From NCBI GenBank assembly GCA_902826775.1, contig CADEHE010000005.1, positions 310,001 to 374,000 on the forward strand: DNA of 64,000 nucleotides. Direction: 5' to 3'. The notes beneath the pieces were generated by a model. It was not told where the DNA came from. It worked only from the letters and a program-made list of their open reading frames with translations, and ran no database searches. This document shows, one piece after another, positions 1 to 64,000 of the stretch (positions are counted from its first letter, which is position 1; every line of letters starts with the position of its first letter). A program made the position numbers and the translations under genes. This stretch comes from an uncultured Pseudomonadota bacterium. GTDB lineage: Bacteria > Pseudomonadota > Gammaproteobacteria > Burkholderiales > JALYOK01.

Positions 1-649
1 AATCACCGGCTCGGACTTTTTGCCGCTGCATCAACATCGCGTCACCGCAATCGCCTGCGCGCTGCGCGAACGCGACAGCTTTCGCGTATGGTCGCTAGGC
101 ACTGCGCAAGATAGCGAAAAGGCGCTGATCCAACGCTTCTTCGACGGCATCGAGAAATACACCCCGCAAATCGTCTCGTGGAACGGCGGCGGTTTCGATC
201 TTCCCGTTCTCCACTACCGTGCCATGGTGAACGGCGTGCGCGCGCCGCGCTATTGGGAACTGGGTGAGGACGACCGCGAGTTCAAGTGGAACAACTACAT
301 TAGCCGCTACCACACGCGCCATATCGATTTGATGGATCTGCTTGCGCTCTATCAAGGCCGTGCTGCCGCACCGCTGGACGAGATCGCCAAGCTATGCGGC
401 TTTCCCGGCAAGCTCGGCATGGACGGCGCGCAGGTGTGGCCCGCGTTCCAGCGCGGCGAGATTGCACACATCCGCAACTACTGCGAAACCGACGCCGCCA
501 ACACTTACCTCATGTTCCTGCGCTTTCAGCACATGCGCGGCGCGCTCGGCGAACAAGAGTACGCTGCTGAGATCGATGTGGCGAAAAGCGTGCTAGGGAA
601 CTCGAAAGAAACGCATTGGCAGGAGTTCATGGCGGCGTGGGGAGGGTAG
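1..649 (+). CDS. PolB-like 3'-5' exonuclease (5' truncated by window edge)
   Basis: The reading frame is open to the left edge (it begins ITGSDFLPLHQHRVTAIACA), so the start lies outside the window and the TTG at 20 need not be the start. The protein resembles the predicted 3'-5' exonuclease family related to the exonuclease domain of DNA polymerase B (PF10108). Visible signs are the WNGGGFDLPVL stretch (ExoII-like), a later HIDLMDLL segment and YCETDAANTY (a DEDDy-type Tyr/Asp motif). It probably removes nucleotides from 3' ends in the cytoplasm; the exact substrate is unknown. The catalytic ExoI aspartate/glutamate would be upstream of the window and cannot be checked. Confidence 0.85.
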   Translation, partial: ITGSDFLPLHQHRVTAIACALRERDSFRVWSLGTAQDSEKALIQRFFDGIEKYTPQIVSWNGGGFDLPVLHYRAMVNGVRAPRYWELGEDDREFKWNNYISRYHTRHIDLMDLLALYQGRAAAPLDEIAKLCGFPGKLGMDGAQVWPAFQRGEIAHIRNYCETDAANTYLMFLRFQHMRGALGEQEYAAEIDVAKSVLGNSKETHWQEFMAAWGG

Positions 650-1004
650 CAGGGCGGGCGCGCGAGGAGACTTTCGGCTGCAAGCTGATACTCACTGGTG
701 CAGGGCAAGAGCATGGTTTCGGCGGGAACGACGCTGCCAGCGCGGCAGCGAGGTTTTCGTGGTGGGATCCCGCTGGAGGATGTGAACTTGCGAACCATTC
801 TGGGTGTAAGAGCGCTTCCGACGCTCTGTGCTTAGTGCGATTCCAATCCACCGCAAAGTTCGAAAGTTAGTACGTGCCTCGCATTGCCGACTTCGACTGA
901 CTGGAGCTACCGCGCTCGTTTGCTATTCCTAGTGACGTACTTGCCTCTAACTTTGGGGTGCGCAACAATTGTGCGTCAAACGCTACTTCCGGGCGATCCC
1001 TCAG
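650..1004. other. Gene-free stretch, nothing recognised
   Basis: About 355 bases between the exonuclease stop and the chosen start of the exported protein. I see no convincing coding frame, tRNA, hairpin terminator or consensus promoter here. It presumably holds the promoter of the downstream gene, but I cannot point to it. Confidence 0.4.
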
Positions 1005-2399
1005 ATGGCTGTTAGCTTTAAGTGTTACGTGCTGTTGCTTGCGGGTTGGGCGCTGGCTTCCAGCACCCTTGCGGGGCCCATAAAGGATCGAATCCGATCT
1101 AGTTCTGGCTACATTATTCTCGCCGATACCGAAGCCGTCATATCCAACCTTCCGGCTCCGTCTCCAGGATTCAAAGCGAAGGGAAGTTGTGTCGCGAGCG
1201 AAATTGAGTTTGTCGACGAATCTGCAAAGACCGAAGGTGGCTGGATTCTAAAGGGCTACAACTCCCAGTTGCAGCTCTGGGCCATCTATCACTATGGAGC
1301 TCGCGCTGCCACCAGTCGCCCCCCGCAGTGCAGCGATGGGAAGTTCATCGTACAAGCCTGGCAGGCTTCACTCAAAACCGCAATCACTGGTCAACTTACG
1401 GCGCCGGAGGCAAAACGTTTGGTCGAGATTGTCGATAAGTACGATAAGCGCTTTCAACTATCTAAGAGTCAACCAAAGGAAGCGCCTAAAGAGCATGCGT
1501 TCCGGCCAGAAGTGGCCGCGATGTCGCGCGCCGAATTGATTGCAGAATTACCACAACCCGCGAGCCGCGGTGCTTCACACCGCTGTGGCAGCGGCTGGCT
1601 AAGGACGGCGCCCGAGGTGCGCATACCTCAAGCTGAATTCTCCGCGTTAACTTTTGTCTTAGTTGATTGGAGCCTTGCCCATTTCCGCTTCGTCGGTGAT
1701 AGCCAAAAGTGTTTCGACGCGCATGTTGTTGTGACAAAGTGGCAAGAAGCATTGGGTCATCCAGTAACGGGCTTACTTACCAACGCAGATTTCGAACGAC
1801 TGCGTGCGGAAATTGATCGCATAGCGGTATTGGTTGCCGACAGAAAACGAGCGCATCAAGATGCCGAAACCGCGCAGGCGCAAGAGCGCGAGCGGGCAGA
1901 ACAGGTCCGGAAGGAACGCGAGGCGGCGGCGGAGAGAGAGCTGCAATCGTTTCTTTCCCCGAAGATGGATCCTCAATTGATCTATCTTCGAGCAGGCAAG
2001 TACGAGAGGTCGTCCGAACCAGGCTCGGCAACACGCTTATACAACTTCCTCGTCGACACCTTTCCGAACACGGAGTGGGCGGTTAAGGCCAATGACAGGA
2101 TGTTGCAGCGACACACCGAACATCGCGCGACCACGCGTTCGGGCGCCTCGAATGGAGCGAATGATTCCACATCGAATCAACAAGAAGACATGAATCGCGC
2201 TCGCGCGCTCCATGAAGACCTTTTTGACGATCAGATGCTTAGGGATGAGCAAAGACGCAAGCAAGAGGAGGACCGCCGCTGGCACGAGGAGCGCACGCGT
2301 ATCGAGAATGAGCAGATGGAGCGCGCCAACGAGCAACGACGTAGACAGGTTGAAGAATGGGAGGCGGAAGCCCGGCGTTCGCGCGAGGGGCAGCCCTAG
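1005..2399 (+). CDS. Exported protein with two peptidoglycan-binding-like modules and a coiled coil
   Basis: Unrecognised 464-residue protein. The ATG at 1005 is preferred over an in-frame TTG at 969 because it places a signal peptide (VLLLAGWALASSTLAG) at the N-terminus. Two segments look alike: each has a Cys-containing stretch followed by a WQASLKTAITGQLT or WQEALGHPVTGLLT motif, which recalls the x-Q-x-x-L-G-x-x-V-T-G core of PG_binding_1 domains. After these comes a KYERSSEPGSATRLYNFLVDT segment of TPR-like appearance, and the last 100 residues are rich in Glu, Arg and Gln and likely form a coiled coil. It probably acts in the periplasm or at the wall. Function unknown; the cell-wall link is inference. 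Confidence 0.7.
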   Translation: MAVSFKCYVLLLAGWALASSTLAGPIKDRIRSSSGYIILADTEAVISNLPAPSPGFKAKGSCVASEIEFVDESAKTEGGWILKGYNSQLQLWAIYHYGARAATSRPPQCSDGKFIVQAWQASLKTAITGQLTAPEAKRLVEIVDKYDKRFQLSKSQPKEAPKEHAFRPEVAAMSRAELIAELPQPASRGASHRCGSGWLRTAPEVRIPQAEFSALTFVLVDWSLAHFRFVGDSQKCFDAHVVVTKWQEALGHPVTGLLTNADFERLRAEIDRIAVLVADRKRAHQDAETAQAQERERAEQVRKEREAAAERELQSFLSPKMDPQLIYLRAGKYERSSEPGSATRLYNFLVDTFPNTEWAVKANDRMLQRHTEHRATTRSGASNGANDSTSNQQEDMNRARALHEDLFDDQMLRDEQRRKQEEDRRWHEERTRIENEQMERANEQRRRQVEEWEAEARRSREGQP

Positions 2400-2726
2400 C
2401 GCGAGGATCGTGACCGCGCTGGCCTTGCCCTTTGTGTACATCCCCAGACTCAATAAATGACCGCCCCTTATTCCACCGGTTCTTGGTTGGATCGAAAGAG
2501 TGGGGTAGACGCGAAGTTGGCAAGCAGCGGGCCGTGTTTGAACTCCGGACCATGAAGCGCTCGGGCTTTCGTGACTATCTATGTGAGCGGTGCCGACTTC
2601 ACCTGGCGTGGCCCCGGGGCACGCTTCGGGTCGACTTTATGCGTTAACCGTGTCGCCGCTGTGATTCGGCTTGAGGCAAAGGACTTCCTTCAGACCAGTT
2701 TGAGGTCGCTGAGGTATTGCCAGTCA
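2400..2726. other. Gene-free stretch, nothing recognised
   Basis: About 327 bases. The metallopeptidase/VWA reading frame stays open back to 2571, but its residues before the ATG at 2727 do not resemble the family and the codons look non-coding. No terminator, tRNA or clear promoter was seen; a weak GAGGT at 2711-2715 can serve as ribosome binding site for 2727. Confidence 0.4.
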
Positions 2727-3908
2727 ATGCAATTCTTGATCAGATCCGCCGAGCACAAACTCCAAGTCGCGCGCACCCGCCTGCTGCTAGAGCGTCCATT
2801 TCTAGGTGCGCTGTTGCTGCACTTGCCGCTGGTGGCGGCTCGGCCTGGGAGTTGCCGCACGCTGGCCACGGACGCGCGCAACATCTACTACAGCGAGGCA
2901 TACGTGGTGAGTGCCGCTCCGGCAGAGTTGCGGTTCATGCTGGCGCACGAGGTACTGCACTGCGCGCTGTTGCATTTGTTTCGGCGGCGGCAGCGCGTGC
3001 GCGCGCTGTGGGATGCGGCATGTGACCATGCGGTCAATCAGTTGCTGGTGGCGGACAGCTTCAATGCGCCGAGCGCGGCACTGCTTGACGAGCGATTCCA
3101 CGGGCTCGCCGCGGAAGAGATCTATCCGCTGCTCAACCCGTCTTTCGTCGAGCCGACCATCGATGCGCATTGGTACGAGGGCGTGGGCGACGTTTCGTTC
3201 GCGGCACCTGGCGAGAAGGCTTCTGCGCGCGAGGCCGCCGCTGCTGCCGATGCCGACCGGGCGAGCCTGGATCGTGCAGAAACCCAAGCGCTCGCACAAG
3301 TTTGGCAGCAGCGCGTGGTGGGCGCAGCGCAGCAGGCGCTGGCGAGCGGACGCATGTCGATGCTGTGGCAGAACGAGTTCGAGCGGCACATGCACGCGCA
3401 TCTGCCGTGGCGCGCGTTACTGGCGCGCTTTTTGAGCGCAAACGCGCGGCACGATTTTTCCTTTCAGCGCATTTCGCGCCGCTCCGAGGAGGTGCTGCTG
3501 CCGAGCCTAGCGCAGCCGAACGCGCGCATCGTCGTGGCGCTCGATATCAGCGGCTCCATCAGCCGGCCGGAGATTCAGGCGTTCGTCGATGAGGTCGATG
3601 CGCTCAAGAGCCAGCTCCGCGTGAATGTGAGCGTGCATGCATGCGACATGCACCTGCATGCAGACGGGCCTTGGGAATTCGCCGAATGGCAGCCGCTGCA
3701 GTTGCCGGGCGACTTGGGCGGGGGCGGCGGCACGCGCTTTACGCCGGTGTTCGCTTGGCTGGATGAGGCCGCGATCAAGCCGGACTGCCTAATCTATTTC
3801 ACCGATGCGCTGGGCGAATTTCCGAGTTTGGCGCCCAGCTATCCGGTCATGTGGCTAGTCAAAGGCAACGGCCAAGTGCCGTGGGGAGAGCGCATTCAGT
3901 TAGACTAG
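2727..3908 (+). CDS. Putative metallopeptidase / VWA-like protein (DUF2201 type)
   Basis: 393 residues. The N-terminal half carries MLAHEVLHCALLH with an HExxH zinc motif (H74, E75, H78), as in the putative metallopeptidase domain PF13203. The C-terminal half is a VWA-like domain with a MIDAS-type motif ALDISGSIS (D273). This two-domain layout is known from proteins usually encoded beside a MoxR-type AAA ATPase; here the only MoxR gene of the window is 36 kb away at 39405. The ATG at 2727 is chosen because family similarity begins there. It likely acts in the cytoplasm as a metal-dependent chaperone or peptidase partner; no substrate can be inferred. Confidence 0.8.
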   Translation: MQFLIRSAEHKLQVARTRLLLERPFLGALLLHLPLVAARPGSCRTLATDARNIYYSEAYVVSAAPAELRFMLAHEVLHCALLHLFRRRQRVRALWDAACDHAVNQLLVADSFNAPSAALLDERFHGLAAEEIYPLLNPSFVEPTIDAHWYEGVGDVSFAAPGEKASAREAAAAADADRASLDRAETQALAQVWQQRVVGAAQQALASGRMSMLWQNEFERHMHAHLPWRALLARFLSANARHDFSFQRISRRSEEVLLPSLAQPNARIVVALDISGSISRPEIQAFVDEVDALKSQLRVNVSVHACDMHLHADGPWEFAEWQPLQLPGDLGGGGGTRFTPVFAWLDEAAIKPDCLIYFTDALGEFPSLAPSYPVMWLVKGNGQVPWGERIQLD

Positions 3909-3934
3909 CGCACCACCTTATTTACTCCAATTCG

Positions 3935-5821
3935 ATGGCCGACGGCAGCCAATTCGCACTGCTCAAACAGCGCCGTTTCGCGCCCTTTTTCTGGACACAG
4001 TTTCTCGGCGCGTTCAACGATAACGTCTACAAGAACGCGCTCGTCATTCTGCTGGCCTACCAGGCGACCAACCTGACGGCCATAAAGCCGGATACGCTGG
4101 TCAATCTCGCCGCCGGTTTCTTCATACTGCCGTTCTTCTTGTTCTCCGCTTCTTCCGGCCAATTGGCCGACAAGTTCGAGAAATCGCGGCTGATTCGCTA
4201 CATCAAGATTTTTGAAGTCGGCATTATGTTGCTGGCGGCTTACGGCTTGCAGCAGAAGAGCGTAGCGTTGCTGCTCGCTTGCCTATTCTTGATGGGGCTG
4301 CACTCGACCTTGTTCGGGCCGGTCAAGTACGCGATTCTGCCGCAGCAATTGCATGAAACCGAACTGGTCGGCGGCAACGGCTTGATCGAGATGGGCACGT
4401 TCATCGCGATCCTGCTCGGCACTATCTTGGGCGGCGTTCTGATCGGTATTCCCGGCGACGGCTGGAAATGGGTGTCGCTCACCGTAATTGCCGTGGCGCT
4501 CGCCGGCGTAGCCGTGGCGTGGGGCATTCCGCGGGCGGCGGCACCATCGCCTGACTTAAAGTTCAACTGGAATCCGTTTACCGAGACTTGGCGCAGCTTC
4601 AGCTTTATTCGCAGCAATCGCACGGTATTTCTGTCGATCTTGGGGATATCCTGGTTCTGGTTTGTCGGCTCCCTCTTCGTTTCGCAGTTTCCGAACTTCG
4701 CCAAGAACGAGCTCGGCGGCAATGAGCATGTGGTCACGGTGCTGTTGGCGACTTTTTCCATTGGTGTCGGCATCGGCTCACTGTTGTGCGAGCGATTGTC
4801 GGGGCACAAAGTCGAGATTGGTTTGGTGCCGTTCGGCTCGATTGGTTTGACGTTGTTCGGTATCGATCTGTATTTCGCTACGCCGGCGGTCAAGCCCGAG
4901 GTGGCGATGGGCGCGTTCGAGTTTCTGAGCAAGCCGGGCAACTGGCGCTTGTTGTTCGATTTGGCGATGATCGGCATGTTCGGCGGCTTTTTCATCGTGC
5001 CGTTGTTTGCGTTGATTCAGACGCGCAGCGATCCGCAGTACCGCTCGCGCATTATCGCCGGCAACAACATACTCAATGCGCTGTTCATGGTGCTGGCTGC
5101 GGGGTTTGCGATTCTTTGCTTAAGCAACGGCATGTCGATCAACACCTTGTTGCTGCTGACGGCAATCCTCAATGCGTTCGTGGCAATCTACATTTACACC
5201 CTGGTGCCGGAGTTCCTGATGCGTTTTCTGGTCTGGATTCTGGTGCACTCGATTTATCGATTGCGCGTGAAGGGCATCGAGAACATTCCCGAGCAAGGCC
5301 CGGCGTTGCTGATTTGCAACCACGTCAGCTTTGTCGACGCGTTGATTATCGCGGCCGCATGCCGCCGCCCGATTCGCTTTGTAATGGATCACGGCATCTT
5401 CAAAGTGCCTTTGCTGAGTTTTTTCTTTCGCTCCAGCAAAGCGATCCCCATCGCGCCTGGGCGGGAAGATCCGCAGGTGCTGGAGCGCGCTTATGACGCC
5501 ATCGCCGCGGCGCTTGAGCAAGGCGAGTTGGTCGGCATCTTTCCCGAAGGCAAGATTACCTACGACGGCGAATTGAACGAATTCCGCGGCGGCATGCTGC
5601 GCATACTCGAGCGCACGCCGGTGCCGGTGGTACCGATGGCGCTGCAAGGGCTGTGGGGAAGTTTCTTCAGCCGCAAGGAAGGCAAAGCGATGAGCCGCTG
5701 GCCGCGGCGTGGATTACTTTCGCAAATCGGCTTGGCGGTCGGCGCGGCGGTGACACCCGCTGCGGTGAGTGTCGAGACGATGCAGGCACAAGTGCTTGCC
5801 TTGCGCGGCGCAGAGCGCTAG
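3935..5821 (+). CDS. MFS transporter fused to PlsC-type acyltransferase (LplT/Aas-like)
   Basis: 628-residue membrane protein. Residues 1 to about 420 form a major facilitator domain beginning with the LplT-like FFWTQFLGAFNDNVYKNA. Residues about 440-628 are a glycerolipid acyltransferase with NHVSFVD (H463, D468 of the HX4D motif) and FPEG (536-539). In related proteins such fusions flip lysophospholipids inward and re-acylate them; some also carry a C-terminal AMP-binding (acyl-ACP synthetase) domain, which is absent here. The ATG at 3935 is used; the longer frame from GTG 3851 overlaps the previous gene. ChaA follows two bases after the stop, so the two are probably co-transcribed. Confidence 0.9.
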   Translation: MADGSQFALLKQRRFAPFFWTQFLGAFNDNVYKNALVILLAYQATNLTAIKPDTLVNLAAGFFILPFFLFSASSGQLADKFEKSRLIRYIKIFEVGIMLLAAYGLQQKSVALLLACLFLMGLHSTLFGPVKYAILPQQLHETELVGGNGLIEMGTFIAILLGTILGGVLIGIPGDGWKWVSLTVIAVALAGVAVAWGIPRAAAPSPDLKFNWNPFTETWRSFSFIRSNRTVFLSILGISWFWFVGSLFVSQFPNFAKNELGGNEHVVTVLLATFSIGVGIGSLLCERLSGHKVEIGLVPFGSIGLTLFGIDLYFATPAVKPEVAMGAFEFLSKPGNWRLLFDLAMIGMFGGFFIVPLFALIQTRSDPQYRSRIIAGNNILNALFMVLAAGFAILCLSNGMSINTLLLLTAILNAFVAIYIYTLVPEFLMRFLVWILVHSIYRLRVKGIENIPEQGPALLICNHVSFVDALIIAAACRRPIRFVMDHGIFKVPLLSFFFRSSKAIPIAPGREDPQVLERAYDAIAAALEQGELVGIFPEGKITYDGELNEFRGGMLRILERTPVPVVPMALQGLWGSFFSRKEGKAMSRWPRRGLLSQIGLAVGAAVTPAAVSVETMQAQVLALRGAER

Positions 5822-5823
5822 CC

Positions 5824-6891
5824 ATGCCGGTCTGGGCCGCTGCCATTCCGCTGCTAGCGGCGATCGTTCTGGGATGGAGTTGGGTTGCGCCGGCGAGCGT
5901 GCTGCTGGCCAGCGTTTGCGCGGTTGCGCTGATAGGGGCTGTCATCGCTGCGGTCCATCACGCCGAAGTCGTGGCGCACCGGGTGGGCGAACCGTTCGGC
6001 ACGCTGGTGCTGGCGGTGGCTATTACGGTCATCGAAGTCGCGCTGATCGTCACGATGATGGTTTCGGGCGGGGTGGACAAAGCGGCGCTGCCGCGCGATA
6101 CGGTGTTCGCCGCGATCATGATCATCTGCAACGGCGTGGTGGGGTTGTGTCTGCTGCTCGGCGGGCTGAAGCATCACGAGCAAGCGTTTCGGCTCGAGGG
6201 GGCGAGTTCGGCGCTGGTATGCTTGATCGCGCTCGCGACCTTATCGCTTGTGCTGCCGGCGTTCACCACCAGCGCGCCAGGCCTCATGTACAGCGGGTCG
6301 CAGCTCGTTTTTGCCAGTGTTGCGTCCGTTGTGCTGTGGGGCGTGTTTGTGTTCGTGCAGACGGTGCGGCATCGCGATTATTTTCTGCCAAGCGGTACAG
6401 CGGCGGAACAGGACGCACATGCGGCGCCGCCGTCGCTGCGCTTGGCTTGGGCGAGTTTTGCGCTGATGGTGGTTGGGCTGGTGGCGGTCGTTGGGCTGGC
6501 AAAAGCGCTGGCGCCGACGATAGAGCAAGCGGTGCGTGCGGCGGGGGCGCCCAACTCCGTCATCGGCATTGCCATTGCGCTACTGGTGCTGCTGCCGGAG
6601 ACGTGGGCGGCGGTGCGTGCCGCGCGGGCCGATCGTCTGCAGACGAGTTTAAACCTGGCGCTGGGCTCGGCGCTCGCCAGCATCGGTTTGACCATTCCGG
6701 CGGTCGCTGTAGCCTCGTATTGGCTGCAGATACCGCTCATACTCGGTTTGGATCCGAAGGAGTTGGTCTTGCTCGCGCTGACGTTCATCATCGGCGCCAT
6801 TACGCTTACCACCGGCAGAAGCACGGTACTGCAAGGGGTGGTGCACATGGTGGTGTTCGCCGCATTTGTTTTCTTGGCCTTTGCGCCCTGA
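5824..6891 (+). CDS. chaA: Calcium/proton antiporter, ChaA type
   Basis: 355-residue inner-membrane protein with about eleven hydrophobic segments. GEPFGTLVLAVAITVIEVAL in the first half and the related VLLPETWAAVRAARADRLQ in the second half are the duplicated alpha-repeat signatures of the CaCA cation/H+ antiporter family, closest in my memory to ChaA (366 residues in E. coli). It would export Ca2+ (and possibly Na+ or K+) in exchange for protons. The start at 5824 lies two bases after the preceding stop, and an acidic region between the two halves is short. Ion specificity cannot be read from the sequence. Confidence 0.88.
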   Translation: MPVWAAAIPLLAAIVLGWSWVAPASVLLASVCAVALIGAVIAAVHHAEVVAHRVGEPFGTLVLAVAITVIEVALIVTMMVSGGVDKAALPRDTVFAAIMIICNGVVGLCLLLGGLKHHEQAFRLEGASSALVCLIALATLSLVLPAFTTSAPGLMYSGSQLVFASVASVVLWGVFVFVQTVRHRDYFLPSGTAAEQDAHAAPPSLRLAWASFALMVVGLVAVVGLAKALAPTIEQAVRAAGAPNSVIGIAIALLVLLPETWAAVRAARADRLQTSLNLALGSALASIGLTIPAVAVASYWLQIPLILGLDPKELVLLALTFIIGAITLTTGRSTVLQGVVHMVVFAAFVFLAFAP

Positions 6892-7015
6892 ATAAGCCTG
6901 TAGCGGTTGCCCATGTCCCGGCCCGGTTAGCAGGGGAAGTTTGTTAAAATCCGAGGCTTATTTGGCCCGGCGCATTGCGATCGAGCTGCCTTACCTCTCA
7001 ATCACGGAGTAAACA

Positions 7016-8005
7016 ATGAAGAAACCCATGCGCGTAGCGGTCACTGGCGCGGCCGGCCAAATTGGCTACAGTCTGCTATTTCGGATCGCCAGCGGCGAGA
7101 TGCTCGGCAAGGATCAGCCCGTTGCGCTGCAACTGCTGGAGATTCCCGACGAGAAAGCGCAGAAAGCGCTCAAGGGCGTGATGATGGAAGTCGACGACTG
7201 CGCCTTTCCGCTGCTGGCCGGCATGAGTGCGCACAGTGATCCGATGACGGCTTTCAAAGACGCGGATATCGCGCTGCTGGTCGGTGCGCGCCCGCGCGGC
7301 CCCGGCATGGAGCGCAAAGATCTGCTCACGGCGAACGGTGCGATCTTCACCGCGCAGGGCAAGGCGCTCGATGCCGTCGCTTCGCGCAACGTGCGCGTGC
7401 TGGTGGTCGGCAATCCCGCTAACACCAATGCGCTGATTGCGCAGAAATCCGCGCCTTCGCTGCCGGCGAAGAATTTCACTGCCATGATGCGCTTGGATCA
7501 TAACCGCGCAGTGTCGCAGCTGGCGGCCAAACTGGGTGTGCCGGTGACCGACATCAAGAAAGTCACCATTTGGGGCAATCACTCGGCGACGCAGTATCCG
7601 GACGTGTTCAACGTCGAAGTCGGCGGGCAGAAAGCTTGGGCGAAAATAAACGATCAAGCTTGGCTGGAAAGCAACTTTATCCCGACGGTGCAAAAGCGCG
7701 GCGCGGCGATTATCGATGCGCGCGGTTTGTCGAGCGCGGCGAGCGCGGCGAATGCGGCGATCGAGCATATGCGCGATTGGGTGAACGGCACGCCGGCGGG
7801 TGATTGGGTCAGCATGGGCATTCCCTCCGACGGCAGCTACGGTATTCCCGCGGGCGTCATGTTCGGCTATCCGGTGACTTGCGCCAACGGCGAGTACAAG
7901 ATCGTGCAAGGCCTCCCGCTGAACGAATTCGGCCTGGGGAAGGTGAAGGCTACGCACCAAGAATTGCTCGAAGAACGCGCCGCTATCCAGCACTTACTGG
8001 GGTAG
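7016..8005 (+). CDS. mdh: Malate dehydrogenase
   Basis: 329 residues, the size of the NAD-dependent malate dehydrogenases of betaproteobacteria. It begins [20 protein letters not shown], giving the dinucleotide-binding glycines at 11-17. [14 protein letters not shown] is the substrate-loop arginine region, [11 protein letters not shown] and MRLDHNRA follow, and [11 protein letters not shown] holds the catalytic His. It interconverts malate and oxaloacetate in the TCA cycle in the cytoplasm. A GGAG lies just before the ATG. The upstream spacer contains TTGTTAAAAT (6941-6950), possibly a -10 region, without a clear -35 partner. Confidence 0.97.
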
Positions 8006-8062
8006 ATATCGCCTCGGCAATCAATGCTGGATTGAGTGTCCAGCTATTACAGGATAGAGTAA

Positions 8063-9970
8063 TTGGTTGTTGAGACGTTTGATTGGCCCGCGATTGGCGC
8101 GGCGGAACCGTTCGCGCTGTTGGACGATTCGCGCCACGAAGGTGCCAGCACCACAACTTGTCTTTACCACGGCGACGTGCGCTTGATCGAGTGCGTTAAC
8201 GCCACGGATGTTGCGGCAAGCTGGAACCGCATTGAAGCGGAATTGAGCGCAGGCCGGCATGTTGTCGGCCTGTTCCATTTCGAGCTGGGCTACCAGTTCG
8301 AAGCCCGGCTGCGGCGATCTGAGCCTGGCGGCGTGCTGCTGCGAGTGCTGAGCTGCGCGCGGCGCACGGCCTTTAACGCGGAGCAAACCAGCGCGTGGCT
8401 GAATCAAATGGCTGCCGAGCAACCGGATGTCGCTTTGGTTCGCAAGCCCCGGCTCAACATGACGCGCGAAGGCTATCGCGGCGCAATCGGCCGCGTGCTG
8501 GACTACATTCGTGCGGGCGATACCTATCAAGTCAACTACACGATTAAGTACCGCTTCGACTACGACGGCCATCCGCTGCGCATTTATCAGCAACTGCGCG
8601 CGCGCCAGCGCGTCGAGTACGGTGCGCTGATCCGGTTGCCGGATCAATGGGTACTGTCGCTCTCGCCGGAGTTGTTTTTCAAACGCAGCGGCGAGCACGT
8701 CATCGCGAAGCCGATGAAGGGCACCAGCAAGCGCGGCAGCTTGCCGCACGAAGACATGATGCGCGGCGCCTGGCTCAAGGAAGACGAGAAGAATCTCGCT
8801 GAGAATGTCATGATCGTCGATCTCATTCGCAACGATCTCGGCCGGTTGGCGCGCGTGGGCAGCGTCAAGGTCGACCCGTTGTTCGAGGTCGAGGCGTACC
8901 AAACGCTGCTGCAGATGACTTCCACCGTGCAAGCGCAAGTGCCGCGCGAAGTCAGCACGCCGCGCTTGCTGCGCGAGCTGTTTCCATGCGGCTCCATTAC
9001 CGGTGCGCCGAAGATTCGCACCATGGAAATTATCCGCGAACTCGAAGCTGAACCGCGTGGTTTGTACACTGGCGCGATCGGTGTCATCGAACCGAATGGC
9101 GATGCTTGCTTCAACGTCGCGATTCGCACCGCGGTGCTGCGCCCGCAATGCGTGGGCGAGCCGGGCGGCAGCGGCGAGATGGGCGTGGGCAGCGGCGTGG
9201 TGGCCGATTCCGTAGCCGATGACGAATTCGATGAGTGCCAGCTTAAGGGGCGATTCCTCACCGAACTCGGCACCGACTTCGAGTTGATCGAAACCTTGCG
9301 GTGGTCGCGCGCCGAAGCTTACGTGCTGCTCGAGCCGCACCTGCAACGGTTGGCGCGTTCTAGCGCCTATTTCGGCTTTGCCTGCGATATCGAGCGCGTG
9401 CGCGCCGCGCTGCATGAGTACGCCGCGGCGTTCGCCGATGCCGCAGCGCGTCGCGTACGTCTTACGCTGGCGCGTGACGGCGCTTGGCGCATCAGCGCCG
9501 AGGCGCTTAGCGGATCGCCTGAACCCAAGCACGCCGTGATCTCACCGCAACGCATCGACGCCCGCGACCCACTCTACGCTCACAAGACCACGCGCCGCGC
9601 CCTGTATGACGGCGAGTTCGCCCGCGCGCAGCGCGAGCACGGCGCCTACGAAGTGTTTTTTTTCAACCAGCGCGGCGAGTTAGCCGAAGGCTCGCGCACC
9701 AATGTATTTCTCGAACTCGATGGCCGCTGGTGCACACCGCCTCTGTCCGCAGGTTGCCTGCCGGGTCTCATGCGCGCGCAAGTGCTGGCGCAGCGGGAGC
9801 ACGCGCGCGAGAGAGTGCTGCGCCAGGAAGATGTTGCCCACGCCACGCGTATTTACGTATGCAATGCCGTGCGCGGGGTCGTGGAAGTGCACATGCTACC
9901 GGCGGGTACTGCTGCGGTGCAGCAGGTTGCTCCGATGCGTGCGGCAGCCCATTCCTCAAGCCCGGAGTAG
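8063..9970 (+). CDS. pabB: Fused aminodeoxychorismate synthase component I and aminodeoxychorismate lyase (PabB-PabC)
   Basis: 635 residues. Residues about 1-390 form a chorismate-binding domain: KPMKGT (K219) matches the PabB PIKGT motif whose Lys attacks chorismate, and the domain ends with GSGVVADSVADDEFDEC. Residues about 395-635 resemble the PLP-dependent class IV aminotransferase-like lyase PabC, with GELAEGSRTNVFLEL and a later CLPGLMRAQVL. Together they would make 4-aminobenzoate for folate, with a separate PabA glutaminase not seen here. The start is TTG at 8063, read GVVETFDW-like with AGGATAGAG upstream; no nearby ATG fits. The fusion is known in proteobacteria. Confidence 0.93.
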   Translation: MVVETFDWPAIGAAEPFALLDDSRHEGASTTTCLYHGDVRLIECVNATDVAASWNRIEAELSAGRHVVGLFHFELGYQFEARLRRSEPGGVLLRVLSCARRTAFNAEQTSAWLNQMAAEQPDVALVRKPRLNMTREGYRGAIGRVLDYIRAGDTYQVNYTIKYRFDYDGHPLRIYQQLRARQRVEYGALIRLPDQWVLSLSPELFFKRSGEHVIAKPMKGTSKRGSLPHEDMMRGAWLKEDEKNLAENVMIVDLIRNDLGRLARVGSVKVDPLFEVEAYQTLLQMTSTVQAQVPREVSTPRLLRELFPCGSITGAPKIRTMEIIRELEAEPRGLYTGAIGVIEPNGDACFNVAIRTAVLRPQCVGEPGGSGEMGVGSGVVADSVADDEFDECQLKGRFLTELGTDFELIETLRWSRAEAYVLLEPHLQRLARSSAYFGFACDIERVRAALHEYAAAFADAAARRVRLTLARDGAWRISAEALSGSPEPKHAVISPQRIDARDPLYAHKTTRRALYDGEFARAQREHGAYEVFFFNQRGELAEGSRTNVFLELDGRWCTPPLSAGCLPGLMRAQVLAQREHARERVLRQEDVAHATRIYVCNAVRGVVEVHMLPAGTAAVQQVAPMRAAAHSSSPE

Positions 9971-10090
9971 CCTCTTCGCGCTTACTTAGCCAGGCAGCTT
10001 TCCAACGTGAATTGCGGCGATGCGTCGCTTTCGTGGCCTTTGCGTCTCATTCCCATTCGCGGTCAGCCACTGGCCGCGCCGCGCGCATGT

Positions 10091-10119
10091 TTGACACCCT
10101 GTAGTTGCAGGCGTATAAA
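10091..10119 (+). promoter_or_regulatory. Near-consensus sigma-70 promoter
   Basis: TTGACA (10091-10096), a 17-base spacer and TATAAA (10114-10119). The predicted start near 10126 leaves a leader of about 80 bases before the amidohydrolase ATG, which has a strong AGGAGG Shine-Dalgarno sequence (10196-10201). This predicts strong constitutive expression. Confidence 0.8.
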
Positions 10120-10206
10120 AACCCCTTCGGCTGTACCGCCTCAACTTTCCTTGTCAGTGCTGTGCTCGTAGTTTGTTGTCACTAACTTTCCTACAGGAGG
10201 AGAACC

Positions 10207-11754
10207 ATGAGTGACTCTATATATGCACGTCCCAAGGGTGTACACATGAGCGATGAAGAGATGTCGCGCGTAATGGGAGCGGAGAGCGGCGCGATGCGCT
10301 CGCCGATACCCACGCAGATCATCTCCAACGGGGAATACAACCCGCCGCCGCAAACACCCAAGCAAAAGCAAGTTGAAGGCGTGATCAATGAGTACGCCGA
10401 CAAGTATGGCCGCAAGATGGGCATGGATCGGCGTAAGTTCCTTGCCACATCGTGTGGTATGGCAGCGGCCTTCTTGGCCATGAACAAGGTGTACGGGCCG
10501 GTTTTTGATGTTTCCGAAGCCGAAGCAGCGGACCGCGAGATGTCGGAAGAGCGCGCCCTGAAGCTTTCCGGCCAATTCATCTTCGACGACCAAACGCACT
10601 TCGTGCGCGACGAGTTCGACAAAGAGGGGCTGCTTGGTTTGGGCGATTACGCCTCCAAACACTGGAACCCAGCGATGATCGACGAGAAAAAGGGCGGTGT
10701 TCCGCTCACGCTGGCGCGCTACAAGTTCCAGAACTACATGAAAGAGGTCTACATGGACAGCGACACCAAAGTCGCGCTGCTTTCCGGAGCGCCCTTTGAT
10801 GATCCTGCCTGGTGGTTGCTTTCGAACGACCAGATCGAAGGTGCGCGCAGGGCGGTCAACAAGATCGCCGGCACGCGCCGGTTATTCTCGCACTTCGTGT
10901 TCACCCCCAACTACCCGAACTGGGTCGAGGAAGTCGATCGCGCCATCGCCGATATCAAGCCGGACGGCTGGAAGGGCTACACGGTAGGCGATCCGCTCTC
11001 GCCGAGCACCAAGGGAACGCAATGGCGTTTGGATGACGAGAAGCTGATGTATCCGGTGTACGAGAAGATGCAGAAATCCGGCATCCGCAACATCTGTTTG
11101 CACAAAGGTCTGCTGCCGAAGGATTACGAGAAATCATGGAAGGAAGTGTGGCAGTACAACACGCCATGGGATCTCGCCAAGGCGGCGAAAGACTGGCCGG
11201 GTTTAAACTTCATCATCTACCACACCGCGCTGCGTCCGTTCACCGAGCAGCCCGATGCGGAACTGGCCGAGTTTGAAAAAACCGGATACATCCAGTGGTC
11301 CACCGACGTCGCCAAGCTGGTATCGGAACAGGGCTTGAAGAATGTTTATGGCGAGATCGGCACTTCATTCGCCAACTCGGCTGTGGCGAACCCGCGCTTC
11401 GCGGCGGCGTTCATAGGTCAGCTGGTCAACTTGATGGGCGCGGACAATGTGGTTTGGGGCACGGACAGCGTGTGGTACGGTTCGCCACAATGGCAGATCG
11501 AAGCGATGCGCCGTCTGGAGATTCCCGACGACATGATGGGCAAGACCAAGTGGAAGACCAAGCTGGGCGACGCCAATAGTGCCGTCAAGCAGAAAGTCTT
11601 CGGCCAAAACTCGGCGCGCTTGTACAAGTACGACATGAAGGCAGAGTACGAAGCAATCACGCACGACAAGATCGCGCTGATGAAGCGCGAGTACGAGAAG
11701 GAAGGCGTCGAGCGTAACAACGCTTTCTACGGCTTCGTGCCTAAGACGGCGTAG
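10207..11754 (+). CDS. Tat-exported amidohydrolase-2 family hydrolase
   Basis: 515 residues. A DRRKFLATS twin-arginine motif (R75-R76) followed by a hydrophobic stretch indicates Tat export, but it is preceded by an unusual 74-residue extension that is hydrophilic and Pro/Gln rich. The mature part is a metal-dependent TIM-barrel of the amidohydrolase-2 type: FIFDDQTHF opens the barrel, FTPNYP, IYHTALRPF and VVWGTDSVWYG follow, the last containing the late metal-binding Asp. Substrate unknown; relatives are often decarboxylases or hydrolases of aromatic or lactone substrates. It is a single-gene unit with its own promoter and terminator and appears strongly expressed. Confidence 0.85.
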   Translation: MSDSIYARPKGVHMSDEEMSRVMGAESGAMRSPIPTQIISNGEYNPPPQTPKQKQVEGVINEYADKYGRKMGMDRRKFLATSCGMAAAFLAMNKVYGPVFDVSEAEAADREMSEERALKLSGQFIFDDQTHFVRDEFDKEGLLGLGDYASKHWNPAMIDEKKGGVPLTLARYKFQNYMKEVYMDSDTKVALLSGAPFDDPAWWLLSNDQIEGARRAVNKIAGTRRLFSHFVFTPNYPNWVEEVDRAIADIKPDGWKGYTVGDPLSPSTKGTQWRLDDEKLMYPVYEKMQKSGIRNICLHKGLLPKDYEKSWKEVWQYNTPWDLAKAAKDWPGLNFIIYHTALRPFTEQPDAELAEFEKTGYIQWSTDVAKLVSEQGLKNVYGEIGTSFANSAVANPRFAAAFIGQLVNLMGADNVVWGTDSVWYGSPQWQIEAMRRLEIPDDMMGKTKWKTKLGDANSAVKQKVFGQNSARLYKYDMKAEYEAITHDKIALMKREYEKEGVERNNAFYGFVPKTA

Positions 11755-11770
11755 AACTCGCGCCATCCCT

Positions 11771-11845
11771 CAGCTCGCTGCAACCGAGCTGAGCAGCGGA
11801 AGATGTCTCGAGCCCCGGAACCGATTCGGTTTCGGGGCTTTTTTT
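11771..11845 (+). terminator. Rho-independent terminator with an extra upstream hairpin
   Basis: AGCCCCGGAACCG / CGGTTTCGGGGCT forms a long stem (11811-11839) followed by seven T residues (11839-11845). A smaller perfect hairpin, CAGCTCG / CGAGCTG (11771-11791), lies between the stop and this stem. It ends the amidohydrolase transcript and insulates the hemP promoter downstream. Confidence 0.92.
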
Positions 11846-11957
11846 CGCAATCTCTCTTTATCTCCCTGCGTGGAAACGGCGCGAAAGCGCTCATGTCTGA
11901 TTTGCGAAAGAGTTTGCCTAACAATTGACAATCGGAACGTAGAAAGCCAGAACATTC

Positions 11958-11987
11958 TTGACAAGTTGTGTAAATGAGACGTATTCT
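11958..11987 (+). promoter_or_regulatory. Sigma-70 promoter of the hemP operon
   Basis: TTGACA (11958-11963), 18-base spacer, TATTCT (11982-11987). The -10 element lies inside the dyad described as a Fur box, so repressor binding would block polymerase directly. The leader to the hemP ATG is about 75 bases. Confidence 0.75.
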
Positions 11988-11994
11988 TATTTAC
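11970..11994 (+). promoter_or_regulatory. Putative Fur box
   Basis: A 25-base dyad, arms GTAAATGAGA and TCTTATTTAC (nine of ten positions complementary), centred on GTATT. It contains TGAGA-N5-TTCTTA, close to the 7-1-7 form of the Fur consensus (TGATAAT-N-ATTATCA). Its position over the -10 element and in front of hemP-tonB-exbBD supports iron-dependent repression. No other comparable site was found in the island. Confidence 0.75.
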
Positions 11995-12012
11995 AGATGC
12001 AATCTCAGCAGG

Positions 12013-12047
12013 CAAGCCAGATCGGGTTCCGCCCGCAGCCAGCCAGC
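12013..12047 (+). repeat. CAAGCCAG-hairpin-GCCAGCCAGC unit, copy 1
   Basis: CAAGCCAG (12013-12020), CGGG/CCCG hairpin (12023-12026 and 12032-12035), then GCCAGCCAGC (12038-12047). It lies in the hemP leader between promoter and start codon. Three further copies are at 12267, 14317 and 14387. Confidence 0.45.
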
Positions 12048-12068
12048 TTCAATAAGGCGAGGCGTTTT

Positions 12069-12254
12069 ATGACACCACAGAACAAGTCTCTGGCGCGAGC
12101 TGCTCAGAGCGGCGTAACTGCCGTGAACGTCGTTCGCTCGGCGATCCCGTTGGCCGAGCTGACGAAAGGGGCAAACGAAGTGCTGATCCAGCACGCCGGG
12201 GAGATCTACAAACTGCGCGTGACCAAGCTGGGCAAACTGATTCTCACCAAGTAA
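12069..12254 (+). CDS. hemP: Hemin uptake protein HemP family
   Basis: 61-residue protein whose C-terminal part, VRSAIPLAELTKGANEVLIQ followed by HAGEIYKLRVTKLGKLILTK, matches the HemP family (PF10636), a small Fur-regulated cytoplasmic protein needed for haem or iron uptake in several proteobacteria, where it is proposed to activate the receptor gene. The ATG at 12069 gives the usual HemP size and follows AGGCGAGG; the frame is open further up to 11958, past an ATG at 11997 that has no ribosome binding site. It is first in the tonB-exbB-exbD transcript and lies directly under the Fur box. Confidence 0.9.
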   Translation: MTPQNKSLARAAQSGVTAVNVVRSAIPLAELTKGANEVLIQHAGEIYKLRVTKLGKLILTK

Positions 12255-12266
12255 AGATATTTCGGG

Positions 12267-12307
12267 CAAGCCAGCTGCGCGGGTGTTTACCCGTGTGCCA
12301 GCCAGCC
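12267..12307 (+). repeat. CAAGCCAG-hairpin-GCCAGCCAGC unit, copy 2
   Basis: CAAGCCAG (12267-12274), a hairpin GCGCGGGT / ACCCGTGT around 12277-12296 with GTTT loop (G-U pairs allowed), and GCCAGCCAGCC (12297-12307). It fills the hemP-tonB spacer. Confidence 0.45.
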
Positions 12308-12315
12308 GCAGGCGT

Positions 12316-13074
12316 ATGGGTAACTTGCTCTCAATCTCACACACAACTGGCGGCGTGATCTTGCGTGGCACTCACGCGCCGCTGGCGGAGCGCGCTGCGT
12401 CTTTCGCGCTCGTCGTTATGCTGCACGCGGCGGTGCTTTTTGCGCTGTGGCAATACGCGCCGCTGCGCAGCGCCATGACACAGACGGCGACGCTGATGGT
12501 GAGCCTCATTCGCCCGGCGCCAATTGAGCCACCAGCGCCACCCGAAGTTATCGAAGCGCCCAAGCCGCTGCCCGTAGCGCCGAGGCCGAAGGCGAAGCCG
12601 AAGCCTGTCCCGCGGGTTGAGCCTAATCGCATCATCGCTACGCCGCAAAGCGCGCCGGCGCCCGTGCCGATGATGGTCGAGCCGCCGCCGCCAGAACCGC
12701 CCGCGCCGGCGCCGATGATGGTCGAGCCGGCGCCGCCGGAACCGCCCGCCCCGGCCTCGGCGATGGCTGCGCCACCCGCACCCGCGCCGATCGTGCCGCC
12801 CAGATTCAACGCAGACTATTTGGACAACCCGGCGCCGACCTACCCCGCGCAGTCGCGGCGTTTGAGCGAGGAAGGCCGCGTGGTGCTACGTGTGTTCGTC
12901 GCGGCGGACGGCAGCGCGCAAATAGTCGAAATTCGCCACAGCAGCGGCTATGCGCGGCTGGATCGCGCTGCGCGCGAAGCCGTTGCCGCTTGGCGTTTTG
13001 TCCCGGCGCGGAGCGGCGAAGAAAAAGTCGCGGCCTGGGTATTGGTGCCGATCAGCTTCACGTTAAACGAATAG
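12316..13074 (+). CDS. tonB: Energy transducer TonB
   Basis: 252 residues. An N-terminal membrane anchor (about 28-48, SFALVVMLHAAVLFALW) is followed by a Pro/Ala/Glu-rich spacer of about 110 residues including a 15-residue tandem repeat, and a C-terminal TonB domain with NPAPTYPAQSRRLSEEGRVV and the ending AAWRFVPARSGEE...VLVPISFTLNE. TonB spans the periplasm and transmits proton-motive force from ExbB/ExbD to outer-membrane receptors, here probably the two receptors downstream. The ATG at 12316 is used; an in-frame GTG at 12283 lies inside the repeat unit and is less likely. exbB begins 36 bases after the stop. Confidence 0.93.
   Translation: MGNLLSISHTTGGVILRGTHAPLAERAASFALVVMLHAAVLFALWQYAPLRSAMTQTATLMVSLIRPAPIEPPAPPEVIEAPKPLPVAPRPKAKPKPVPRVEPNRIIATPQSAPAPVPMMVEPPPPEPPAPAPMMVEPAPPEPPAPASAMAAPPAPAPIVPPRFNADYLDNPAPTYPAQSRRLSEEGRVVLRVFVAADGSAQIVEIRHSSGYARLDRAAREAVAAWRFVPARSGEEKVAAWVLVPISFTLNE
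12667..12756 (+). repeat. 45-bp tandem repeat inside tonB
   Basis: Two adjacent copies of a 45-base unit (12667-12711, 12712-12756) encode PMMVEPPPPEPPAPA-like and PMMVEPAPPEPPAPA-like segments of the periplasm-spanning linker. Such repeats vary linker length. Confidence 0.8.
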
Positions 13075-13110
13075 CCGCGGCTCAAGGCCGAATAACAAGG
13101 AGATTCACCG

Positions 13111-13878
13111 GTGGAAGCACAAACGTTGGGATTCGCGCATTTCTTCGGGCATGCAGACGCGATTGCGAAGTTCATTCTCGCTCTGCTCGCGCTCATGTCG
13201 GTGGCGACGTGGTACGTCATCGTCAGTAAGTTGCTGCGGAACTTCATGCTGCGCCGGCGCTCGCTCGCCTTCCTGCGAAATTTCTGGCAAGCGCACGACA
13301 TGCGACAGGTCACGGAGGCGCTGCGCAGCAGCGGCGCGAACGAGCCGTTCGGGCGGCTGGTAGCCGAGGGCTTGAGCGCGTGCGACCACCATCGCCGCCA
13401 AAGTGTGCATAAGCTTGTGGATGCCGGCACCGGCGAAGCGTTCTTGACGCGCGCACTGCGCCGCTCGCTCGATCGTGACGGCGCGCGGCTGGAATCCGGG
13501 TTGACGCTGCTCGCTTCAGTTGGATCGAGCGCGCCATTCGTCGGTTTGTTTGGCACCGTGTGGGGCGTCTATCACGCGCTTGTGGCGATCGGCATGCAAG
13601 GGCAGGGCACGCTCGATAAAGTCGCTGGGCCCGTTGGCGAAGCTCTTATCATGACCGGCATCGGCCTCGCCGTCGCCATACCTGCGGTACTCGCGTATAA
13701 CTTCTTTACGCGTGCTAACCGCAACCTGCTGACGGAGCTGGATAGCTTCGCCCACGATGTGTTTGCATTTCTATCCACCGGGCATCGCGGCGGCGGCGCT
13801 TCGATCAGCTACGTCACTCGCGCCGGGAATGAACCTGCCGCGAGCGAAGCGACACTGCGCACCCAGGGAGCCGCCTAA
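13111..13878 (+). CDS. exbB: ExbB (MotA/TolQ/ExbB proton channel)
   Basis: 255 residues starting at GTG 13111 behind AAGGAG. A first membrane segment (about 17-38) is followed by a cytoplasmic loop and two closely spaced membrane segments; SVGSSAPFVGLFGTVWGVYH and ALIMTGIGLAVAIPAVLAYN are the family signature (PF01618). ExbB forms the pentameric proton channel that, with ExbD, energises TonB. The stop overlaps the exbD start by one base (TAATG), indicating translational coupling. Confidence 0.95.
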   Translation: MEAQTLGFAHFFGHADAIAKFILALLALMSVATWYVIVSKLLRNFMLRRRSLAFLRNFWQAHDMRQVTEALRSSGANEPFGRLVAEGLSACDHHRRQSVHKLVDAGTGEAFLTRALRRSLDRDGARLESGLTLLASVGSSAPFVGLFGTVWGVYHALVAIGMQGQGTLDKVAGPVGEALIMTGIGLAVAIPAVLAYNFFTRANRNLLTELDSFAHDVFAFLSTGHRGGGASISYVTRAGNEPAASEATLRTQGAA

Positions 13879-14297
13879 TGGCGTTCGGCCGCTTCAACCA
13901 AGGTGCGCATCAGCCGATGGCGGAGATCAACATGATTCCGTTGATCGACGTCATGTTGGTATTGCTGATCATTTTCATCGTCACCGCGCCGCTGCTCACG
14001 CATGCGGTAAAAATAGATTTGCCGAAGGCTGCGTCAGAGCCGAATTTGAGCGAACGCGAGCACGTCGAGTTAGCCATTGGCACGGCGGGCACTTATTGGA
14101 ATGGCGAGTTGCTGGCGGACGAAGCGGCTTTGCAGGAGCGCCTGGCGGCCAGCGCAAAACTAGAGCCGCAACCGGAGCTGCATCTCAAGGTTGAGCGCAC
14201 TGCGCTGTACGAACGTGTCGCCAAAGTGATGTCGAGCGCCGCGAAGCTCGGGCTGACACGCATCGGCTTCGTCACTGACCCAAGCATGGAAAACTGA
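13878..14297 (+). CDS. exbD: ExbD (biopolymer transport)
   Basis: 139 residues, the usual size. AEINMIPLIDVMLVLLIIFI is the single membrane helix; D24 in PLIDVM is the essential proton-carrying aspartate. The periplasmic domain ends with VMSSAAKLGLTRIGFVTDP, typical of the ExbD/TolR family (PF02472). It works with ExbB and TonB. It is the last clearly intact gene of the hemP-tonB-exbB-exbD set; a spacer of 160-200 bases with two repeat units follows. Confidence 0.95.
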   Translation: MAFGRFNQGAHQPMAEINMIPLIDVMLVLLIIFIVTAPLLTHAVKIDLPKAASEPNLSEREHVELAIGTAGTYWNGELLADEAALQERLAASAKLEPQPELHLKVERTALYERVAKVMSSAAKLGLTRIGFVTDPSMEN

Positions 14298-14316
14298 TAG
14301 CGCTTTGATCAATCGA

Positions 14317-14370
14317 CAAGCCAGCCTCATGGCGTAGTTTTTCTATCCTCCTGTCGCGCCAGCCAGCCAG
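14317..14370 (+). repeat. CAAGCCAG...GCCAGCCAGCC unit, copy 3
   Basis: CAAGCCAG (14317-14324) and GCCAGCCAGCCAG (14358-14370), separated by 33 bases with a poor inner hairpin (GGCG...CGCC). In the spacer after exbD. Confidence 0.4.
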
Positions 14371-14386
14371 TCGCACCGAACCGAAG

Positions 14387-14432
14387 CAAGCCAGGACGGC
14401 GCTCCTCCTTTGACGCCGCCGTTAGCCAGCCG
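14387..14432 (+). repeat. CAAGCCAG-hairpin-GCCAGCC unit, copy 4
   Basis: CAAGCCAG (14387-14394), hairpin CGGCG/CGCCG (14397-14401 and 14414-14418), then GCCAGCCG (14425-14432). Sixteen bases separate it from copy 3. Confidence 0.4.
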
Positions 14433-14495
14433 TTCTTTTTTACACTGGATAACGCGTGAAAGATAACTTCGTCTGGATGTTGTCGCTTTCAAATC

Positions 14496-14849
14496 GTGGA
14501 GCTCTCGAAGTTCGTCGAGCGCGACTGTGCTCTGGTGGGCGCCTGTACCGATCGCATCGGTGCGCACAAAGCGTGGTGCGGGGCGGGCCTGGGGAGAATG
14601 CGTTTCCCCATGGTTGGCGATGTCAGCCGGCAGTTAGCCAACGCCTTCGGCGTGCTCACCGAACTGGGAGTAGCACTGCGCGCCACCTTCATCATCGATC
14701 CGGAAGGTGTTGTTCAGAATGTCTCGGTGAACTCGCTCAACGTGGGGCGCTCTGCGAAAGAAACGCTGCGCACGCTGGACGCTTTGCGCAGCGGCGGCTT
14801 AACCGCCTGCGAATGGCAGCGCGGTGACGATCTACTGAAGGTGGCCTAA
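14496..14849 (+). pseudogene. AhpC-type peroxiredoxin fragment lacking the N-terminal third
   Basis: The frame encodes about 117 residues that follow an alkyl hydroperoxide reductase C sequence from just after the peroxidatic site: ELSKFVERDCALVGACTD, FPMVGDVSRQLANAFGVLTE, LRATFIIDPEGVVQNVSVN, NVGRSAKETLRTLDALRSGG, and TACEWQRGD containing the resolving Cys. The usual first 50-60 residues, with FTFVCPTE and the peroxidatic Cys, are missing. An in-frame TGA at 14457 stops the frame upstream; the ten codons between it and the GTG at 14496 read KITSSGCCRFQI-like, possibly a decayed remnant. A functional short protein starting at GTG 14496 is not excluded, but a classical peroxidase cycle is not possible. 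Confidence 0.75.
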
Positions 14850-14874
14850 CGCGCCCCAGACCAAAGGAGCATCG

Positions 14875-15189
14875 ATGAAATCCAGATCCAACCGGAAACA
14901 ATCAGAGACGCATGCGGCCAACGAGGCGCCGCAACACGCCAGCGACAGCGATCGCGTCGTCATGGGGCTGCTGTACTTGCTTGTGCGTGTTTCCACGCGC
15001 GGCGCGTGCGCGGGCATGACTTACGCGATCGGGCAGCATCTTGAGATGCTGGCGGCGCATCGCGACGCGAGCCCGCGCCTGCGCGCAACCAGCCTAGCCC
15101 TGCGCAACCACTGGATGCGTTACTGCGCTGAAGATTCAACGCCGCCTTCAAACCCCTGCGCTGCGGTTAAACCAGATGCACTGCACTAG
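14875..15189 (+). CDS. Unrecognised small protein of the iron island
   Basis: 104 residues; ATG at 14875 behind AAAGGAGC. The first 28 residues are charged and polar, a moderately hydrophobic stretch VVMGLLYLLVRVSTRGACAG (about 28-48) follows, then a His/Ala/Arg-rich part (GQHLEMLAAHRDASPRLRAT) and a Pro/Ala tail with three Cys. I do not recognise the family. It lies 25 bases after the peroxiredoxin fragment and 27 bases before the next small gene, so all are probably co-transcribed. The context suggests a role in iron or haem acquisition, but the sequence itself does not show it. Confidence 0.65.
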   Translation: MKSRSNRKQSETHAANEAPQHASDSDRVVMGLLYLLVRVSTRGACAGMTYAIGQHLEMLAAHRDASPRLRATSLALRNHWMRYCAEDSTPPSNPCAAVKPDALH

Positions 15190-15216
15190 CGAAGGCAAAC
15201 GACTTGAGAGGATACG

Positions 15217-15519
15217 ATGAACGCACATACTCACATTCCAACTGAGGACTTAAAGTCAGGACACGCAAGACGAATTAACGAATCGATAGCTGCTTCGCTG
15301 CGACCCGCGCGGCGACCGGCCTGGTTTACCCGCAAGCGCTCTTCGCGATGGATCCCAGTACTGCTCGGGGTGCTCGCTTCAGTAGTCGCTTTGTTGCTGG
15401 CCGTACTGCTGCCGAGTTTGCTCTTGCTAGAAATGTTTGGACCGGAGTGGTTCGCTGAGCCCGCCAGCAATGCTTACGCGGAGCAAAAAACCTTGGAAGA
15501 ACTGGGAGCCCATCAATGA
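15217..15519 (+). CDS. Small single-span membrane protein
   Basis: 100 residues; ATG at 15217 behind GAGAGGA. A basic N-terminal part (RPARRPAWFTRKRSSR) precedes one long hydrophobic helix (about residues 45-72, WIPVLLGVLASVVALLLAVL and on) and a short acidic tail. By the positive-inside rule the N-terminus is cytoplasmic and the tail periplasmic. No family recognised. Its stop overlaps the start of the OmpA-type lipoprotein gene (ATGATG), so the two are translationally coupled and may form an envelope complex; that is inference. Confidence 0.7.
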   Translation: MNAHTHIPTEDLKSGHARRINESIAASLRPARRPAWFTRKRSSRWIPVLLGVLASVVALLLAVLLPSLLLLEMFGPEWFAEPASNAYAEQKTLEELGAHQ

Positions 15520-16287
15520 TGCACACACGTCTTGCCGCAATAAGTTTCATGGTGTTTTGTCTGCTACCGGTGCAAGGTTGCGCCTGGACCAGCCGTATGT
15601 GGGGCAAACTAACGGGCGACGCGCCGGTCGCGAAAACGCAAGCCCAGCAGGGCGACGCCTCGCCGCTGAGCGGGGCGCAGGCGAGCCAGGTGCAGCCGAT
15701 GCCGGAACAGCCCGCCGCCCAGGTCGAGGCGCCCGCTGCCGAGCAACAAGCGAGCGTGCTGGCTCCCGTGTCTGAGGTGGCACCCGCCGCACCTTTGACT
15801 CCTGCAGATCAGCATGCCGTTACGCGGGCGCCAGCCACCGCCGAAGTAACGCCGGCGGAGCGCGCGCAAACCGCTGACTCCGCGCCAAACGCGTCACAGC
15901 CGATGGCCGAAACAACGCTATCCGGCGACGCGATGTTCGCGTTCGGCAAATCAGATATCGCAAACATCACCGCCGAAGGCCGCAGCCAGCTCGACGTGCT
16001 CGCCACGCAGCTGATCGCCATGGAAAGCAGACTCGACACGATCGCGGTTGTCGGCCACGCCGACCATCTTGGCGCACCCGCGCGGATCCAAGCGGTGTCT
16101 GAGCAGTGCCATGGCGGTAAAGCGCTACTTGGTGGCTCAAGGAGTTAATGCCCAATTGATCACTGCCGAGGGCCGCGGCGCGTTGGACCCGCGCGTTGAG
16201 TGTCCCGGTGCGAAGGCCTCGCCGGCGCTCGTTGAATGTCTTGCCCCCAATCGTCGCGTGGAAGTCGTGGCCCATGGGCGCCCGTAA
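15516..16287 (+). pseudogene. OmpA-domain lipoprotein, frameshifted
   Basis: The frame from 15516 encodes a lipoprotein signal (CLLPVQGC), a Pro/Ala/Gln-rich linker, and the first half of an OmpA C-terminal-type peptidoglycan-binding domain (TLSGDAMFAFGKSDIANITA, VVGHADHLGAPARI). At about 16105-16112 the reading frame shifts by +1: in frame one the text becomes SEQCHGGKALL and stops at 16148, while the next frame continues AMAVKRYLVAQGVNAQLITA to RRVEVVAHGRP and the stop at 16285-16287. One extra base, or loss of two, near CAGTGCC explains it. It may be a mutation, a sequencing error, or less likely programmed frameshifting. Intact, it would tether the outer membrane to peptidoglycan. Confidence 0.8.
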
Positions 16288-16464
16288 TCGACTACTCGCG
16301 CGCTGTCCAGATGATGCGGGCTGCACGTATTCGGCGGTGCCTGTATCGGTTGTTCAACGAGACCTTTTGACTAGAGCGAGGATAGTCGTAAGGCTTGCGA
16401 TGGGACTCTCTGCAGCTTGGCGGCGTGCTCGGATAAGACATGACAAAGAAGAGGAACACACAAA

Positions 16465-19107
16465 ATGCTACGCAATAGAGTACTGATCCTCGCAGTAGTC
16501 GCAATTGCTTCGGCATCCATACAAGCCGCCGAGCACGAGATCCGCCTGGACGAAGACCTCGGCGCGTTCCAACTCGAGTTTTTGCGCATCGCCCCCGGTG
16601 ACACAGTTAAATTTGAGCCACAGGACAAACCCAGCAGCGTCAACACGCGTTCGGTGCTCGTCCAGAACGGCGCTCATGGGTGGCGTCGTCCTCCGGGAAA
16701 GAGCAGCTTTGCGCATGAAGGGCTATACGTTTTCCAGAGCGACGCGCAACAGGCCGAAGGCATGCTGGAGGTAGCTCAGGTGGGACGTGCCGTCAACCTC
16801 GCGCAAACAGAAGCTAACTTTGCGCAAACCAAAATCTCTGCTTTGCTCGCGCGAAACGAGACAGTGAACATGTCGGCGCAGCAAATGGCGGACGCCGAAT
16901 CGAGCATGCCAGCCGAGGCTTCGCGCCCGCCGCAAACGGCGGCAACGCAAAGCAGTCAACCGCCGCCTGCGGTTAGCGTTGCACAGGCGACTTCTGACTC
17001 GGTAGGGCCGGCCGGCACAGAAAAAGAACCGAGTGCGAGTACCACGCCTCGACCGGATGCCGAACTCGCTGAGCTCACCGTGTACGGCTTTCGCAGGCAG
17101 TACAAAGTCTCGGAGACAAACACCGCGCTGGGTATGGATGCGGACATTCTGTCCACGCCGCTTTCCGTCACAGTTATACCGATGGATTTACTCGACGATC
17201 AACAGATCAACAACGTTGAAGACGCACTGCGCAATATTGCCGGTGTGACCAGATTCAAGGAGGGCAATGGCGGTGAGGAGAAATTTTCCATCCGCGGCTT
17301 CGACGCATCGAGAAATCTGTTCATAGACGGCGCGCGGCTCAACAATGAGTTCAACGCCACGAATATCGCGACGACGGAAACAGCGAATATCGATCGCTTC
17401 GAAGTGTTGAAAGGCCCATCGGCCATCTTGTTTGGTCAGGGCCTTCCGGGGGGCATCATCAACTACGTCACCAAGAAGCCGAGCTTCAAGCCCTACGCTG
17501 CAGCGGAACTGATCGTGGGGAATTTCGGTTTCAAGCGAGCAGAACTCGATTTGACCAGACCGATCAATGACTCGATCGCGTGGCGTGGTGTAGTTTCCTA
17601 CGAAGACTCGGACGGCTTTCGCGATTTCGATAGCCGCAAGCGTTACTTGATTTATCCTGCCGTCACTCTGAACTTTGGTAACCAGACGCGCTTGGACCTG
17701 TCTTACTCATACATTCGCGATCGTTACACACAAGACCGCGGTCAGGCGTTGGAACAAACGGCGGATGGCCGTTTCCGTTACGCGGATGCGCTGCGCCCCG
17801 ACATGTTCCTCGGTGTGCCAGGCTGGAACGATCGCACCAATTCAACTTATCAACGCCCGAGCCTGAACCTGACCCACGAGTTTGGCGAGAACTGGCGTCT
17901 GGAGCTGATCGCGGCGGCGACGAAGGTCGAGAAAGAGCTATTTGATTCTTCGCCCGACCCAGTGCGGCCGGACGGCACGGTGGAGATATTTCCCGGTTAC
18001 CAGGAAGGTACGGGAAAGACGCGGTATTTACGTCTCAACAACGAATGGAGCTTCGGGGACCCGAAGCGAATAGAACACCGGCTGTTGTTGTCCGTATACG
18101 AAGATTCAGCCAAGAACGATCTCGGGTCCGCCGAAGTGACCGGCAGCGGCAGCGTAGTGTTTGATCCGCGCACCCGAAGTTACAGTGAAACAGTGTTTAG
18201 CATCGATCCGAGCAGTTTCGATTTTTCGTTCAGCACGGATCAGCGCGAGCGCGCGGTATCGTTTCAAGATTTGATCACCTTCAAGGACAAGTACGTGCTC
18301 CTGCTGGGCGCGAGCCGCAACAGATTCGATGACCGAATCAGCGGTGATACGGTGTCGGCGACCAATCCACGCATCGGATTGATCTACAAAGCGACGCCCT
18401 CGAGCAGCTACTACGCCAGCTATTCGCGTGGATTTCTTCCTAGCACGGGCTTCGATCGTGATGGTAACGCACTGAAGCCTGAACGCCTCGCACAGGTCGA
18501 GCTCGGGGCGAAATACGAACTGCTTGACCGCAAGCTACAGGTGTCTGGCGCGCTATTCGACATTCGCGAACGCAATCAAGCGGTCACCGATCCGACATCG
18601 CTTGCCTTACCTCCGAATCAGCAGTGGTCGATCGCGCTAGGCGAGACGCGCACGCGCGGGCTTGAACTTCAATTGCTCGGAGAAGTCGGACGCCATTGGC
18701 GCGTTATTGCCGGCTATTCGTACCTGGACTCGAAGCTTGTGGATGATGGTCCGGATCTCAACAACGACGGCAATCGCCTCGGAGGCATTCCCAAACACAG
18801 TGGCAGCTTGTGGGCAATACACGAGTTCGACGGGCCGCTCAAAGGTTTGGGTTTAGGTGGTGGCGTCTTTGCGCAATCCCGAGTGCCGATCGGATTCGAA
18901 AATCGCTCGTACTACGATAGTTGGACGCAGATTGATCTCGCGGCATTCTACAAGTGGGACAAATGGAAGCTGCAGTTCAACGCCAAAAATGTGACGGACG
19001 AGGAGTATTTGCTGACACAAGCGCTGGCGTTCGAAGATCTGGCCTCGGTTCGCGTCGGAACCGCAACGCCAAGAACGTATACGTTCTCGCTTGCGCGGGA
19101 GTTCTGA
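16465..19107 (+). CDS. TonB-dependent receptor with N-terminal pseudoazurin-like (cupredoxin) domain, copy 1
   Basis: 880 residues; ATG at 16465 behind AAGAGGA. Layout: signal peptide (about 1-21), cupredoxin-like domain (about 23-125), Pro/Ser/Thr-rich linker, TonB box ELTVYG (203-208), plug (about 228-340, with SIRGFDASRNLFIDGARL and FEVLKGPSAILFGQGLPGG), and a 22-strand-type barrel ending in TFSLAREF with terminal Phe. The N-terminal domain shows LEFLRIAPGDTVKFEPQDK, EGLYVF and EGMLEVAQVGRAVNLAQ, which follow pseudoazurin. The copper ligands are changed: S57 for His, S92 for Cys, Q95 for His; only M100 remains. The receptor part resembles ferric-siderophore receptors; ligand unknown. Confidence 0.9.
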   Translation: MLRNRVLILAVVAIASASIQAAEHEIRLDEDLGAFQLEFLRIAPGDTVKFEPQDKPSSVNTRSVLVQNGAHGWRRPPGKSSFAHEGLYVFQSDAQQAEGMLEVAQVGRAVNLAQTEANFAQTKISALLARNETVNMSAQQMADAESSMPAEASRPPQTAATQSSQPPPAVSVAQATSDSVGPAGTEKEPSASTTPRPDAELAELTVYGFRRQYKVSETNTALGMDADILSTPLSVTVIPMDLLDDQQINNVEDALRNIAGVTRFKEGNGGEEKFSIRGFDASRNLFIDGARLNNEFNATNIATTETANIDRFEVLKGPSAILFGQGLPGGIINYVTKKPSFKPYAAAELIVGNFGFKRAELDLTRPINDSIAWRGVVSYEDSDGFRDFDSRKRYLIYPAVTLNFGNQTRLDLSYSYIRDRYTQDRGQALEQTADGRFRYADALRPDMFLGVPGWNDRTNSTYQRPSLNLTHEFGENWRLELIAAATKVEKELFDSSPDPVRPDGTVEIFPGYQEGTGKTRYLRLNNEWSFGDPKRIEHRLLLSVYEDSAKNDLGSAEVTGSGSVVFDPRTRSYSETVFSIDPSSFDFSFSTDQRERAVSFQDLITFKDKYVLLLGASRNRFDDRISGDTVSATNPRIGLIYKATPSSSYYASYSRGFLPSTGFDRDGNALKPERLAQVELGAKYELLDRKLQVSGALFDIRERNQAVTDPTSLALPPNQQWSIALGETRTRGLELQLLGEVGRHWRVIAGYSYLDSKLVDDGPDLNNDGNRLGGIPKHSGSLWAIHEFDGPLKGLGLGGGVFAQSRVPIGFENRSYYDSWTQIDLAAFYKWDKWKLQFNAKNVTDEEYLLTQALAFEDLASVRVGTATPRTYTFSLAREF

Positions 19108-19138
19108 ACCGTACCCGCGTGGCAGTGAAGGAGCTCTG

Positions 19139-19204
19139 ATGAGGCAAATTCTTAGCGCTCTCAGGCGCACGACTGTCTCGCTTCTCGTTACCTGGTACCC
19201 TTGA
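19139..19204 (+). CDS. Possible 21-residue leader peptide
   Basis: ATG at 19139 behind a good GAAGGAG (19127-19133, five-base spacing) opens a 21-codon frame, MRQILSALRRTTVSLLVTWYP, ending with TGA at 19202-19204, four bases before the PepSY start, which has no Shine-Dalgarno sequence of its own. It could allow translational coupling of the PepSY gene. Coding evidence is only the ribosome binding site and position. Confidence 0.35.
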   Translation: MRQILSALRRTTVSLLVTWYP

Positions 19205-19207
19205 AAA

Positions 19208-20494
19208 ATGCGGACTAGCATGCGTTGGTTTTGGGTGTTAGCGCACCGCTACGTCGGCTTAGTGATGGCAGGATTCCTGCTCATCGCTGGGTTGACCGGC
19301 GCGCTGCTTGCCTGGTATCACGAGTTGGATGCGGCGCTGAATCCGCATCTGTTTCGAGTACAGGCGCCGCACAGCGCCGCGGCGCCGCTCGATGCACTGA
19401 CCCTGCGAGAGAGTGTGCTGGCACGATACCCGGGCGCGGTGATTGACTACGTTAGTCTGCGCCGGACGCAGGGCGAAGCGGCGGTCTTCTACCTTGAAGG
19501 TGCACTCGATTCTGCAAGCGGCGAACCTCTTCAACTCGCCAACGATGAGGTATTCGTGGATCCTTATAGCGGGCGCGGACTGGGCGAGCGCAAGTGGGGT
19601 GACATCACACAAGGCTTGACCAATCTAATGCCGTTCATTTACCGGCTACACTACTCGCTCGCACTCGGTACCTTCGGCAGCTATCTGTTCGGCATCGTGG
19701 CCCTTGTCTGGACGTTGGATTGTTTCATTGGCGCGTACCTGACCTTTCCGGCCAGACGCCGTGGCCCGCGAACCGAGCACGCGGCCGCGGCGGCGGCCAG
19801 AGGTTGGTGGGCGCGCTGGGGCGTGTCTTGGAAAGTGCGTTGGCGCGCAGGGACTTACAAGTTGAACTTCGATCTGCATCGGGCCGGCGGCCTGTGGCCC
19901 TGGGCAATGTTATTTGTGCTCGCGTGGAGCAGCGTGGCCTTTAACCTGCAGGAGGTGTATCACCCAGTGATGCGCGCCTTGTTCGGCATGCAAATCGACG
20001 CTCGCACTGCCGTGCCTTCGGTGGGCGAGCCGCAAGCAAAGCTGGTGATGGGTTGGCAGCGCGCGCTTGAAGTCGGGCGCGAGCACGCGAGCGCGCTGGC
20101 GCGTGAAAAGGGCTTTAGCGTGCTGGCAGAGGATTCGTTGTCCTACGATCCAGCCAAGAACATGGTGCGCTTGCGCGTGAAAAGCGATCGCGATATCGGC
20201 GACAAGTACGGCGCCACGTCCGTGTATTTTCACAGCTCAACCGGGGTGTTGCTCGGCAGCTATGTTCCAACCGGTGAGGCGGTGGGTGACACAGTGACCA
20301 GTTGGCTGCTGACCCTGCACATGGCGCAAATCTGGGGCGTACCCTTCAAGCTGTTCGTTACAGTCGTCGGCGTTGTTCTCGCCGTGCTCTGCGCGACAGG
20401 CGTATATATCTGGTGGAGAAAACATCGATCACGTAGACAGATCGCCCGACGCAGCGTCGCCGCTGCGGCACAGGGAGTAGTAGCAAGCTTTTAA
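19208..20494 (+). CDS. PepSY-associated membrane protein (PiuB-like)
   Basis: 428 residues with four long membrane segments: one at the N-terminus (YVGLVMAGFLLIAGLTGALL), two in the middle (FGSYLFGIVALVWTLDCFIG and GGLWPWAMLFVLAWSSVAFN), one at the C-terminus (FKLFVTVVGVVLAVLCATGV). The HRYVGL and LHRAGGLW histidines fit the haem-ligand pattern of the PepSY-TM family (PF03929), whose members are encoded next to siderophore receptors and are proposed ferric-siderophore reductases. It sits between the two receptors here, which supports a role in releasing iron in the periplasm or at the inner membrane. ATG 19220 is an alternative start. Confidence 0.88.
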   Translation: MRTSMRWFWVLAHRYVGLVMAGFLLIAGLTGALLAWYHELDAALNPHLFRVQAPHSAAAPLDALTLRESVLARYPGAVIDYVSLRRTQGEAAVFYLEGALDSASGEPLQLANDEVFVDPYSGRGLGERKWGDITQGLTNLMPFIYRLHYSLALGTFGSYLFGIVALVWTLDCFIGAYLTFPARRRGPRTEHAAAAAARGWWARWGVSWKVRWRAGTYKLNFDLHRAGGLWPWAMLFVLAWSSVAFNLQEVYHPVMRALFGMQIDARTAVPSVGEPQAKLVMGWQRALEVGREHASALAREKGFSVLAEDSLSYDPAKNMVRLRVKSDRDIGDKYGATSVYFHSSTGVLLGSYVPTGEAVGDTVTSWLLTLHMAQIWGVPFKLFVTVVGVVLAVLCATGVYIWWRKHRSRRQIARRSVAAAAQGVVASF

Positions 20495-20673
20495 CTTCGA
20501 CGATCGGCCTGCCGTGTGAATTCGAGCGTCTAGGTAATCAGAAAGGAGTTTCGATTCGTATTCGTGTTCTTGTGCTGGCGTTCGTGCGGCACACCTTAGT
20601 TATCTAGCCAGTGACTTCCGAATGGAGAGCCAGCGATGATTTCTATCAACCTCAACGTCTTGGGAGTCAAAGT

Positions 20674-23535
20674 ATGCAGAATGAAAGTGTTTGTGATGAT
20701 CGGTGCGGCCGGCTTCGCATAAAGCAGAGAAGGTTGAACGGCTTAGCTGCCTCAAACAGCAAGCGACCCAATCAGTTAGCGCTGATCGCCGCGCTAACCT
20801 ATGCGTGGAGCGCCGCAGCCGCCGAGCATCATGTAGTCGTGAATGCCAAGCAGGCGCGGTTCGAACCCGCTTATCTCAGAATGGCGCCCGGAGATACCGT
20901 GGTTTTCCAGCCATCAGGGAGGCACGCCGCGGTGCGTTCTACGCTACTGCCCGCGGGCGCGTACCATTGGGCCGGCATCGCCGGGAAGCGCTATTCGGTT
21001 AAGCTGACGCGCGAAGGTTTGTACGTGTACGGCGGTGGTGCGCACGCTTCGAGTGGCATGGTCGGGGTTGTGCAGGTAGGTCGAGCAACCAATCTGGCGC
21101 AAGCGCAAGCGCTGAGATTGCCGCAACAGCGTGTGCGCGCGCAGCTTCAAGCGCTGCTGGAGCAAGTACCGGCAGACCAGCCTGAGCCGGGAAGGCTCGC
21201 AGCAGCCGCGCAGCAGCCTAGCCAGCCGCCGTCTCGGGCGGCAAGCATACCTGCAGCGCAACTTGCTCAGCCGTCCGCGCCGCAGACGCCGCAAGTCCCC
21301 AACGCGGTGAAAGCCAGCGAGCCGGTGCTGGAAAATCGTCCACCGCCCGCGACGGCAAGTCGCAGGCAGATGCAGGCCCAAGCGCCCGCCAACGAGCCCG
21401 CTTCGAGCGCGCCCACACTAGCCACGGTCAGAGTGGAGGCGCAAAGGTCACGCGCGAGTGACGGCAGCTACCAAGCGACCGCAACGCGCGTCGGAAAAGT
21501 TCTGCAAGATCCGCATGATGTCCCGCAAGCGCTCACCACCGTGACCAACAAGCTGATGGAAGAGCAACAAGTGGGCAGTCTGCGCGAGGCGCTGCGCAAT
21601 GTGCCGGGGCTGACTTTCAATGCGGCCGAAGGCGGGCGCGCCGGCGACAATATGATGCTGCGAAGCTTCTACACGTTTGGCGATACCTACCTCGACGGCA
21701 TCCGCGATACTGCGCAATATAACCGCGAGACGTTCAATCTCGAGCAAGTAGATGTGCTGCGGGGTTCGGCTGCCATGTTATTCGGGCGTGGTCAGGCCGG
21801 CGGTGTCATCAACCAAGTGAGCAAGGTGCCGGTGCTCGCCGACCAGCACAGATTGACCGGCAGCCTGGGCACCGATGGCTACCGCGAAGTCACTGCCGAT
21901 CTCAACAAGCAACTGGGCGAGACGAGCGCGCTGCGAATCAACGCGATGAAGCGCGACGAAGGTAGTTGGCGTAGCAATCCGGCTACGGGCGACGAGCCCG
22001 AATTGCATCGTGAAGGCATTGCCGCGAGTCTGGCCACCGGACTGAAATCCAGCGACCAGTTCGTCTTAAGCCATGTCTTGACCAAGACCCGCGACATACC
22101 GGACTACGGGTTTTCGTTCGACGCCGCAACGCGCAGTCCCAACAAGAATTTTCCGGCCAGCTACTTCTGGGGGATCGACAAGAACTTCGACGATAGCGAT
22201 ACCAACGTCACCACAGGCGTATGGACGCATCGCTTTTCGCCGACTAGTGAACTGCGCACCTCGCTACGCTATGCAGACTACGAGCGCAGCTACTGGGCAC
22301 GCACGCCAAGTGCAACGGCGGCGCCCAACGTCGACGGCACCATCGTCAATACCAACGCCACCACCGGTGCGCAAACCTACAACGCCGGGCCAACGCGCGC
22401 CATGGACTACGAAACGCTCACGCTGCAGTCGGACTTTAACCGGCAATTCAAGGCACTCGGCACCACGCATGAACTGCTGGCAGGGTTCGAGTTTCTGCGC
22501 GAAGACAGTCATCGCAACGGCTTGCTCAACCTAAGCGGCGGCAATGACGCCACCACCAATCCTCCTCCCTTCTTCCGCCCTTATGTTGAAAATACAACGG
22601 CCATTCCGGTCAACTTCAAGAGCGATTCGTACGCTCTCTACGTGCAGGACTCATTCGAGATCTTGCCGAGCTGGAAGGCGACGGCGGGCGCGCGGCGCGA
22701 CGAGTTGGACGCAAATTATTCGAGCACCACGTCGCCACAGTTGCGCTACGGTGAGTGGAGCTATCGGGCAGCACTTTCTTGGCAACCCCAAGACAGCTCG
22801 CACTACTACCTTAGCTGGAGTGACTCATTCAGTCCCACGGCCGACTTGTACCAACTGACCGTCGAACCGCTGCCGCCCGAACGCAGTCAAGTGGTCGAGT
22901 TGGGGGCAAAGTGGTTGTTTTTCGACGGCGATCTCGCATTTCGCACTGCCATCTATCAAGCAGAGAAGGAGTGGGAACGCAACACCGATCTGGAGTCGAC
23001 CGCGGCGGTGCTCACGAAGAAGCGTCGCACTAACGGCGTGGAGTTTGATCTGGCCGGGCGGGTCACGCCGAATTGGGAGATATTTGGCGGCGTCGCGCTG
23101 ATGGATGCCGAGATCTTAGAGGTTGCAGAAAACGTCAATCCCACGACCGGCGCAATTACCGCCAGCAATCCAGACTACAAAGGCAAGCGCGCGCGTAATA
23201 CGCCGCCCTATACGGTCAACTTGTGGACCACTTACAAGCTGGGCGGCGGCTGGAAAATTGGCGGGGGCGTCGAGGCGAAAGGTAAACGCTACGGGTACAA
23301 CCCGAGCGGGGCGGGTCCGGTGCCGACCTTGAACGGTGACTTTCACCCGAACACCGCACCCGCTTATGAGCGCTACGATCTTCTGCTTTCCTATGAGCAG
23401 AAGGATTGGGGCGTTCGCCTCAACCTTCGCAATGTGCTCGACGAGATCTGGTACGACGCGCTTTATGACAATGGTGCGTTCACTGTGCCCGGGACACGGC
23501 GGATGGCGATTTTAACCGGCGAGTTGAAATTCTAA
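20674..23535 (+). CDS. TonB-dependent siderophore receptor (Fiu/PiuA-like) with N-terminal pseudoazurin-like domain, copy 2
   Basis: 953 residues from ATG 20674, which has GGGAG seven bases upstream; GTG 20611 is a less likely start. A long basic N-terminus precedes the signal (LALIAALTYAWSAAAA). Residues about 50-163 closely follow pseudoazurin: ARFEPAYLRMAPGDTVVFQP, REGLYVYGGGAHASSGMVGV and VVQVGRATNLAQAQALRLPQ, including the C-terminal helices. The Cys ligand is G121, but H124 and M129 remain, and H84 is one residue off the first His. After a Pro/Ala/Gln linker come the TonB box (ATVRVEA, 250-256), plug (about 280-386, DVPQALTTVT, YLDGIRDTAQYNRETFNLEQ) and barrel. Catecholate siderophore uptake is likely. 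PiuC overlaps the stop. Confidence 0.92.
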   Translation: MQNESVCDDRCGRLRIKQRRLNGLAASNSKRPNQLALIAALTYAWSAAAAEHHVVVNAKQARFEPAYLRMAPGDTVVFQPSGRHAAVRSTLLPAGAYHWAGIAGKRYSVKLTREGLYVYGGGAHASSGMVGVVQVGRATNLAQAQALRLPQQRVRAQLQALLEQVPADQPEPGRLAAAAQQPSQPPSRAASIPAAQLAQPSAPQTPQVPNAVKASEPVLENRPPPATASRRQMQAQAPANEPASSAPTLATVRVEAQRSRASDGSYQATATRVGKVLQDPHDVPQALTTVTNKLMEEQQVGSLREALRNVPGLTFNAAEGGRAGDNMMLRSFYTFGDTYLDGIRDTAQYNRETFNLEQVDVLRGSAAMLFGRGQAGGVINQVSKVPVLADQHRLTGSLGTDGYREVTADLNKQLGETSALRINAMKRDEGSWRSNPATGDEPELHREGIAASLATGLKSSDQFVLSHVLTKTRDIPDYGFSFDAATRSPNKNFPASYFWGIDKNFDDSDTNVTTGVWTHRFSPTSELRTSLRYADYERSYWARTPSATAAPNVDGTIVNTNATTGAQTYNAGPTRAMDYETLTLQSDFNRQFKALGTTHELLAGFEFLREDSHRNGLLNLSGGNDATTNPPPFFRPYVENTTAIPVNFKSDSYALYVQDSFEILPSWKATAGARRDELDANYSSTTSPQLRYGEWSYRAALSWQPQDSSHYYLSWSDSFSPTADLYQLTVEPLPPERSQVVELGAKWLFFDGDLAFRTAIYQAEKEWERNTDLESTAAVLTKKRRTNGVEFDLAGRVTPNWEIFGGVALMDAEILEVAENVNPTTGAITASNPDYKGKRARNTPPYTVNLWTTYKLGGGWKIGGGVEAKGKRYGYNPSGAGPVPTLNGDFHPNTAPAYERYDLLLSYEQKDWGVRLNLRNVLDEIWYDALYDNGAFTVPGTRRMAILTGELKF

Positions 23536-24218
23536 TGTTGATGACGCTCGACAATGTGCTCACGCGTGAGGAGCTTGCCGAGGCGCGCGAGATGATCGCG
23601 CATTCTCAGTGGGCAAGCGGTTTGGCGACGGCCGGTACGCAGGCGGCTGCAGTAAAGGACAACCAGCAGTTGCCGGAGGATGCGCCCTTCTTGCCCGCGT
23701 TGCGGCGCATGGTGCTGGCTGCGCTGAATCGGCAGCCGCTGTTCTTTAGCGCCGCGCTTCCGCTAAAGATTCTGGCGCCGTTCTTCAACCGCTACGGCGA
23801 AACCGGCAATCGTTATGGCCAGCATACCGACGGTGCCATGCGGCTCACGCCTGACGGAGCCGGCTATGTGCGAGCGGACGTTTCCGCCACGTTATTTCTT
23901 TCTGAGCCAGAGGAATACGACGGCGGTATTCTTGCTGTTCAAGACACGTTTGCGACCCATAACATCAAACTGAAGGCCGGGAGCATTGTCGTGTATCCAT
24001 CTTCGTCCATTCACGAAGTAACGCCGGTTACCCGCGGCGCGCGCATCGGGTGCTTTATGTTCATGCAGAGCATGGTGCGGGACGCCGAAAAACGCCGCGT
24101 CCTATTCGACTTGGATTTGGCCATCCAGCAGTTGCGCCAGCAAGTCGGTGAAGCGGCGCCCGTGGTCAGTTTGACTGGCACTTATCATAACTTGTTGCGG
24201 CGCTGGGCAGATACCTGA
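23535..24218 (+). CDS. piuC: Fe(II)/2-oxoglutarate dioxygenase, PiuC/YbiX family (PKHD-type hydroxylase)
   Basis: 227 residues, matching the family (about 225). The iron triad is visible: H97 and D99 in YGQHTDG, H160 in SSSIHEV, with R170 placed to bind 2-oxoglutarate. The N-terminus LDNVLTREELAEAREMI and the SATLFLSEPEEYDGGIL stretch are family-typical. The start codon overlaps the receptor stop (TAATG), so synthesis is coupled to receptor 2. Homologues are iron-regulated partners of Fiu/PiuA receptors; the hydroxylated substrate is not established. Confidence 0.94.
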   Translation: MLMTLDNVLTREELAEAREMIAHSQWASGLATAGTQAAAVKDNQQLPEDAPFLPALRRMVLAALNRQPLFFSAALPLKILAPFFNRYGETGNRYGQHTDGAMRLTPDGAGYVRADVSATLFLSEPEEYDGGILAVQDTFATHNIKLKAGSIVVYPSSSIHEVTPVTRGARIGCFMFMQSMVRDAEKRRVLFDLDLAIQQLRQQVGEAAPVVSLTGTYHNLLRRWADT

Positions 24219-24245
24219 CCTGGGCGCGCGTCGGCTTGAGCGTTT

Positions 24246-24530
24246 CTAAAGGTGGTAAGCGGCGACCCCCGACAATCGTCGCTTCGTGCGTTTGACGACG
24301 ATTGCATCGCCGACACTGAGCTTGTCATTACGCGCAATCTGCAGGGTCACCGGTGTGCCATCAGCCAACTTGGCTACCAATTTCGATTGTGGCGGCCCGC
24401 TCGGCACATTAACGGGAGAGATTTCCGCAACCGTTGCTTCTATCGTTTCACCCGGTTCTATCGGACGATCGAGCAGGAACCAGCCGGCAACCAGGGCGAC
24501 GACCAGCGCAAACACCCAAAAATTTGACAT
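24246..24530 (-). CDS. Small membrane-anchored protein
   Basis: 94 residues. One N-terminal helix (FWVFALVVALVAGWFLLDRP) is followed by a small beta-rich domain (ETIEATVAEISPV, KLVAKLADGTPVTLQIARND, VGDAIVVKRTKRR), which looks like a soluble OB- or barrel-like domain. I do not recognise the family. It starts 11 bases after the UspA stop on the same strand, so both are probably made from one transcript. Confidence 0.65.
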   Translation of the reverse strand: MSNFWVFALVVALVAGWFLLDRPIEPGETIEATVAEISPVNVPSGPPQSKLVAKLADGTPVTLQIARNDKLSVGDAIVVKRTKRRLSGVAAYHL

Positions 24531-24541
24531 AGATAATCGAT

Positions 24542-24997
24542 TCAGCGGTAGACCAGCACCGGAATTTTGCAGTGCGTGAGCACGCGCGTGGTCTCGCTGC
24601 CCATCAGCACCGCGCTCAGGCCCCGGCGTCCGTGCGAGGCCATGAAGATGAGATCGCAACCCTTCTCGTTCGCCGCTTGAATGATGGCTTCCCACGGCGA
24701 GTAGCTGCTGAGCGTGTGCGTATCGCACGGCACGCCGTGCGCCTTCGCCGCCGCTTCGAAAGCGCTCAGCACACGCTGCGAGCGCTCGCGCGCGGCGTCC
24801 TCAAACTTTTCCGGCGTGGCGGTCTCATCGGGGTCGAGCGGCACCCAACCTTCGTAGTACATCGGGATCGGATAACCCGGGCTCGCGTAAAATCCCGTGA
24901 CGCGCGCGTTGATCTCCTTGGCGAATTGCATTGCGGCAGCGACCGCTTTATCGGACAGCTCCGAACCGTCGGTCGGAATCAAGATGTGGCGAAACAT
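24542..24997 (-). CDS. Universal stress protein (UspA family)
   Basis: 151 residues beginning MFRHILIPTDGSELSDKAVA, with the ATP-binding signature near the end (ASHGRRGLSAVLMGSETTRV, i.e. G-2x-G-9x-G-S) and a closing KIPVLVYR. UspA proteins with this motif bind ATP and are induced by starvation or stress in the cytoplasm. Start at 24997 behind an excellent GGAGGTG. The longer frame back to 25069 has no family similarity. Confidence 0.93.
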   Translation of the reverse strand: MFRHILIPTDGSELSDKAVAAAMQFAKEINARVTGFYASPGYPIPMYYEGWVPLDPDETATPEKFEDAARERSQRVLSAFEAAAKAHGVPCDTHTLSSYSPWEAIIQAANEKGCDLIFMASHGRRGLSAVLMGSETTRVLTHCKIPVLVYR

Positions 24998-25132
24998 GAG
25001 GCACCTCCGAGCATCTTGCGTTTGAATGGACAGCGCTATTCTACGCGCTGTCGGGCCTAGGGCAACCATAGGCGAGGCGCATACAGAAGATAGGATGCTT
25101 GTTTATGGCAACACCCAAGCCATGTGTGTGGC

Positions 25133-25138
25133 TATACT
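25133..25138 (+). promoter_or_regulatory. Possible -10 element before the nitroreductase
   Basis: TATACT at 25133-25138, 15 bases before the ATG at 25154. It would give a very short leader of about 10 bases. No good -35 hexamer is seen 16-18 bases upstream, so this is weak. Confidence 0.35.
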
Positions 25139-25153
25139 ATAAAAGGTATATAA

Positions 25154-25840
25154 ATGAGTGAACAGCAAATCGACGCGGCAACGCTGGAGCGCTTGTTGCG
25201 CACACGGTTCTCGGCACGCAAGTTCCAGCCGCGAGCCGTGCCACGCGCAACGCTCGATCAGATTCTGCAGTTGGCCCAGCGCACGCCATCCTGGTGCAAT
25301 ATCCAGCCATGGCAAGTCGTGCTGGTTAGTGGCGAGCCGTTGAACGAGCTACGCGAGCGCATGTGGCAGCATGCCCGCGGCGGCGCGCCAGCGAGCCCTG
25401 ATTTCCCTTTTCCGCCCAACTACACTGCCTCACACCGCGATCGGCGCAAAGTTTGCGGGCTGCAACTCTACCAGTCGCTGGGTATCGGCAAAGAGGATCG
25501 CGCTGCCGCTGCGGAGCAGTCGCTGGAAAATTTTCGCATGTTCGGCGCGCCGCATCTGGCTTTGATCTTTGTCGATGACTACCTGGGCTTTTATGGCGCG
25601 CTGGATTGCGGCTTGTACGCCATGACGCTCATGCTGGCAGCGCACAGCCTCGGCGTCGACACTATCGCGCAGGCCTCGCTCGCCTCCTATCCAGAGTTAG
25701 TGCGCCAACAGCTCGAACTGCCGCCCTCGCGCAAGCTCGTCTGCGGGATTGCGATAGGCTATGCCGAACGCGAGCATCCGATCAACAACTATCGCACCGA
25801 GCGCGCGGCAGTCGTGGAGGCGGTGCAGTTCGTTGAATAG
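25154..25840 (+). CDS. Nitroreductase family protein
   Basis: 228 residues of the FMN-dependent nitroreductase family (PF00881). RTRFSARKFQPRAVP gives the N-terminal FMN-phosphate contact, RTPSWCNIQPWQVVLV follows, and LDCGLYAMTLMLAAHSLGVD and IAIGYAEREHPINNYRTER complete the fold. It would reduce nitro-aromatics, quinones or similar acceptors with NAD(P)H in the cytoplasm; the natural substrate is not evident. It is divergent from uspA and separated from the next gene by 112 bases. Confidence 0.92.
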   Translation: MSEQQIDAATLERLLRTRFSARKFQPRAVPRATLDQILQLAQRTPSWCNIQPWQVVLVSGEPLNELRERMWQHARGGAPASPDFPFPPNYTASHRDRRKVCGLQLYQSLGIGKEDRAAAAEQSLENFRMFGAPHLALIFVDDYLGFYGALDCGLYAMTLMLAAHSLGVDTIAQASLASYPELVRQQLELPPSRKLVCGIAIGYAEREHPINNYRTERAAVVEAVQFVE

Positions 25841-25952
25841 AACGTGAATTGTGAAACACGCGCGCGAAGGCGTTGTGGTGCTGGTTCCGGTTGCTTTGAT
25901 CCACTTCGCGTTTCGCCATCTTTGATTTACTCACGCAGTCTGGAGAACTGAT

Positions 25953-26354
25953 ATGGCCATCATGAAGAAGATTGAGTACGCAGAAGCACCGCCCGCAGTA
26001 CGCGCCGTTTATGATGACATCATGACCTCGCGCAACACGGACTACATCAACAATATCTGGAAGGTGCTGGCGAATGATCCAGTCAGCCTCAAGCGCAACT
26101 GGGAGGCGATGAAGGAAATCATGGCGCCCGGCGCGCTCGATAAGATCACCAAAGAATTAATCTATCTTGCGGTGAGCATGACCAACCAGTGCGACTACTG
26201 TATCAACACGCATACCGCCGCCGCGCGTAAAGCGGGCATGACCGATGCGATGTTCAACGAACTGGTTGCGGTAATGGGTTTGGCCAACCAAGGCAACAAA
26301 ACCGTCAAGGCGCTGCAGGTCGAAGTTGACGAGCGCTATCTGCCCAACAGGTAG
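25953..26354 (+). CDS. Carboxymuconolactone decarboxylase / AhpD-like protein
   Basis: 133 residues; GGAG before the ATG. The segment MTNQCDYCINTHTAAARKAG carries the CxxC-x-x-x-H motif of AhpD-like members (C80, C83, H87), which indicates a thiol-disulfide (alkylhydroperoxidase-type) activity rather than lactone decarboxylation. It probably works in peroxide defence or redox repair in the cytoplasm. No partner peroxiredoxin is adjacent; the only AhpC-like gene of the window is the fragment at 14496. Confidence 0.88.
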   Translation: MAIMKKIEYAEAPPAVRAVYDDIMTSRNTDYINNIWKVLANDPVSLKRNWEAMKEIMAPGALDKITKELIYLAVSMTNQCDYCINTHTAAARKAGMTDAMFNELVAVMGLANQGNKTVKALQVEVDERYLPNR

Positions 26355-26420
26355 TCAAGTGCATGATCGCTGTGGCGATCTACGGCGGCGAGGCTCGGCA
26401 AGATACGGAACGCGGCCTTG

Positions 26421-26789
26421 CTAAGCTGCGTTCTTCTTCCACTCGATCATTGCCGCAGTCAGTTTGGTGGATACCTTGGTAAATTCGCCGGTGACAGAAA
26501 GCATTTGTTTTGCTTGCTCCAGCTTTCGGGTGAGCGCTAGTTCGGCAACTTGGGCGGCGACCTTGTGGAATTCGGCGTGTTGGTCTTTCACGCTTTTATA
26601 GTGCGCAGAGTTCTTGTCCGCGGCCGTGAGGCTGGGGCCATGCAGCCATTGGCCAAAGGCGCATTGGTTGTCCACGCGAATCTTGGTGAGGGGTATGTCG
26701 ATCGTGCCGCTGTCGATCGCCGTCTTGAGTCGCATTTTCCAGGCGGCGTGCGCCGCAACTGCTTTGTCGATTTCCGTTTTGTCGGCCAT
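26421..26789 (-). CDS. Free-standing CZB (chemoreceptor zinc-binding) domain protein
   Basis: 122 residues, entirely a CZB domain (PF13682): H14 in the AAHAAWKMRLKTAI helix, C43 in QCAFGQWLHG, and H71/H75 in KDQHAEFHKVA are the expected zinc ligands. CZB domains usually sit at the C-terminus of chemoreceptors or diguanylate cyclases and sense zinc or hypochlorous acid through the Zn-bound Cys. Here nothing else is attached and no chemoreceptor gene is nearby, so a partner must be encoded elsewhere. Confidence 0.87.
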   Translation of the reverse strand: MADKTEIDKAVAAHAAWKMRLKTAIDSGTIDIPLTKIRVDNQCAFGQWLHGPSLTAADKNSAHYKSVKDQHAEFHKVAAQVAELALTRKLEQAKQMLSVTGEFTKVSTKLTAAMIEWKKNAA

Positions 26790-26866
26790 GGTCTCTCCAG
26801 TGAAATTCAGTTCAGTGGTCTCTGTGAGAATATCGGCAACCTATGGTCGATCTTTAAAGGACTCTT

Positions 26867-27616
26867 ATGGAACTAGGGCTCAAAGGTAAATCGGTCTTAA
26901 TTACTGGTGCCTCCAAAGGTATTGGCCTCGCTTGCGCACACGCGTTCGCGGCCGAAGGCAGCATTGTGCATATCGCCGCGCGCTCGGCTGATTTGTTGGC
27001 TAAGGCAAGGGAGGATATGCGTACCCGCTACGGCGCCGCCGTGCACACCCATGTGTGCGACTTGCGTGCGAAGGGTGCAGTAAAGCAGCTCGCCGATGCG
27101 TGCGCAAACGTCGATGTGCTGGTCAACAACGCCGGCGATATCCCCGGCGGCAATATCGAAGCCATGGACGAAGAACGTTGGCGCCACGCGTGGGAACTGA
27201 AAGTGTTCGGCTATATCAACCTCACGCGCGAGATGATCGTGCGCATGAAACCGCGCGGCAAAGGAGTCATCGTGAACGTGGTCGGCATGGCGGGCGTGAC
27301 GCATCCGGCAGAGTATATTTGCGGCACGACCGGCAATGCGGCGCTGGAGGCCTTTACCAAGGGTGTCGGCAAGGGCTCGATCGAGTTCGGCGTGCGCGTG
27401 CTCGGCATGCACCCCCCGGCAACGCGCACCGATCGCATCATCTCCTTGAACAAAACCATTGCCAAGCAAAAGTTCGGCGACGAATCGCGCTGGGAGGAAC
27501 TGCTCAAGACCCAGCGCATGATGGAGCCGGAGCAAGTTGCCGATGCGGTGTTGTTCTTCGCCTCCGAGCGTGCAAGTTATTTGTCGGGCATGATGCTCAA
27601 TTTAGGAACGTATTGA
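26867..27616 (+). CDS. SDR-family oxidoreductase with atypical active site
   Basis: 249 residues with a normal SDR N-terminus (LITGASKGIGLACAHAFAAE, VLVNNAGDIPGG). In the catalytic region the usual Ser position reads NVVGMAG and the YxxxK motif reads YICGT, so Ser and Lys are replaced while Tyr is kept. This variant, with GNAALEAFTK downstream, is known to me from a subgroup of proteobacterial SDR proteins. Reductase activity by the standard mechanism is doubtful. It is followed by a convergent inverted-repeat region. Confidence 0.85.
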   Translation: MELGLKGKSVLITGASKGIGLACAHAFAAEGSIVHIAARSADLLAKAREDMRTRYGAAVHTHVCDLRAKGAVKQLADACANVDVLVNNAGDIPGGNIEAMDEERWRHAWELKVFGYINLTREMIVRMKPRGKGVIVNVVGMAGVTHPAEYICGTTGNAALEAFTKGVGKGSIEFGVRVLGMHPPATRTDRIISLNKTIAKQKFGDESRWEELLKTQRMMEPEQVADAVLFFASERASYLSGMMLNLGTY

Positions 27617-27673
27617 CGTGTGAGGCAGTTGCGCACCTCCCCTCTGAGGCGTGCGCAACGTTATTCGACGCTA

Positions 27674-27793
27674 TCGTTCCCGCGCAGGCAGGAACCCGTT
27701 CCGTGCCCAGTTGTGGATGCTGGGGGCATCGCCGAACTGCTTTCCGTCTGCGAGATTCGTCGGCCGCATGGGTCCCCGCCTGCGCGGGGACGA
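27674..27793. repeat. Inverted-repeat intergenic element
   Basis: Two 23-base arms, 27674-27696 (TCGTTCCCGCGCAGGC...) and 27771-27793 (...GCCTGCGCGGGGACGA), are near-perfect inverted copies with a 74-base spacer. The CCCGCGCAGGC core is the common dispersed repeat of many beta- and gammaproteobacteria. It lies between two convergent genes and may act as a terminator or a small mobile element. Confidence 0.85.
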
Positions 27794-27848
27794 CAATTTG
27801 CAGGTAACGCGCTCGTCAGGAAGATAAGGCGAACTACCAAGCCCTAAA

Positions 27849-29957
27849 CTAATCCACCTCGCGCACCACTTCCACTAGGCAGTCGTAGAACGTCGCCCCG
27901 CCGCCCAGATCGGTCACGCGCTGCGGCGTGACTTCATTGGCATTCTTGCCGTCGGGTGCGAATTTGCGCCACCAGATCGAGCGGGCGACGACGACGCCGG
28001 CGCGCGGTTTGTCGTTGACCAGCGCTTTCAGGCGCATGCTGCCGCGATCGTTGTACATGCGCACGTAGTCGCCATCTTTGATGCCACGCGCGGCCGCATC
28101 CGTCGAGTGCAGTTCCAGCGTCGGCTCGCCTTCTTGGTCGCGGAAGCGTGGCATGTTGGCGAACGTCGTGTTCAGGAAATTACGTGCTGGCGGGGAAATG
28201 AACACGAGCGGGTACTTTTGCGCCAGCGCAGGATTGGTGTGCGGCAATTCTACCGGTGGGTTGTAGAACGGCAGCGGATCCACCCCCTGCTTTTCGAGCG
28301 CCGCCGAGTAGAACTCACACTTGCCGGACGGCGTGGGAAAGCCGCCTTGCGCGAACGGTGCCCACTTCTCGGGCACGGCAAGGCGCTGCCAGCCCTCGCG
28401 CTTGAGCGCATCCCACGTCATCTTGCCCATGCGCGCGCGGCCTGAGCCGATGGCCGTGCGCGCGATATCTTCATCGGATTCCTTGAAACACGATTCGGTG
28501 AATCCCATGCGTGCAGCGAGCTGGCGGAAGATCTCCGAGTTGGGTTTTGCTTCGCCGAGCGGCTCGATCGCCGGATTGTTCGCCAACATGTAGAGGTGGC
28601 CGTAGGACTTGTGGATGTCGTGATGTTCGAGCTGCGTCGTGGCCGGCAGCACGATGTCGGCATAGTCCGCCGTGTCGGTTTGAAACTGTTCGAGCACGAC
28701 GCAGAACAGATCCTCGCGCGCGAATCCCGCTGTGACTTTGCTCGAATCCGGCGCGACCGCGACGGGGTTGGAGTTGTACACGATGATCGCTTCGATCGCC
28801 GGCTGCGCCTCGAGCAGCGCATCGCCGATCGCCACCATGTTGATACTGCGCGGCTGATAAGGCAGCAAATCGGGACGCTCCAGCGCGTTCACATCGAGGC
28901 TGTAGAAATCCGATGTGGCGAGCACCAAACCGCCGGAGGCGTGGCGCCACGCGCCGGTTAGCGCGGGCAAGCAAGCAACGGTGCGCACCGCAATACCGCC
29001 ACCTGTGTGCCTCTGCATGCCATAATTCAAGCGAATGGCGGCCGGAGACATTGACGAGTATTCGCGTGCCAGTGCGACGACCACGTTCTCATCCAAGCCG
29101 CAGATCTGCGCCACGCGCGCCGGCGGATATTCCTGCACGCGCTGCTTCAATTGCTCGAAACCGAGGGTGTACTTTTCGACGTAGTCGCGGTCGTAGCGAC
29201 CCTCGTTGATGATGACGTGCATCATGCCGAGCGCGAGCGCGGCGTCAGTGCCGGGCAAGGGCGCAATGTGTTGGTGGCATTTTTCAGCGCTGAGGCTCTG
29301 GTATGGATCGATCGCGATCACTTTCGCGCCGCGGCGTTTCGCTGCGGTCACGCGCGACCAGAAATGCAAGTTGGAGGTGATCGGGTTCGATCCCCAGATT
29401 ATGATGAGCTTGGCTTCATCGAAGCGCTCGGGGTCCATGCCTACCGACGCGCCGAGCGTGTACTTCATGCCCGCTTTGCCGGCGCTCGAACAAATCGTGC
29501 GCTCCAGCAAGCTCGCGCCGAGCTTATGAAAGAAGCGGCGGTCCATGGAGCTGCCTTGCACTTGACCCATGGTGCCGGCGTAGGAGTAGGGCAGGATCGC
29601 CTGCGCGCCATGCGGCGAGGCACTGATCCCTTTCAGCTTCTCTGCGATGGTGTCGAGCGCTTCGTCCCAGGAAATGCGTTCGAACCGCCCTTCACCTTTC
29701 TTGCCGATGCGGCGCATCGGATTCATCAAGCGCTCGGGCGAGTAGGTGCGCTCCAAGTAGTACGCGACTTTGGTGCACAGCGTGCCTTGCGTGAACGGAT
29801 GATCGGGTGCGCCTTGAATCTTGATGGCCTTGCCGTCTTTCACCGTCACCAGCATCGCGCAGGTATCGGGACAATCGTGCGGGCAGGCAGCGCGCACGAC
29901 CTTGGTGTCTTGCGTGGCGGGCGCCAATTCAGCTGGGGAGAAGGTCGGAGCGTTCAT
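27849..29957 (-). CDS. Molybdopterin-dependent oxidoreductase with 4Fe-4S cluster
   Basis: 702 residues. C25, C29, C33 (ACPHDCPDTC) and C61 (GTLCTK) bind a [4Fe-4S] cluster. Then follow the molybdopterin domains (RISWDEALDTIAEKLKG, LIIIWGSNPITSNLHFWSRV, NYGMQRHTGGGIAVRT) and a C-terminal dinucleotide-binding domain (LVFISPPARNFLNTTFAN, DGDYVRMYNDRGSMRLKALV). No Tat signal is seen, so it is probably cytoplasmic. It belongs to the DMSO reductase superfamily; formate dehydrogenase, thiosulfate reductase and related labels are used for this subgroup, and the substrate is undetermined. The true start is 29957; the open frame further upstream overlaps dusA. Confidence 0.9.
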   Translation of the reverse strand: MNAPTFSPAELAPATQDTKVVRAACPHDCPDTCAMLVTVKDGKAIKIQGAPDHPFTQGTLCTKVAYYLERTYSPERLMNPMRRIGKKGEGRFERISWDEALDTIAEKLKGISASPHGAQAILPYSYAGTMGQVQGSSMDRRFFHKLGASLLERTICSSAGKAGMKYTLGASVGMDPERFDEAKLIIIWGSNPITSNLHFWSRVTAAKRRGAKVIAIDPYQSLSAEKCHQHIAPLPGTDAALALGMMHVIINEGRYDRDYVEKYTLGFEQLKQRVQEYPPARVAQICGLDENVVVALAREYSSMSPAAIRLNYGMQRHTGGGIAVRTVACLPALTGAWRHASGGLVLATSDFYSLDVNALERPDLLPYQPRSINMVAIGDALLEAQPAIEAIIVYNSNPVAVAPDSSKVTAGFAREDLFCVVLEQFQTDTADYADIVLPATTQLEHHDIHKSYGHLYMLANNPAIEPLGEAKPNSEIFRQLAARMGFTESCFKESDEDIARTAIGSGRARMGKMTWDALKREGWQRLAVPEKWAPFAQGGFPTPSGKCEFYSAALEKQGVDPLPFYNPPVELPHTNPALAQKYPLVFISPPARNFLNTTFANMPRFRDQEGEPTLELHSTDAAARGIKDGDYVRMYNDRGSMRLKALVNDKPRAGVVVARSIWWRKFAPDGKNANEVTPQRVTDLGGGATFYDCLVEVVREVD

Positions 29958-30030
29958 CGGGTTAATTCCAATGGCATCATGACGATGATACTCCCTTGGC
30001 CGGCGCGGGCGGGCGAATCGATCGAGCGGG

Positions 30031-31062
30031 CTAGCCGTCAGCAAGTGCCAGTGCGCCGCGCTCTTCGAATGGGAGGGTGCGCACGGCTTCGAGCGCGCGC
30101 AGCAGCAGGGCAGGGTCATTGGCGCGCAGCAACTGCGCGTCCGACAGCATGCGCCGCCAGTTGCGCGCGCCAGGTAAATGGTGGAATAGACCGAGCATGT
30201 GGCGTGTGATGTTGCGCAACAGCGTGCCGCGTGCGACCGCTTGCTCGGCGTAAGCAACCATCGCCCCGACCACTTGTTCGCGGCTCGGCGTGGGGGCGCT
30301 GGAATCGTAGCAACGTCGGTCGGCGTCGGCGAGCAGATATGGATCGTGATAGATGGCGCGCCCGAGCATGACGCCGTCAACGTAAGGTAAATGCTGTTCG
30401 ATCGCGTGCCAATCGCTGATGCCGCCGTTGATGACGATCGTATAGTCTGGAAACTCGCGCTTGAGACGGTAGACGTAGTCGTACTTGAGTGGCGGGATTT
30501 CGCGGTTGTCTTTCGGGCTCAAGCCTTTCAGGATCGCTTTGCGCGCGTGCACGATGAACGTGGTGCAGCCGACCGCGCCGACGAAATCGCGCATGAAGCC
30601 GTAGCTTTCGGCGGCGATGTGAGCGCCGGTCGCATCGATGCCGATGCGATGCTTGACCGTGACCGGCAGCGTGCTCGCCGCGCGCATCGCTTTGACGCAA
30701 TCGGCGACCAGTTGCGGCTCAGCCATCAAGCATGCGCCGAAGGCGCCGCGCTGTACGCGTTCGCTGGGACAGCCGACATTGAGATTGATTTCATCGTAAC
30801 CCCAGCGCGCGGCGAGTTGGGCGCAGCGCGCCAGTTCATTCGGGTCGCTGCCGCCCAGTTGCAGCGCCAGTGGATGTTCGGCTGGGTCGAAATCGAGATG
30901 TCGCGGCGCGTCGCCGTGCAACAACGCGCCGCTGGTTATCATCTCCGTATAGAGCAACGCGTGACGCGAGAGCTGGCGAAAGAAGTAGCGGCAATGCCGG
31001 TCGGTGTGATCCAGCATCGGCGCGGTGCAGAAGCGGTGTGGCGTAGCGCTAACGGAAGACAT
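30031..31062 (-). CDS. dusA: tRNA-dihydrouridine(20/20a) synthase DusA
   Basis: 343 residues starting MSSVSATPHRFCTAPMLDHT. APMLDHTDRHCRYFFR, LQLGGSDPNELARCAQLAAR, INLNVGCPSERVQRGAFGAC (with the catalytic Cys in GAFGAC), TVKHRIGID and INGGISDWHAI are characteristic of DusA. It reduces U20/U20a in the tRNA D-loop using FMN and NADPH. The 343-residue length and the GCPSERVQ motif favour DusA over DusB or DusC. Confidence 0.95.
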   Translation of the reverse strand: MSSVSATPHRFCTAPMLDHTDRHCRYFFRQLSRHALLYTEMITSGALLHGDAPRHLDFDPAEHPLALQLGGSDPNELARCAQLAARWGYDEINLNVGCPSERVQRGAFGACLMAEPQLVADCVKAMRAASTLPVTVKHRIGIDATGAHIAAESYGFMRDFVGAVGCTTFIVHARKAILKGLSPKDNREIPPLKYDYVYRLKREFPDYTIVINGGISDWHAIEQHLPYVDGVMLGRAIYHDPYLLADADRRCYDSSAPTPSREQVVGAMVAYAEQAVARGTLLRNITRHMLGLFHHLPGARNWRRMLSDAQLLRANDPALLLRALEAVRTLPFEERGALALADG

Positions 31063-31103
31063 GACGCGATTGTACCGGCGAGCGCTGCCGCCGCTGCACT
31101 CTA

Positions 31104-31172
31104 CAAAATAAGGCGAGCGTAGCGTGCTAGAGTAACTCGACTCCGTACGCAGAAAGAGCACGGGCGCAGGAG
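31104..31172. repeat. Direct repeat upstream of dusA, copy 1
   Basis: About 69 bases containing AATAAGG (31107-31113), GCGTAGCG and GACTCCGTACGC (31139-31150), then AGAGCACGGGCGCAGG. The second copy is offset by exactly 111 bases (31215-31283). Confidence 0.7.
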
Positions 31173-31214
31173 TGTCCGCACCATTTGTTCCAGCCACGGC
31201 CGCCGTTGCTTCTC

Positions 31215-31295
31215 ACAAATAAGGTGCGCGTAGCGCACCCCATCAATTCGACTCCGTACGCGGTTAGAGCGCGGGGGCAGGGGGTTCCCCCGCGC
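31215..31295. repeat. Direct repeat copy 2 with terminal hairpin
   Basis: AATAAGG (31218-31224), GCGTAGCG, GACTCCGTACGC (31250-31261), AGAGCGCGGG match copy 1 at a 111-base offset. A perfect nine-base stem GCGCGGGGG/CCCCCGCGC (31269-31277 and 31287-31295) follows, just after the stop of the M48 protease gene, and may end its transcript although there is no T run. Confidence 0.7.
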
Positions 31296-31298
31296 CTA

Positions 31299-32111
31299 CT
31301 AATACGCCCCCTCACGCGCTCCTGTACCTGGGAAGCTGCAGGCAGCGGAAAGCTTATTAACGTGTTCTTGGATCTTGGCGATACGGTTCTCCGGGCTAGG
31401 GTGCGAGCTAGCGAATTCCGGCTGCCGCCCGCCACCAGAGGCTTTGGCGAGGATTTCCATCACACCCACCAAGGCGCCTGGGTCGTAGCCGGCGTCCTTC
31501 ATGAAGCACACGCCGAAGCGGTCCGATTCCAGTTCGTCTTCGCGGCCGTACTTCATATTGATGAGCCCGCCGACCATTTGCGCGACTTGCGCCATCTCGT
31601 ATGAGCCTGCACCCATGACGACCGCGCCGGTGATACCTTGCGTGAGTTGCTGTTTGGCAATGTGCTCGGCGCTGTGGCGGCCGATGACGTGGCCGATTTC
31701 GTGGCCCAGCACGCCGGCGAGCTGATCGTCGTTTTGCAGACGGCTCAACAGCGCGACTGTGATAAAGATCTGTCCGCCTGGCAGTGCGAATGCATTGACT
31801 GTTTGATCATCCGCAAGCACGTGAAAGTCGAACGGGTAGCCGCTCTTTGCCGCGATGCTGGCGGCGACAATCTTCTGTCCGAGCGTCTTGACTTGGCGCT
31901 GCACGCGCTCGTCGCGGTACAACCCGCCGAACTGCTGCGCCATTTCCGGCGCGGATTGCAGTCCCATGGCGACTTCTTGCTCTTGCGTTAGGCTGATGCG
32001 TTGCTTTTCGCCCGTAACGGGGTTGACCGAGCTCTTGCTCAAGTACGAGATCACAGAAAAGCCAGCAATCACAAGCATGATGATGAGGCGCAGTTTCCAG
32101 GCTGAGCGCAT
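31299..32111 (-). CDS. M48-family metalloprotease
   Basis: 270 residues. An N-terminal hydrophobic segment (LRLIIMLVIAGFSVISYL) anchors or exports the protein. GVLGHEIGHVIGRH contains the HExxH zinc motif (H137, E138, H141), and DELESDRFG supplies the third zinc ligand Glu. FALPGGQIFITVALL is typical of LoiP/YggG-type periplasmic proteases that degrade damaged envelope proteins. ATG at 32111 follows AAGGAG. It lies 19 bases downstream of the membrane protein gene on the same strand, so the pair is probably an operon. Confidence 0.92.
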   Translation of the reverse strand: MRSAWKLRLIIMLVIAGFSVISYLSKSSVNPVTGEKQRISLTQEQEVAMGLQSAPEMAQQFGGLYRDERVQRQVKTLGQKIVAASIAAKSGYPFDFHVLADDQTVNAFALPGGQIFITVALLSRLQNDDQLAGVLGHEIGHVIGRHSAEHIAKQQLTQGITGAVVMGAGSYEMAQVAQMVGGLINMKYGREDELESDRFGVCFMKDAGYDPGALVGVMEILAKASGGGRQPEFASSHPSPENRIAKIQEHVNKLSAACSFPGTGAREGAY

Positions 32112-32130
32112 GTTTTCTTCTCCTTGATTG

Positions 32131-32631
32131 TTAGCTGCGCGCGGCCGGGGTTACTCGCACGAAGCGCTCGCGCTCGAGCGCCTCGTAGATGCCGCCCGCT
32201 ACAGCACCAAAAACGGCGTGGCTCGCTGCCATGATCCAGCTGCGCATGCTGGCAAACCACGGAAACCAATCAGACAGACCGTAGTAGTTGATTGCGTAGA
32301 GGGCGAGGCCAAACAATGCGCCGCCGATCACGCCGACGACGATGCCCCAGCGATGCAAACAAAATGCAACGATGCAGGCGAAAGCGATCGACAAAAGTAG
32401 ATGTACTGGCAGACCGAAGCTCATGGCTTGCGTCTCCATGCCGGTGGCAGGCGGTAAGACCTTGGGGCCCAGCACCATGGCCGCGGGCAACTGCAGCGGC
32501 ACCCAAGCGTTGCCTAAATGCTTGCTTGTCAGCCACATGTTCATCAATAAAAACACGAAGCCGCCGATCAGGCCGGCGATGATCGCGGCGCGCCAATCGA
32601 CGATTTGCCGCAACTGCGTTTGGTTTTGCAT
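32131..32631 (-). CDS. Unrecognised four-span membrane protein
   Basis: 166 residues with four hydrophobic segments (AAIIAGLIGGFVFLLMNMWL, PVHLLLSIAFACIVAFCL, GIVVGVIGGALFGLALYAIN, IMAASHAVFGAVAGGIYEAL). The ends are polar. I cannot assign a family. It precedes the M48 protease in the same direction with a 19-base gap. Confidence 0.75.
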   Translation of the reverse strand: MQNQTQLRQIVDWRAAIIAGLIGGFVFLLMNMWLTSKHLGNAWVPLQLPAAMVLGPKVLPPATGMETQAMSFGLPVHLLLSIAFACIVAFCLHRWGIVVGVIGGALFGLALYAINYYGLSDWFPWFASMRSWIMAASHAVFGAVAGGIYEALERERFVRVTPAARS

Positions 32632-32725
32632 GCCGGCTCCTCACTAGGTTGTTAGCGTAAGGATAACCGACTGCGCGGTGAACTGGATAGGGCGAGCGAG
32701 CGACCGGCGCAGGCCGCGCGGACGC

Positions 32726-32743
32726 GCTGGCGCACGCGCCAGC
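32726..32743. terminator. Hairpin between minus-strand genes
   Basis: GCTGGCGC/GCGCCAGC, eight-base perfect stem with a two-base spacer, just after the stop of the GGDEF/EAL gene on the minus strand. No T run, so intrinsic termination is uncertain. Confidence 0.35.
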
Positions 32744-32756
32744 ATGGCAGCGGAAA

Positions 32757-34667
32757 CTAGTTGTTTACGACCAGGTGGAGCGCGGGAGGGTTGGGCTGTG
32801 CGTCACGCTTGTTTCGCATGAAGGCGGAAGCTTCAGCGGCCGGCATGGGCTTGGCGAACAGATAGCCTTGCATGGTGTCGCACTGGTGCGCGCGCAGCGC
32901 TTCGTGCTGCTCTACCGTTTCGACGCCTTCCGCGGTTACCGACAAATGCAAATTGTGCGCTAAGCCGATCACGGCGGAAACGATGCTCGCGCTGCCGGCA
33001 TCGGCAAGCATGTCCTTTACAAACGATCGGTCGACTTTTAGGGTGTCGAGACTGAAGCGCTTCAAATAGGCGAGCGAGGAGTAACCGGTGCCGAAGTCAT
33101 CGATGGCGATGCGCACTCCGTGGCCTGCAAGTTCGCGCATGCGCGCCGCGCTCGCGGCAGGATCGTTCATGAGCATGCTTTCGGTCAGTTCTAATTGCAG
33201 CAAGTTCGCGGGAAAGCAGGTGCGCGTCAAGATATCGCGCACGACCGCAACCAAATCGGGATCGCGGAACTGCCGCGCCGACACATTGACCGAGAGCGTC
33301 AACGGGCCGATACCGTCATTCATCCACTGGCGTGTTTGCCGGCAGGCTTCTTCAAGCACCCAAGCGCCGACTGGAACGATCAGTCCGGTTTCTTCCAGGA
33401 TGTCGATGAACTTGATCGGCGGCACCATGCCGAGTTCCGGGCTATTCCAGCGGATTAGGGCTTCGACTCCGGTTACCGTGCCGTCCCCGGCACTTACGAT
33501 CGGCTGGTAGTGCAGCAAGAATTCATTGTTGTTAAGTGCGGCGTGCAGCAAGCGCTCCACGCGCAGGCGCGCCTGCGCGTGATCGTGCTTCGCATGGTCG
33601 TAAACCTGGAAAGTGTCGCCGCGCGACTGTTTGGCGTGTTGCAGTGCGCTATCGGCGTTGCGCAGCAGGTCGTCTCCGCTGGCGCCGTCGTCGGGACCAT
33701 AGGCGATGCCGACGCTTAGCGTGACCAGAAAACTTTGCCCGTTGACGACAAAAGGACTGCGGAACTTTGTGAGCAGTTTTTCGGCCACCAAGCACGCTTG
33801 AGGTTTGTTCGCTACATCGGGTAGCAGCAACACAAACTCGTCGCTGGCCAAGCGCGCCACCACGTCCGTTGTGCGCACTGAATTGACGATACGCTGTGCG
33901 GCAATACGCAGCAACTCATCGCCAACGTGATGTCCAATACTGTCGTTGACCACCTTGAAACGATCTAGGTCCAGATACAAGACAGCCACTTGTGACCCGG
34001 CGCGATTCGCGCGTTCGAGCGCCGCGGCGACTCGATCAAGGAATTCTGTGCGATTCGGTAGATCGGTGATCGAGTCATAGCGAGCCAGGCGCGACAAGTG
34101 CTGTTGCGCGCGCTGCAGCGCGAGCATCGGCAAGCGCCGCATGACGAAACACAAAATCCAAGCAACGCCGGCGCCCAGCAGCAAAAGCCAGCTAGTGGCA
34201 ACGACAACCGGAGCTAGCGAACGTTGGATGCTGAAGTAGCCGATCTTTCTGCCGTCATGCTCGATCGCGCTGACTGCTTCGATGACGGGCCAGGGTAGCG
34301 AATCGCTGCCGGCTTTGACGACAACCTTGCGGCTCGAGTTCAGTAAAGATCTCGTCTCGTAGCGTTCGTTGTACTCATTGTGGTCGATGTCATGCTCAAC
34401 GGAGTCAAGCAGTTCAAGTTCGCTGCCTGGCGAGTTTAAGAGTTCTGGTGTGCGCAGGTCGTCTACCAGCTTGTGCGCAACCATCACGGCACCGATATTC
34501 GTTTCGATGCTGAGGGTGCCGCGGTGATACTGAATCTGCAGCGCTAAGTAGGTGAGGGGAATGGCGAGTCCCACCACGGCCGCAAGCGCGCGGCTCACCA
34601 CGCCGATGTAGGACGCCTGACCGGTGATCGAGGAGTTTTCTCGGGTTGGTTGCGTTGCCTTCATCAT
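32757..34667 (-). CDS. Membrane GGDEF-EAL protein, probable c-di-GMP phosphodiesterase
   Basis: 636 residues. Two membrane segments (ALAAVVGLAIPLTYLALQ and SWLLLLGAGVAWILCFVM) enclose a periplasmic sensor region of about 110 residues. The GGDEF domain (about 195-355) is degenerate: the active loop reads RLASDEFVLLL, so diguanylate cyclase activity is unlikely. The EAL domain keeps its key residues: GVEALIRW, LELTESML, IDDFGTGYSSLAYL, LKVDRSFV, AEGVET. It should therefore degrade c-di-GMP, with the GGDEF domain perhaps a GTP sensor. Start at 34667 (ATGATG); no good ribosome binding site is visible. Confidence 0.9.
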   Translation of the reverse strand: MMKATQPTRENSSITGQASYIGVVSRALAAVVGLAIPLTYLALQIQYHRGTLSIETNIGAVMVAHKLVDDLRTPELLNSPGSELELLDSVEHDIDHNEYNERYETRSLLNSSRKVVVKAGSDSLPWPVIEAVSAIEHDGRKIGYFSIQRSLAPVVVATSWLLLLGAGVAWILCFVMRRLPMLALQRAQQHLSRLARYDSITDLPNRTEFLDRVAAALERANRAGSQVAVLYLDLDRFKVVNDSIGHHVGDELLRIAAQRIVNSVRTTDVVARLASDEFVLLLPDVANKPQACLVAEKLLTKFRSPFVVNGQSFLVTLSVGIAYGPDDGASGDDLLRNADSALQHAKQSRGDTFQVYDHAKHDHAQARLRVERLLHAALNNNEFLLHYQPIVSAGDGTVTGVEALIRWNSPELGMVPPIKFIDILEETGLIVPVGAWVLEEACRQTRQWMNDGIGPLTLSVNVSARQFRDPDLVAVVRDILTRTCFPANLLQLELTESMLMNDPAASAARMRELAGHGVRIAIDDFGTGYSSLAYLKRFSLDTLKVDRSFVKDMLADAGSASIVSAVIGLAHNLHLSVTAEGVETVEQHEALRAHQCDTMQGYLFAKPMPAAEASAFMRNKRDAQPNPPALHLVVNN

Positions 34668-34970
34668 TTCGTTATTAATGGCAGCATTCGCAAAACCTTT
34701 AGCAAAGTCCGGATGCGACCTGTAAATTTGTGTTGCTGCACCATTTCGGGGCGCCGCCAAGGGCGATTCCTTGGACCGCTGAGCGCGCCAAAAGCCTGGC
34801 TGCATCAGCCAGTTACGCATTGCGCGCCGGCGGCGACGGTTGGGATTGCGCCGCGGAAATATCTGCGACGCGGCCGCGGCATGGGCGCCGAACGCAGGGC
34901 GGCCAAAAGCGGGTCGAACGCGCCGCAAAGCAGGCGATGATAGGGTTCGAATCGAAATTGAGGTGCACCC
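34668..34970. other. Gene-free divergent spacer
   Basis: 303 bases between the divergent GGDEF/EAL gene and the small repeat-containing gene. It is GC-rich with several short inverted repeats (for example CGCCGCGG/CCGCGGC pieces) but no consensus promoter. TGAGGTG before the ATG at 34971 is the ribosome binding site of the right-hand gene. Confidence 0.4.
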
Positions 34971-35594
34971 ATGAAATTCGTTAGCAATCTCCTCAAGCAA
35001 CACGCGCAGCGCTATCCGACGATGGAACTCGCCGACATCTATAAGTTGCTGCACCAGGCGGCCACCGGCGCCGCGCATGCGGCGCCGAATTCCTTTGCCC
35101 GCGCCGCGGATGCGGCGCCGAATTCCTTTGCTCGCGCCGCGCATGCGGCGCCGAAGGCTCCTGCTGTCGCTGTACACGCGGCACTACCGAGTTCCCCAGT
35201 TCCGGTGGTGCTGGATGGCTTGCGCCATGAGCTGCTGAGCATGGGCGAGGGACCCGATGAGCCACTCCTTGACCCCATCTCGCCGGACGGCATGTTTGCG
35301 CGCGTGCATTTGCGCCCATACGTGGCGTCGGGCCGGCCGCTCGAGGCGCTCGCAGAGGCTTTCGTTGCGACGATGCAGCAGCCCGCCAATGGTTATGAAA
35401 AGCTTGCGCGCTTTTGTGGTTGTCTAGGCGATCTGGCGGATAGCGGCGCGATCGCCTTCGACGCTGCGCAGGTGCGCGCGTACTTTGCCAAGTTGGCGGC
35501 CGATGGCTATCCGGTGCTGCGCCATTCGGCTGCGTTTCGCGATATCTATCGGCCGGCCTACAGAATCGTTCACGTTGACCTACTGGCGTCGTAG
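34971..35594 (+). CDS. Unrecognised protein with 11-residue tandem repeat
   Basis: 207 residues. The N-terminus MKFVSNLLKQHAQRYPTMEL leads to MELADIYKLLHQAATGAAHA, then a tandem repeat of AAPNSFARAAD/H, then a conserved-looking C-terminal domain (LDGLRHELLSMGEGPDEPLL, GMFARVHLRPYVASGRPLEA, VLRHSAAFRDIYRPAYRIVH). I do not recognise the family. The repeat looks like a recent expansion within a linker between two halves. TGAGGTG lies before the ATG. Confidence 0.7.
   Translation: MKFVSNLLKQHAQRYPTMELADIYKLLHQAATGAAHAAPNSFARAADAAPNSFARAAHAAPKAPAVAVHAALPSSPVPVVLDGLRHELLSMGEGPDEPLLDPISPDGMFARVHLRPYVASGRPLEALAEAFVATMQQPANGYEKLARFCGCLGDLADSGAIAFDAAQVRAYFAKLAADGYPVLRHSAAFRDIYRPAYRIVHVDLLAS
35068..35155 (+). 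repeat. 33-bp tandem repeat in coding sequence
   Basis: Copies at 35068-35100 and 35101-35133 and a 22-base partial copy at 35134-35155; each begins GCGCCGCG and contains GAATTCCTTTGC. The copies differ at only two or three positions, so the duplication is recent, and the frame is kept (11 codons). Confidence 0.9.
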
Positions 35595-35621
35595 GTGCGG
35601 CATATTCGGCTTGCGGCCGCA

Positions 35622-35639
35622 GCGACGCGAATGCGTCGC
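35622..35639. terminator. Hairpin between convergent genes
   Basis: GCGACGC-GAAT-GCGTCGC, a perfect seven-base stem with tetraloop, between the convergent stops at 35594 and 35710. No T tract, so only a candidate. Confidence 0.35.
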
Positions 35640-35709
35640 CGAAACTTGCGTTGCGTGCTGGAGGAAGGCGGTTTGAGCGCGGCGCCGGCGCGCGCTAGTT
35701 AGAGTCTCG

Positions 35710-37266
35710 TTACCAAGTGTAGCGCACACGATAGCGCACCACGCCTTCTTGCCCTTTGCTTAAACGCACTGGAAAGTGGATGGTATGCGCATCCTTCTTT
35801 TCGAACTTGTGCGATTGCGATACCAGTTCCCAGTTGGTCCAACGGTAGAGATGTTCCGCAACGAGTACCTTGGTTGCTTCGTCTTTTTGGTTGCGCACTT
35901 TGACCTCGATTTCCTCTTCGATCATCTTGCGCTTGGTATCAATTTTGTAATCGATTTGCCGGCGCTCGCCGACTATGTCGAAGGCCTGCCCCAGTTTGAT
36001 GCGGATAGTTTCGTCGCGCGGCGTGTGGTCAATGACGTCTTCGCCGATAAATTCCAGAGATTGGTCGGCGTCGTCCAACTTCGACACGCGGACTCGACCT
36101 TGCGGCAACGGCATACCCATGTTGTTTTGCTTGGCGTTCTTGAAGGTCAGATAGACATCGACTTTCTTGTTGGACTGCGTGCCGAACGATTGCTCGGTGT
36201 TTAGACCGCCGTAGAATCCAAAGCCTGGCCCGACCCCATCGTACACGGTCAATTTCTCGCAATCGACGTCATTGGCTCGCGGGAACAATTCGATCTGTTT
36301 GGTGGAGTTCTCCGGTAGTGTGGTTGGCTGGCTCAGCGTGTAGAGGTGGTATTCAAAGAACGCTTTCTCGGAGAACTCCGGGGCGGCTCCTGCCGGTGCG
36401 GCCATCACTTCGGCGCGCATCATCGCGCGGCCTTTGAGCAGGGCAGGTTGCGCACGCTGCACATCGCCGGCGATGAGCTTGAGTTTGCTGTCCGCATAGC
36501 TCGCGCCAGATTGATTGATGATCGATACCCATGCCGACACATCCAACTTGCATTGATCGACGCCTTTGCTAGAGGCTTCCGAAAAGACTAGGTTGTAGTC
36601 CGCCCACCAACTCATGCCTTGAGTCTGGTAGCTCACGCGCGTGCGGTGGCTGCCTTCTTTTTTGGTCGCCACATCCCACACTAAAGTCGGGCGCGTGAGC
36701 AGTCCACCCGGGAGTGTAGGCAGTTTAACCCGGTTGTAATTCTGTATCACGTCTACACTACCGTCGGTATTCTGTAGAACGAGGCCGCCTTGAGTGGCGA
36801 GCAGTTTGCCTTGCGAGATCTCGACCGTGTTGCCGTGCGCTTGCTCGACGGCGATGTCTCGATCGATGAACTTTTGCAGCAGTTTCTCATTGCTGACGAG
36901 ATCGAACTGAAAATTCTGTTCGACCACGCGAGTCTCGCTCGGATCGGTCAGCGAAGAGAAGGCAACGCTTGTTGGATCGATCAGCGCAGCTACATCGGTA
37001 AAGCGCACGATGTTGCGGCCTTTTTCCAGATCGAGGTCGCGTTCTTGCCGCACTACTGCATAACCAGGTACGGCTTGGCCATTGCCGCCGCTGCGAAACA
37101 CTTCCGGTGAAATCGACCCGGGCTGCGCGCTGGAATAAATCGTAATCGAGGTGCTGGTATCTGCCTTCTGTGCGTGTAAAGCCGATGGCGCCAGTGCAGC
37201 GCCAACGCTTATGGCCAGGACGGTACGGGCAAGCACGTCCCGTACAGCGCATTGAACTTGTTTCAT
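35710..37266 (-). CDS. Exported DUF4139-domain protein
   Basis: 518 residues. A signal peptide (VLARTVLAISVGAALAPSALHA) precedes a region of about 470 residues with the DUF4139 pattern: VRFTDVAALIDPTSVAFSSL, VSYQTQGMSWWADYNLVFSE, KLKLIAGDVQR and a C-terminal beta-rich part ending KGQEGVVRYRVRYTW. Function of the family is unknown; the protein is probably periplasmic or outer-membrane associated. ATG 37266 is chosen because GGAG lies five bases upstream; the GTG at 37272 overlaps that signal. It follows the PhoX-like gene by 72 bases in the same direction. Confidence 0.87.
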   Translation of the reverse strand: MKQVQCAVRDVLARTVLAISVGAALAPSALHAQKADTSTSITIYSSAQPGSISPEVFRSGGNGQAVPGYAVVRQERDLDLEKGRNIVRFTDVAALIDPTSVAFSSLTDPSETRVVEQNFQFDLVSNEKLLQKFIDRDIAVEQAHGNTVEISQGKLLATQGGLVLQNTDGSVDVIQNYNRVKLPTLPGGLLTRPTLVWDVATKKEGSHRTRVSYQTQGMSWWADYNLVFSEASSKGVDQCKLDVSAWVSIINQSGASYADSKLKLIAGDVQRAQPALLKGRAMMRAEVMAAPAGAAPEFSEKAFFEYHLYTLSQPTTLPENSTKQIELFPRANDVDCEKLTVYDGVGPGFGFYGGLNTEQSFGTQSNKKVDVYLTFKNAKQNNMGMPLPQGRVRVSKLDDADQSLEFIGEDVIDHTPRDETIRIKLGQAFDIVGERRQIDYKIDTKRKMIEEEIEVKVRNQKDEATKVLVAEHLYRWTNWELVSQSHKFEKKDAHTIHFPVRLSKGQEGVVRYRVRYTW

Positions 37267-37338
37267 CGTCACTCCGATATCATGGATATGCAGCGTAGTA
37301 ACGCAGCGCGAGCGCTAAGGGGTTAACGGCTTGTCGCT

Positions 37339-39303
37339 CTACGTGCCAATAACGTTGCCATCCTCTTTTTGGATCACCACGGTGGCCGAGCGGGGACGTT
37401 GCCCCGCTGCGCCGTCCGGCCAACTGCTCACTGCTTTAGGGTTTGCCGGATCGTTGCGCATGGTGTTGCTTTCGCCGGGATGCTGGATGTTGACGAACAG
37501 CGTGCGCATGTCCGGCGTCATGGTGATCCCGGTGACTTCGGCGCCGCGTGGTGCGGTTAAAAAGCGTTTAATCTGCCCAGTGGTCACATCCGCGCACAAC
37601 ATTTGATTGTTGCCGATATTGGCAAACTCCGGGCGGCCCATTTCGCGCACGAACGCATCGGTTTGGATCCAAAGCACGCCGCGCGGATCGAACCACAAAC
37701 CATCCGGACAGGCGAAGATGTCGCCCTTGATGTTGCCCTTGCGATCGGCTTGCTCTTGCGCGGGGTCGCCGCACTGCACGAACAAGTCCCACTCGAAGGC
37801 GGTCGCGCATGGATCGGCGCCAGTCTCGCGCCAATGCAGGATGTGGCCATAGATGTTTTGGGCGCGTGGGTTGGCGGCGTTCGGGCCCGGCTTGCCCTCC
37901 TTGCCGCGGTCCTCGTTGTTGGTGAGGGTGACGTACGCGTCGCCGGTCACGGGGTGGATCGCGACGCGCTCGGGGCGATCCATTTTTGTCGCGCCGGCAA
38001 TGTCCGCCGCTTGCCGCGTCTTCACGCACACGCTCGCTTGGTCGGGGAAGCCGGCTTCCGCGGTCAAACCGCCGCCGCCCGCGATCAGCGGCAGCCATGC
38101 GCCCTTGCCGTCGGCGTCGTAGCGCGCGACATAGAGTGTGCCGTGATCGAGCAAATTGAAGTTGGCGCGCCGGTCCGCGGGGTTGAAGCGGTCGCGGCTC
38201 ACAAACTTGTAGACGTATTCGAAACGCTCGTCGTCGCCCATGTAGACCACCACGCGTCCGTCTGGCGCCACCACGGTCATCGCGCCTTCGTGCTTGAAGC
38301 GTCCCAGCGCGGTGCGCTTGACCGGCACACTGTGCGGATCGAATGGATCGATTTCAGTGACCCAGCCGAACTGATTCGCTTCGTTCGGATGTTTCGCGGC
38401 ATCGAAGCGCTCGTCAAACTCGTGCCAGCGATAGCCTTGGCCCTTGTCGTTGATGTTATAGCGCTTCTGTTCAGCAGGAATGGTGCCGGATTGATTGACG
38501 ACGTAGAAAGTAAAATTCTCGTCACACGTCAGGTACGTGCCCCACGGCGTGTAGCCGTTGGCGCAGTTGTTCAGAATACCGTGCGCGTTGACGCCGTCGG
38601 GGTGCAGCGCGGACTTCATTAGCGCCGAGCCGGCGGCTGGCCCGGCCACGCGCGCCGGGGTGTTCGGCGTGATGCGGCGCGCGTACTTGGACGGGCGCGC
38701 CACGCCCCAGCGGCCGTTCTGCTCTTGTACTTCGATGATACTGACGCCGTGCGCGGCTTGCGACTTCGCGACCTTGGCCGCGTTCCAATTCGCCATTCCG
38801 TCCGGGTGCAGCAAGCCATCGTCGGCATATTCGTGATTGCAACAGATAAGTCCGCGTTGCGAATCTTCAGCGCGCGGTTGCGCGTCGGGGCGATCGGCCC
38901 AGGCGAACGGAAAAAATTGCATGCCGTCGTGATGCATGCCGGATTGCTTGAGTTGATCATCCGCACTTTGACTGGCGTCTTGCTTAAACGCGGGGCCGTC
39001 AGAAATCGGATCGCCCCAGGCAATGAGCACGGCGGCGCGATAGCCCGCCGGCACCCGCACCATGTCTTCTTTGGAGGATGCAATTGAGGCGAACGTAATC
39101 TCAGGTTGCGTGAACTGGGCCTTGGCGGCAGCCCGCCCCGTTCCCTGCCGCTGGATTGCGACGCAGCCATTTAGCAGAGCCAACGCAGTTGCACTTAGGC
39201 CGCCGACGATGAAACGGCGGCGCGCAGGGTTCGCTGCCACGATGGCCTCGAAACTGAGGTTGGAGGATGTGTTGCTTGTGCCGAGGTCGTCGGGGTCGCG
39301 CAT
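37339..39303 (-). CDS. PhoX-family phosphatase, Tat-exported
   Basis: 654 residues. ARRRFIVGGLSATALALLNG is a Tat signal. The mature part has the PhoX (DUF839) features: GLICCNHEYADDGLLHPDG, RRITPNTPARVAG, NCANGYTPWGTYLTCDENF, TALGRFKHEGAMTV, VVYMGDDERFEYVYKFVS, PERVAIHPVTGDAYVTLTNN. PhoX enzymes are Ca2+/Fe3+-dependent periplasmic phosphomonoesterases that supply phosphate; ligand Cys and Glu residues (CDENF, NHEY) are present. A Pho box was not found in the short divergent spacer to the MoxR gene. Confidence 0.9.
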   Translation of the reverse strand: MRDPDDLGTSNTSSNLSFEAIVAANPARRRFIVGGLSATALALLNGCVAIQRQGTGRAAAKAQFTQPEITFASIASSKEDMVRVPAGYRAAVLIAWGDPISDGPAFKQDASQSADDQLKQSGMHHDGMQFFPFAWADRPDAQPRAEDSQRGLICCNHEYADDGLLHPDGMANWNAAKVAKSQAAHGVSIIEVQEQNGRWGVARPSKYARRITPNTPARVAGPAAGSALMKSALHPDGVNAHGILNNCANGYTPWGTYLTCDENFTFYVVNQSGTIPAEQKRYNINDKGQGYRWHEFDERFDAAKHPNEANQFGWVTEIDPFDPHSVPVKRTALGRFKHEGAMTVVAPDGRVVVYMGDDERFEYVYKFVSRDRFNPADRRANFNLLDHGTLYVARYDADGKGAWLPLIAGGGGLTAEAGFPDQASVCVKTRQAADIAGATKMDRPERVAIHPVTGDAYVTLTNNEDRGKEGKPGPNAANPRAQNIYGHILHWRETGADPCATAFEWDLFVQCGDPAQEQADRKGNIKGDIFACPDGLWFDPRGVLWIQTDAFVREMGRPEFANIGNNQMLCADVTTGQIKRFLTAPRGAEVTGITMTPDMRTLFVNIQHPGESNTMRNDPANPKAVSSWPDGAAGQRPRSATVVIQKEDGNVIGT

Positions 39304-39370
39304 GTGCTTGCTCCATCAAATCCATCGAAGTGGCGCTATTTTAGAGGCAAGGTAGGCGTAGCGCGAACGG

Positions 39371-39376
39371 TATAAT
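39371..39376 (+). promoter_or_regulatory. Perfect -10 hexamer before the MoxR gene
   Basis: TATAAT, 28 bases before the ATG at 39405. No recognisable -35 at the proper distance, so the promoter may need an activator or extended contacts. Confidence 0.45.
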
Positions 39377-39404
39377 GGCCGTGTTGATTTCAAGAGAGAC
39401 GAGC

Positions 39405-40247
39405 ATGCGCTTTGCAGGAACGGATTCCTATGTTGCCACCGATGATTTAATGCTGGCGGTGAACGCTGCGATCACGCTCGAGCGGCCGCTGCTCATCAAG
39501 GGCGAACCCGGCACCGGCAAGACGCTGTTGGCGCAGGAAGTCGCGCGCGCGCTCGCCATGCCGCTGCACGAGTGGCATGTGAAATCCACCACCAAGGCGC
39601 AGCACGGCTTGTATGAGTACGACGCCGTGTCGCGCCTGCGCGATTCGCAGTTGGGTGACGGCCGCGTGCACGATATCCGCAACTATATCGTGCAGGGCAA
39701 ACTTTGGGACGCTTTCGCAGCGGACCAACGCTCAGTGCTGCTCATCGACGAAATCGACAAGGCAGACATCGAGTTTCCCAACGATTTGCTGCGCGAACTC
39801 GATCGCATGGAATTCTACGTCTACGAAACGCGCGAACTAGTGAAGGCGCGCAGCCGGCCCGTGGTGTTCATCACCAGCAACAACGAGAAAGAACTGCCGG
39901 ATGCATTTTTGCGCCGCTGCTTCTTTCATTACATCCGCTTTCCCGATAAGGACACGATGCAACGCATCGTCGACGTGCATTACCCCGGCATCAAGAAGGA
40001 CTTGACGCGCCAAGCCCTCGATGTGTTCTTCGAGCTGCGCGAAGTGCCGGGATTAAAGAAAAAGCCTTCGACGTCCGAGTTGCTCGATTGGTTGAAACTG
40101 CTTATGGCGGAGGACATTCCGCCGGAGGCGCTGCGCAGCCAAGACAGCAGCAAGTTCATCCCGCCGTTATATGGCGCACTGCTGAAAAACGAGCAAGACG
40201 TGCAGTTGTTCGAGCGCCTGGCATTCATGTCGCGGCGAGCACGGTAG
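39405..40247 (+). CDS. MoxR-family AAA ATPase
   Basis: 280 residues. Walker A GEPGTGKT, Walker B SVLLIDEIDKAD, sensor-1 region VVFITSNNEKELPDAFLRRC. This is a MoxR-type AAA+ ATPase, a group that works with VWA proteins as chaperones that insert metals or activate enzymes. ATG 39405 is used because the ATG at 39375 overlaps the -10 element. A small membrane protein and a CoxE-type VWA protein follow, the usual partnership. Confidence 0.93.
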   Translation: MRFAGTDSYVATDDLMLAVNAAITLERPLLIKGEPGTGKTLLAQEVARALAMPLHEWHVKSTTKAQHGLYEYDAVSRLRDSQLGDGRVHDIRNYIVQGKLWDAFAADQRSVLLIDEIDKADIEFPNDLLRELDRMEFYVYETRELVKARSRPVVFITSNNEKELPDAFLRRCFFHYIRFPDKDTMQRIVDVHYPGIKKDLTRQALDVFFELREVPGLKKKPSTSELLDWLKLLMAEDIPPEALRSQDSSKFIPPLYGALLKNEQDVQLFERLAFMSRRAR

Positions 40248-40252
40248 CTTAG

Positions 40253-40459
40253 ATGAGTTTCGGCGAGACGCTGACGCGCTGGGCCATTATCATCGGCTTT
40301 GGCTTGCTCGCTGCCGTCGCTGGGCTTGCCGGCGCGCTGATCATCAGCACGGGCCAGCCTGGCAATGCCCCTGTATTGCTGCTGGTTGCGGCTGCGAGCG
40401 TGGTCATCGCGTTCGTATTGCATCGCAGCTTAAAGCGTTCGCGCAGCAATGGGTCGTGA
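40253..40459 (+). CDS. Small two-span membrane protein
   Basis: 68 residues, five bases after the MoxR stop. Two hydrophobic helices (WAIIIGFGLLAAVAGLAGAL and APVLLLVAAASVVIAFVL) with a basic C-terminal tail. No family recognised and no good ribosome binding site, so translation is probably coupled to the MoxR gene. Confidence 0.6.
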   Translation: MSFGETLTRWAIIIGFGLLAAVAGLAGALIISTGQPGNAPVLLLVAAASVVIAFVLHRSLKRSRSNGS

Positions 40460-40533
40460 TGGGGCTATACCCGTCATAGATGAAATCGGTTTGCCGCTAG
40501 GAATATGAGAAATAGGAAGATCCTGTAACAAGT

Positions 40534-41715
40534 ATGTTGATAGATTTCTTCTTCACCCTGAAACAGCATCAGTTGCCTGTTTCCATCAAGGAGTTTCTGA
40601 CTTTGTTGGAAGCACTGCAGCGCGGTGTTGTTTTCGCCGATCTCGATGAGTTCTACTACCTCTCTCGCGCAAGTTTGGTGAAAGACGAAACACATTTCGA
40701 TAAGTTCGATCGCGCCTTTGCGGAGTACTTTCGTGGCGTGCAGAGCCTGCCCGATGCGCTTGCTTTTCAACTGCCGGAAGAGTGGCTGCGCAAACTGGCC
40801 GAACGCGTGCTGACAGATGAAGAGAAGGCGATGATCGAGGCGCTCGGCGGTTTGGACAAGCTGCTGGAGACGCTCAAGCAGCGCTTGGAGGAGCAGAAGG
40901 GGCGGCACCAAGGCGGCAGCAAGTGGATCGGAACCGCCGGCACTTCGCCGTTCGGCGCGTACGGTTTTAACCCCGAAGGCATTCGCATCGGCCAGGAAGG
41001 TTCGCGCAACCGCCGTGCGGTCAAGGTTTGGGACAAGCGCGAGTACCGCAATCTCGACGATGACGTTGAGCTTGGCACGCGCAACATCAAGATTGCGCTG
41101 CGGCGCTTGCGCAAGTTCGCGCGCGAAGGCGTGCCAGAGGAACTCGACCTCGGCGGCACCATTCGCGCCACTGCGGACAATGCCGGCTGGCTCGATATCA
41201 AACTAGTGCCCGAATTGCGCAACACCATCAAGGTGCTGCTGTTCATGGACATCGGCGGCTCGATGGACGATCACATCAAAGTGTGCGAAGAAGTTTTTTC
41301 CGCAGTGCGTTCAGAGTTTAAACATCTGGAGTATTTCTACTTCCATAACTTCGTTTACGAAAGCGTTTGGAAGGATAATCGCCGCCGCTTCAACGAACGC
41401 ACCAAGACGTACGATCTGATCCACAAGTATGGACCTGACTACAAGCTGGTATTCGTCGGTGATGCGCACATGAGTCCGTACGAAATTCTCGAACCCGGCG
41501 GCAGTATCGAGCACATGAACGAAGAACCCGGTGCGCTATGGCTCAAGCGCCTAACCGAACACTTCAAGCACTCGGTATGGCTAAACCCTATTCCTGAAAG
41601 TCATTGGAACTATGCCGTCTCCATCCAAACCGTGCATCGCTTGATGGAAGGCCGCATGTTCCCGCTCACCTTGGCGGGGTTGGAGCATGCGATGAAGCGG
41701 CTGCTGACTAAGTAG
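40534..41715 (+). CDS. VWA-containing CoxE-family protein
   Basis: 393 residues. The N-terminal part (LIDFFFTLKQHQLPVSIKEF, EFYYLSRASLVKDETHFDKF) and the C-terminal VWA domain with the MIDAS-like LLFMDIGGSMDDH are typical of CoxE/COG3552 proteins encoded beside MoxR ATPases. In CO dehydrogenase systems such proteins help mature the metal centre; here no coxLMS genes are present, so the client is unknown. The molybdopterin oxidoreductase at 27849 is a possible but unsupported client. Confidence 0.92.
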   Translation: MLIDFFFTLKQHQLPVSIKEFLTLLEALQRGVVFADLDEFYYLSRASLVKDETHFDKFDRAFAEYFRGVQSLPDALAFQLPEEWLRKLAERVLTDEEKAMIEALGGLDKLLETLKQRLEEQKGRHQGGSKWIGTAGTSPFGAYGFNPEGIRIGQEGSRNRRAVKVWDKREYRNLDDDVELGTRNIKIALRRLRKFAREGVPEELDLGGTIRATADNAGWLDIKLVPELRNTIKVLLFMDIGGSMDDHIKVCEEVFSAVRSEFKHLEYFYFHNFVYESVWKDNRRRFNERTKTYDLIHKYGPDYKLVFVGDAHMSPYEILEPGGSIEHMNEEPGALWLKRLTEHFKHSVWLNPIPESHWNYAVSIQTVHRLMEGRMFPLTLAGLEHAMKRLLTK

Positions 41716-41730
41716 GTGCTGAGCGCCGGG

Positions 41731-41750
41731 CCTGCGGCTCGGGCCGCAGG
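41731..41750. terminator. Bidirectional hairpin between convergent genes
   Basis: CCTGCGGC-TCGG-GCCGCAGG, perfect eight-base stem, between the stops at 41715 (+) and 41760 (-). It lacks a T run on either side. Confidence 0.5.
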
Positions 41751-41759
41751 TTCAACGTT

Positions 41760-44330
41760 CTACGCGGCCAGCAAATACCGCTCGGCCTCGTTCGCCGGCA
41801 GAGGGTGGCTGAAGTGGTAACCCTGATACATATCGCAGTCGAGCTGGGTCAATGCTTGAACTTGCTCTTGCGTCTCGACCCCTTCGGCGATGACACGCAA
41901 GCCAAGGCGATGCGCCATGGCGACGATGGCGCTGACTATAACCGAGTCATCGGCATCGATCACCACGTCGGACACGAAAGAGCGATCGATTTTAAGCGCA
42001 TCGATGGGCAGGCGTTTCAGATAGCTCAGCGACGAGTACCCTTTGCCGAAGTCGTCGATGGTGAGCGTCATACCAAGCTCGCCCAAGCTCTTGAGGGTGG
42101 TGAACTCGCCGTCGAGGTCGCGCAGCAATAAGCTTTCGGTGATCTCGAATTCCAATGCGCTAGGCTCAAGTTTGGTCTCTTGCAGCACGCTGGTAAGCAC
42201 GTCGATAAGCGCATCGCGGCGCATCAGCTGCGCCGCGGACAAATTGATTGCGACCGAAGGCGAACGCAGGCCGGCCTCGCGCCAACTCTGAATTTGCCGG
42301 CATGCGGCGCGCAGCACCCATTCGCCGAGAGGGATGATAAGCCCGGTTTCCTCGGCCACGGGAATAAATTGCTCAGGCAGCAGCAAGCCGCGCGTCGGAT
42401 GTTGCCAACGCACCAGAGCTTCGAAGCCTTCGGCTTTGCCGGTGCCGAGATCGACTTTGGGCTGGTAGTGCAAGACGAACTGGTTATTGATAATGGCTTT
42501 CTTCAGGTCTGTCTCGATCGCCATGCGCTCGAGCAGCGAGGCGTTCATGCGCGGTGAGAAGAACTGGTAAGAGCCGCGCGCGCTTTCTTTGGCGTGGTAC
42601 ATCGCGGTGTCGGCATGTTTCATCAGCGTGTCGGCGTCCTCGCCGTCGTTGGGGTACATGCTCACGCCGATGCTGCAAGAAATTTCCAGTGCGTGAGCGT
42701 CGATTTCGAGTGGTTGACTCACCGAATCGATGATCTTGCGCGCGACCACGGCGGCGCCTTCGTGCTCGCGCAGCTCGTTCAAGACAACGATGAACTCGTC
42801 GCCGCCCAAGCGCGCAAGCGTGTCGTTCTGCCGCAGGCAAACGCCGATGCGCTTGGCGACCTGCTTGAGCAACTCATCGCCGACGTGGTGGCCGAGCGAA
42901 TCGTTGACCGTCTTGAAGCGATCGAGATCGAGGAACATAACTGCCAGCCGGCGGTTGCGGCGCCGCGCATTGGAGATACCCTGATACAGGCGGTCGCGCA
43001 GCAGCGTGCGGTTGGGTAGACCGGTGAGCGCGTCGCGCGTGGCTAAAAACTCCGCCCGTTCTTCGGCGCGCTTTTGCTCCGAGATGTCGGTGCCGACGCA
43101 CGCGATGTAGCGCTTGCCGTCCATGTCGACCAGGCGCGCGCTGAACAGCAGCGTCGCGGTATCGCCGTTCTTCGCCATGAAACGCGCTTCGCAATTCGAG
43201 TGATGCTGCGCCAGCGCTGCGTGCACGCGGTGCTCGATGATGGGTTTATCCGGTTCGGCGAACAGATCCAGCACATCGAGCCCGACGATTTCGCTGCCGG
43301 CGTAACCGGAGGTGCGCTCCAAATTGCCGTTCCAGCGCACGATGCGGCCGTCTTCATCAAGCAGCATAAAGATGCCCGGCAAGCTGTCCATGAGAGTGAG
43401 CGAGAAATTCTTCTCGCGCAGCAAATTGTGCTCGGCGCGCTTGCGGCGAGTGATGTCTTCGAAGGTGCCGATGACGCGCTTGGCGCGGCCGTCGGCGCCG
43501 CGTTCGGTGACTTTGCCGCGCATCAGCACCCAGCGCCAGGTGCCGGATACATCGCGCATGCGATGCTCGGCGTAGAACGTCGGCGTCTGTCCCTTGAGCG
43601 TGGCGACGACGCGATTGCGAATGTCGGCGCGGTCTTCCGGGTGGATCAGCTCCACCATTTCATTAGCGTCGATCCAGCGCCAGTTGGCGCGCTGGCCCAG
43701 CACGGCCGCCCAGTCTTTGCCGATGGTGACGCGGTGGTTCGGAATATCCCAGTCCCAGGCGGAAAGCGTCGAACTTTCCAACGCGAACTTGAGTTGTTGT
43801 TCGGCCTCAAGTGTGACTTGGCGCAAGCGTGCCAATTCGCGCATCTTGCGGCGCAGATCGATTTGATCGACCACTTGCCGGGCGAACGCGCGCAAGCCGT
43901 CGGCTTCCGACGGCACCAGGCGGCGCGGTTGCGTATCGAAGACCGCCAGCCAGCCCAGGTGAAAGCCGGTCGCATTAACCAGCGGCGCCAGCGCAATGAA
44001 ACGCAGTGCAGGGGCGCTGGTCACCAGCGGATGGTGTTTGAATTCGGTGCGAGCCGCAGTGTCTTCAATGCAGATCATTTCGCTCGGTTGGCCGCCTTGC
44101 AGGGGGGCAACGAGCGCGGTAATCGCCGCCGTGGGCACTTGTTCTAAGCCATGCGTGACGATCGCTGCTTCTTCGCCGGTTAAGCTGAGCGCAGCGTAAG
44201 CCGCGCGGCAGACGTTTGCGGCGAGTGAAGCCAGCTCCACCAGCGTGACTTGGCCATTTTCTTGCTCGGCGGCGCGCAGCCACTCCAGCTTCTGCGTATC
44301 GGTCAGAAGATTGTCCGCTAGGTTGTTCAT
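41760..44330 (-). CDS. GAF-PAS-PAS-GGDEF-EAL c-di-GMP signalling protein
   Basis: 856 residues, no membrane segment. Order: GAF (about 20-180, DTAARTEFKHHPLVTSAPAL), PAS (about 185-305, SAWDWDIPNHRVTIGKDWAA, with PAC EDITRRKRAE), PAS (about 320-430, LLDEDGRIVRWNGNLERTSG, with DISEQKRAEERA), GGDEF (about 435-600) and EAL (about 610-856). GGDEF is intact (RLGGDEFIVVL) as is EAL (FEALVRWQHP, FEITESLL, IDDFGKGYSSLSYL, LKIDRSFV, AEGVET). Both synthesis and hydrolysis are possible. Start 44330 has AGGCGAG upstream; 44354 and 44411 are alternatives. Confidence 0.93.
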   Translation of the reverse strand: MNNLADNLLTDTQKLEWLRAAEQENGQVTLVELASLAANVCRAAYAALSLTGEEAAIVTHGLEQVPTAAITALVAPLQGGQPSEMICIEDTAARTEFKHHPLVTSAPALRFIALAPLVNATGFHLGWLAVFDTQPRRLVPSEADGLRAFARQVVDQIDLRRKMRELARLRQVTLEAEQQLKFALESSTLSAWDWDIPNHRVTIGKDWAAVLGQRANWRWIDANEMVELIHPEDRADIRNRVVATLKGQTPTFYAEHRMRDVSGTWRWVLMRGKVTERGADGRAKRVIGTFEDITRRKRAEHNLLREKNFSLTLMDSLPGIFMLLDEDGRIVRWNGNLERTSGYAGSEIVGLDVLDLFAEPDKPIIEHRVHAALAQHHSNCEARFMAKNGDTATLLFSARLVDMDGKRYIACVGTDISEQKRAEERAEFLATRDALTGLPNRTLLRDRLYQGISNARRRNRRLAVMFLDLDRFKTVNDSLGHHVGDELLKQVAKRIGVCLRQNDTLARLGGDEFIVVLNELREHEGAAVVARKIIDSVSQPLEIDAHALEISCSIGVSMYPNDGEDADTLMKHADTAMYHAKESARGSYQFFSPRMNASLLERMAIETDLKKAIINNQFVLHYQPKVDLGTGKAEGFEALVRWQHPTRGLLLPEQFIPVAEETGLIIPLGEWVLRAACRQIQSWREAGLRSPSVAINLSAAQLMRRDALIDVLTSVLQETKLEPSALEFEITESLLLRDLDGEFTTLKSLGELGMTLTIDDFGKGYSSLSYLKRLPIDALKIDRSFVSDVVIDADDSVIVSAIVAMAHRLGLRVIAEGVETQEQVQALTQLDCDMYQGYHFSHPLPANEAERYLLAA

Positions 44331-44529
44331 TGGCTCGCCTGTTCTACTAGTCATACCGTCGCGTAGCGGGTCGGCGCCAGCGGTCACTCGACTCGGGGTG
44401 ACGCCTTCCATGCGTTGCCATCATACCTGAAATTGTGGTTCTACCAATACTAGTGTGCGCCGAAATCCCATATATGACAAGGATGTTAACAATACCCCCG
44501 GGGCGGTATGCGTTGCCAGAGCCTGCGCT

Positions 44530-45561
44530 TCATGGCGCCGCGATGAACTGGTAACGGCCCTGCGCATCCGCCAAGCGTTGCAGCTTGCCTTGGTGCCAAA
44601 GGTGGTTCAGATGGGCTAGCGTCTCGCCGATGGCGAACATGAACTGGTGATCATCCAGTTCACGTTTGAACAGCACGGGCACGATCTCGGCAGCGGCGCG
44701 CGCACTGCTGCAAGCCAAGCGGATTTCGTCGAGCCGCTGTGCGTGGTGACTGCGCAGCATCGCCATGCGGGTGTGCAGCCCGCGAAACACGCGGTCATGT
44801 GATGGCAGCACCAACGTGTCGGCCGGCAAAGGCTCGTAGCGCTGCATCGAGTCCAAAAAAAGCCGCAGCGGATCGCTGTCTGGCTGGTCGGGCCAGACAC
44901 TGACATTGGTCGTGATGCGCGGCAGCACCTGATCGCCGGAAATGAGTATGCCCGATTGCGCGCAGTACAGCGCCGCGTGTTCCATGGTGTGGCCGTAGCC
45001 GACGATGACGCGCCAGTCTTGGTCATTGATGCTGATGGTGTCGTCTGCGACCAAGCGTGCGAAAGTGCCGGGCAAGCTCGGCACGAGTTTTTGGTAGCCG
45101 TTGCCGCGGGCGCGCTGGCGCTCGATCATCGCGGCATCCACGCCGTGCTGCGCGTAGAGATCGAGGTTGCGCGCGCGATCCCAACCGGCGATGCCGGCAT
45201 GCAGCGTGTGTGCCGCGAGAAACTCGCCGGCCGTCATCATGACGGGCACGCCCCAGCGCTGCGCCAGCCAATCGGCGTTGCCGGCATGGTCTGGGTGATG
45301 GTGAGTGAGGATCAGGCGTGTGACGAAGCTCTCTTCAAATAGCGAGCCAAATACATGCTCCCAGTGGCCGCGGGTGGCGGCGCTGCCGATGCCGGTATCG
45401 ACGATGGCCCAGCCGTAGCCGTCGCGCAGCAGCCACAGGTTGATGTGATCCAGAGCGAAGGGCAGCGGCATGCGCAACCAAAAGATGCCAGGCGCTACTT
45501 GCAGAGGTTGGCCGAATTCAGGTGGCTGGGCGTATGGGTAGCTAAGTTGCTCGTTGCTCAT
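44530..45561 (-). CDS. Metallo-beta-lactamase-fold hydrolase
   Basis: 343 residues. LILTHHHPDHAGNADWLAQR is the HxHxDH zinc motif, VIVGYGHTMEHAALYCAQSG and ILISGDQVLP supply the later His and Asp ligands, and PSHDRVFRGL the last His region. The C-terminal third is helical, as in glyoxalase II-like or LACTB2-like proteins. It is divergent from an SDR gene and close to fatty-acid genes, so hydrolysis of a thioester or similar compound is plausible; the substrate is not shown. Confidence 0.88.
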   Translation of the reverse strand: MSNEQLSYPYAQPPEFGQPLQVAPGIFWLRMPLPFALDHINLWLLRDGYGWAIVDTGIGSAATRGHWEHVFGSLFEESFVTRLILTHHHPDHAGNADWLAQRWGVPVMMTAGEFLAAHTLHAGIAGWDRARNLDLYAQHGVDAAMIERQRARGNGYQKLVPSLPGTFARLVADDTISINDQDWRVIVGYGHTMEHAALYCAQSGILISGDQVLPRITTNVSVWPDQPDSDPLRLFLDSMQRYEPLPADTLVLPSHDRVFRGLHTRMAMLRSHHAQRLDEIRLACSSARAAAEIVPVLFKRELDDHQFMFAIGETLAHLNHLWHQGKLQRLADAQGRYQFIAAP

Positions 45562-45674
45562 AGTAGATGCGCCGATTTTGGCGCCGATTGTCGCAGGTTG
45601 ATCGCGCTTCGGCCACAGCGGCAGAAGGCACGGGCAGTGCGGTATGATTTGGGCTTCCGTACAGCGTGTGCGCC

Positions 45675-46460
45675 ATGGAATTTCGCGACAAGGTCGTCAT
45701 AGTCACCGGCGGCGGCGGCGGCATCGGCCGCGCGCTGTGCCAGCGTTTTGCGCTAGAAGGCGCGCGTGCCATCGTGGCGGCGGATCTGGATCTCGCCGCG
45801 GCTGAAGACACGGCTTCGTCGATCCAGTCGGCGAGCGCATTGGCGATTGGCGCGAATGTCGCGCGTGAGGCCGACGTCCAGCGTCTGGTGCAAGGCAGCT
45901 TGGATCAGTTCGGCCAAATCGACGTGTTCTGCTCCAACGCCGGCATTTATTTCGAGGGCAGCGAAACTACACCGAACACCGACTGGCAAAAGATCTGGGA
46001 CGTGAACGTCATGGCGCACGTTTACGCCGCGCGCGCGGTGCTGCCGCATATGTTGGCGCGCGGCTCCGGCTACCTGCTGCAAACTGCGTCGGCAGCGGGT
46101 TTGCTCAATCAGATCGGCTCGGCACCCTACGGCGTGACCAAGCACGCGGCGGTGGGTTTTGCCGAATGGCTGGCGCTCACCTATGGCGATCACGGCATCA
46201 AAGTCAGTTGCTTGTGCCCGCAGGGCGTACGCACCAAAATGCTGTTGGGTGAGGACGGCAGCAAGGATTCCTTCCTGCTGGAAGGCTCTGTCAGTCCCGA
46301 GCAAGTGGCGCAGGCGGTGGTGGAGGGCATGCGCGCGGAGCAGTTCCTGATTCTGCCGCACGCCGAGGTGCGTGAATTCATGCAACGCAAGACGGGCGAC
46401 TACGATCGCTGGCTGCGCGGCATGCAACGGCTGCGTAAAAAGGTTTATCCGGCATCGTAG
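45675..46460 (+). CDS. SDR-family oxidoreductase
   Basis: 261 residues. [20 protein letters not shown] (cofactor-binding glycines), NAGIYFEG, and the catalytic set: Ser in [11 protein letters not shown], Tyr and Lys in YGVTK. Asp in [10 protein letters not shown] after beta-2 suggests NAD preference. The start at 45675 is preferred over a GTG nine bases earlier. It precedes the acyl-CoA synthetase gene by 58 bases and probably belongs to the same unit, so a hydroxyacyl or related substrate is likely. Confidence 0.9.
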
Positions 46461-46518
46461 CGCGCGACGGCCGGGTGAGTGAAGTTGCGTTTTCGGCGCG
46501 ATATCTGTAGGAGCAATT

Positions 46519-48141
46519 ATGCACGGCCTCATGATGAATATGCCGCTGATGATTTCAGCGCTGCTCAAGCATGCCGATCAAAACCATGGCGATGCCGAAA
46601 TCGTATCGCGCACGGTCGAGGGCGGCATCCATCGCTACACCTATCGTGCCGCGCATCAACGCTGCCGGCGCCTAGCCAACGCGTTGCGTGCGCTCGGCGT
46701 GCAGCCAGGCGAGCGCGTGGCGACGCTGGCATGGAACGGCTACCGCCACTTCGAAATCTACTTTGCCGTATCAGGCATGGGCGCGGTGATGCACACTATC
46801 AATCCGCGCCTTTTCCCGGAGCAGTTGGTCTATATCGTCAACCACGCCGAAGACAGTTATGTGTTTTTCGATTTGACTTTTCTGCCGTTGGTCGAAGCCC
46901 TTGCCGATAAGAGTCCGAAGGTGAAGGGCTGGGTGGCGATGACGGATCGGGAACACATGCCGCAAAGCAAGGTTAAGTTGCTCTGCTACGAAGAGTTACT
47001 CGCCGCGCAAAGCGATGACTACGAGTGGCCCGTCTTCGATGAGAACACAGCGTCGTCGTTGTGCTACACGTCCGGCACGACCGGCAATCCCAAAGGCGTG
47101 CTGTATAGCCACCGCTCGACCATCCTGCATGCGTATGGCGCGGCTTTGCCGGATGCGCTGAATATGTCGGCGCGCGATTGCGTGTTGCCGGTGGTGCCGA
47201 TGTTTCATGTGAACGCGTGGAGCATCCCCTACAGCGGCGCGCTCACCGGCTGCAAGATCGTCTTCCCCGGGCCGCAATTGGACGGCAAGAGCGTCTACGA
47301 ATTGTTCGAGCAAGAGAAAGTGAGCTTGAGCGCAGGTGTGCCGACAGTGTGGATGGGGTTGCTCGCCCACATGAAGCAAAACGGATTGCGATTCAGCACG
47401 CTAAAGCGCACCGTTATCGGTGGTTCGGCTTGCCCGCCGGCGATGATCCGCAGTTTTCAAGATGAATACGGCGTGCAAGTGCTGCACGCATGGGGCATGA
47501 CCGAGATGAGTCCGCTCGGCACGGTCACGACTTTCAAATTGAAGCACGACGGCATGTCCAAGGCCGAGCGCGAAGCGCTGCAGTACAAGCAAGGCCGCGT
47601 TATCTTCGGTGTGGAGATGAAGATTGTCGACGACGGCGGCAAGGACTTGCCGTGGGACGGCACGGCGTTCGGCAATTTGATGGTGCGCGGGCCGTGGATC
47701 ACCTCAGGCTACTTCAAAGCTGAGGGCGGCAATCCGCTCAAGGACGGCTGGTTTCCCACCGGCGACGTCGCTACCATCGATGCCGACGGCTACATGCAAA
47801 TCACCGATCGCTCGAAAGACGTGATCAAGTCAGGCGGCGAGTGGATCAGCTCCATCGATCTGGAAAACTTAGCGGTCGCGCATCCGGCGGTGCAAGAAGC
47901 CGCCGTCATCGGTGTGCGCCACCCGAAGTGGGACGAACGCCCGTTGCTCATCGTGGTGAAGAAGAAAGACGCGCAAGTCACAAAAGAAGAACTGCTCAAG
48001 TTCTACGAAGGCAAGATCGCCAAATGGTGGATGCCTGACGATGTCGCCTTCGTCGACAGTTTGCCGCACACCGCGACGGGCAAGCTACTGAAGACAAAGC
48101 TGCGCGAGGATTTTCTCAACTACAAGCTGCCGTCTGCCTAG
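46519..48141 (+). CDS. Acyl-CoA synthetase (AMP-binding), paralogue 1
   Basis: 540 residues; TAGGAGC precedes the [23 protein letters not shown] is the P-loop-like AMP-binding signature, [14 protein letters not shown] the adenine-binding motif, [13 protein letters not shown] and [20 protein letters not shown] the hinge, and [11 protein letters not shown] the catalytic Lys of the C-terminal subdomain. It activates a medium- or long-chain fatty acid (or similar acid) to its CoA thioester with ATP. A close paralogue lies at 62320. It heads a group of beta-oxidation-like genes. Confidence 0.94.
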
Positions 48142-48183
48142 GTTGCTGGCCGACGGTGCAATCGATCTTTAAGGGAGAAAAAG

Positions 48184-49155
48184 ATGAAGGCCTGGGTTGT
48201 TCGAAAGTGGTGCAAACCCGAAGACATGACGTTAGAGGACATCGCTGTGCCGCAGCCTGGAAACGGTCAAGCGTTAGTCAAGATCGATGCGGCGGCGCTC
48301 AACTTTCTCGATACCTTGATGATTCAGGGCATGTATCAAGTCAAGCCGCCGTTTCCGTTCACGCCAGGAGTGGAATTTTCCGGTACGGTGGAAGCGGCGG
48401 GCGAGGGGTCGAACTTCAAAAAAGGCGATCGCGTCTGCGGCACCGCCGAGAACGGGGCATTCGCTGAGTACTGCCTAGCTGATAACCTGGGGTTGGTATC
48501 GGTCCCTGACTCAGTTTCATTGAGACTAGCAGCGGCAATCCCCGTGGTGTATTCCACTTCGCACATGGCGCTGAAGCGCCGCGCGAATTTGCAGCGTGGT
48601 GAAACCTTGCTAGTACATGCCGGAGCCGGGGGCGTCGGGTTGGCGGCGATTCAGATCGGCAAGGCGTGGGGCGCGAAAGTCATCGCTACCGCCGGCGGAC
48701 CCGAGAAAGTAGCGATCTGTCTGAAGTACGGCGCCGACACCGCGATTGACTACAACGCCGAAGATTTCGTCGAAAAAGTAAAGGCGCTGACCGACGGCAA
48801 AGGCGCCGACGTAATCTACGATTCTGTCGGCGGCGACATCACCGACAAATCGCTGCGCTGCATCGCGTGGGACGGTCGCTTGCTGATCGTCGGCTTCGCC
48901 AGCGGCCGCATTGCCGAGATTCCGGCAAATCGCCTGCTGCTGAAAAATGCCGCTGCCATCGGCGTGTTTTGGGGCGGTCACAAGCGCGCTAATCCTGCTG
49001 TCATCAAACCAACTCTGGACGACGTGTTCGGCATGTGCGCGCGCGGCGAAATCAAACCCGTGATCGCGCGCGAGTACAAGTTATCGGAAGTTCCGCAAGC
49101 GTTAAAAGATCTCGGCAGCCGCAACACCTACGGCAAAGTGCTGGTGGTGCCGTAG
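48184..49155 (+). CDS. NADPH:quinone oxidoreductase-type MDR protein
   Basis: 323 residues; GGGAG before the ATG. A GroES-like N-terminal domain (PFPFTPGVEFSGTVEAAGEG, no structural zinc cysteines) and a Rossmann domain with VHAGAGGVGLAAIQIGKAWG belong to the zinc-free quinone oxidoreductase branch of the MDR superfamily. It lies 42 bases after the acyl-CoA synthetase, so it is in the same operon and may reduce an enoyl or quinone substrate in that pathway. Confidence 0.9.
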   Translation: MKAWVVRKWCKPEDMTLEDIAVPQPGNGQALVKIDAAALNFLDTLMIQGMYQVKPPFPFTPGVEFSGTVEAAGEGSNFKKGDRVCGTAENGAFAEYCLADNLGLVSVPDSVSLRLAAAIPVVYSTSHMALKRRANLQRGETLLVHAGAGGVGLAAIQIGKAWGAKVIATAGGPEKVAICLKYGADTAIDYNAEDFVEKVKALTDGKGADVIYDSVGGDITDKSLRCIAWDGRLLIVGFASGRIAEIPANRLLLKNAAAIGVFWGGHKRANPAVIKPTLDDVFGMCARGEIKPVIAREYKLSEVPQALKDLGSRNTYGKVLVVP

Positions 49156-49176
49156 CGCGCTGCGCTCGGCGCGCGG

Positions 49177-49578
49177 CTAGCGTTTGTCCAGCAGCTTGAA
49201 AGTCCCGAGCGATTTTGCAAGCAATTTGCCTTGCTCGTCGCGCGCTTCGGCTTCGCAGAATTGCATCGATTTGCCGCCGTGCAGCAGCCGGCCTTCGACC
49301 GTGAATGGTCCCACAGCGGCGGCGATGAAACTGGTCTTCATCTCGATCGTCAGCGCGCCGCCTTCGTGATGATGCGCAGTGCGGGCGGCGATGCTCATGA
49401 TGCAATCGAGCGCCGTCATCACCACGCCGCCGTGCGCCGAGCCCCAGCTGTTCATCAATTCCGGACGCGGCGTGATGCGGCCGATAACTTTGTCGCGCTG
49501 CACTAACACCGGCTCGATGCCGATGTGCCGCAAGAACGGGACGTCGAGCTTGAACGGGTCGTAGGCGGCTTCGTTCAC
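49177..49578 (-). CDS. PaaI-type acyl-CoA thioesterase
   Basis: 133 residues with a hot-dog fold signature: RPELMNSWGSAHGGVVMTAL (Asn and HGG motif), DCIMSIAARTAHHHEG, LTIEMKTSFIAAAVGPFTVE, KSMQFCEAEARDEQGKLLAK. It hydrolyses acyl- or aryl-acyl-CoA. The start is uncertain: GTG 49578 and TTG 49587 are both in frame close to the stop of the SDR gene (49589), whose end they almost touch, so translation is likely coupled. The frame is open further upstream but there overlaps the SDR gene. Confidence 0.87.
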   Translation of the reverse strand: MNEAAYDPFKLDVPFLRHIGIEPVLVQRDKVIGRITPRPELMNSWGSAHGGVVMTALDCIMSIAARTAHHHEGGALTIEMKTSFIAAAVGPFTVEGRLLHGGKSMQFCEAEARDEQGKLLAKSLGTFKLLDKR

Positions 49579-49588
49579 TTGTGTCAAA

Positions 49589-50365
49589 TCAAATGCAAAC
49601 GAGGCCGCCGTCGACCGCAATGGTTTGCCCGGTGACGTAGTTCGACGCGTCGGATGCAAGCAGCACCGCCACGCCCTTCAACTCTTCCGGCCCACCCAGG
49701 CGCCGCATCGGAATCGCGTTCAGGATCATGTCCTCGCCGTGCGCGATCATGCCCTTGGACATTTTGCTCGGAAAAACCCCCGGCGCGATGGCGTTGACGT
49801 TGATGTTGTACTGCGCCCATTCCGCCGCGAGCGAGCGCGTGAAATTGACGACGCCCCCTTTGCTGGTGTTGTAAGCGATCGTTGCCATCCAGTGCGGATC
49901 GGTGCCGACCAGGCCGGCAATGGAAGCAAGGTTGATGATCTTGCCCTTGCGTTTCGGAATCATCACGCGCTTGCCGACCGTCTGCGAGAGCAAGAAGATG
50001 CCGGTCAGATTCACGTTGATGACCTTCTGCCACGCGTCGAGCGGGTGATCTTCCGCCGGTGCGCCCCAGGTCGCGCCCGCGTTGTTGATGAGAATGTCGA
50101 TGGTGCCGTACTGCGCAAGCACTTGATCGACAAGGGGCGCAACCGCGTCGGTGCGCGACAGATCGCTCGAAACGATCATCGAGTCGATGCCCAGCGTTTT
50201 CAGATGCGCGCGCGCTTCTTCGAGTTCGTTGACTTTGCGTGCAGTGAGCGCGAGCTTGGCGCCCATCTCGCCCAGCGCTTCGGCCATTTGCAGACCGAGG
50301 CCGCGGGAGCCGCCGGTGATGAGAGCGACTTTGCCGGTGAGGTCGAAGAGTTGTTTGATGCTCAT
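49589..50365 (-). CDS. SDR-family oxidoreductase
   Basis: 258 residues. ALITGGSRGLGLQMAEALGE, NNAGATWGAP, Ser in INLASIAGLVG, Tyr and Lys in YNTSK, and the C-terminus NYVTGQTIAVDGG make a classical SDR of the gluconate-5-dehydrogenase/3-ketoacyl reductase type. Arg after beta-2 (TARKVNEL) suggests NADPH. It is followed by the thioesterase gene with no gap and faces the DUF559 element upstream. Confidence 0.93.
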   Translation of the reverse strand: MSIKQLFDLTGKVALITGGSRGLGLQMAEALGEMGAKLALTARKVNELEEARAHLKTLGIDSMIVSSDLSRTDAVAPLVDQVLAQYGTIDILINNAGATWGAPAEDHPLDAWQKVINVNLTGIFLLSQTVGKRVMIPKRKGKIINLASIAGLVGTDPHWMATIAYNTSKGGVVNFTRSLAAEWAQYNINVNAIAPGVFPSKMSKGMIAHGEDMILNAIPMRRLGGPEELKGVAVLLASDASNYVTGQTIAVDGGLVCI

Positions 50366-50392
50366 AGATTGTCCGTTGATGGTTTTGAGATC

Positions 50393-50764
50393 TTAACCCT
50401 CGCCCCGTGGAACGGGGAGAGGGCAGGGTGAGGGGTGATTGAGGTGTCTCAGTATGACTTTGAGCACCGCATCCGTTTCACTTAGCACCACATTATCCCA
50501 GAACCGAATCACTCGAAATCCCTCTAATCGAAGAAAGCGAGTTCGAGCTGCGTCCTTCCTCGTGGTGTCCATGTGCTGACTACCGTCAAGTTCAACGATG
50601 AGTGGTTTCTCTATGCAGACAAAGTCGACGATGTACGGCGGAATCGGGTGTTGCCTTCGGAATTTGTGTCCGCTCAACTGGCGATTCCGCAAGCGCATCC
50701 AGCGGACTCGTTCAACGTCAGGTTGATCTTTGCGAAGCTTGATGGCGAAGGGATTGGATTTCAT
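50393..50764 (-). CDS. DUF559 (Vsr/restriction-endonuclease-like) protein
   Basis: 123 residues. FRRQHPIPPYIVDFVCIEKP, LIVELDGSQHMDTTRKDAAR and FLRLEGFRVIRFWDNVVL are the DUF559 pattern; D, E and D residues in VDF and VELDG fit a PD-(D/E)XK nuclease core. The last residues (HPSPCPLPVPRGEG) are translated from the left arm of an inverted repeat, and the other arm lies directly before the start codon. Such genes recur in many genomes within these repeats; function has not been established to my knowledge. Confidence 0.85.
   Translation of the reverse strand: MKSNPFAIKLRKDQPDVERVRWMRLRNRQLSGHKFRRQHPIPPYIVDFVCIEKPLIVELDGSQHMDTTRKDAARTRFLRLEGFRVIRFWDNVVLSETDAVLKVILRHLNHPSPCPLPVPRGEG
50396..50435 (-). 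repeat. Inverted-repeat arm, left
   Basis: On the minus strand it reads CCCTCACCCTGCCCTCTCCC followed by a GGGGCGAGGGT end. It overlaps the 3' end of the DUF559 gene and is the inverted partner of 50767-50805. Confidence 0.85.
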
Positions 50765-50766
50765 GA

Positions 50767-50805
50767 ACCCTCACCCTGCCCCTCTCCCTGCGGGCAGAGA
50801 GAGGG
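50767..50805 (+). repeat. Inverted-repeat arm, right
   Basis: On the plus strand it reads ACCCTCACCCTGCCCCTCTC and ends GCAGAGAGAGGG. It begins three bases upstream of the DUF559 start codon; the whole bounded unit is about 410 bases. Confidence 0.85.
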
Positions 50806-50820
50806 AAACGTTGCAAAGAC

Positions 50821-52005
50821 TCACACCACTTCAAACAACCCCGCCGCTCCCATTCCACCGCCGACGCACATGGTGACGACGACGTACTTCACCCCGCGCC
50901 GTTTGCCTTCGATCAACGCATGCCCGGTCATACGCGCACCGCTCATGCCATATGGATGCCCAATCGCCACCGAGCCACCGTCGACGTTGAGCCGATCGTT
51001 CGGAATGCCAAGATGGTCGCGGCAGTAAATGACTTGTACGGCGAAGGCCTCGTTCAATTCCCATAAACCGATATCATCCGTCTTTAAACCGTGGCGCTCC
51101 AACAGACGCGGCACGGCGAAGATTGGCCCGATGCCCATTTCGTCCGGCTCGCAGCCTGCGACTTCGAAGCCGCGGAAAATGCCGAGCGGCTGAATGCCGC
51201 GCTTCTCCGCAAATTTGGCATCCATCACCACACACGCCGATGCGCCGTCGGAGAGTTGGCTGGCGTTGCCGGCGGTGATGTGGCCGTCCGGGCCGATCAC
51301 CGGCTTCAGCGCCGCGAGGCCCTGCAAAGTTGTGTCGGCGCGATTGCCTTCGTCTTTTTCCAGCGTCACTTCGAGCATGCTGGTGACGTTAGTGTCTTTA
51401 TCGGTGACTTGTTTGTAAGTGTGCAGTGGCACGATTTCGGCGTTGAACCTTCCCGCTGCTTGCGCCGCCGCGGTGCGTTGTTGGCTTTGCAGGCCGTATT
51501 CGTCTTGCCGCTCGCGGCTGATTTTGTAGCGTTGCGACACGACTTCGGCGGTCTGGATCATCGAGTAGTACAGCGCTGGCTTGTGGCGCGTGATCCATTC
51601 TTCGTGCGCATGCCAGTTGTTCATGTGCTCGTTCTGCACCATGCTGATCGATTCCAGGCCGCCCGCGACCATGATCGGCACTTTGTCGACGATGACGCGT
51701 TGCGCCGCCATGGCAATCGCTTGCAGACCAGAGCTGCAGAATCGATTCACCGTCATCGCCGCGGTGGTTACCGGCAAGCCCGCGCGAATAGCGCATTGGC
51801 GCGCGATGTTGTAGCCGGTCGCGCCTTCCGGATTGGCGACACCCATGATCACGTCCTCGACTTCATGCGGTTCGATCTTGGCGCGCTCGACCGCATGCTT
51901 GATGACATGTCCCCCCAGTTTGGCGCCATGAGTGAAGTTGAATGCGCCTCTGTAAGCTTTACCTATGGGAGTACGTGCGGTGGAGACGATTACGGCGTCG
52001 GTCAT
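50821..52005 (-). CDS. Acetyl-CoA acyltransferase (thiolase)
   Basis: 394 residues. The acyl-accepting Cys is in [20 protein letters not shown], the catalytic His in [20 protein letters not shown] and the second Cys in [15 protein letters not shown]. It would cleave 3-ketoacyl-CoA in beta-oxidation (or condense acetyl-CoA). The ATG overlaps the stop of the PaiB-like gene by four bases. The trifunctional partner FadB/FadJ-type fusion is encoded just upstream on the same strand. Confidence 0.95.
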
Positions 52006-52628
52006 GATTTTCCTTTCAGGTTCTTTTCCATGATATTTGCAATCTGAATGTCGTCGTTGCCGCCGCGTTGGCGCAAACGCTCGATAACAGGTTCGTGATC
52101 TTGGCGCGGACGGTTTTGGCTGACCTTGAATTTGCCGTGCATCGCCTCGATCGGTATTTCCATACCCACGATGTGTGCGAGACGCTGCGCTACTTCCGGC
52201 GCGTTCGGCTCGAGCTTGTAATCGGTGCCGTTGGCGGCTTCATTGATGCGCACTAGCGATTCGAGCAGTGCGATCAGCTCGTCGCGCGCTTCGATAATCC
52301 GCACCTTGCCGTAAGCGTGCACGGCAGTGTAGTTCCACGTGGGGACACCTTCGGTTTTGTACCAAGTGGGCGAGATGTAGGCGTGCGGACCGCGGAAAAT
52401 GATCAGCGATTGCCTGTCCTCCTTGAGCGCCGGCCAGTGTTTGTTGGCGCGCGCCACATGGCAATACAGCGTGCCGTACTCGCCTTGGTTCGGATCGAGT
52501 GTGAACGGAATATGCGTGGCGAACGGCGCGCCTGCCACTTGCGAGATGAGCGTGCCGAAGCTATGCGCGCGCATGAAGGCATGCAGCGTCGGGAAGTCCT
52601 GTTCGGCAAAATGCGATGGCGTGTACAT
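52002..52628 (-). CDS. FMN-binding negative regulator, PaiB family
   Basis: 208 residues starting [55 protein letters not shown] and [17 protein letters not shown] are PaiB features (split barrel FMN-binding fold). In Bacillus PaiB is a negative regulator; in most proteobacteria the role is unknown and a flavin enzyme is possible. It overlaps the thiolase start by four bases, so the two are co-translated. Confidence 0.9.
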
Positions 52629-52704
52629 TTTTTAGATACGTCTAACGCGTTTGGCGTGAGCTTCGTGCTCTAGGTCACTCGTCACGCGGCACCTCTCACG
52701 GTTT

Positions 52705-54801
<2,097 letters not shown>

Positions 54802-54888
54802 TGCGGCTCCGAGATATACTTATTAGAGGATCTTTGGAACAACCAATTCCATCTTTGCCGTTGCCGGACTACTGTTAAGGGTATCGCT

Positions 54889-55218
54889 TTAATCCGCAAA
54901 CGTTTTCACCCAGGCGCGCAGATCCCACGGTTGATAGAGCGTCCAAATGTAATCGGTGGTTGCGCCTTCGCGCAGCGCGTGCAAACCGCTTCGATCCATC
55001 TCGTCGTGCATTTGTTGAAACGCTGCTTCACTCGGGAATTCGACCACGACGAATACTTGGCGCAGACGATCGCCGTGCATGTGGCGAAACGGCTTTTCCC
55101 CGCTCGCAACCACACGGCCGCCCAACCCGTAAATAATTTTGCCCGCCGCGATGGAATAGTCGCGGTATTGGCGTTCTTTGCCGGGCTGAAAGTTGAAGAC
55201 GTTGAGCGCGTAAATCAT
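54889..55218 (-). CDS. DUF1330 protein
   Basis: 109 residues of the dimeric alpha-beta barrel type: YALNVFNFQPGKERQYRDYS, GGRVVASGEKPFRHMHGD, VVVEFPSEAAFQQMHDEMDR. The pattern is that of DUF1330/EthD-like small proteins of unknown function. It lies 87 bases upstream of the FadB/FadJ gene, in the same direction. Confidence 0.82.
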   Translation of the reverse strand: MIYALNVFNFQPGKERQYRDYSIAAGKIIYGLGGRVVASGEKPFRHMHGDRLRQVFVVVEFPSEAAFQQMHDEMDRSGLHALREGATTDYIWTLYQPWDLRAWVKTFAD

Positions 55219-55337
55219 CGATGTGCCGTCACAGCGGTGCTGGTCAGTTGCGAGATGCGGGAACTGGCCGCGCTAGAATAGCATGGAACGCGCACCGCTC
55301 CGGCGCGCCGCCAACTTACTCAATCACTGGAACCGCC

Positions 55338-56336
55338 ATGAAAAACCAGCAGGTGCTGATGCAGAGTCGACCGCAAGGCTGGGTCACGGAAGACAATTTT
55401 AAATTGGTCGAAAGCGATATACCCAAGCCTGCGGCGGGACACGTGCTGATCAAGAACCACTTCCTCTCGCTCGACCCCTACATGCGTGGGCGCATGGGCA
55501 CCGGTAAGTCTTACGTTAAAGGTGTCGAGATTGGCGAGGTCATGACCGGCGAGGCGGCGGGCGAAGTTATCGAGTCGCAGCACCCGAGCTTCAAGCCAGG
55601 CGATAAGGTTGTGGCGCACACCGGTTGGCAGCTCTATGGTGTGTTGCCCGGAGAGAGCGTGCGCAAGGTCGACGCGAGCAAGATTCCGTTATCGTACTTC
55701 CTGGGAATGGTCGGCATGCCGGGATGCACGGCGTATTTCGGCTTGAGCGAAATCGGTCAACCGAAAGCAGGCGAGACGGTTGTTGTTTCCGGCGCAGCGG
55801 GGGCGGTCGGCGGCATTGTCGGCCAGATCAGCAAGCTAAGAGGATCGCGCGTGGTGGGCATTGCCGGCGGCAAGGCCAAATGCGACTACGTCACCAAAGA
55901 GCTCGGCTTCGACGCTTGCCTCGACTACAAAGCCGGAAATTTATTCGAGAATCTGCGCGCGGCTGCGCCGAAAGGTGTCGACGTCTTTTGGGACAACGTC
56001 GGCGGCGAAATTACCGATATGGCTTTGGCACAAGCCAACACTTTCGCACGCTTCGTCGTGTGCGGCATGATTTCGCAGTACAACGCGACCGAAGCCTATG
56101 GCCTAAAGAATTATCGCTCGGTGCTGGTGAATCGCATCCGCATGCAAGGCATGATCGTGTTCGACTGGGCGGCACGCTATCCGGAAGCCTGGAGCCAGTT
56201 GGGCGAGTGGGTAACTTCGGGGCAGATCAAGTACCGTGAGACCCTCGCCGAGGGGCTAAAGAGCGCGCCGCGCGCGTTCGTTGGACTACTCAAAGGTGAC
56301 AACGTCGGCAAACAGCTCGTGCGCTTAACGCCGTAA
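55338..56336 (+). CDS. NADP-dependent oxidoreductase, CurA/LTB4-dehydrogenase-like MDR protein
   Basis: 332 residues from ATG 55338; the open frame further left lacks similarity. LSLDPYMRGRMGTGKSYV, AYFGLSEIGQPKAGETVVVS, GAAGAVGGIVGQISKLRG and VDVFWDNVGGEITDMALAQA are those of the CurA/YncB (prostaglandin or leukotriene reductase) branch of zinc-free MDR proteins, which reduce double bonds of enones. The stop is one base from the stop of the convergent GGDEF gene. Confidence 0.92.
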   Translation: MKNQQVLMQSRPQGWVTEDNFKLVESDIPKPAAGHVLIKNHFLSLDPYMRGRMGTGKSYVKGVEIGEVMTGEAAGEVIESQHPSFKPGDKVVAHTGWQLYGVLPGESVRKVDASKIPLSYFLGMVGMPGCTAYFGLSEIGQPKAGETVVVSGAAGAVGGIVGQISKLRGSRVVGIAGGKAKCDYVTKELGFDACLDYKAGNLFENLRAAAPKGVDVFWDNVGGEITDMALAQANTFARFVVCGMISQYNATEAYGLKNYRSVLVNRIRMQGMIVFDWAARYPEAWSQLGEWVTSGQIKYRETLAEGLKSAPRAFVGLLKGDNVGKQLVRLTP

Positions 56337-56337
56337 G

Positions 56338-57471
56338 CTATGGTTGTTTCTGCCGCGTGACTGAACTGCGCAGTGCATCGACTTGTGATGCATCGCTTCC
56401 GGCTACGCACCAGCGCGCTTTGCCTTGAAGCTTGGCGCGGTGCATGGCGGCGCGGGCTGCTTCCAGCAGTTCCTCCGCTATGCGATTGATTTGAGCGGGC
56501 GTGCGCGCCAATGCTTCTTCGGGCGCGGAGCGGTGGACGACGATGCCGATGCTGGCGGATACGGTGATGCGCTCACTGCTGTGCCCGATCGCTTTGAGCT
56601 CACGCAGCACCACTTCGGCCACGCGCTCGCACCCAGTGCCTGAGTTCATACGCTCTACCAGCAGCATGAATTGATCACCGCCGGTCCGGCACAGGAGGTC
56701 GGCGCCGCGGATATTGTTTTCGATGCGCTTTGCCACTTGGCGCAACAAAGCGTCTCCAGCCGCGATGCCATGGATTTCGTTGATGCGCTTGAAGTCGTCT
56801 AAGTCGAAATGCAGCAGACCCACGCCGTTTCCATAACGTTCAGCCTGGCGCAGTGCGTTGCGCAAACGTTCGCGTAGCAAGTGCGCGTTGCCAAGCCCGG
56901 TGAGTTCGTCGTGCAGGACCTCCACCTCTGCCGTTGATGCCGTTTGCGCATCTTGTTGGCGGCGCAGCAGGAGCGGCGTGAACAAAGCCACTAGCAGCAG
57001 GCTCGCCCCGACCGTGAGTATCCACAATTCGTGCCCCGCCCACTGTTGCGACCAGCCTAAGAGCGCCAGGAGAATTGCGATCGACGCAGCGGCGGAGTAC
57101 AAAGCGTCGCGCCAGCCGAAGCGATAACCATAGGCGATACAAGAAAAGAACGCGCATACTATCACTGGCGCGGCCACAAAACCGAAACGCCACAGAACCC
57201 AACATGGCGCACCATGATCAAACGCGAACTCTAGTATCTTGCGCGTCGGGTGCTCGCCCTTGCGTGCTAACAGCATGCTGATGCTCATGAGCAGCGCCAG
57301 CGCAGCGGCTAACAGGTCTGGCATGCCAATGTCCCTGATCGTTGCGCCGGCCTTAGACAGGGCGTAAAGCAGCGCGACATTAACAACACTGACGCGAAAC
57401 AAGGCATGCGATTGTTGGGCGGAACGGTTGGAAAGGAGTTGAAGCGCGGAGGGTACGGGGGAAGTGTCCAT
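56338..57471 (-). CDS. Membrane GGDEF-domain protein with GGDQF variant
   Basis: 377 residues. About five hydrophobic segments fill the first half (VVNVALLYALSKAG, LLAAALALLMSISMLL, FVAAPVIVCAFFSCIAYGY and two more). The C-terminal GGDEF domain has DELTGLGNAHLLRERLRNAL, HFDLDDFKRINEIHG and, at the active loop, CRTGGDQFMLLV: the metal-binding Glu of GGDEF is Gln. Cyclase activity is probably reduced or lost and the protein may act as a receptor. Start at 57471 follows GAGAG. Confidence 0.9.
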   Translation of the reverse strand: MDTSPVPSALQLLSNRSAQQSHALFRVSVVNVALLYALSKAGATIRDIGMPDLLAAALALLMSISMLLARKGEHPTRKILEFAFDHGAPCWVLWRFGFVAAPVIVCAFFSCIAYGYRFGWRDALYSAAASIAILLALLGWSQQWAGHELWILTVGASLLLVALFTPLLLRRQQDAQTASTAEVEVLHDELTGLGNAHLLRERLRNALRQAERYGNGVGLLHFDLDDFKRINEIHGIAAGDALLRQVAKRIENNIRGADLLCRTGGDQFMLLVERMNSGTGCERVAEVVLRELKAIGHSSERITVSASIGIVVHRSAPEEALARTPAQINRIAEELLEAARAAMHRAKLQGKARWCVAGSDASQVDALRSSVTRQKQP

Positions 57472-57735
57472 GTGCTCTCGACTGCAAGATTCGAGCGAAG
57501 TAGGGGCGTGCGCAACAGTTATTTGCAAAGTCGTGAATGCCTTTTCCCGGCGCGGAATTGGCGCCTTGCACGGCACGCCCCAAATTTCGCCAGATGTGCG
57601 GCGGCGCGCAATGTGCGTCGGTGCAATGACACGAGCGTCGGTGAATCGACTGGCTGTCGCAACTCTGGCTGTGCCGCCAGCATCGCGGCAACTCTTTTAC
57701 AATTGGCCGCTCAATCCAAGGATGAGGAAGAGAAA

Positions 57736-58566
57736 ATGAACGATTTGGCTAACGCTAGCGGTAACTGGAGCGATCTCGATGCCGAGCACCGAGATGTCCT
57801 CACGCGCGACCCTAACTTCTCGTTGCCGCCTATGCCGGTGTTTGCCAGTCCGGAGCAAGAGCGCGCGCACGTTAAGCTGCGGCAGGCGGCGGCGTTCCGT
57901 CTGTTCTCGAAATTCGGTTTCGACGAAGGCATTGCCGGCCACATCACGGCGCGTGATCCAGTCTTGAAGGATCACTTCTGGGTGAATCCGATCGGACTGC
58001 ACTTTAGTCTCATCAAGGCGAGCGATTTGTCGCTGGTGGATCATGATGGCAGAGTAGTGGAGGGCAGGCCGATCAACTTGGCGGCGTTTCGCATTCATGC
58101 ACCGATTCATGCGGCGCGCCCTGACTGCAACGCCGCCGCGCATGCGCACTCGCTCTATGGCAAGACCTGGGCGTCGCTCGGACGCCCGCTCGATCCGATC
58201 ACGCAAGACGCTTGTCAGTTCTATTTAGATCACACCGTACACCACGAGTTTCACGGCGTCGTGTACGAAAGCGACGAGGGCGAGAACATCGCCAAGAGCC
58301 TGGGGCAGGGCAAAGCCACCATTCTGCGCAGCCACGGCTTACTCACAGTCGGGCAGACGGTGGACGAGGCTGCGTGGTGGTTCATCACCATGGAGCGTTG
58401 CTGTCAGTCCCAACTCTTGGCCGAGGCCGCCGGCAAACCGATCTTGATTGAGCATGCCATGGCCGCGCGCACGCAACGGCAAATCGGCAGTCACTACGCT
58501 GGGTGGTTCGCGTTCCAGAACCTGTGGCAGCGCATCATTAAAGAACAGCCAGATTTGGCCGACTAA
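57736..58566 (+). CDS. Class II aldolase/adducin family protein
   Basis: 276 residues. RLFSKFGFDEGIAGHITARD begins the fold, the metal His pair is in NAAAHAHSLYGKTWASLG, and ILRSHGLLTVGQTVDEAAWW supplies the third His. These proteins act as aldolases, decarboxylases or have unknown roles; the substrate is not evident. ATG 57736 is the start because family similarity begins about 40 residues later and the upstream frame is the shadow of a divergent gene. A terminator follows. Confidence 0.9.
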   Translation: MNDLANASGNWSDLDAEHRDVLTRDPNFSLPPMPVFASPEQERAHVKLRQAAAFRLFSKFGFDEGIAGHITARDPVLKDHFWVNPIGLHFSLIKASDLSLVDHDGRVVEGRPINLAAFRIHAPIHAARPDCNAAAHAHSLYGKTWASLGRPLDPITQDACQFYLDHTVHHEFHGVVYESDEGENIAKSLGQGKATILRSHGLLTVGQTVDEAAWWFITMERCCQSQLLAEAAGKPILIEHAMAARTQRQIGSHYAGWFAFQNLWQRIIKEQPDLAD

Positions 58567-58593
58567 GTACAACGAGAAATCGGCAAGAATTAG

Positions 58594-58654
58594 ACGCGCG
58601 CCGCGGCGCGCGTTTGTTTTTGCGCACGGCTCCTTGGCGGGTAATTTGCCCGCC
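58594..58654 (+). terminator. Rho-independent terminator with a second hairpin
   Basis: ACGCGCGCC/GGCGCGCGT (58594-58602 and 58605-58613) followed by TTGTTTTT. Fifteen bases on, GGCGGG/CCCGCC (58636-58641 and 58649-58654) forms another short hairpin. It ends the aldolase-family transcript. Confidence 0.85.
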
Positions 58655-58752
58655 TATGTCCGGGTGAATTTCTGCTTCTTTCACCCGCTCCCCTCGCTAG
58701 TATGACTCACGCAGCGGTACTGGCTGCCGATGATCAACAGGAGGAGGTGAAG

Positions 58753-59973
58753 ATGAGAAATGCATTTGTCATGCTCGCGCTGGCCGGCGCTTCGGCCGCT
58801 GCCTTTAGCGCGTGCAGCAGCATGGCTGCGAACCCGCATGTCGCTGCGCCCGCGAGCGAAGCTTCGCATCAGCAATTCGAGCAACAAGTCAAAGCGGCAG
58901 TCGACCCGCTCGCCGGCAAAGAGATTGTCGGACTGAAGGTGGTCTATGTGAGCGGTGACGTTGGGCCCTGGCTGGACACCGGCATGGCGCTGGATAACGG
59001 CGACAAGGTGACCCTGGTGCTGGGCGGCAAGATCTTGCTGTCGCGTACTTACAACTTATCGTTCGAGGCACCGATCGCTGTGTGGGCGAAGATCGCCGAA
59101 GCCGGGCCGATATTTCGCAGCGAACGCGAGACGAACACCTTCACCGCCAATGCCGCTGGAACCTTACGTCTCAAGCCGTATCCAGGGCAGCGCTGAGTCA
59201 ATCCGACCGGCAAGTACTTGGGCGATCCTGCGCCGATCAATCCCGATTCCGGAGGTGGTGTGAGTGTTGCAATAATTCGCTGGGCGGCGAGTGTCAACGT
59301 CGCGGAACAACTCCAGCGTGTCGCCAAACAAGATGCGAGAGCGACGTGGGCCGACGCGGAAGTGGCGCGCCTACAGCAAACCGACGTGCGCAAACCGCCG
59401 GCCGATTGGTACTACCTTTGGGAGCTGGGGCCCTCGCAGGTGTATGCGGAAGTCACGCCGCAAGCGGCACCGGACGCGCCGAAACGCGCGATCGACCTGC
59501 ACACGCGCAACGATGTCGCAATCTTGCAGAAAGATACTTCGTTCGAGCTGACGCCTAACACCAAGCTCTTGTGGAAGTGGAAGGCTGACAAGCTGCCCGC
59601 GAAGGTGGCGGAGAACTCGCTGCCGACGCACGACTACATGAGCATCGCGGTGGAATTCGACAACGGCCGTGACATTACTTTCTTCTGGAGCGCCAATCTG
59701 CCGGTCGGCATGAGTTTCCACTGCCCGCTGCCGGGTTGGGATCATCGTGAGACACACATTGTTGCGCGTTCAGGTACCGCAGATCTCGGCAAGTGGCTGA
59801 ATGAGGATATGAATGTGTTCGAGCACTATCGCAAAGCGGTCGGTGGCGAAATGCCGAAACGCATTACGCGCGTATGGTTGATCGCCGTCAGCTTGTTCCA
59901 AAAAACCGAAGGCATGAGCCAGTTCTCTGACATCGTGCTAAGCGATGGTGCCGCCGAGGCGCGCGTCTACTAG
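58753..59973 (+). pseudogene. DUF3047 lipoprotein gene interrupted by an in-frame TGA
   Basis: ATG 58753 follows AGGAGGTG. The frame encodes a lipoprotein signal (ASAAAFSACSSM) and continues to TGA at 59194-59196 after LKPYPGQR. The same frame then reads on VNPTGKYLGDPAPINPDSGG, VSVAIIRWAASVNVAEQL and a DUF3047 C-terminal part (PPADWYYLWELGPSQVYAEV, DYMSIAVEFDNGRDITFFWS, GMSFHCPLPGWDHRETHIVA) to the stop at 59971-59973. A nonsense change (for example TGG to TGA) is the simplest explanation. In-frame GTG 59260 with GGAGGTGG nine bases earlier (59251) could restart translation, so a split but working gene is possible. Confidence 0.8.
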
Positions 59974-59989
59974 GATCTGCGTTAGCAAC

Positions 59990-60027
59990 GCCGGCGCGCG
60001 GTTCAACTAGATGGCCGCGCGCTCGGC
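59990..60027. terminator. Hairpin between convergent genes
   Basis: GCGCGCGG/CCGCGCGC (59994-60001 and 60015-60022), extended by GCCG/CGGC with one bulge. It separates the DUF3047 gene from the response regulator; no T run. Confidence 0.45.
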
Positions 60028-60031
60028 GAAC

Positions 60032-60694
60032 TTAAACGCTAGGCGGTTCGAGCAATTCTACGACGCGCAAGCGCAGCGCCAACCGGACCAATTCGATATC
60101 CGATGAAACGCCAAGTTTGCGTTTTATCTGGTAATGGGTATTGCCGACGGTTTTGGGACTGATATGCAGCGCCTGGGCGATTTCGTCGTTCGAGTTCGCT
60201 TCGACCAACAGCCGCAATATTTCGAACTCGCGCGTTGTCAACTGCCCTAGCGCTTCGCGTTCACCGCCGAGTTTACTGAGTGCCAGTGCCTGAGCGATGT
60301 CAGGGCTGAGCGCTTGGCGTCCTTGGTATACCTCGCGCACCGCTCGCATCAGCACGTCCGGCAAACTGCTTTTCGTGACGTAGCCCTTCGCGCCGGCGCG
60401 CACCGCTTGCTCGGCGAACGCAGCGTTCTGGTGCATGCTGAACACTAAGATCTTCGCGTTCGGCCAACGATGATGGACGCGCCGTATCACTTCAAGTCCG
60501 CTTTGGCCAGGCATGGATAGATCGACAATTAGCACGTCCGGCAGTTCTTGCTTGCACAGTTGATAGGCGTGCTCGCCGTCAGCGGCTTCGGCGATCACGC
60601 GCATGTCTTCCTGCCGCTCCAGTAGCGCGCGATAGCCTTCGCGCACGATGGCGTGATCGTCCACTAAGATGATCTTGATTGGATGCGCGCGCAT
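60032..60694 (-). CDS. LuxR/NarL-type response regulator
   Basis: 220 residues. Receiver domain: IILVDDHAIVREGYRALLER, phosphoacceptor Asp in VLIVDLSMPGQSGLEVI, Lys in GYVTKSSLPD. DNA-binding domain: LTTREFEILRLLVEANSNDE, HISPKTVGNTHYQIKRKLGV. It pairs with the adjacent histidine kinase: its start lies 12 bases past that stop. The NarL/UhpA subfamily regulates transcription; targets are probably nearby, the divergent acyl-CoA synthetase being one candidate. GTG 60703 is a less likely start. Confidence 0.95.
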   Translation of the reverse strand: MRAHPIKIILVDDHAIVREGYRALLERQEDMRVIAEAADGEHAYQLCKQELPDVLIVDLSMPGQSGLEVIRRVHHRWPNAKILVFSMHQNAAFAEQAVRAGAKGYVTKSSLPDVLMRAVREVYQGRQALSPDIAQALALSKLGGEREALGQLTTREFEILRLLVEANSNDEIAQALHISPKTVGNTHYQIKRKLGVSSDIELVRLALRLRVVELLEPPSV

Positions 60695-60706
60695 AGTCCG
60701 CACCGC

Positions 60707-62080
60707 CTATGCGGTGTGCGGCACCGGGATCAGTGCGCGCACGCGCAGCCCTTTGTCTGGGCGCGGCTTCAACGTCAATTCCCCACCAAGCGCCGCGATG
60801 CGCTCGCGCATGCCGATCAATCCTATGCCCGGCGCAGCAGCAAACGCCTCGCCTGCAATCTTGCCGTCATCTTCGACGATGATATCGATTTGGTCGCCCC
60901 GCGCGGCGCCATTCCCATGCACGATGCGCTGCACTTTGATGGCCACGCGGTCGGCCTCGGCGTGCTTAGAGACATTGGTCAAACACTCCTGGACAATGCG
61001 GTAGATGCTGACATTGATCGGCTCCGGTAGGGCGCCGACCTCACCCGTGATCTCGAGATCGAAACGCAGGCGTCCGCCGCTGCCGCCGCTCCATCCCGAG
61101 ACTAACGCTTTCAAGCATTCGACCAAACCGAGTTCATCGATACCGGGGGGGCGCAGCCGTAGCAACATGCTTTTCAGCACCTCCATCATGCGGCGCACGA
61201 CGTCGTCGATGCGTTTGCCTTGCGGTACCAATTCCGGGCACTGTGCGGAGGCGGTTTCAACGACGACGGCTGTCATCGCATTGAGCGCGGCAAGGCATTG
61301 CCCGAACTCGTCGTGCAGTTCGTGGGCGAGCGAGCGCCGCTCTTCTTCCTGTACTCTGACCAACTTATGCGTCAAAGCTTCCCGTGCCGCGACATTGAGC
61401 TGCAAATGAGCAGCCAACGCGTTTACGCCGCTGCTGATGCGGCCAAGCTCGATTAGCTGGACTGTCGGCAGCCGCGCATCGAGATCACCGCTAGCCAGGC
61501 GGTCGAGTCCGTTCAAGATGTCGCGCGCCGGACGCAATGCCCGGCCGATGACGAAATAGCAGAGCACGCATAGCCCAAGCATCGTTGTTGCCGACAAGCC
61601 CACCATCGGACCGATGCGGCGCCAAGCTTCAGCGGCTTCATGTTGCATATCAGGCGAGACCACGACGGCGCCTCGCGGCCGACCACGAAACTGAACCGCG
61701 CGCGTGACTTCGCGATCTGCGCCGAAGACGGTAGCGAACAGAGTGCTAAACCAAGCCGGTACTGCGCTGTTGCTGGGTTCCCAGCCATGACAACTGCTCT
61801 CCATCAGCTCGCCGCTTGGAGACAGGTAGCGGATGCACTGCCCGGCGCGCTGGCTCGCGTCGAGTACCTCGGCGAAATTTGACGCGGGGCTGGTTCGCAG
61901 AAAACCGATGTTGCGCTCGATTAGGTGCAGCTCTACCAATCGCCCAACATTCTCGGCGGCGATCTCTGACTTTTCACGCAGCGCGCGATCGGTCTGCCAT
62001 AGCACGGCGAGCGCGGCGCCTGCGAGGCACAGCACACTGGTCAACACGATGCGAACCATCAAATGCAATCGGAGATCCAC
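60707..62080 (-). CDS. Sensor histidine kinase, NarX/UhpB type
   Basis: 457 residues from GTG 62080 (an in-frame TTG at 62104 and ATG at 62059 are possible). Two membrane segments (IVLTSVLCLAGAALAVLW and IGPMVGLSATTMLGLCVL) enclose a periplasmic sensor of about 120 residues with two Cys. HAMP-like region ALRPARDILNGLDRLASGD follows, then HisKA_3 with the phosphorylated His in SLAHELHDEFGQCLAALNAM, and an HATPase domain (IYRIVQECLTNVSKHAEADR, IIVEDDGKIAG, GIGLIGMRERIAALGG). The signal sensed is unknown. It is divergent from the acyl-CoA synthetase. Confidence 0.94.
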   Translation of the reverse strand: MDLRLHLMVRIVLTSVLCLAGAALAVLWQTDRALREKSEIAAENVGRLVELHLIERNIGFLRTSPASNFAEVLDASQRAGQCIRYLSPSGELMESSCHGWEPSNSAVPAWFSTLFATVFGADREVTRAVQFRGRPRGAVVVSPDMQHEAAEAWRRIGPMVGLSATTMLGLCVLCYFVIGRALRPARDILNGLDRLASGDLDARLPTVQLIELGRISSGVNALAAHLQLNVAAREALTHKLVRVQEEERRSLAHELHDEFGQCLAALNAMTAVVVETASAQCPELVPQGKRIDDVVRRMMEVLKSMLLRLRPPGIDELGLVECLKALVSGWSGGSGGRLRFDLEITGEVGALPEPINVSIYRIVQECLTNVSKHAEADRVAIKVQRIVHGNGAARGDQIDIIVEDDGKIAGEAFAAAPGIGLIGMRERIAALGGELTLKPRPDKGLRVRALIPVPHTA

Positions 62081-62319
62081 TGTGCTGCCCTGCCTTTCTT
62101 GCAACCTATTGTTGCTGCGGTTGTGCTTTTTCTGTCACCCAGACGGAATTCTACGAAACTCGGGTAACGGACGACAGAAAAACACGCAAACGCGGGCAAT
62201 TTGCCCGTATGCGAGCGGATACGTTGCTGGAATGCGGCAACTGGCCCAGCGCCATGGTGTTGCTAGAATCGGCGCATCTGAGGACAAGCCGCTGGTAGAG
62301 CGGCTTCGCCGGAGAACAT

Positions 62320-63939
62320 ATGCGATCGACCATGATGCAGTACCCGCTGACCCTCAATCAGTTTCTCGAGCGGGCGGACAAGTTCTATCCAACGCGCGAG
62401 ATTGTGTCGCGCTTGCCAGATAAAACGTTGCATCGTTACAGCTATGCCGATTTTCACCGGCGCAGCTTGCGCTTGGCCGAAGGGCTCCAGCGCGCGGGAC
62501 TGCGGCGCGGAGATCGCGTTGCCACACTTATGTGGAATCACTACGCACACTTGGAGGCTTATTTCGGTGTGCCAGCAGCCGGTGGCGTTTTGCACACTCT
62601 AAATCTGCGGCTGGCGCCGGAAGAAATTGCTTACATCGTAAACCACGCCGAGGATCGCTTCGTTCTGGTTGACGACGTGCTGTGGCCTCTGTTCGAGAAG
62701 ATCAAACCGCTCGTTAATCCGGAGCGCGTCTTCGTGTTCCGTTTCGGCGGCGCCGCGCTGGCGCCCGGTTGCGAGGACTATGAGGCATTGCTGCAAACCG
62801 CGCGCGGCGAGTTTGCTTATCCGGAGATCGACGAGAACGATCCATGCGGCATGTGTTACACCTCGGGCACGACGGGCAGGCCAAAAGGCGTGGTGTACTC
62901 TCATCGTTCCAGCGTTCTGCACGCGTTTTGCGCGGCGATGGTGGATTCGCTCGCGCTGCGCGCGGCCGACTGCGTATTACCGGTGGTGCCGATGTTTCAC
63001 GCCAATGCTTGGGCAGTGCCCTATGTGGCTATCATGGCCGGCTCGAAGATCGTCTTTCCCGGCTTGCAGTTGGATGGCGAAAGTGTCTGTGACCTTTTCG
63101 AGAGCGAGCGTGTCACCGTTAGTTGTGGCGTGCCGACCGTTTGGCTCGGTGTGCTGCAGATGCTGCGCGCGCATCCGGGGCGGTGGCAGTTTCAGCCCGG
63201 GCTGCGCATGACGTGCGGCGGATCGGCAGTGCCGGAATCTTTAATCCGCAACTTTGCCGAACTCGACATGCATATTGTGCAGGGTTGGGGCATGACCGAA
63301 ACCTCGCCGCTCGCCACGCTATCGATGCTAAAGCCGGAGTTGTTGGATGCCGGCGACGAGCAACGCTTCGCGCTGCGCGCCAAGCAAGGCGTCGCACTGC
63401 CGTTCGTTGATCTACGGCTTATGGGCGAGGCGGGCGAACAACCCTGGGACGGGCAATCTGTGGGCGAAGTGCAGGTGCGCGGCCCGTGGATCACCGGAAG
63501 TTACTACCAACTTTCGCAGTCAGCCGAGAGCTTTACGCCCGACGGCTGGCTGCGCACCGGAGATGTTGGTGTTGTGGACGCGCATGGCTACCTAAAGCTA
63601 ACCGATCGCACCAAGGATTTGATTAAATCCGGCGGCGAGTGGATCAGTTCGGTGGATCTTGAGAACGCCATCATGGGCCATACCGCCGTTCTAGAAGCGG
63701 CCGTTATCGCGGTGCCACACCCGAAATGGGCCGAGCGACCACTCGCGGTCGTGGTGCCGAAGCCGGGGCACATCATTGACGCGGCCGCTTTGCGCGAGTT
63801 CCTTGCGAATAAGTTCGCGAAGTGGCAGTTGCCGGAGGCATATTCGTTTGTCGACAGCATCCCGCGCACCTCAACGGGCAAATTCTTAAAGACTAAGCTG
63901 CGTGAGATGTATCGGGATTGGAAGTGGGGTGAAACTTAG
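62320..63939 (+). CDS. Acyl-CoA synthetase (AMP-binding), paralogue 2
   Basis: 539 residues; GGAG lies five bases before the [73 protein letters not shown] and TSTGKFLKTKLREMY are the same motifs as in the paralogue at 46519, to which it is similar throughout. It activates a fatty or related acid with ATP and CoA. It is divergent from the two-component system, with a 239-base spacer, and may be its target. Confidence 0.94.
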   Translation: MRSTMMQYPLTLNQFLERADKFYPTREIVSRLPDKTLHRYSYADFHRRSLRLAEGLQRAGLRRGDRVATLMWNHYAHLEAYFGVPAAGGVLHTLNLRLAPEEIAYIVNHAEDRFVLVDDVLWPLFEKIKPLVNPERVFVFRFGGAALAPGCEDYEALLQTARGEFAYPEIDENDPCGMCYTSGTTGRPKGVVYSHRSSVLHAFCAAMVDSLALRAADCVLPVVPMFHANAWAVPYVAIMAGSKIVFPGLQLDGESVCDLFESERVTVSCGVPTVWLGVLQMLRAHPGRWQFQPGLRMTCGGSAVPESLIRNFAELDMHIVQGWGMTETSPLATLSMLKPELLDAGDEQRFALRAKQGVALPFVDLRLMGEAGEQPWDGQSVGEVQVRGPWITGSYYQLSQSAESFTPDGWLRTGDVGVVDAHGYLKLTDRTKDLIKSGGEWISSVDLENAIMGHTAVLEAAVIAVPHPKWAERPLAVVVPKPGHIIDAAALREFLANKFAKWQLPEAYSFVDSIPRTSTGKFLKTKLREMYRDWKWGET

Positions 63940-64000
63940 TCTGCAGCATCGCAGGCAGGAGTATGCGCTGGCGGCATTTTATCGAAGCTTGAAAACAGCG

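Follow-up and report, generated by a model that had tools for sequence, protein, structure and literature searches.

Copper-less pseudoazurin-type domains ahead of the TonB box in two neighbouring TonB-dependent receptors

The window, that is, the whole stretch of 64,000 nucleotides analysed here, contains two neighbouring genes for TonB-dependent receptors, which, like all other genes described below for this locus, lie on the plus strand. Receptor 1 (R1; 16465-19107) comprises 880 aa, and receptor 2 (R2; ORF 20611-23535) comprises 953 aa when counted from ATG 20674, the likely start judging from a GGGAG-like site and the normal signal peptide that follows from this choice. A tonB-exbB-exbD operon (12283..14297), assigned by Pfam matches and found in the same order in one relative, precedes the receptors. 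The gap of about 6.4 kb between exbD and R2 holds a peroxiredoxin-like fragment, small ORFs, an OmpA-like gene, R1 and a gene for a PepSY_TM inner-membrane protein. The sequence-only reading of this locus had placed PepSY and PiuC genes next to the receptors, and profile searches confirmed both. The former (19208..20494; PF03929, 2e-57) encodes a candidate ferric-siderophore reductase of the FoxB/HiuB kind, by analogy with Caulobacter hiuB, which follows hiuA and is required for ferrioxamine use (PMC12424826). The latter (23535..24218; NF003975, 1.4e-96; PKHD_C) encodes an Fe(II) dioxygenase of the PiuC/YbiX/CciO type and is the partner gene of R2, just as cciO pairs with cciT (PMC12004947). 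Two further genes of the locus appear damaged. The OmpA-like gene (15516-16290) has an apparent frameshift near 16100 and its ORF, which stops at 16148, holds half of the domain (PF00691, 1-55 of 98), the rest being seemingly readable in another frame; the AhpC/TSA peroxiredoxin fragment between exbD and R1 (14496-14849) is missing its N-terminal half (PF00578, 52-123 of 124) and is probably a truncated gene. A search for Fur boxes near the receptors yielded nothing above background, promoter and terminator scans gave counts no higher than in shuffled sequences, and PADLOC returned no match.

Both receptors carry a plug (PF07715; E-values of 2.4e-25 for R1 and 2.5e-18 for R2) and a 22-strand barrel (PF00593; 1.1e-47 and 1.6e-42, respectively). 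In R1, a signal peptide (16465..16530) with predicted cleavage near SIQA/AEH and a putative TonB box, LTVYG (17074..17088), were recognized by inspection, the latter just upstream of the plug and barrel (17149..18993). The R1 body scores above the cut-off of the siderophore-receptor model TIGR01783, and its closest solved structure is the enantio-pyochelin receptor 3qlb (8e-51); it has no near relative among 100 genomes of the order, the best reaching 33% identity. We also considered R1 as a CrtA-type copper receptor on account of its PepSY neighbour; this assignment appears less likely, as 3qlb is a far better match than 9rvq (1.4e-18), which is presumably CrtA. The CrtA cluster has a conserved His358 site. 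As with R1, a PepSY_TM gene comes after crtA (PMC12914433). The predicted signal peptide of R2 (20674..20823) has a long basic n-region, and a putative TonB box, ATVRVEA (21421..21441), again identified by inspection, stands upstream of the plug and barrel (21514..23436). The body of R2, which falls below the TIGR01783 cut-off, matches the solved siderophore receptors 5nec, 5fok and 5fp1 as well as Fiu. Its top NCBIfam match is the Fiu model, yet the score stays below the strict Fiu equivalog cut-off. We assign R2 to the Fiu/PiuA/CciT type, since Fiu/PiuA are its closest counterparts and a gene for a PiuC/YbiX dioxygenase accompanies it. The predicted mature N-termini, at about 16528 (R1) and 20821 (R2), read Ala-Glu-His, an ATCUN-like start that is also found in ordinary pseudoazurins, for example in L078.

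Between the signal peptide and the TonB box, both receptors hold an N-terminal domain of about 105-115 residues (16531..16851 in R1; 20824..21168 in R2), for which a pseudoazurin-like cupredoxin fold had been proposed from the sequence. Profile searches and structure prediction bear this out for both segments. The R2 domain matches the pseudoazurin model TIGR02375 with an E-value of 5.5e-19 over positions 11-116 of 116, and the R1 domain with 1.1e-9 over positions 8-97; both remain below the equivalog cut-off of 109.85 bits, as expected of divergent members. The R2 segment alone also scores 24.9 bits against PF00127 (gathering threshold 21.2; 22.4 in the genome scan) and matches pseudoazurins of the PDB down to 1.2e-11; neither PF00127 nor any other Pfam family matches the N-terminal segment of R1. 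An alignment of the two domains, when used for searching, matches the R1 domain too. AlphaFold2 models built with 29 relatives in the alignment are pseudoazurin-like in both cases, with a pLDDT of 91 for R2 and, at modest confidence, 74 for R1, and the two C-terminal helices that had been anticipated are visible in both. With Foldseek, the best PDB match is a pseudoazurin for either model (4.3e-12 and a TM score of 0.83 to 1adw for R2; 3e-9 for R1), and VIA aligns the R1 model to 3tu6 with a Z score of 13.7 over 115 residues, compared with about 9 for plastocyanins. Pseudoazurins make up most of the alignment on which the R1 model depends; the TIGR02375 match of R1 is independent of that alignment. 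The domains occupy the place where an STN domain would be, as had been noted, and are not STN domains themselves: PF07660 gives no match in either receptor up to an E-value of 1, and SusC-type and AMIN domains are likewise absent. A linker recognized by its composition leads from each domain to the TonB box, 69 residues rich in Pro, Gln, Ala and Ser in R1 (16855..17061) and 82 residues rich in Pro, Gln and Ala in R2 (21169..21414), in agreement with the Pro/Gln-rich linker described earlier.

The pseudoazurin fold is retained and the redox centre is lost in both domains. Most of the near-invariant fold positions of the family are kept in both (F15, G25, D26, T27, F30 and S41, and further G47, G67, Y69, Q86, G88 and N92). 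Every one of the 28 aligned standalone pseudoazurins has His-Cys-His-Met in the four ligand columns; R2 has Ala-Gly-His-Met there and R1 has Ser-Ser-Gln-Met, so that two of four ligands are kept in the former and one of four in the latter. The Cys and the first His are thus gone from both domains and the second His from R1 as well, and neither has the His-Cys-His-Met set required for type 1 copper; R2 has a His one position ahead of the lost first ligand. Because of this ligand loss, it is very unlikely that either domain binds copper in a type 1 site or transfers electrons, and the earlier suggestion of a metal-binding or redox role is not supported as far as blue copper is concerned.

Identity between the two domains is 40-41%, compared with only 24% for the plug-barrel parts, which points to one module common to two different types of siderophore receptor. 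Between the two domain copies, pN is 0.40 and pS is 0.75, with synonymous sites saturated, as would be expected of a protein still under constraint. The net charges of the domains are opposite, +7 in R2 and -5 in R1, an argument against a single electrostatic surface conserved for partner binding. The shared function that had been suggested for the duplicated domain is plausible in itself, but hardly through a single such surface.

To determine how widespread this layout is, we searched with the two-domain alignment genomes drawn from the order (399), the class (369), the phylum (398) and two families (117 and 125), five overlapping sets that amount to about 1,270 distinct genomes of the phylum, the family of the source organism being otherwise unsampled. 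No other receptor fusion was found among them. Matching frames elsewhere were at most 506 aa long, and the roughly 50 inspected all lacked a receptor part and proved to be standalone or tandem pseudoazurins. A search of genome contigs returned 21 loci, all standalone pseudoazurins, and the plasmid matches listed, beyond which there are 270 further records, look like pseudoazurins. The cyanobacterial plasmid matches to R1 that continued ahead of the plug belong to receptors with an AMIN domain rather than to cupredoxin fusions; those on Nostoc and Trichormus plasmids (L114 and L115) are AMIN-bearing siderophore receptors beside NRPS genes. Within the source genome, the domain is absent from the other 17 plug-domain proteins. 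The statement that no receptor with a cupredoxin in this place had been described stands as far as the literature searched is concerned, where no text joins a TonB-dependent receptor and a cupredoxin domain. Among the standalone and tandem forms, one genome of the same class (G691; L104:1-5276 and L105) yields six pseudoazurin matches; a 500-aa frame holds two of the domains and a 506-aa frame a further one, as in tandem pseudoazurin proteins. Another pseudoazurin (L116 of G1173, minus strand, about 1314-1716 in reverse-complement coordinates) has an internal deletion that removes the region of the first His ligand and keeps the Cys-His-Met loop.

The nearest relatives of R2 bear directly on the origin of the fusion. 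Two genomes, G062 and G042, encode receptors 65% identical to its body, in which only a short segment separates the signal peptide from the plug and the cupredoxin domain is absent. The gene order tonB-exbB-exbD-receptor-piuC of G042 is the same as here, and G062 keeps receptor-piuC. Domain-less relatives at this identity, one of them in the same gene order, suggest that the domain was gained on an older receptor. The simplest history, reconstructed from these comparisons, would be that an older Fiu-type receptor acquired the domain in this lineage, and that this gain was connected with R1 and the PepSY gene becoming its neighbours. Most likely this gain was recent; since the source family is otherwise unsampled, the fusion may also be present in unsampled relatives. 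R2 and its domain-less relatives in the same gene setting constitute a clean before-and-after pair for judging the contribution of such a domain.

A receptor's communication with TonB or with regulators is governed by the N-terminal domain that precedes its TonB box. Small domains in this place have precedents, namely STN, AMIN and the SusC N-terminal extension. The last of these is a seven-stranded Ig-like domain proposed to give TonB specificity, and its deletion abolished growth on levan (PMC7782687); for the STN domain of FoxA, a flexible linker and TonB contacts have been described (PMC6699858). The explanation that we tentatively consider best as a whole is that siderophore receptors of this lineage received an entire pseudoazurin at their N-terminus, and that this domain lost its copper site and was retained as a folded protein-docking domain in the periplasm, tethered by a flexible linker that leads to the TonB box. 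Hanging under the barrel, it would bind a partner, for which the TonB of the operon upstream, the PepSY_TM reductase and other envelope proteins are candidates; in the loaded receptor it would thereby increase either the local concentration of that partner or the specificity for it. The genome encodes five TonB_C proteins, which leaves room for partner choice. Several points count against docking: the two copies differ in the sign of their charge, the domain-less relative has the same tonB-exbBD neighbours, so the domain is not needed for that TonB, the fusion is known from one genome only, and the R1 model is of modest confidence. A more specific version, in which a former electron carrier became a docking module, moved between two receptors of one locus that are only distantly related, and now links siderophore import across the outer membrane to the inner-membrane TonB or PepSY ferric reductase through its old partner-binding face, without copper, is rather doubtful.

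Other explanations appear less probable. A chance fusion tolerated as a spacer with no job would fit the restriction to a single genome, the decayed ligands and the unlike charges of the copies, but we regard such a passive remnant as unlikely, given that fold, linker and reading frame are kept on two different receptors with pN below pS, and that an unneeded insert of about 100 residues would be expected to decay or vanish from both. Less likely still is a domain whose altered ligand set binds copper or iron and supplies the imported complex, or the PepSY protein, with electrons or metal. Candidate ligands do exist, namely His36, His76, Met81 and the N-terminal Ala-Glu-His-His in R2, and Met80 and Ala-Glu-His in R1: R2 keeps the equivalents of His81 and Met86 and has a His adjoining the lost His40, and the predicted mature N-termini conform to the ATCUN-like X-X-His motif. 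Furthermore, the CciT/CciO pair of Caulobacter, to which R2 and PiuC correspond in type, has a link to copper resistance through iron uptake (PMC12004943), and PepSY_TM proteins such as HiuB and FoxB act on ferric siderophores (PMC12424826). However, the Cys that defines a type 1 site is missing from both domains, R1 is left with a single ligand of the four, and the occurrence of the Ala-Glu-His start in ordinary pseudoazurins indicates that it was inherited rather than newly acquired.

Equally improbable, in our estimate, is a cell-surface signalling domain that stands in for STN and reports ligand binding to an inner-membrane regulator. The location is that of STN and the linker ahead of the TonB box is flexible, and ligand sensing by the domain is possible; nevertheless, there is no STN match even at an E-value of 1, no sigma factor, anti-sigma factor or FecR gene was found among the receptor-adjacent genes examined, and the receptor contig has no FecR gene, the four FecR-domain frames of the genome residing on other contigs. 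We give very little credence to the idea that a stable cupredoxin fold aids export, periplasmic stability or Bam-dependent assembly. Deletion of the Ig-like SusC extension caused a severe defect that, according to the authors, may concern biogenesis (PMC7782687), but receptors 65% identical to R2 do without the domain.

Accessory domains before the TonB box are already known, among them STN, the SusC extension and AMIN; a cupredoxin in that place, moreover a copper-less one, has no counterpart in the literature searched. The STN domains of FecA, FpvA and FoxA share with the domains described here their position, flexible linker and periplasmic location, but belong to another fold and family, and no FecR or sigma partner gene lies near our receptors. 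The SusC extension (PF13715) is a small beta-sandwich in the same place, but of a different family and belonging to Bacteroidota SusCD systems, whereas the AMIN domain of cyanobacterial siderophore receptors, likewise an accessory domain of about 100 residues before the plug, represents yet another family. With regard to the receptors themselves, the R2 body and its piuC neighbour correspond to Fiu/PiuA/CciT and YbiX/PiuC/CciO, although the orthologs examined are devoid of a cupredoxin domain; R1 followed by its PepSY_TM gene resembles the receptor-PepSY pairs of hiuABC and FoxA-FoxB, for which no cupredoxin domain has been reported. The closest counterpart of the domains is pseudoazurin itself (TIGR02375; 1adw, 3tu6, 1paz), with which they have in common the entire fold with its order of strands and both C-terminal helices, as well as many core residues and secretion with a cleaved signal; unlike pseudoazurin, they are fused to an outer-membrane receptor and have lost Cys and the first His, and in R1 also the second His, providing an example of a blue copper protein retained as a fold after loss of its metal centre.
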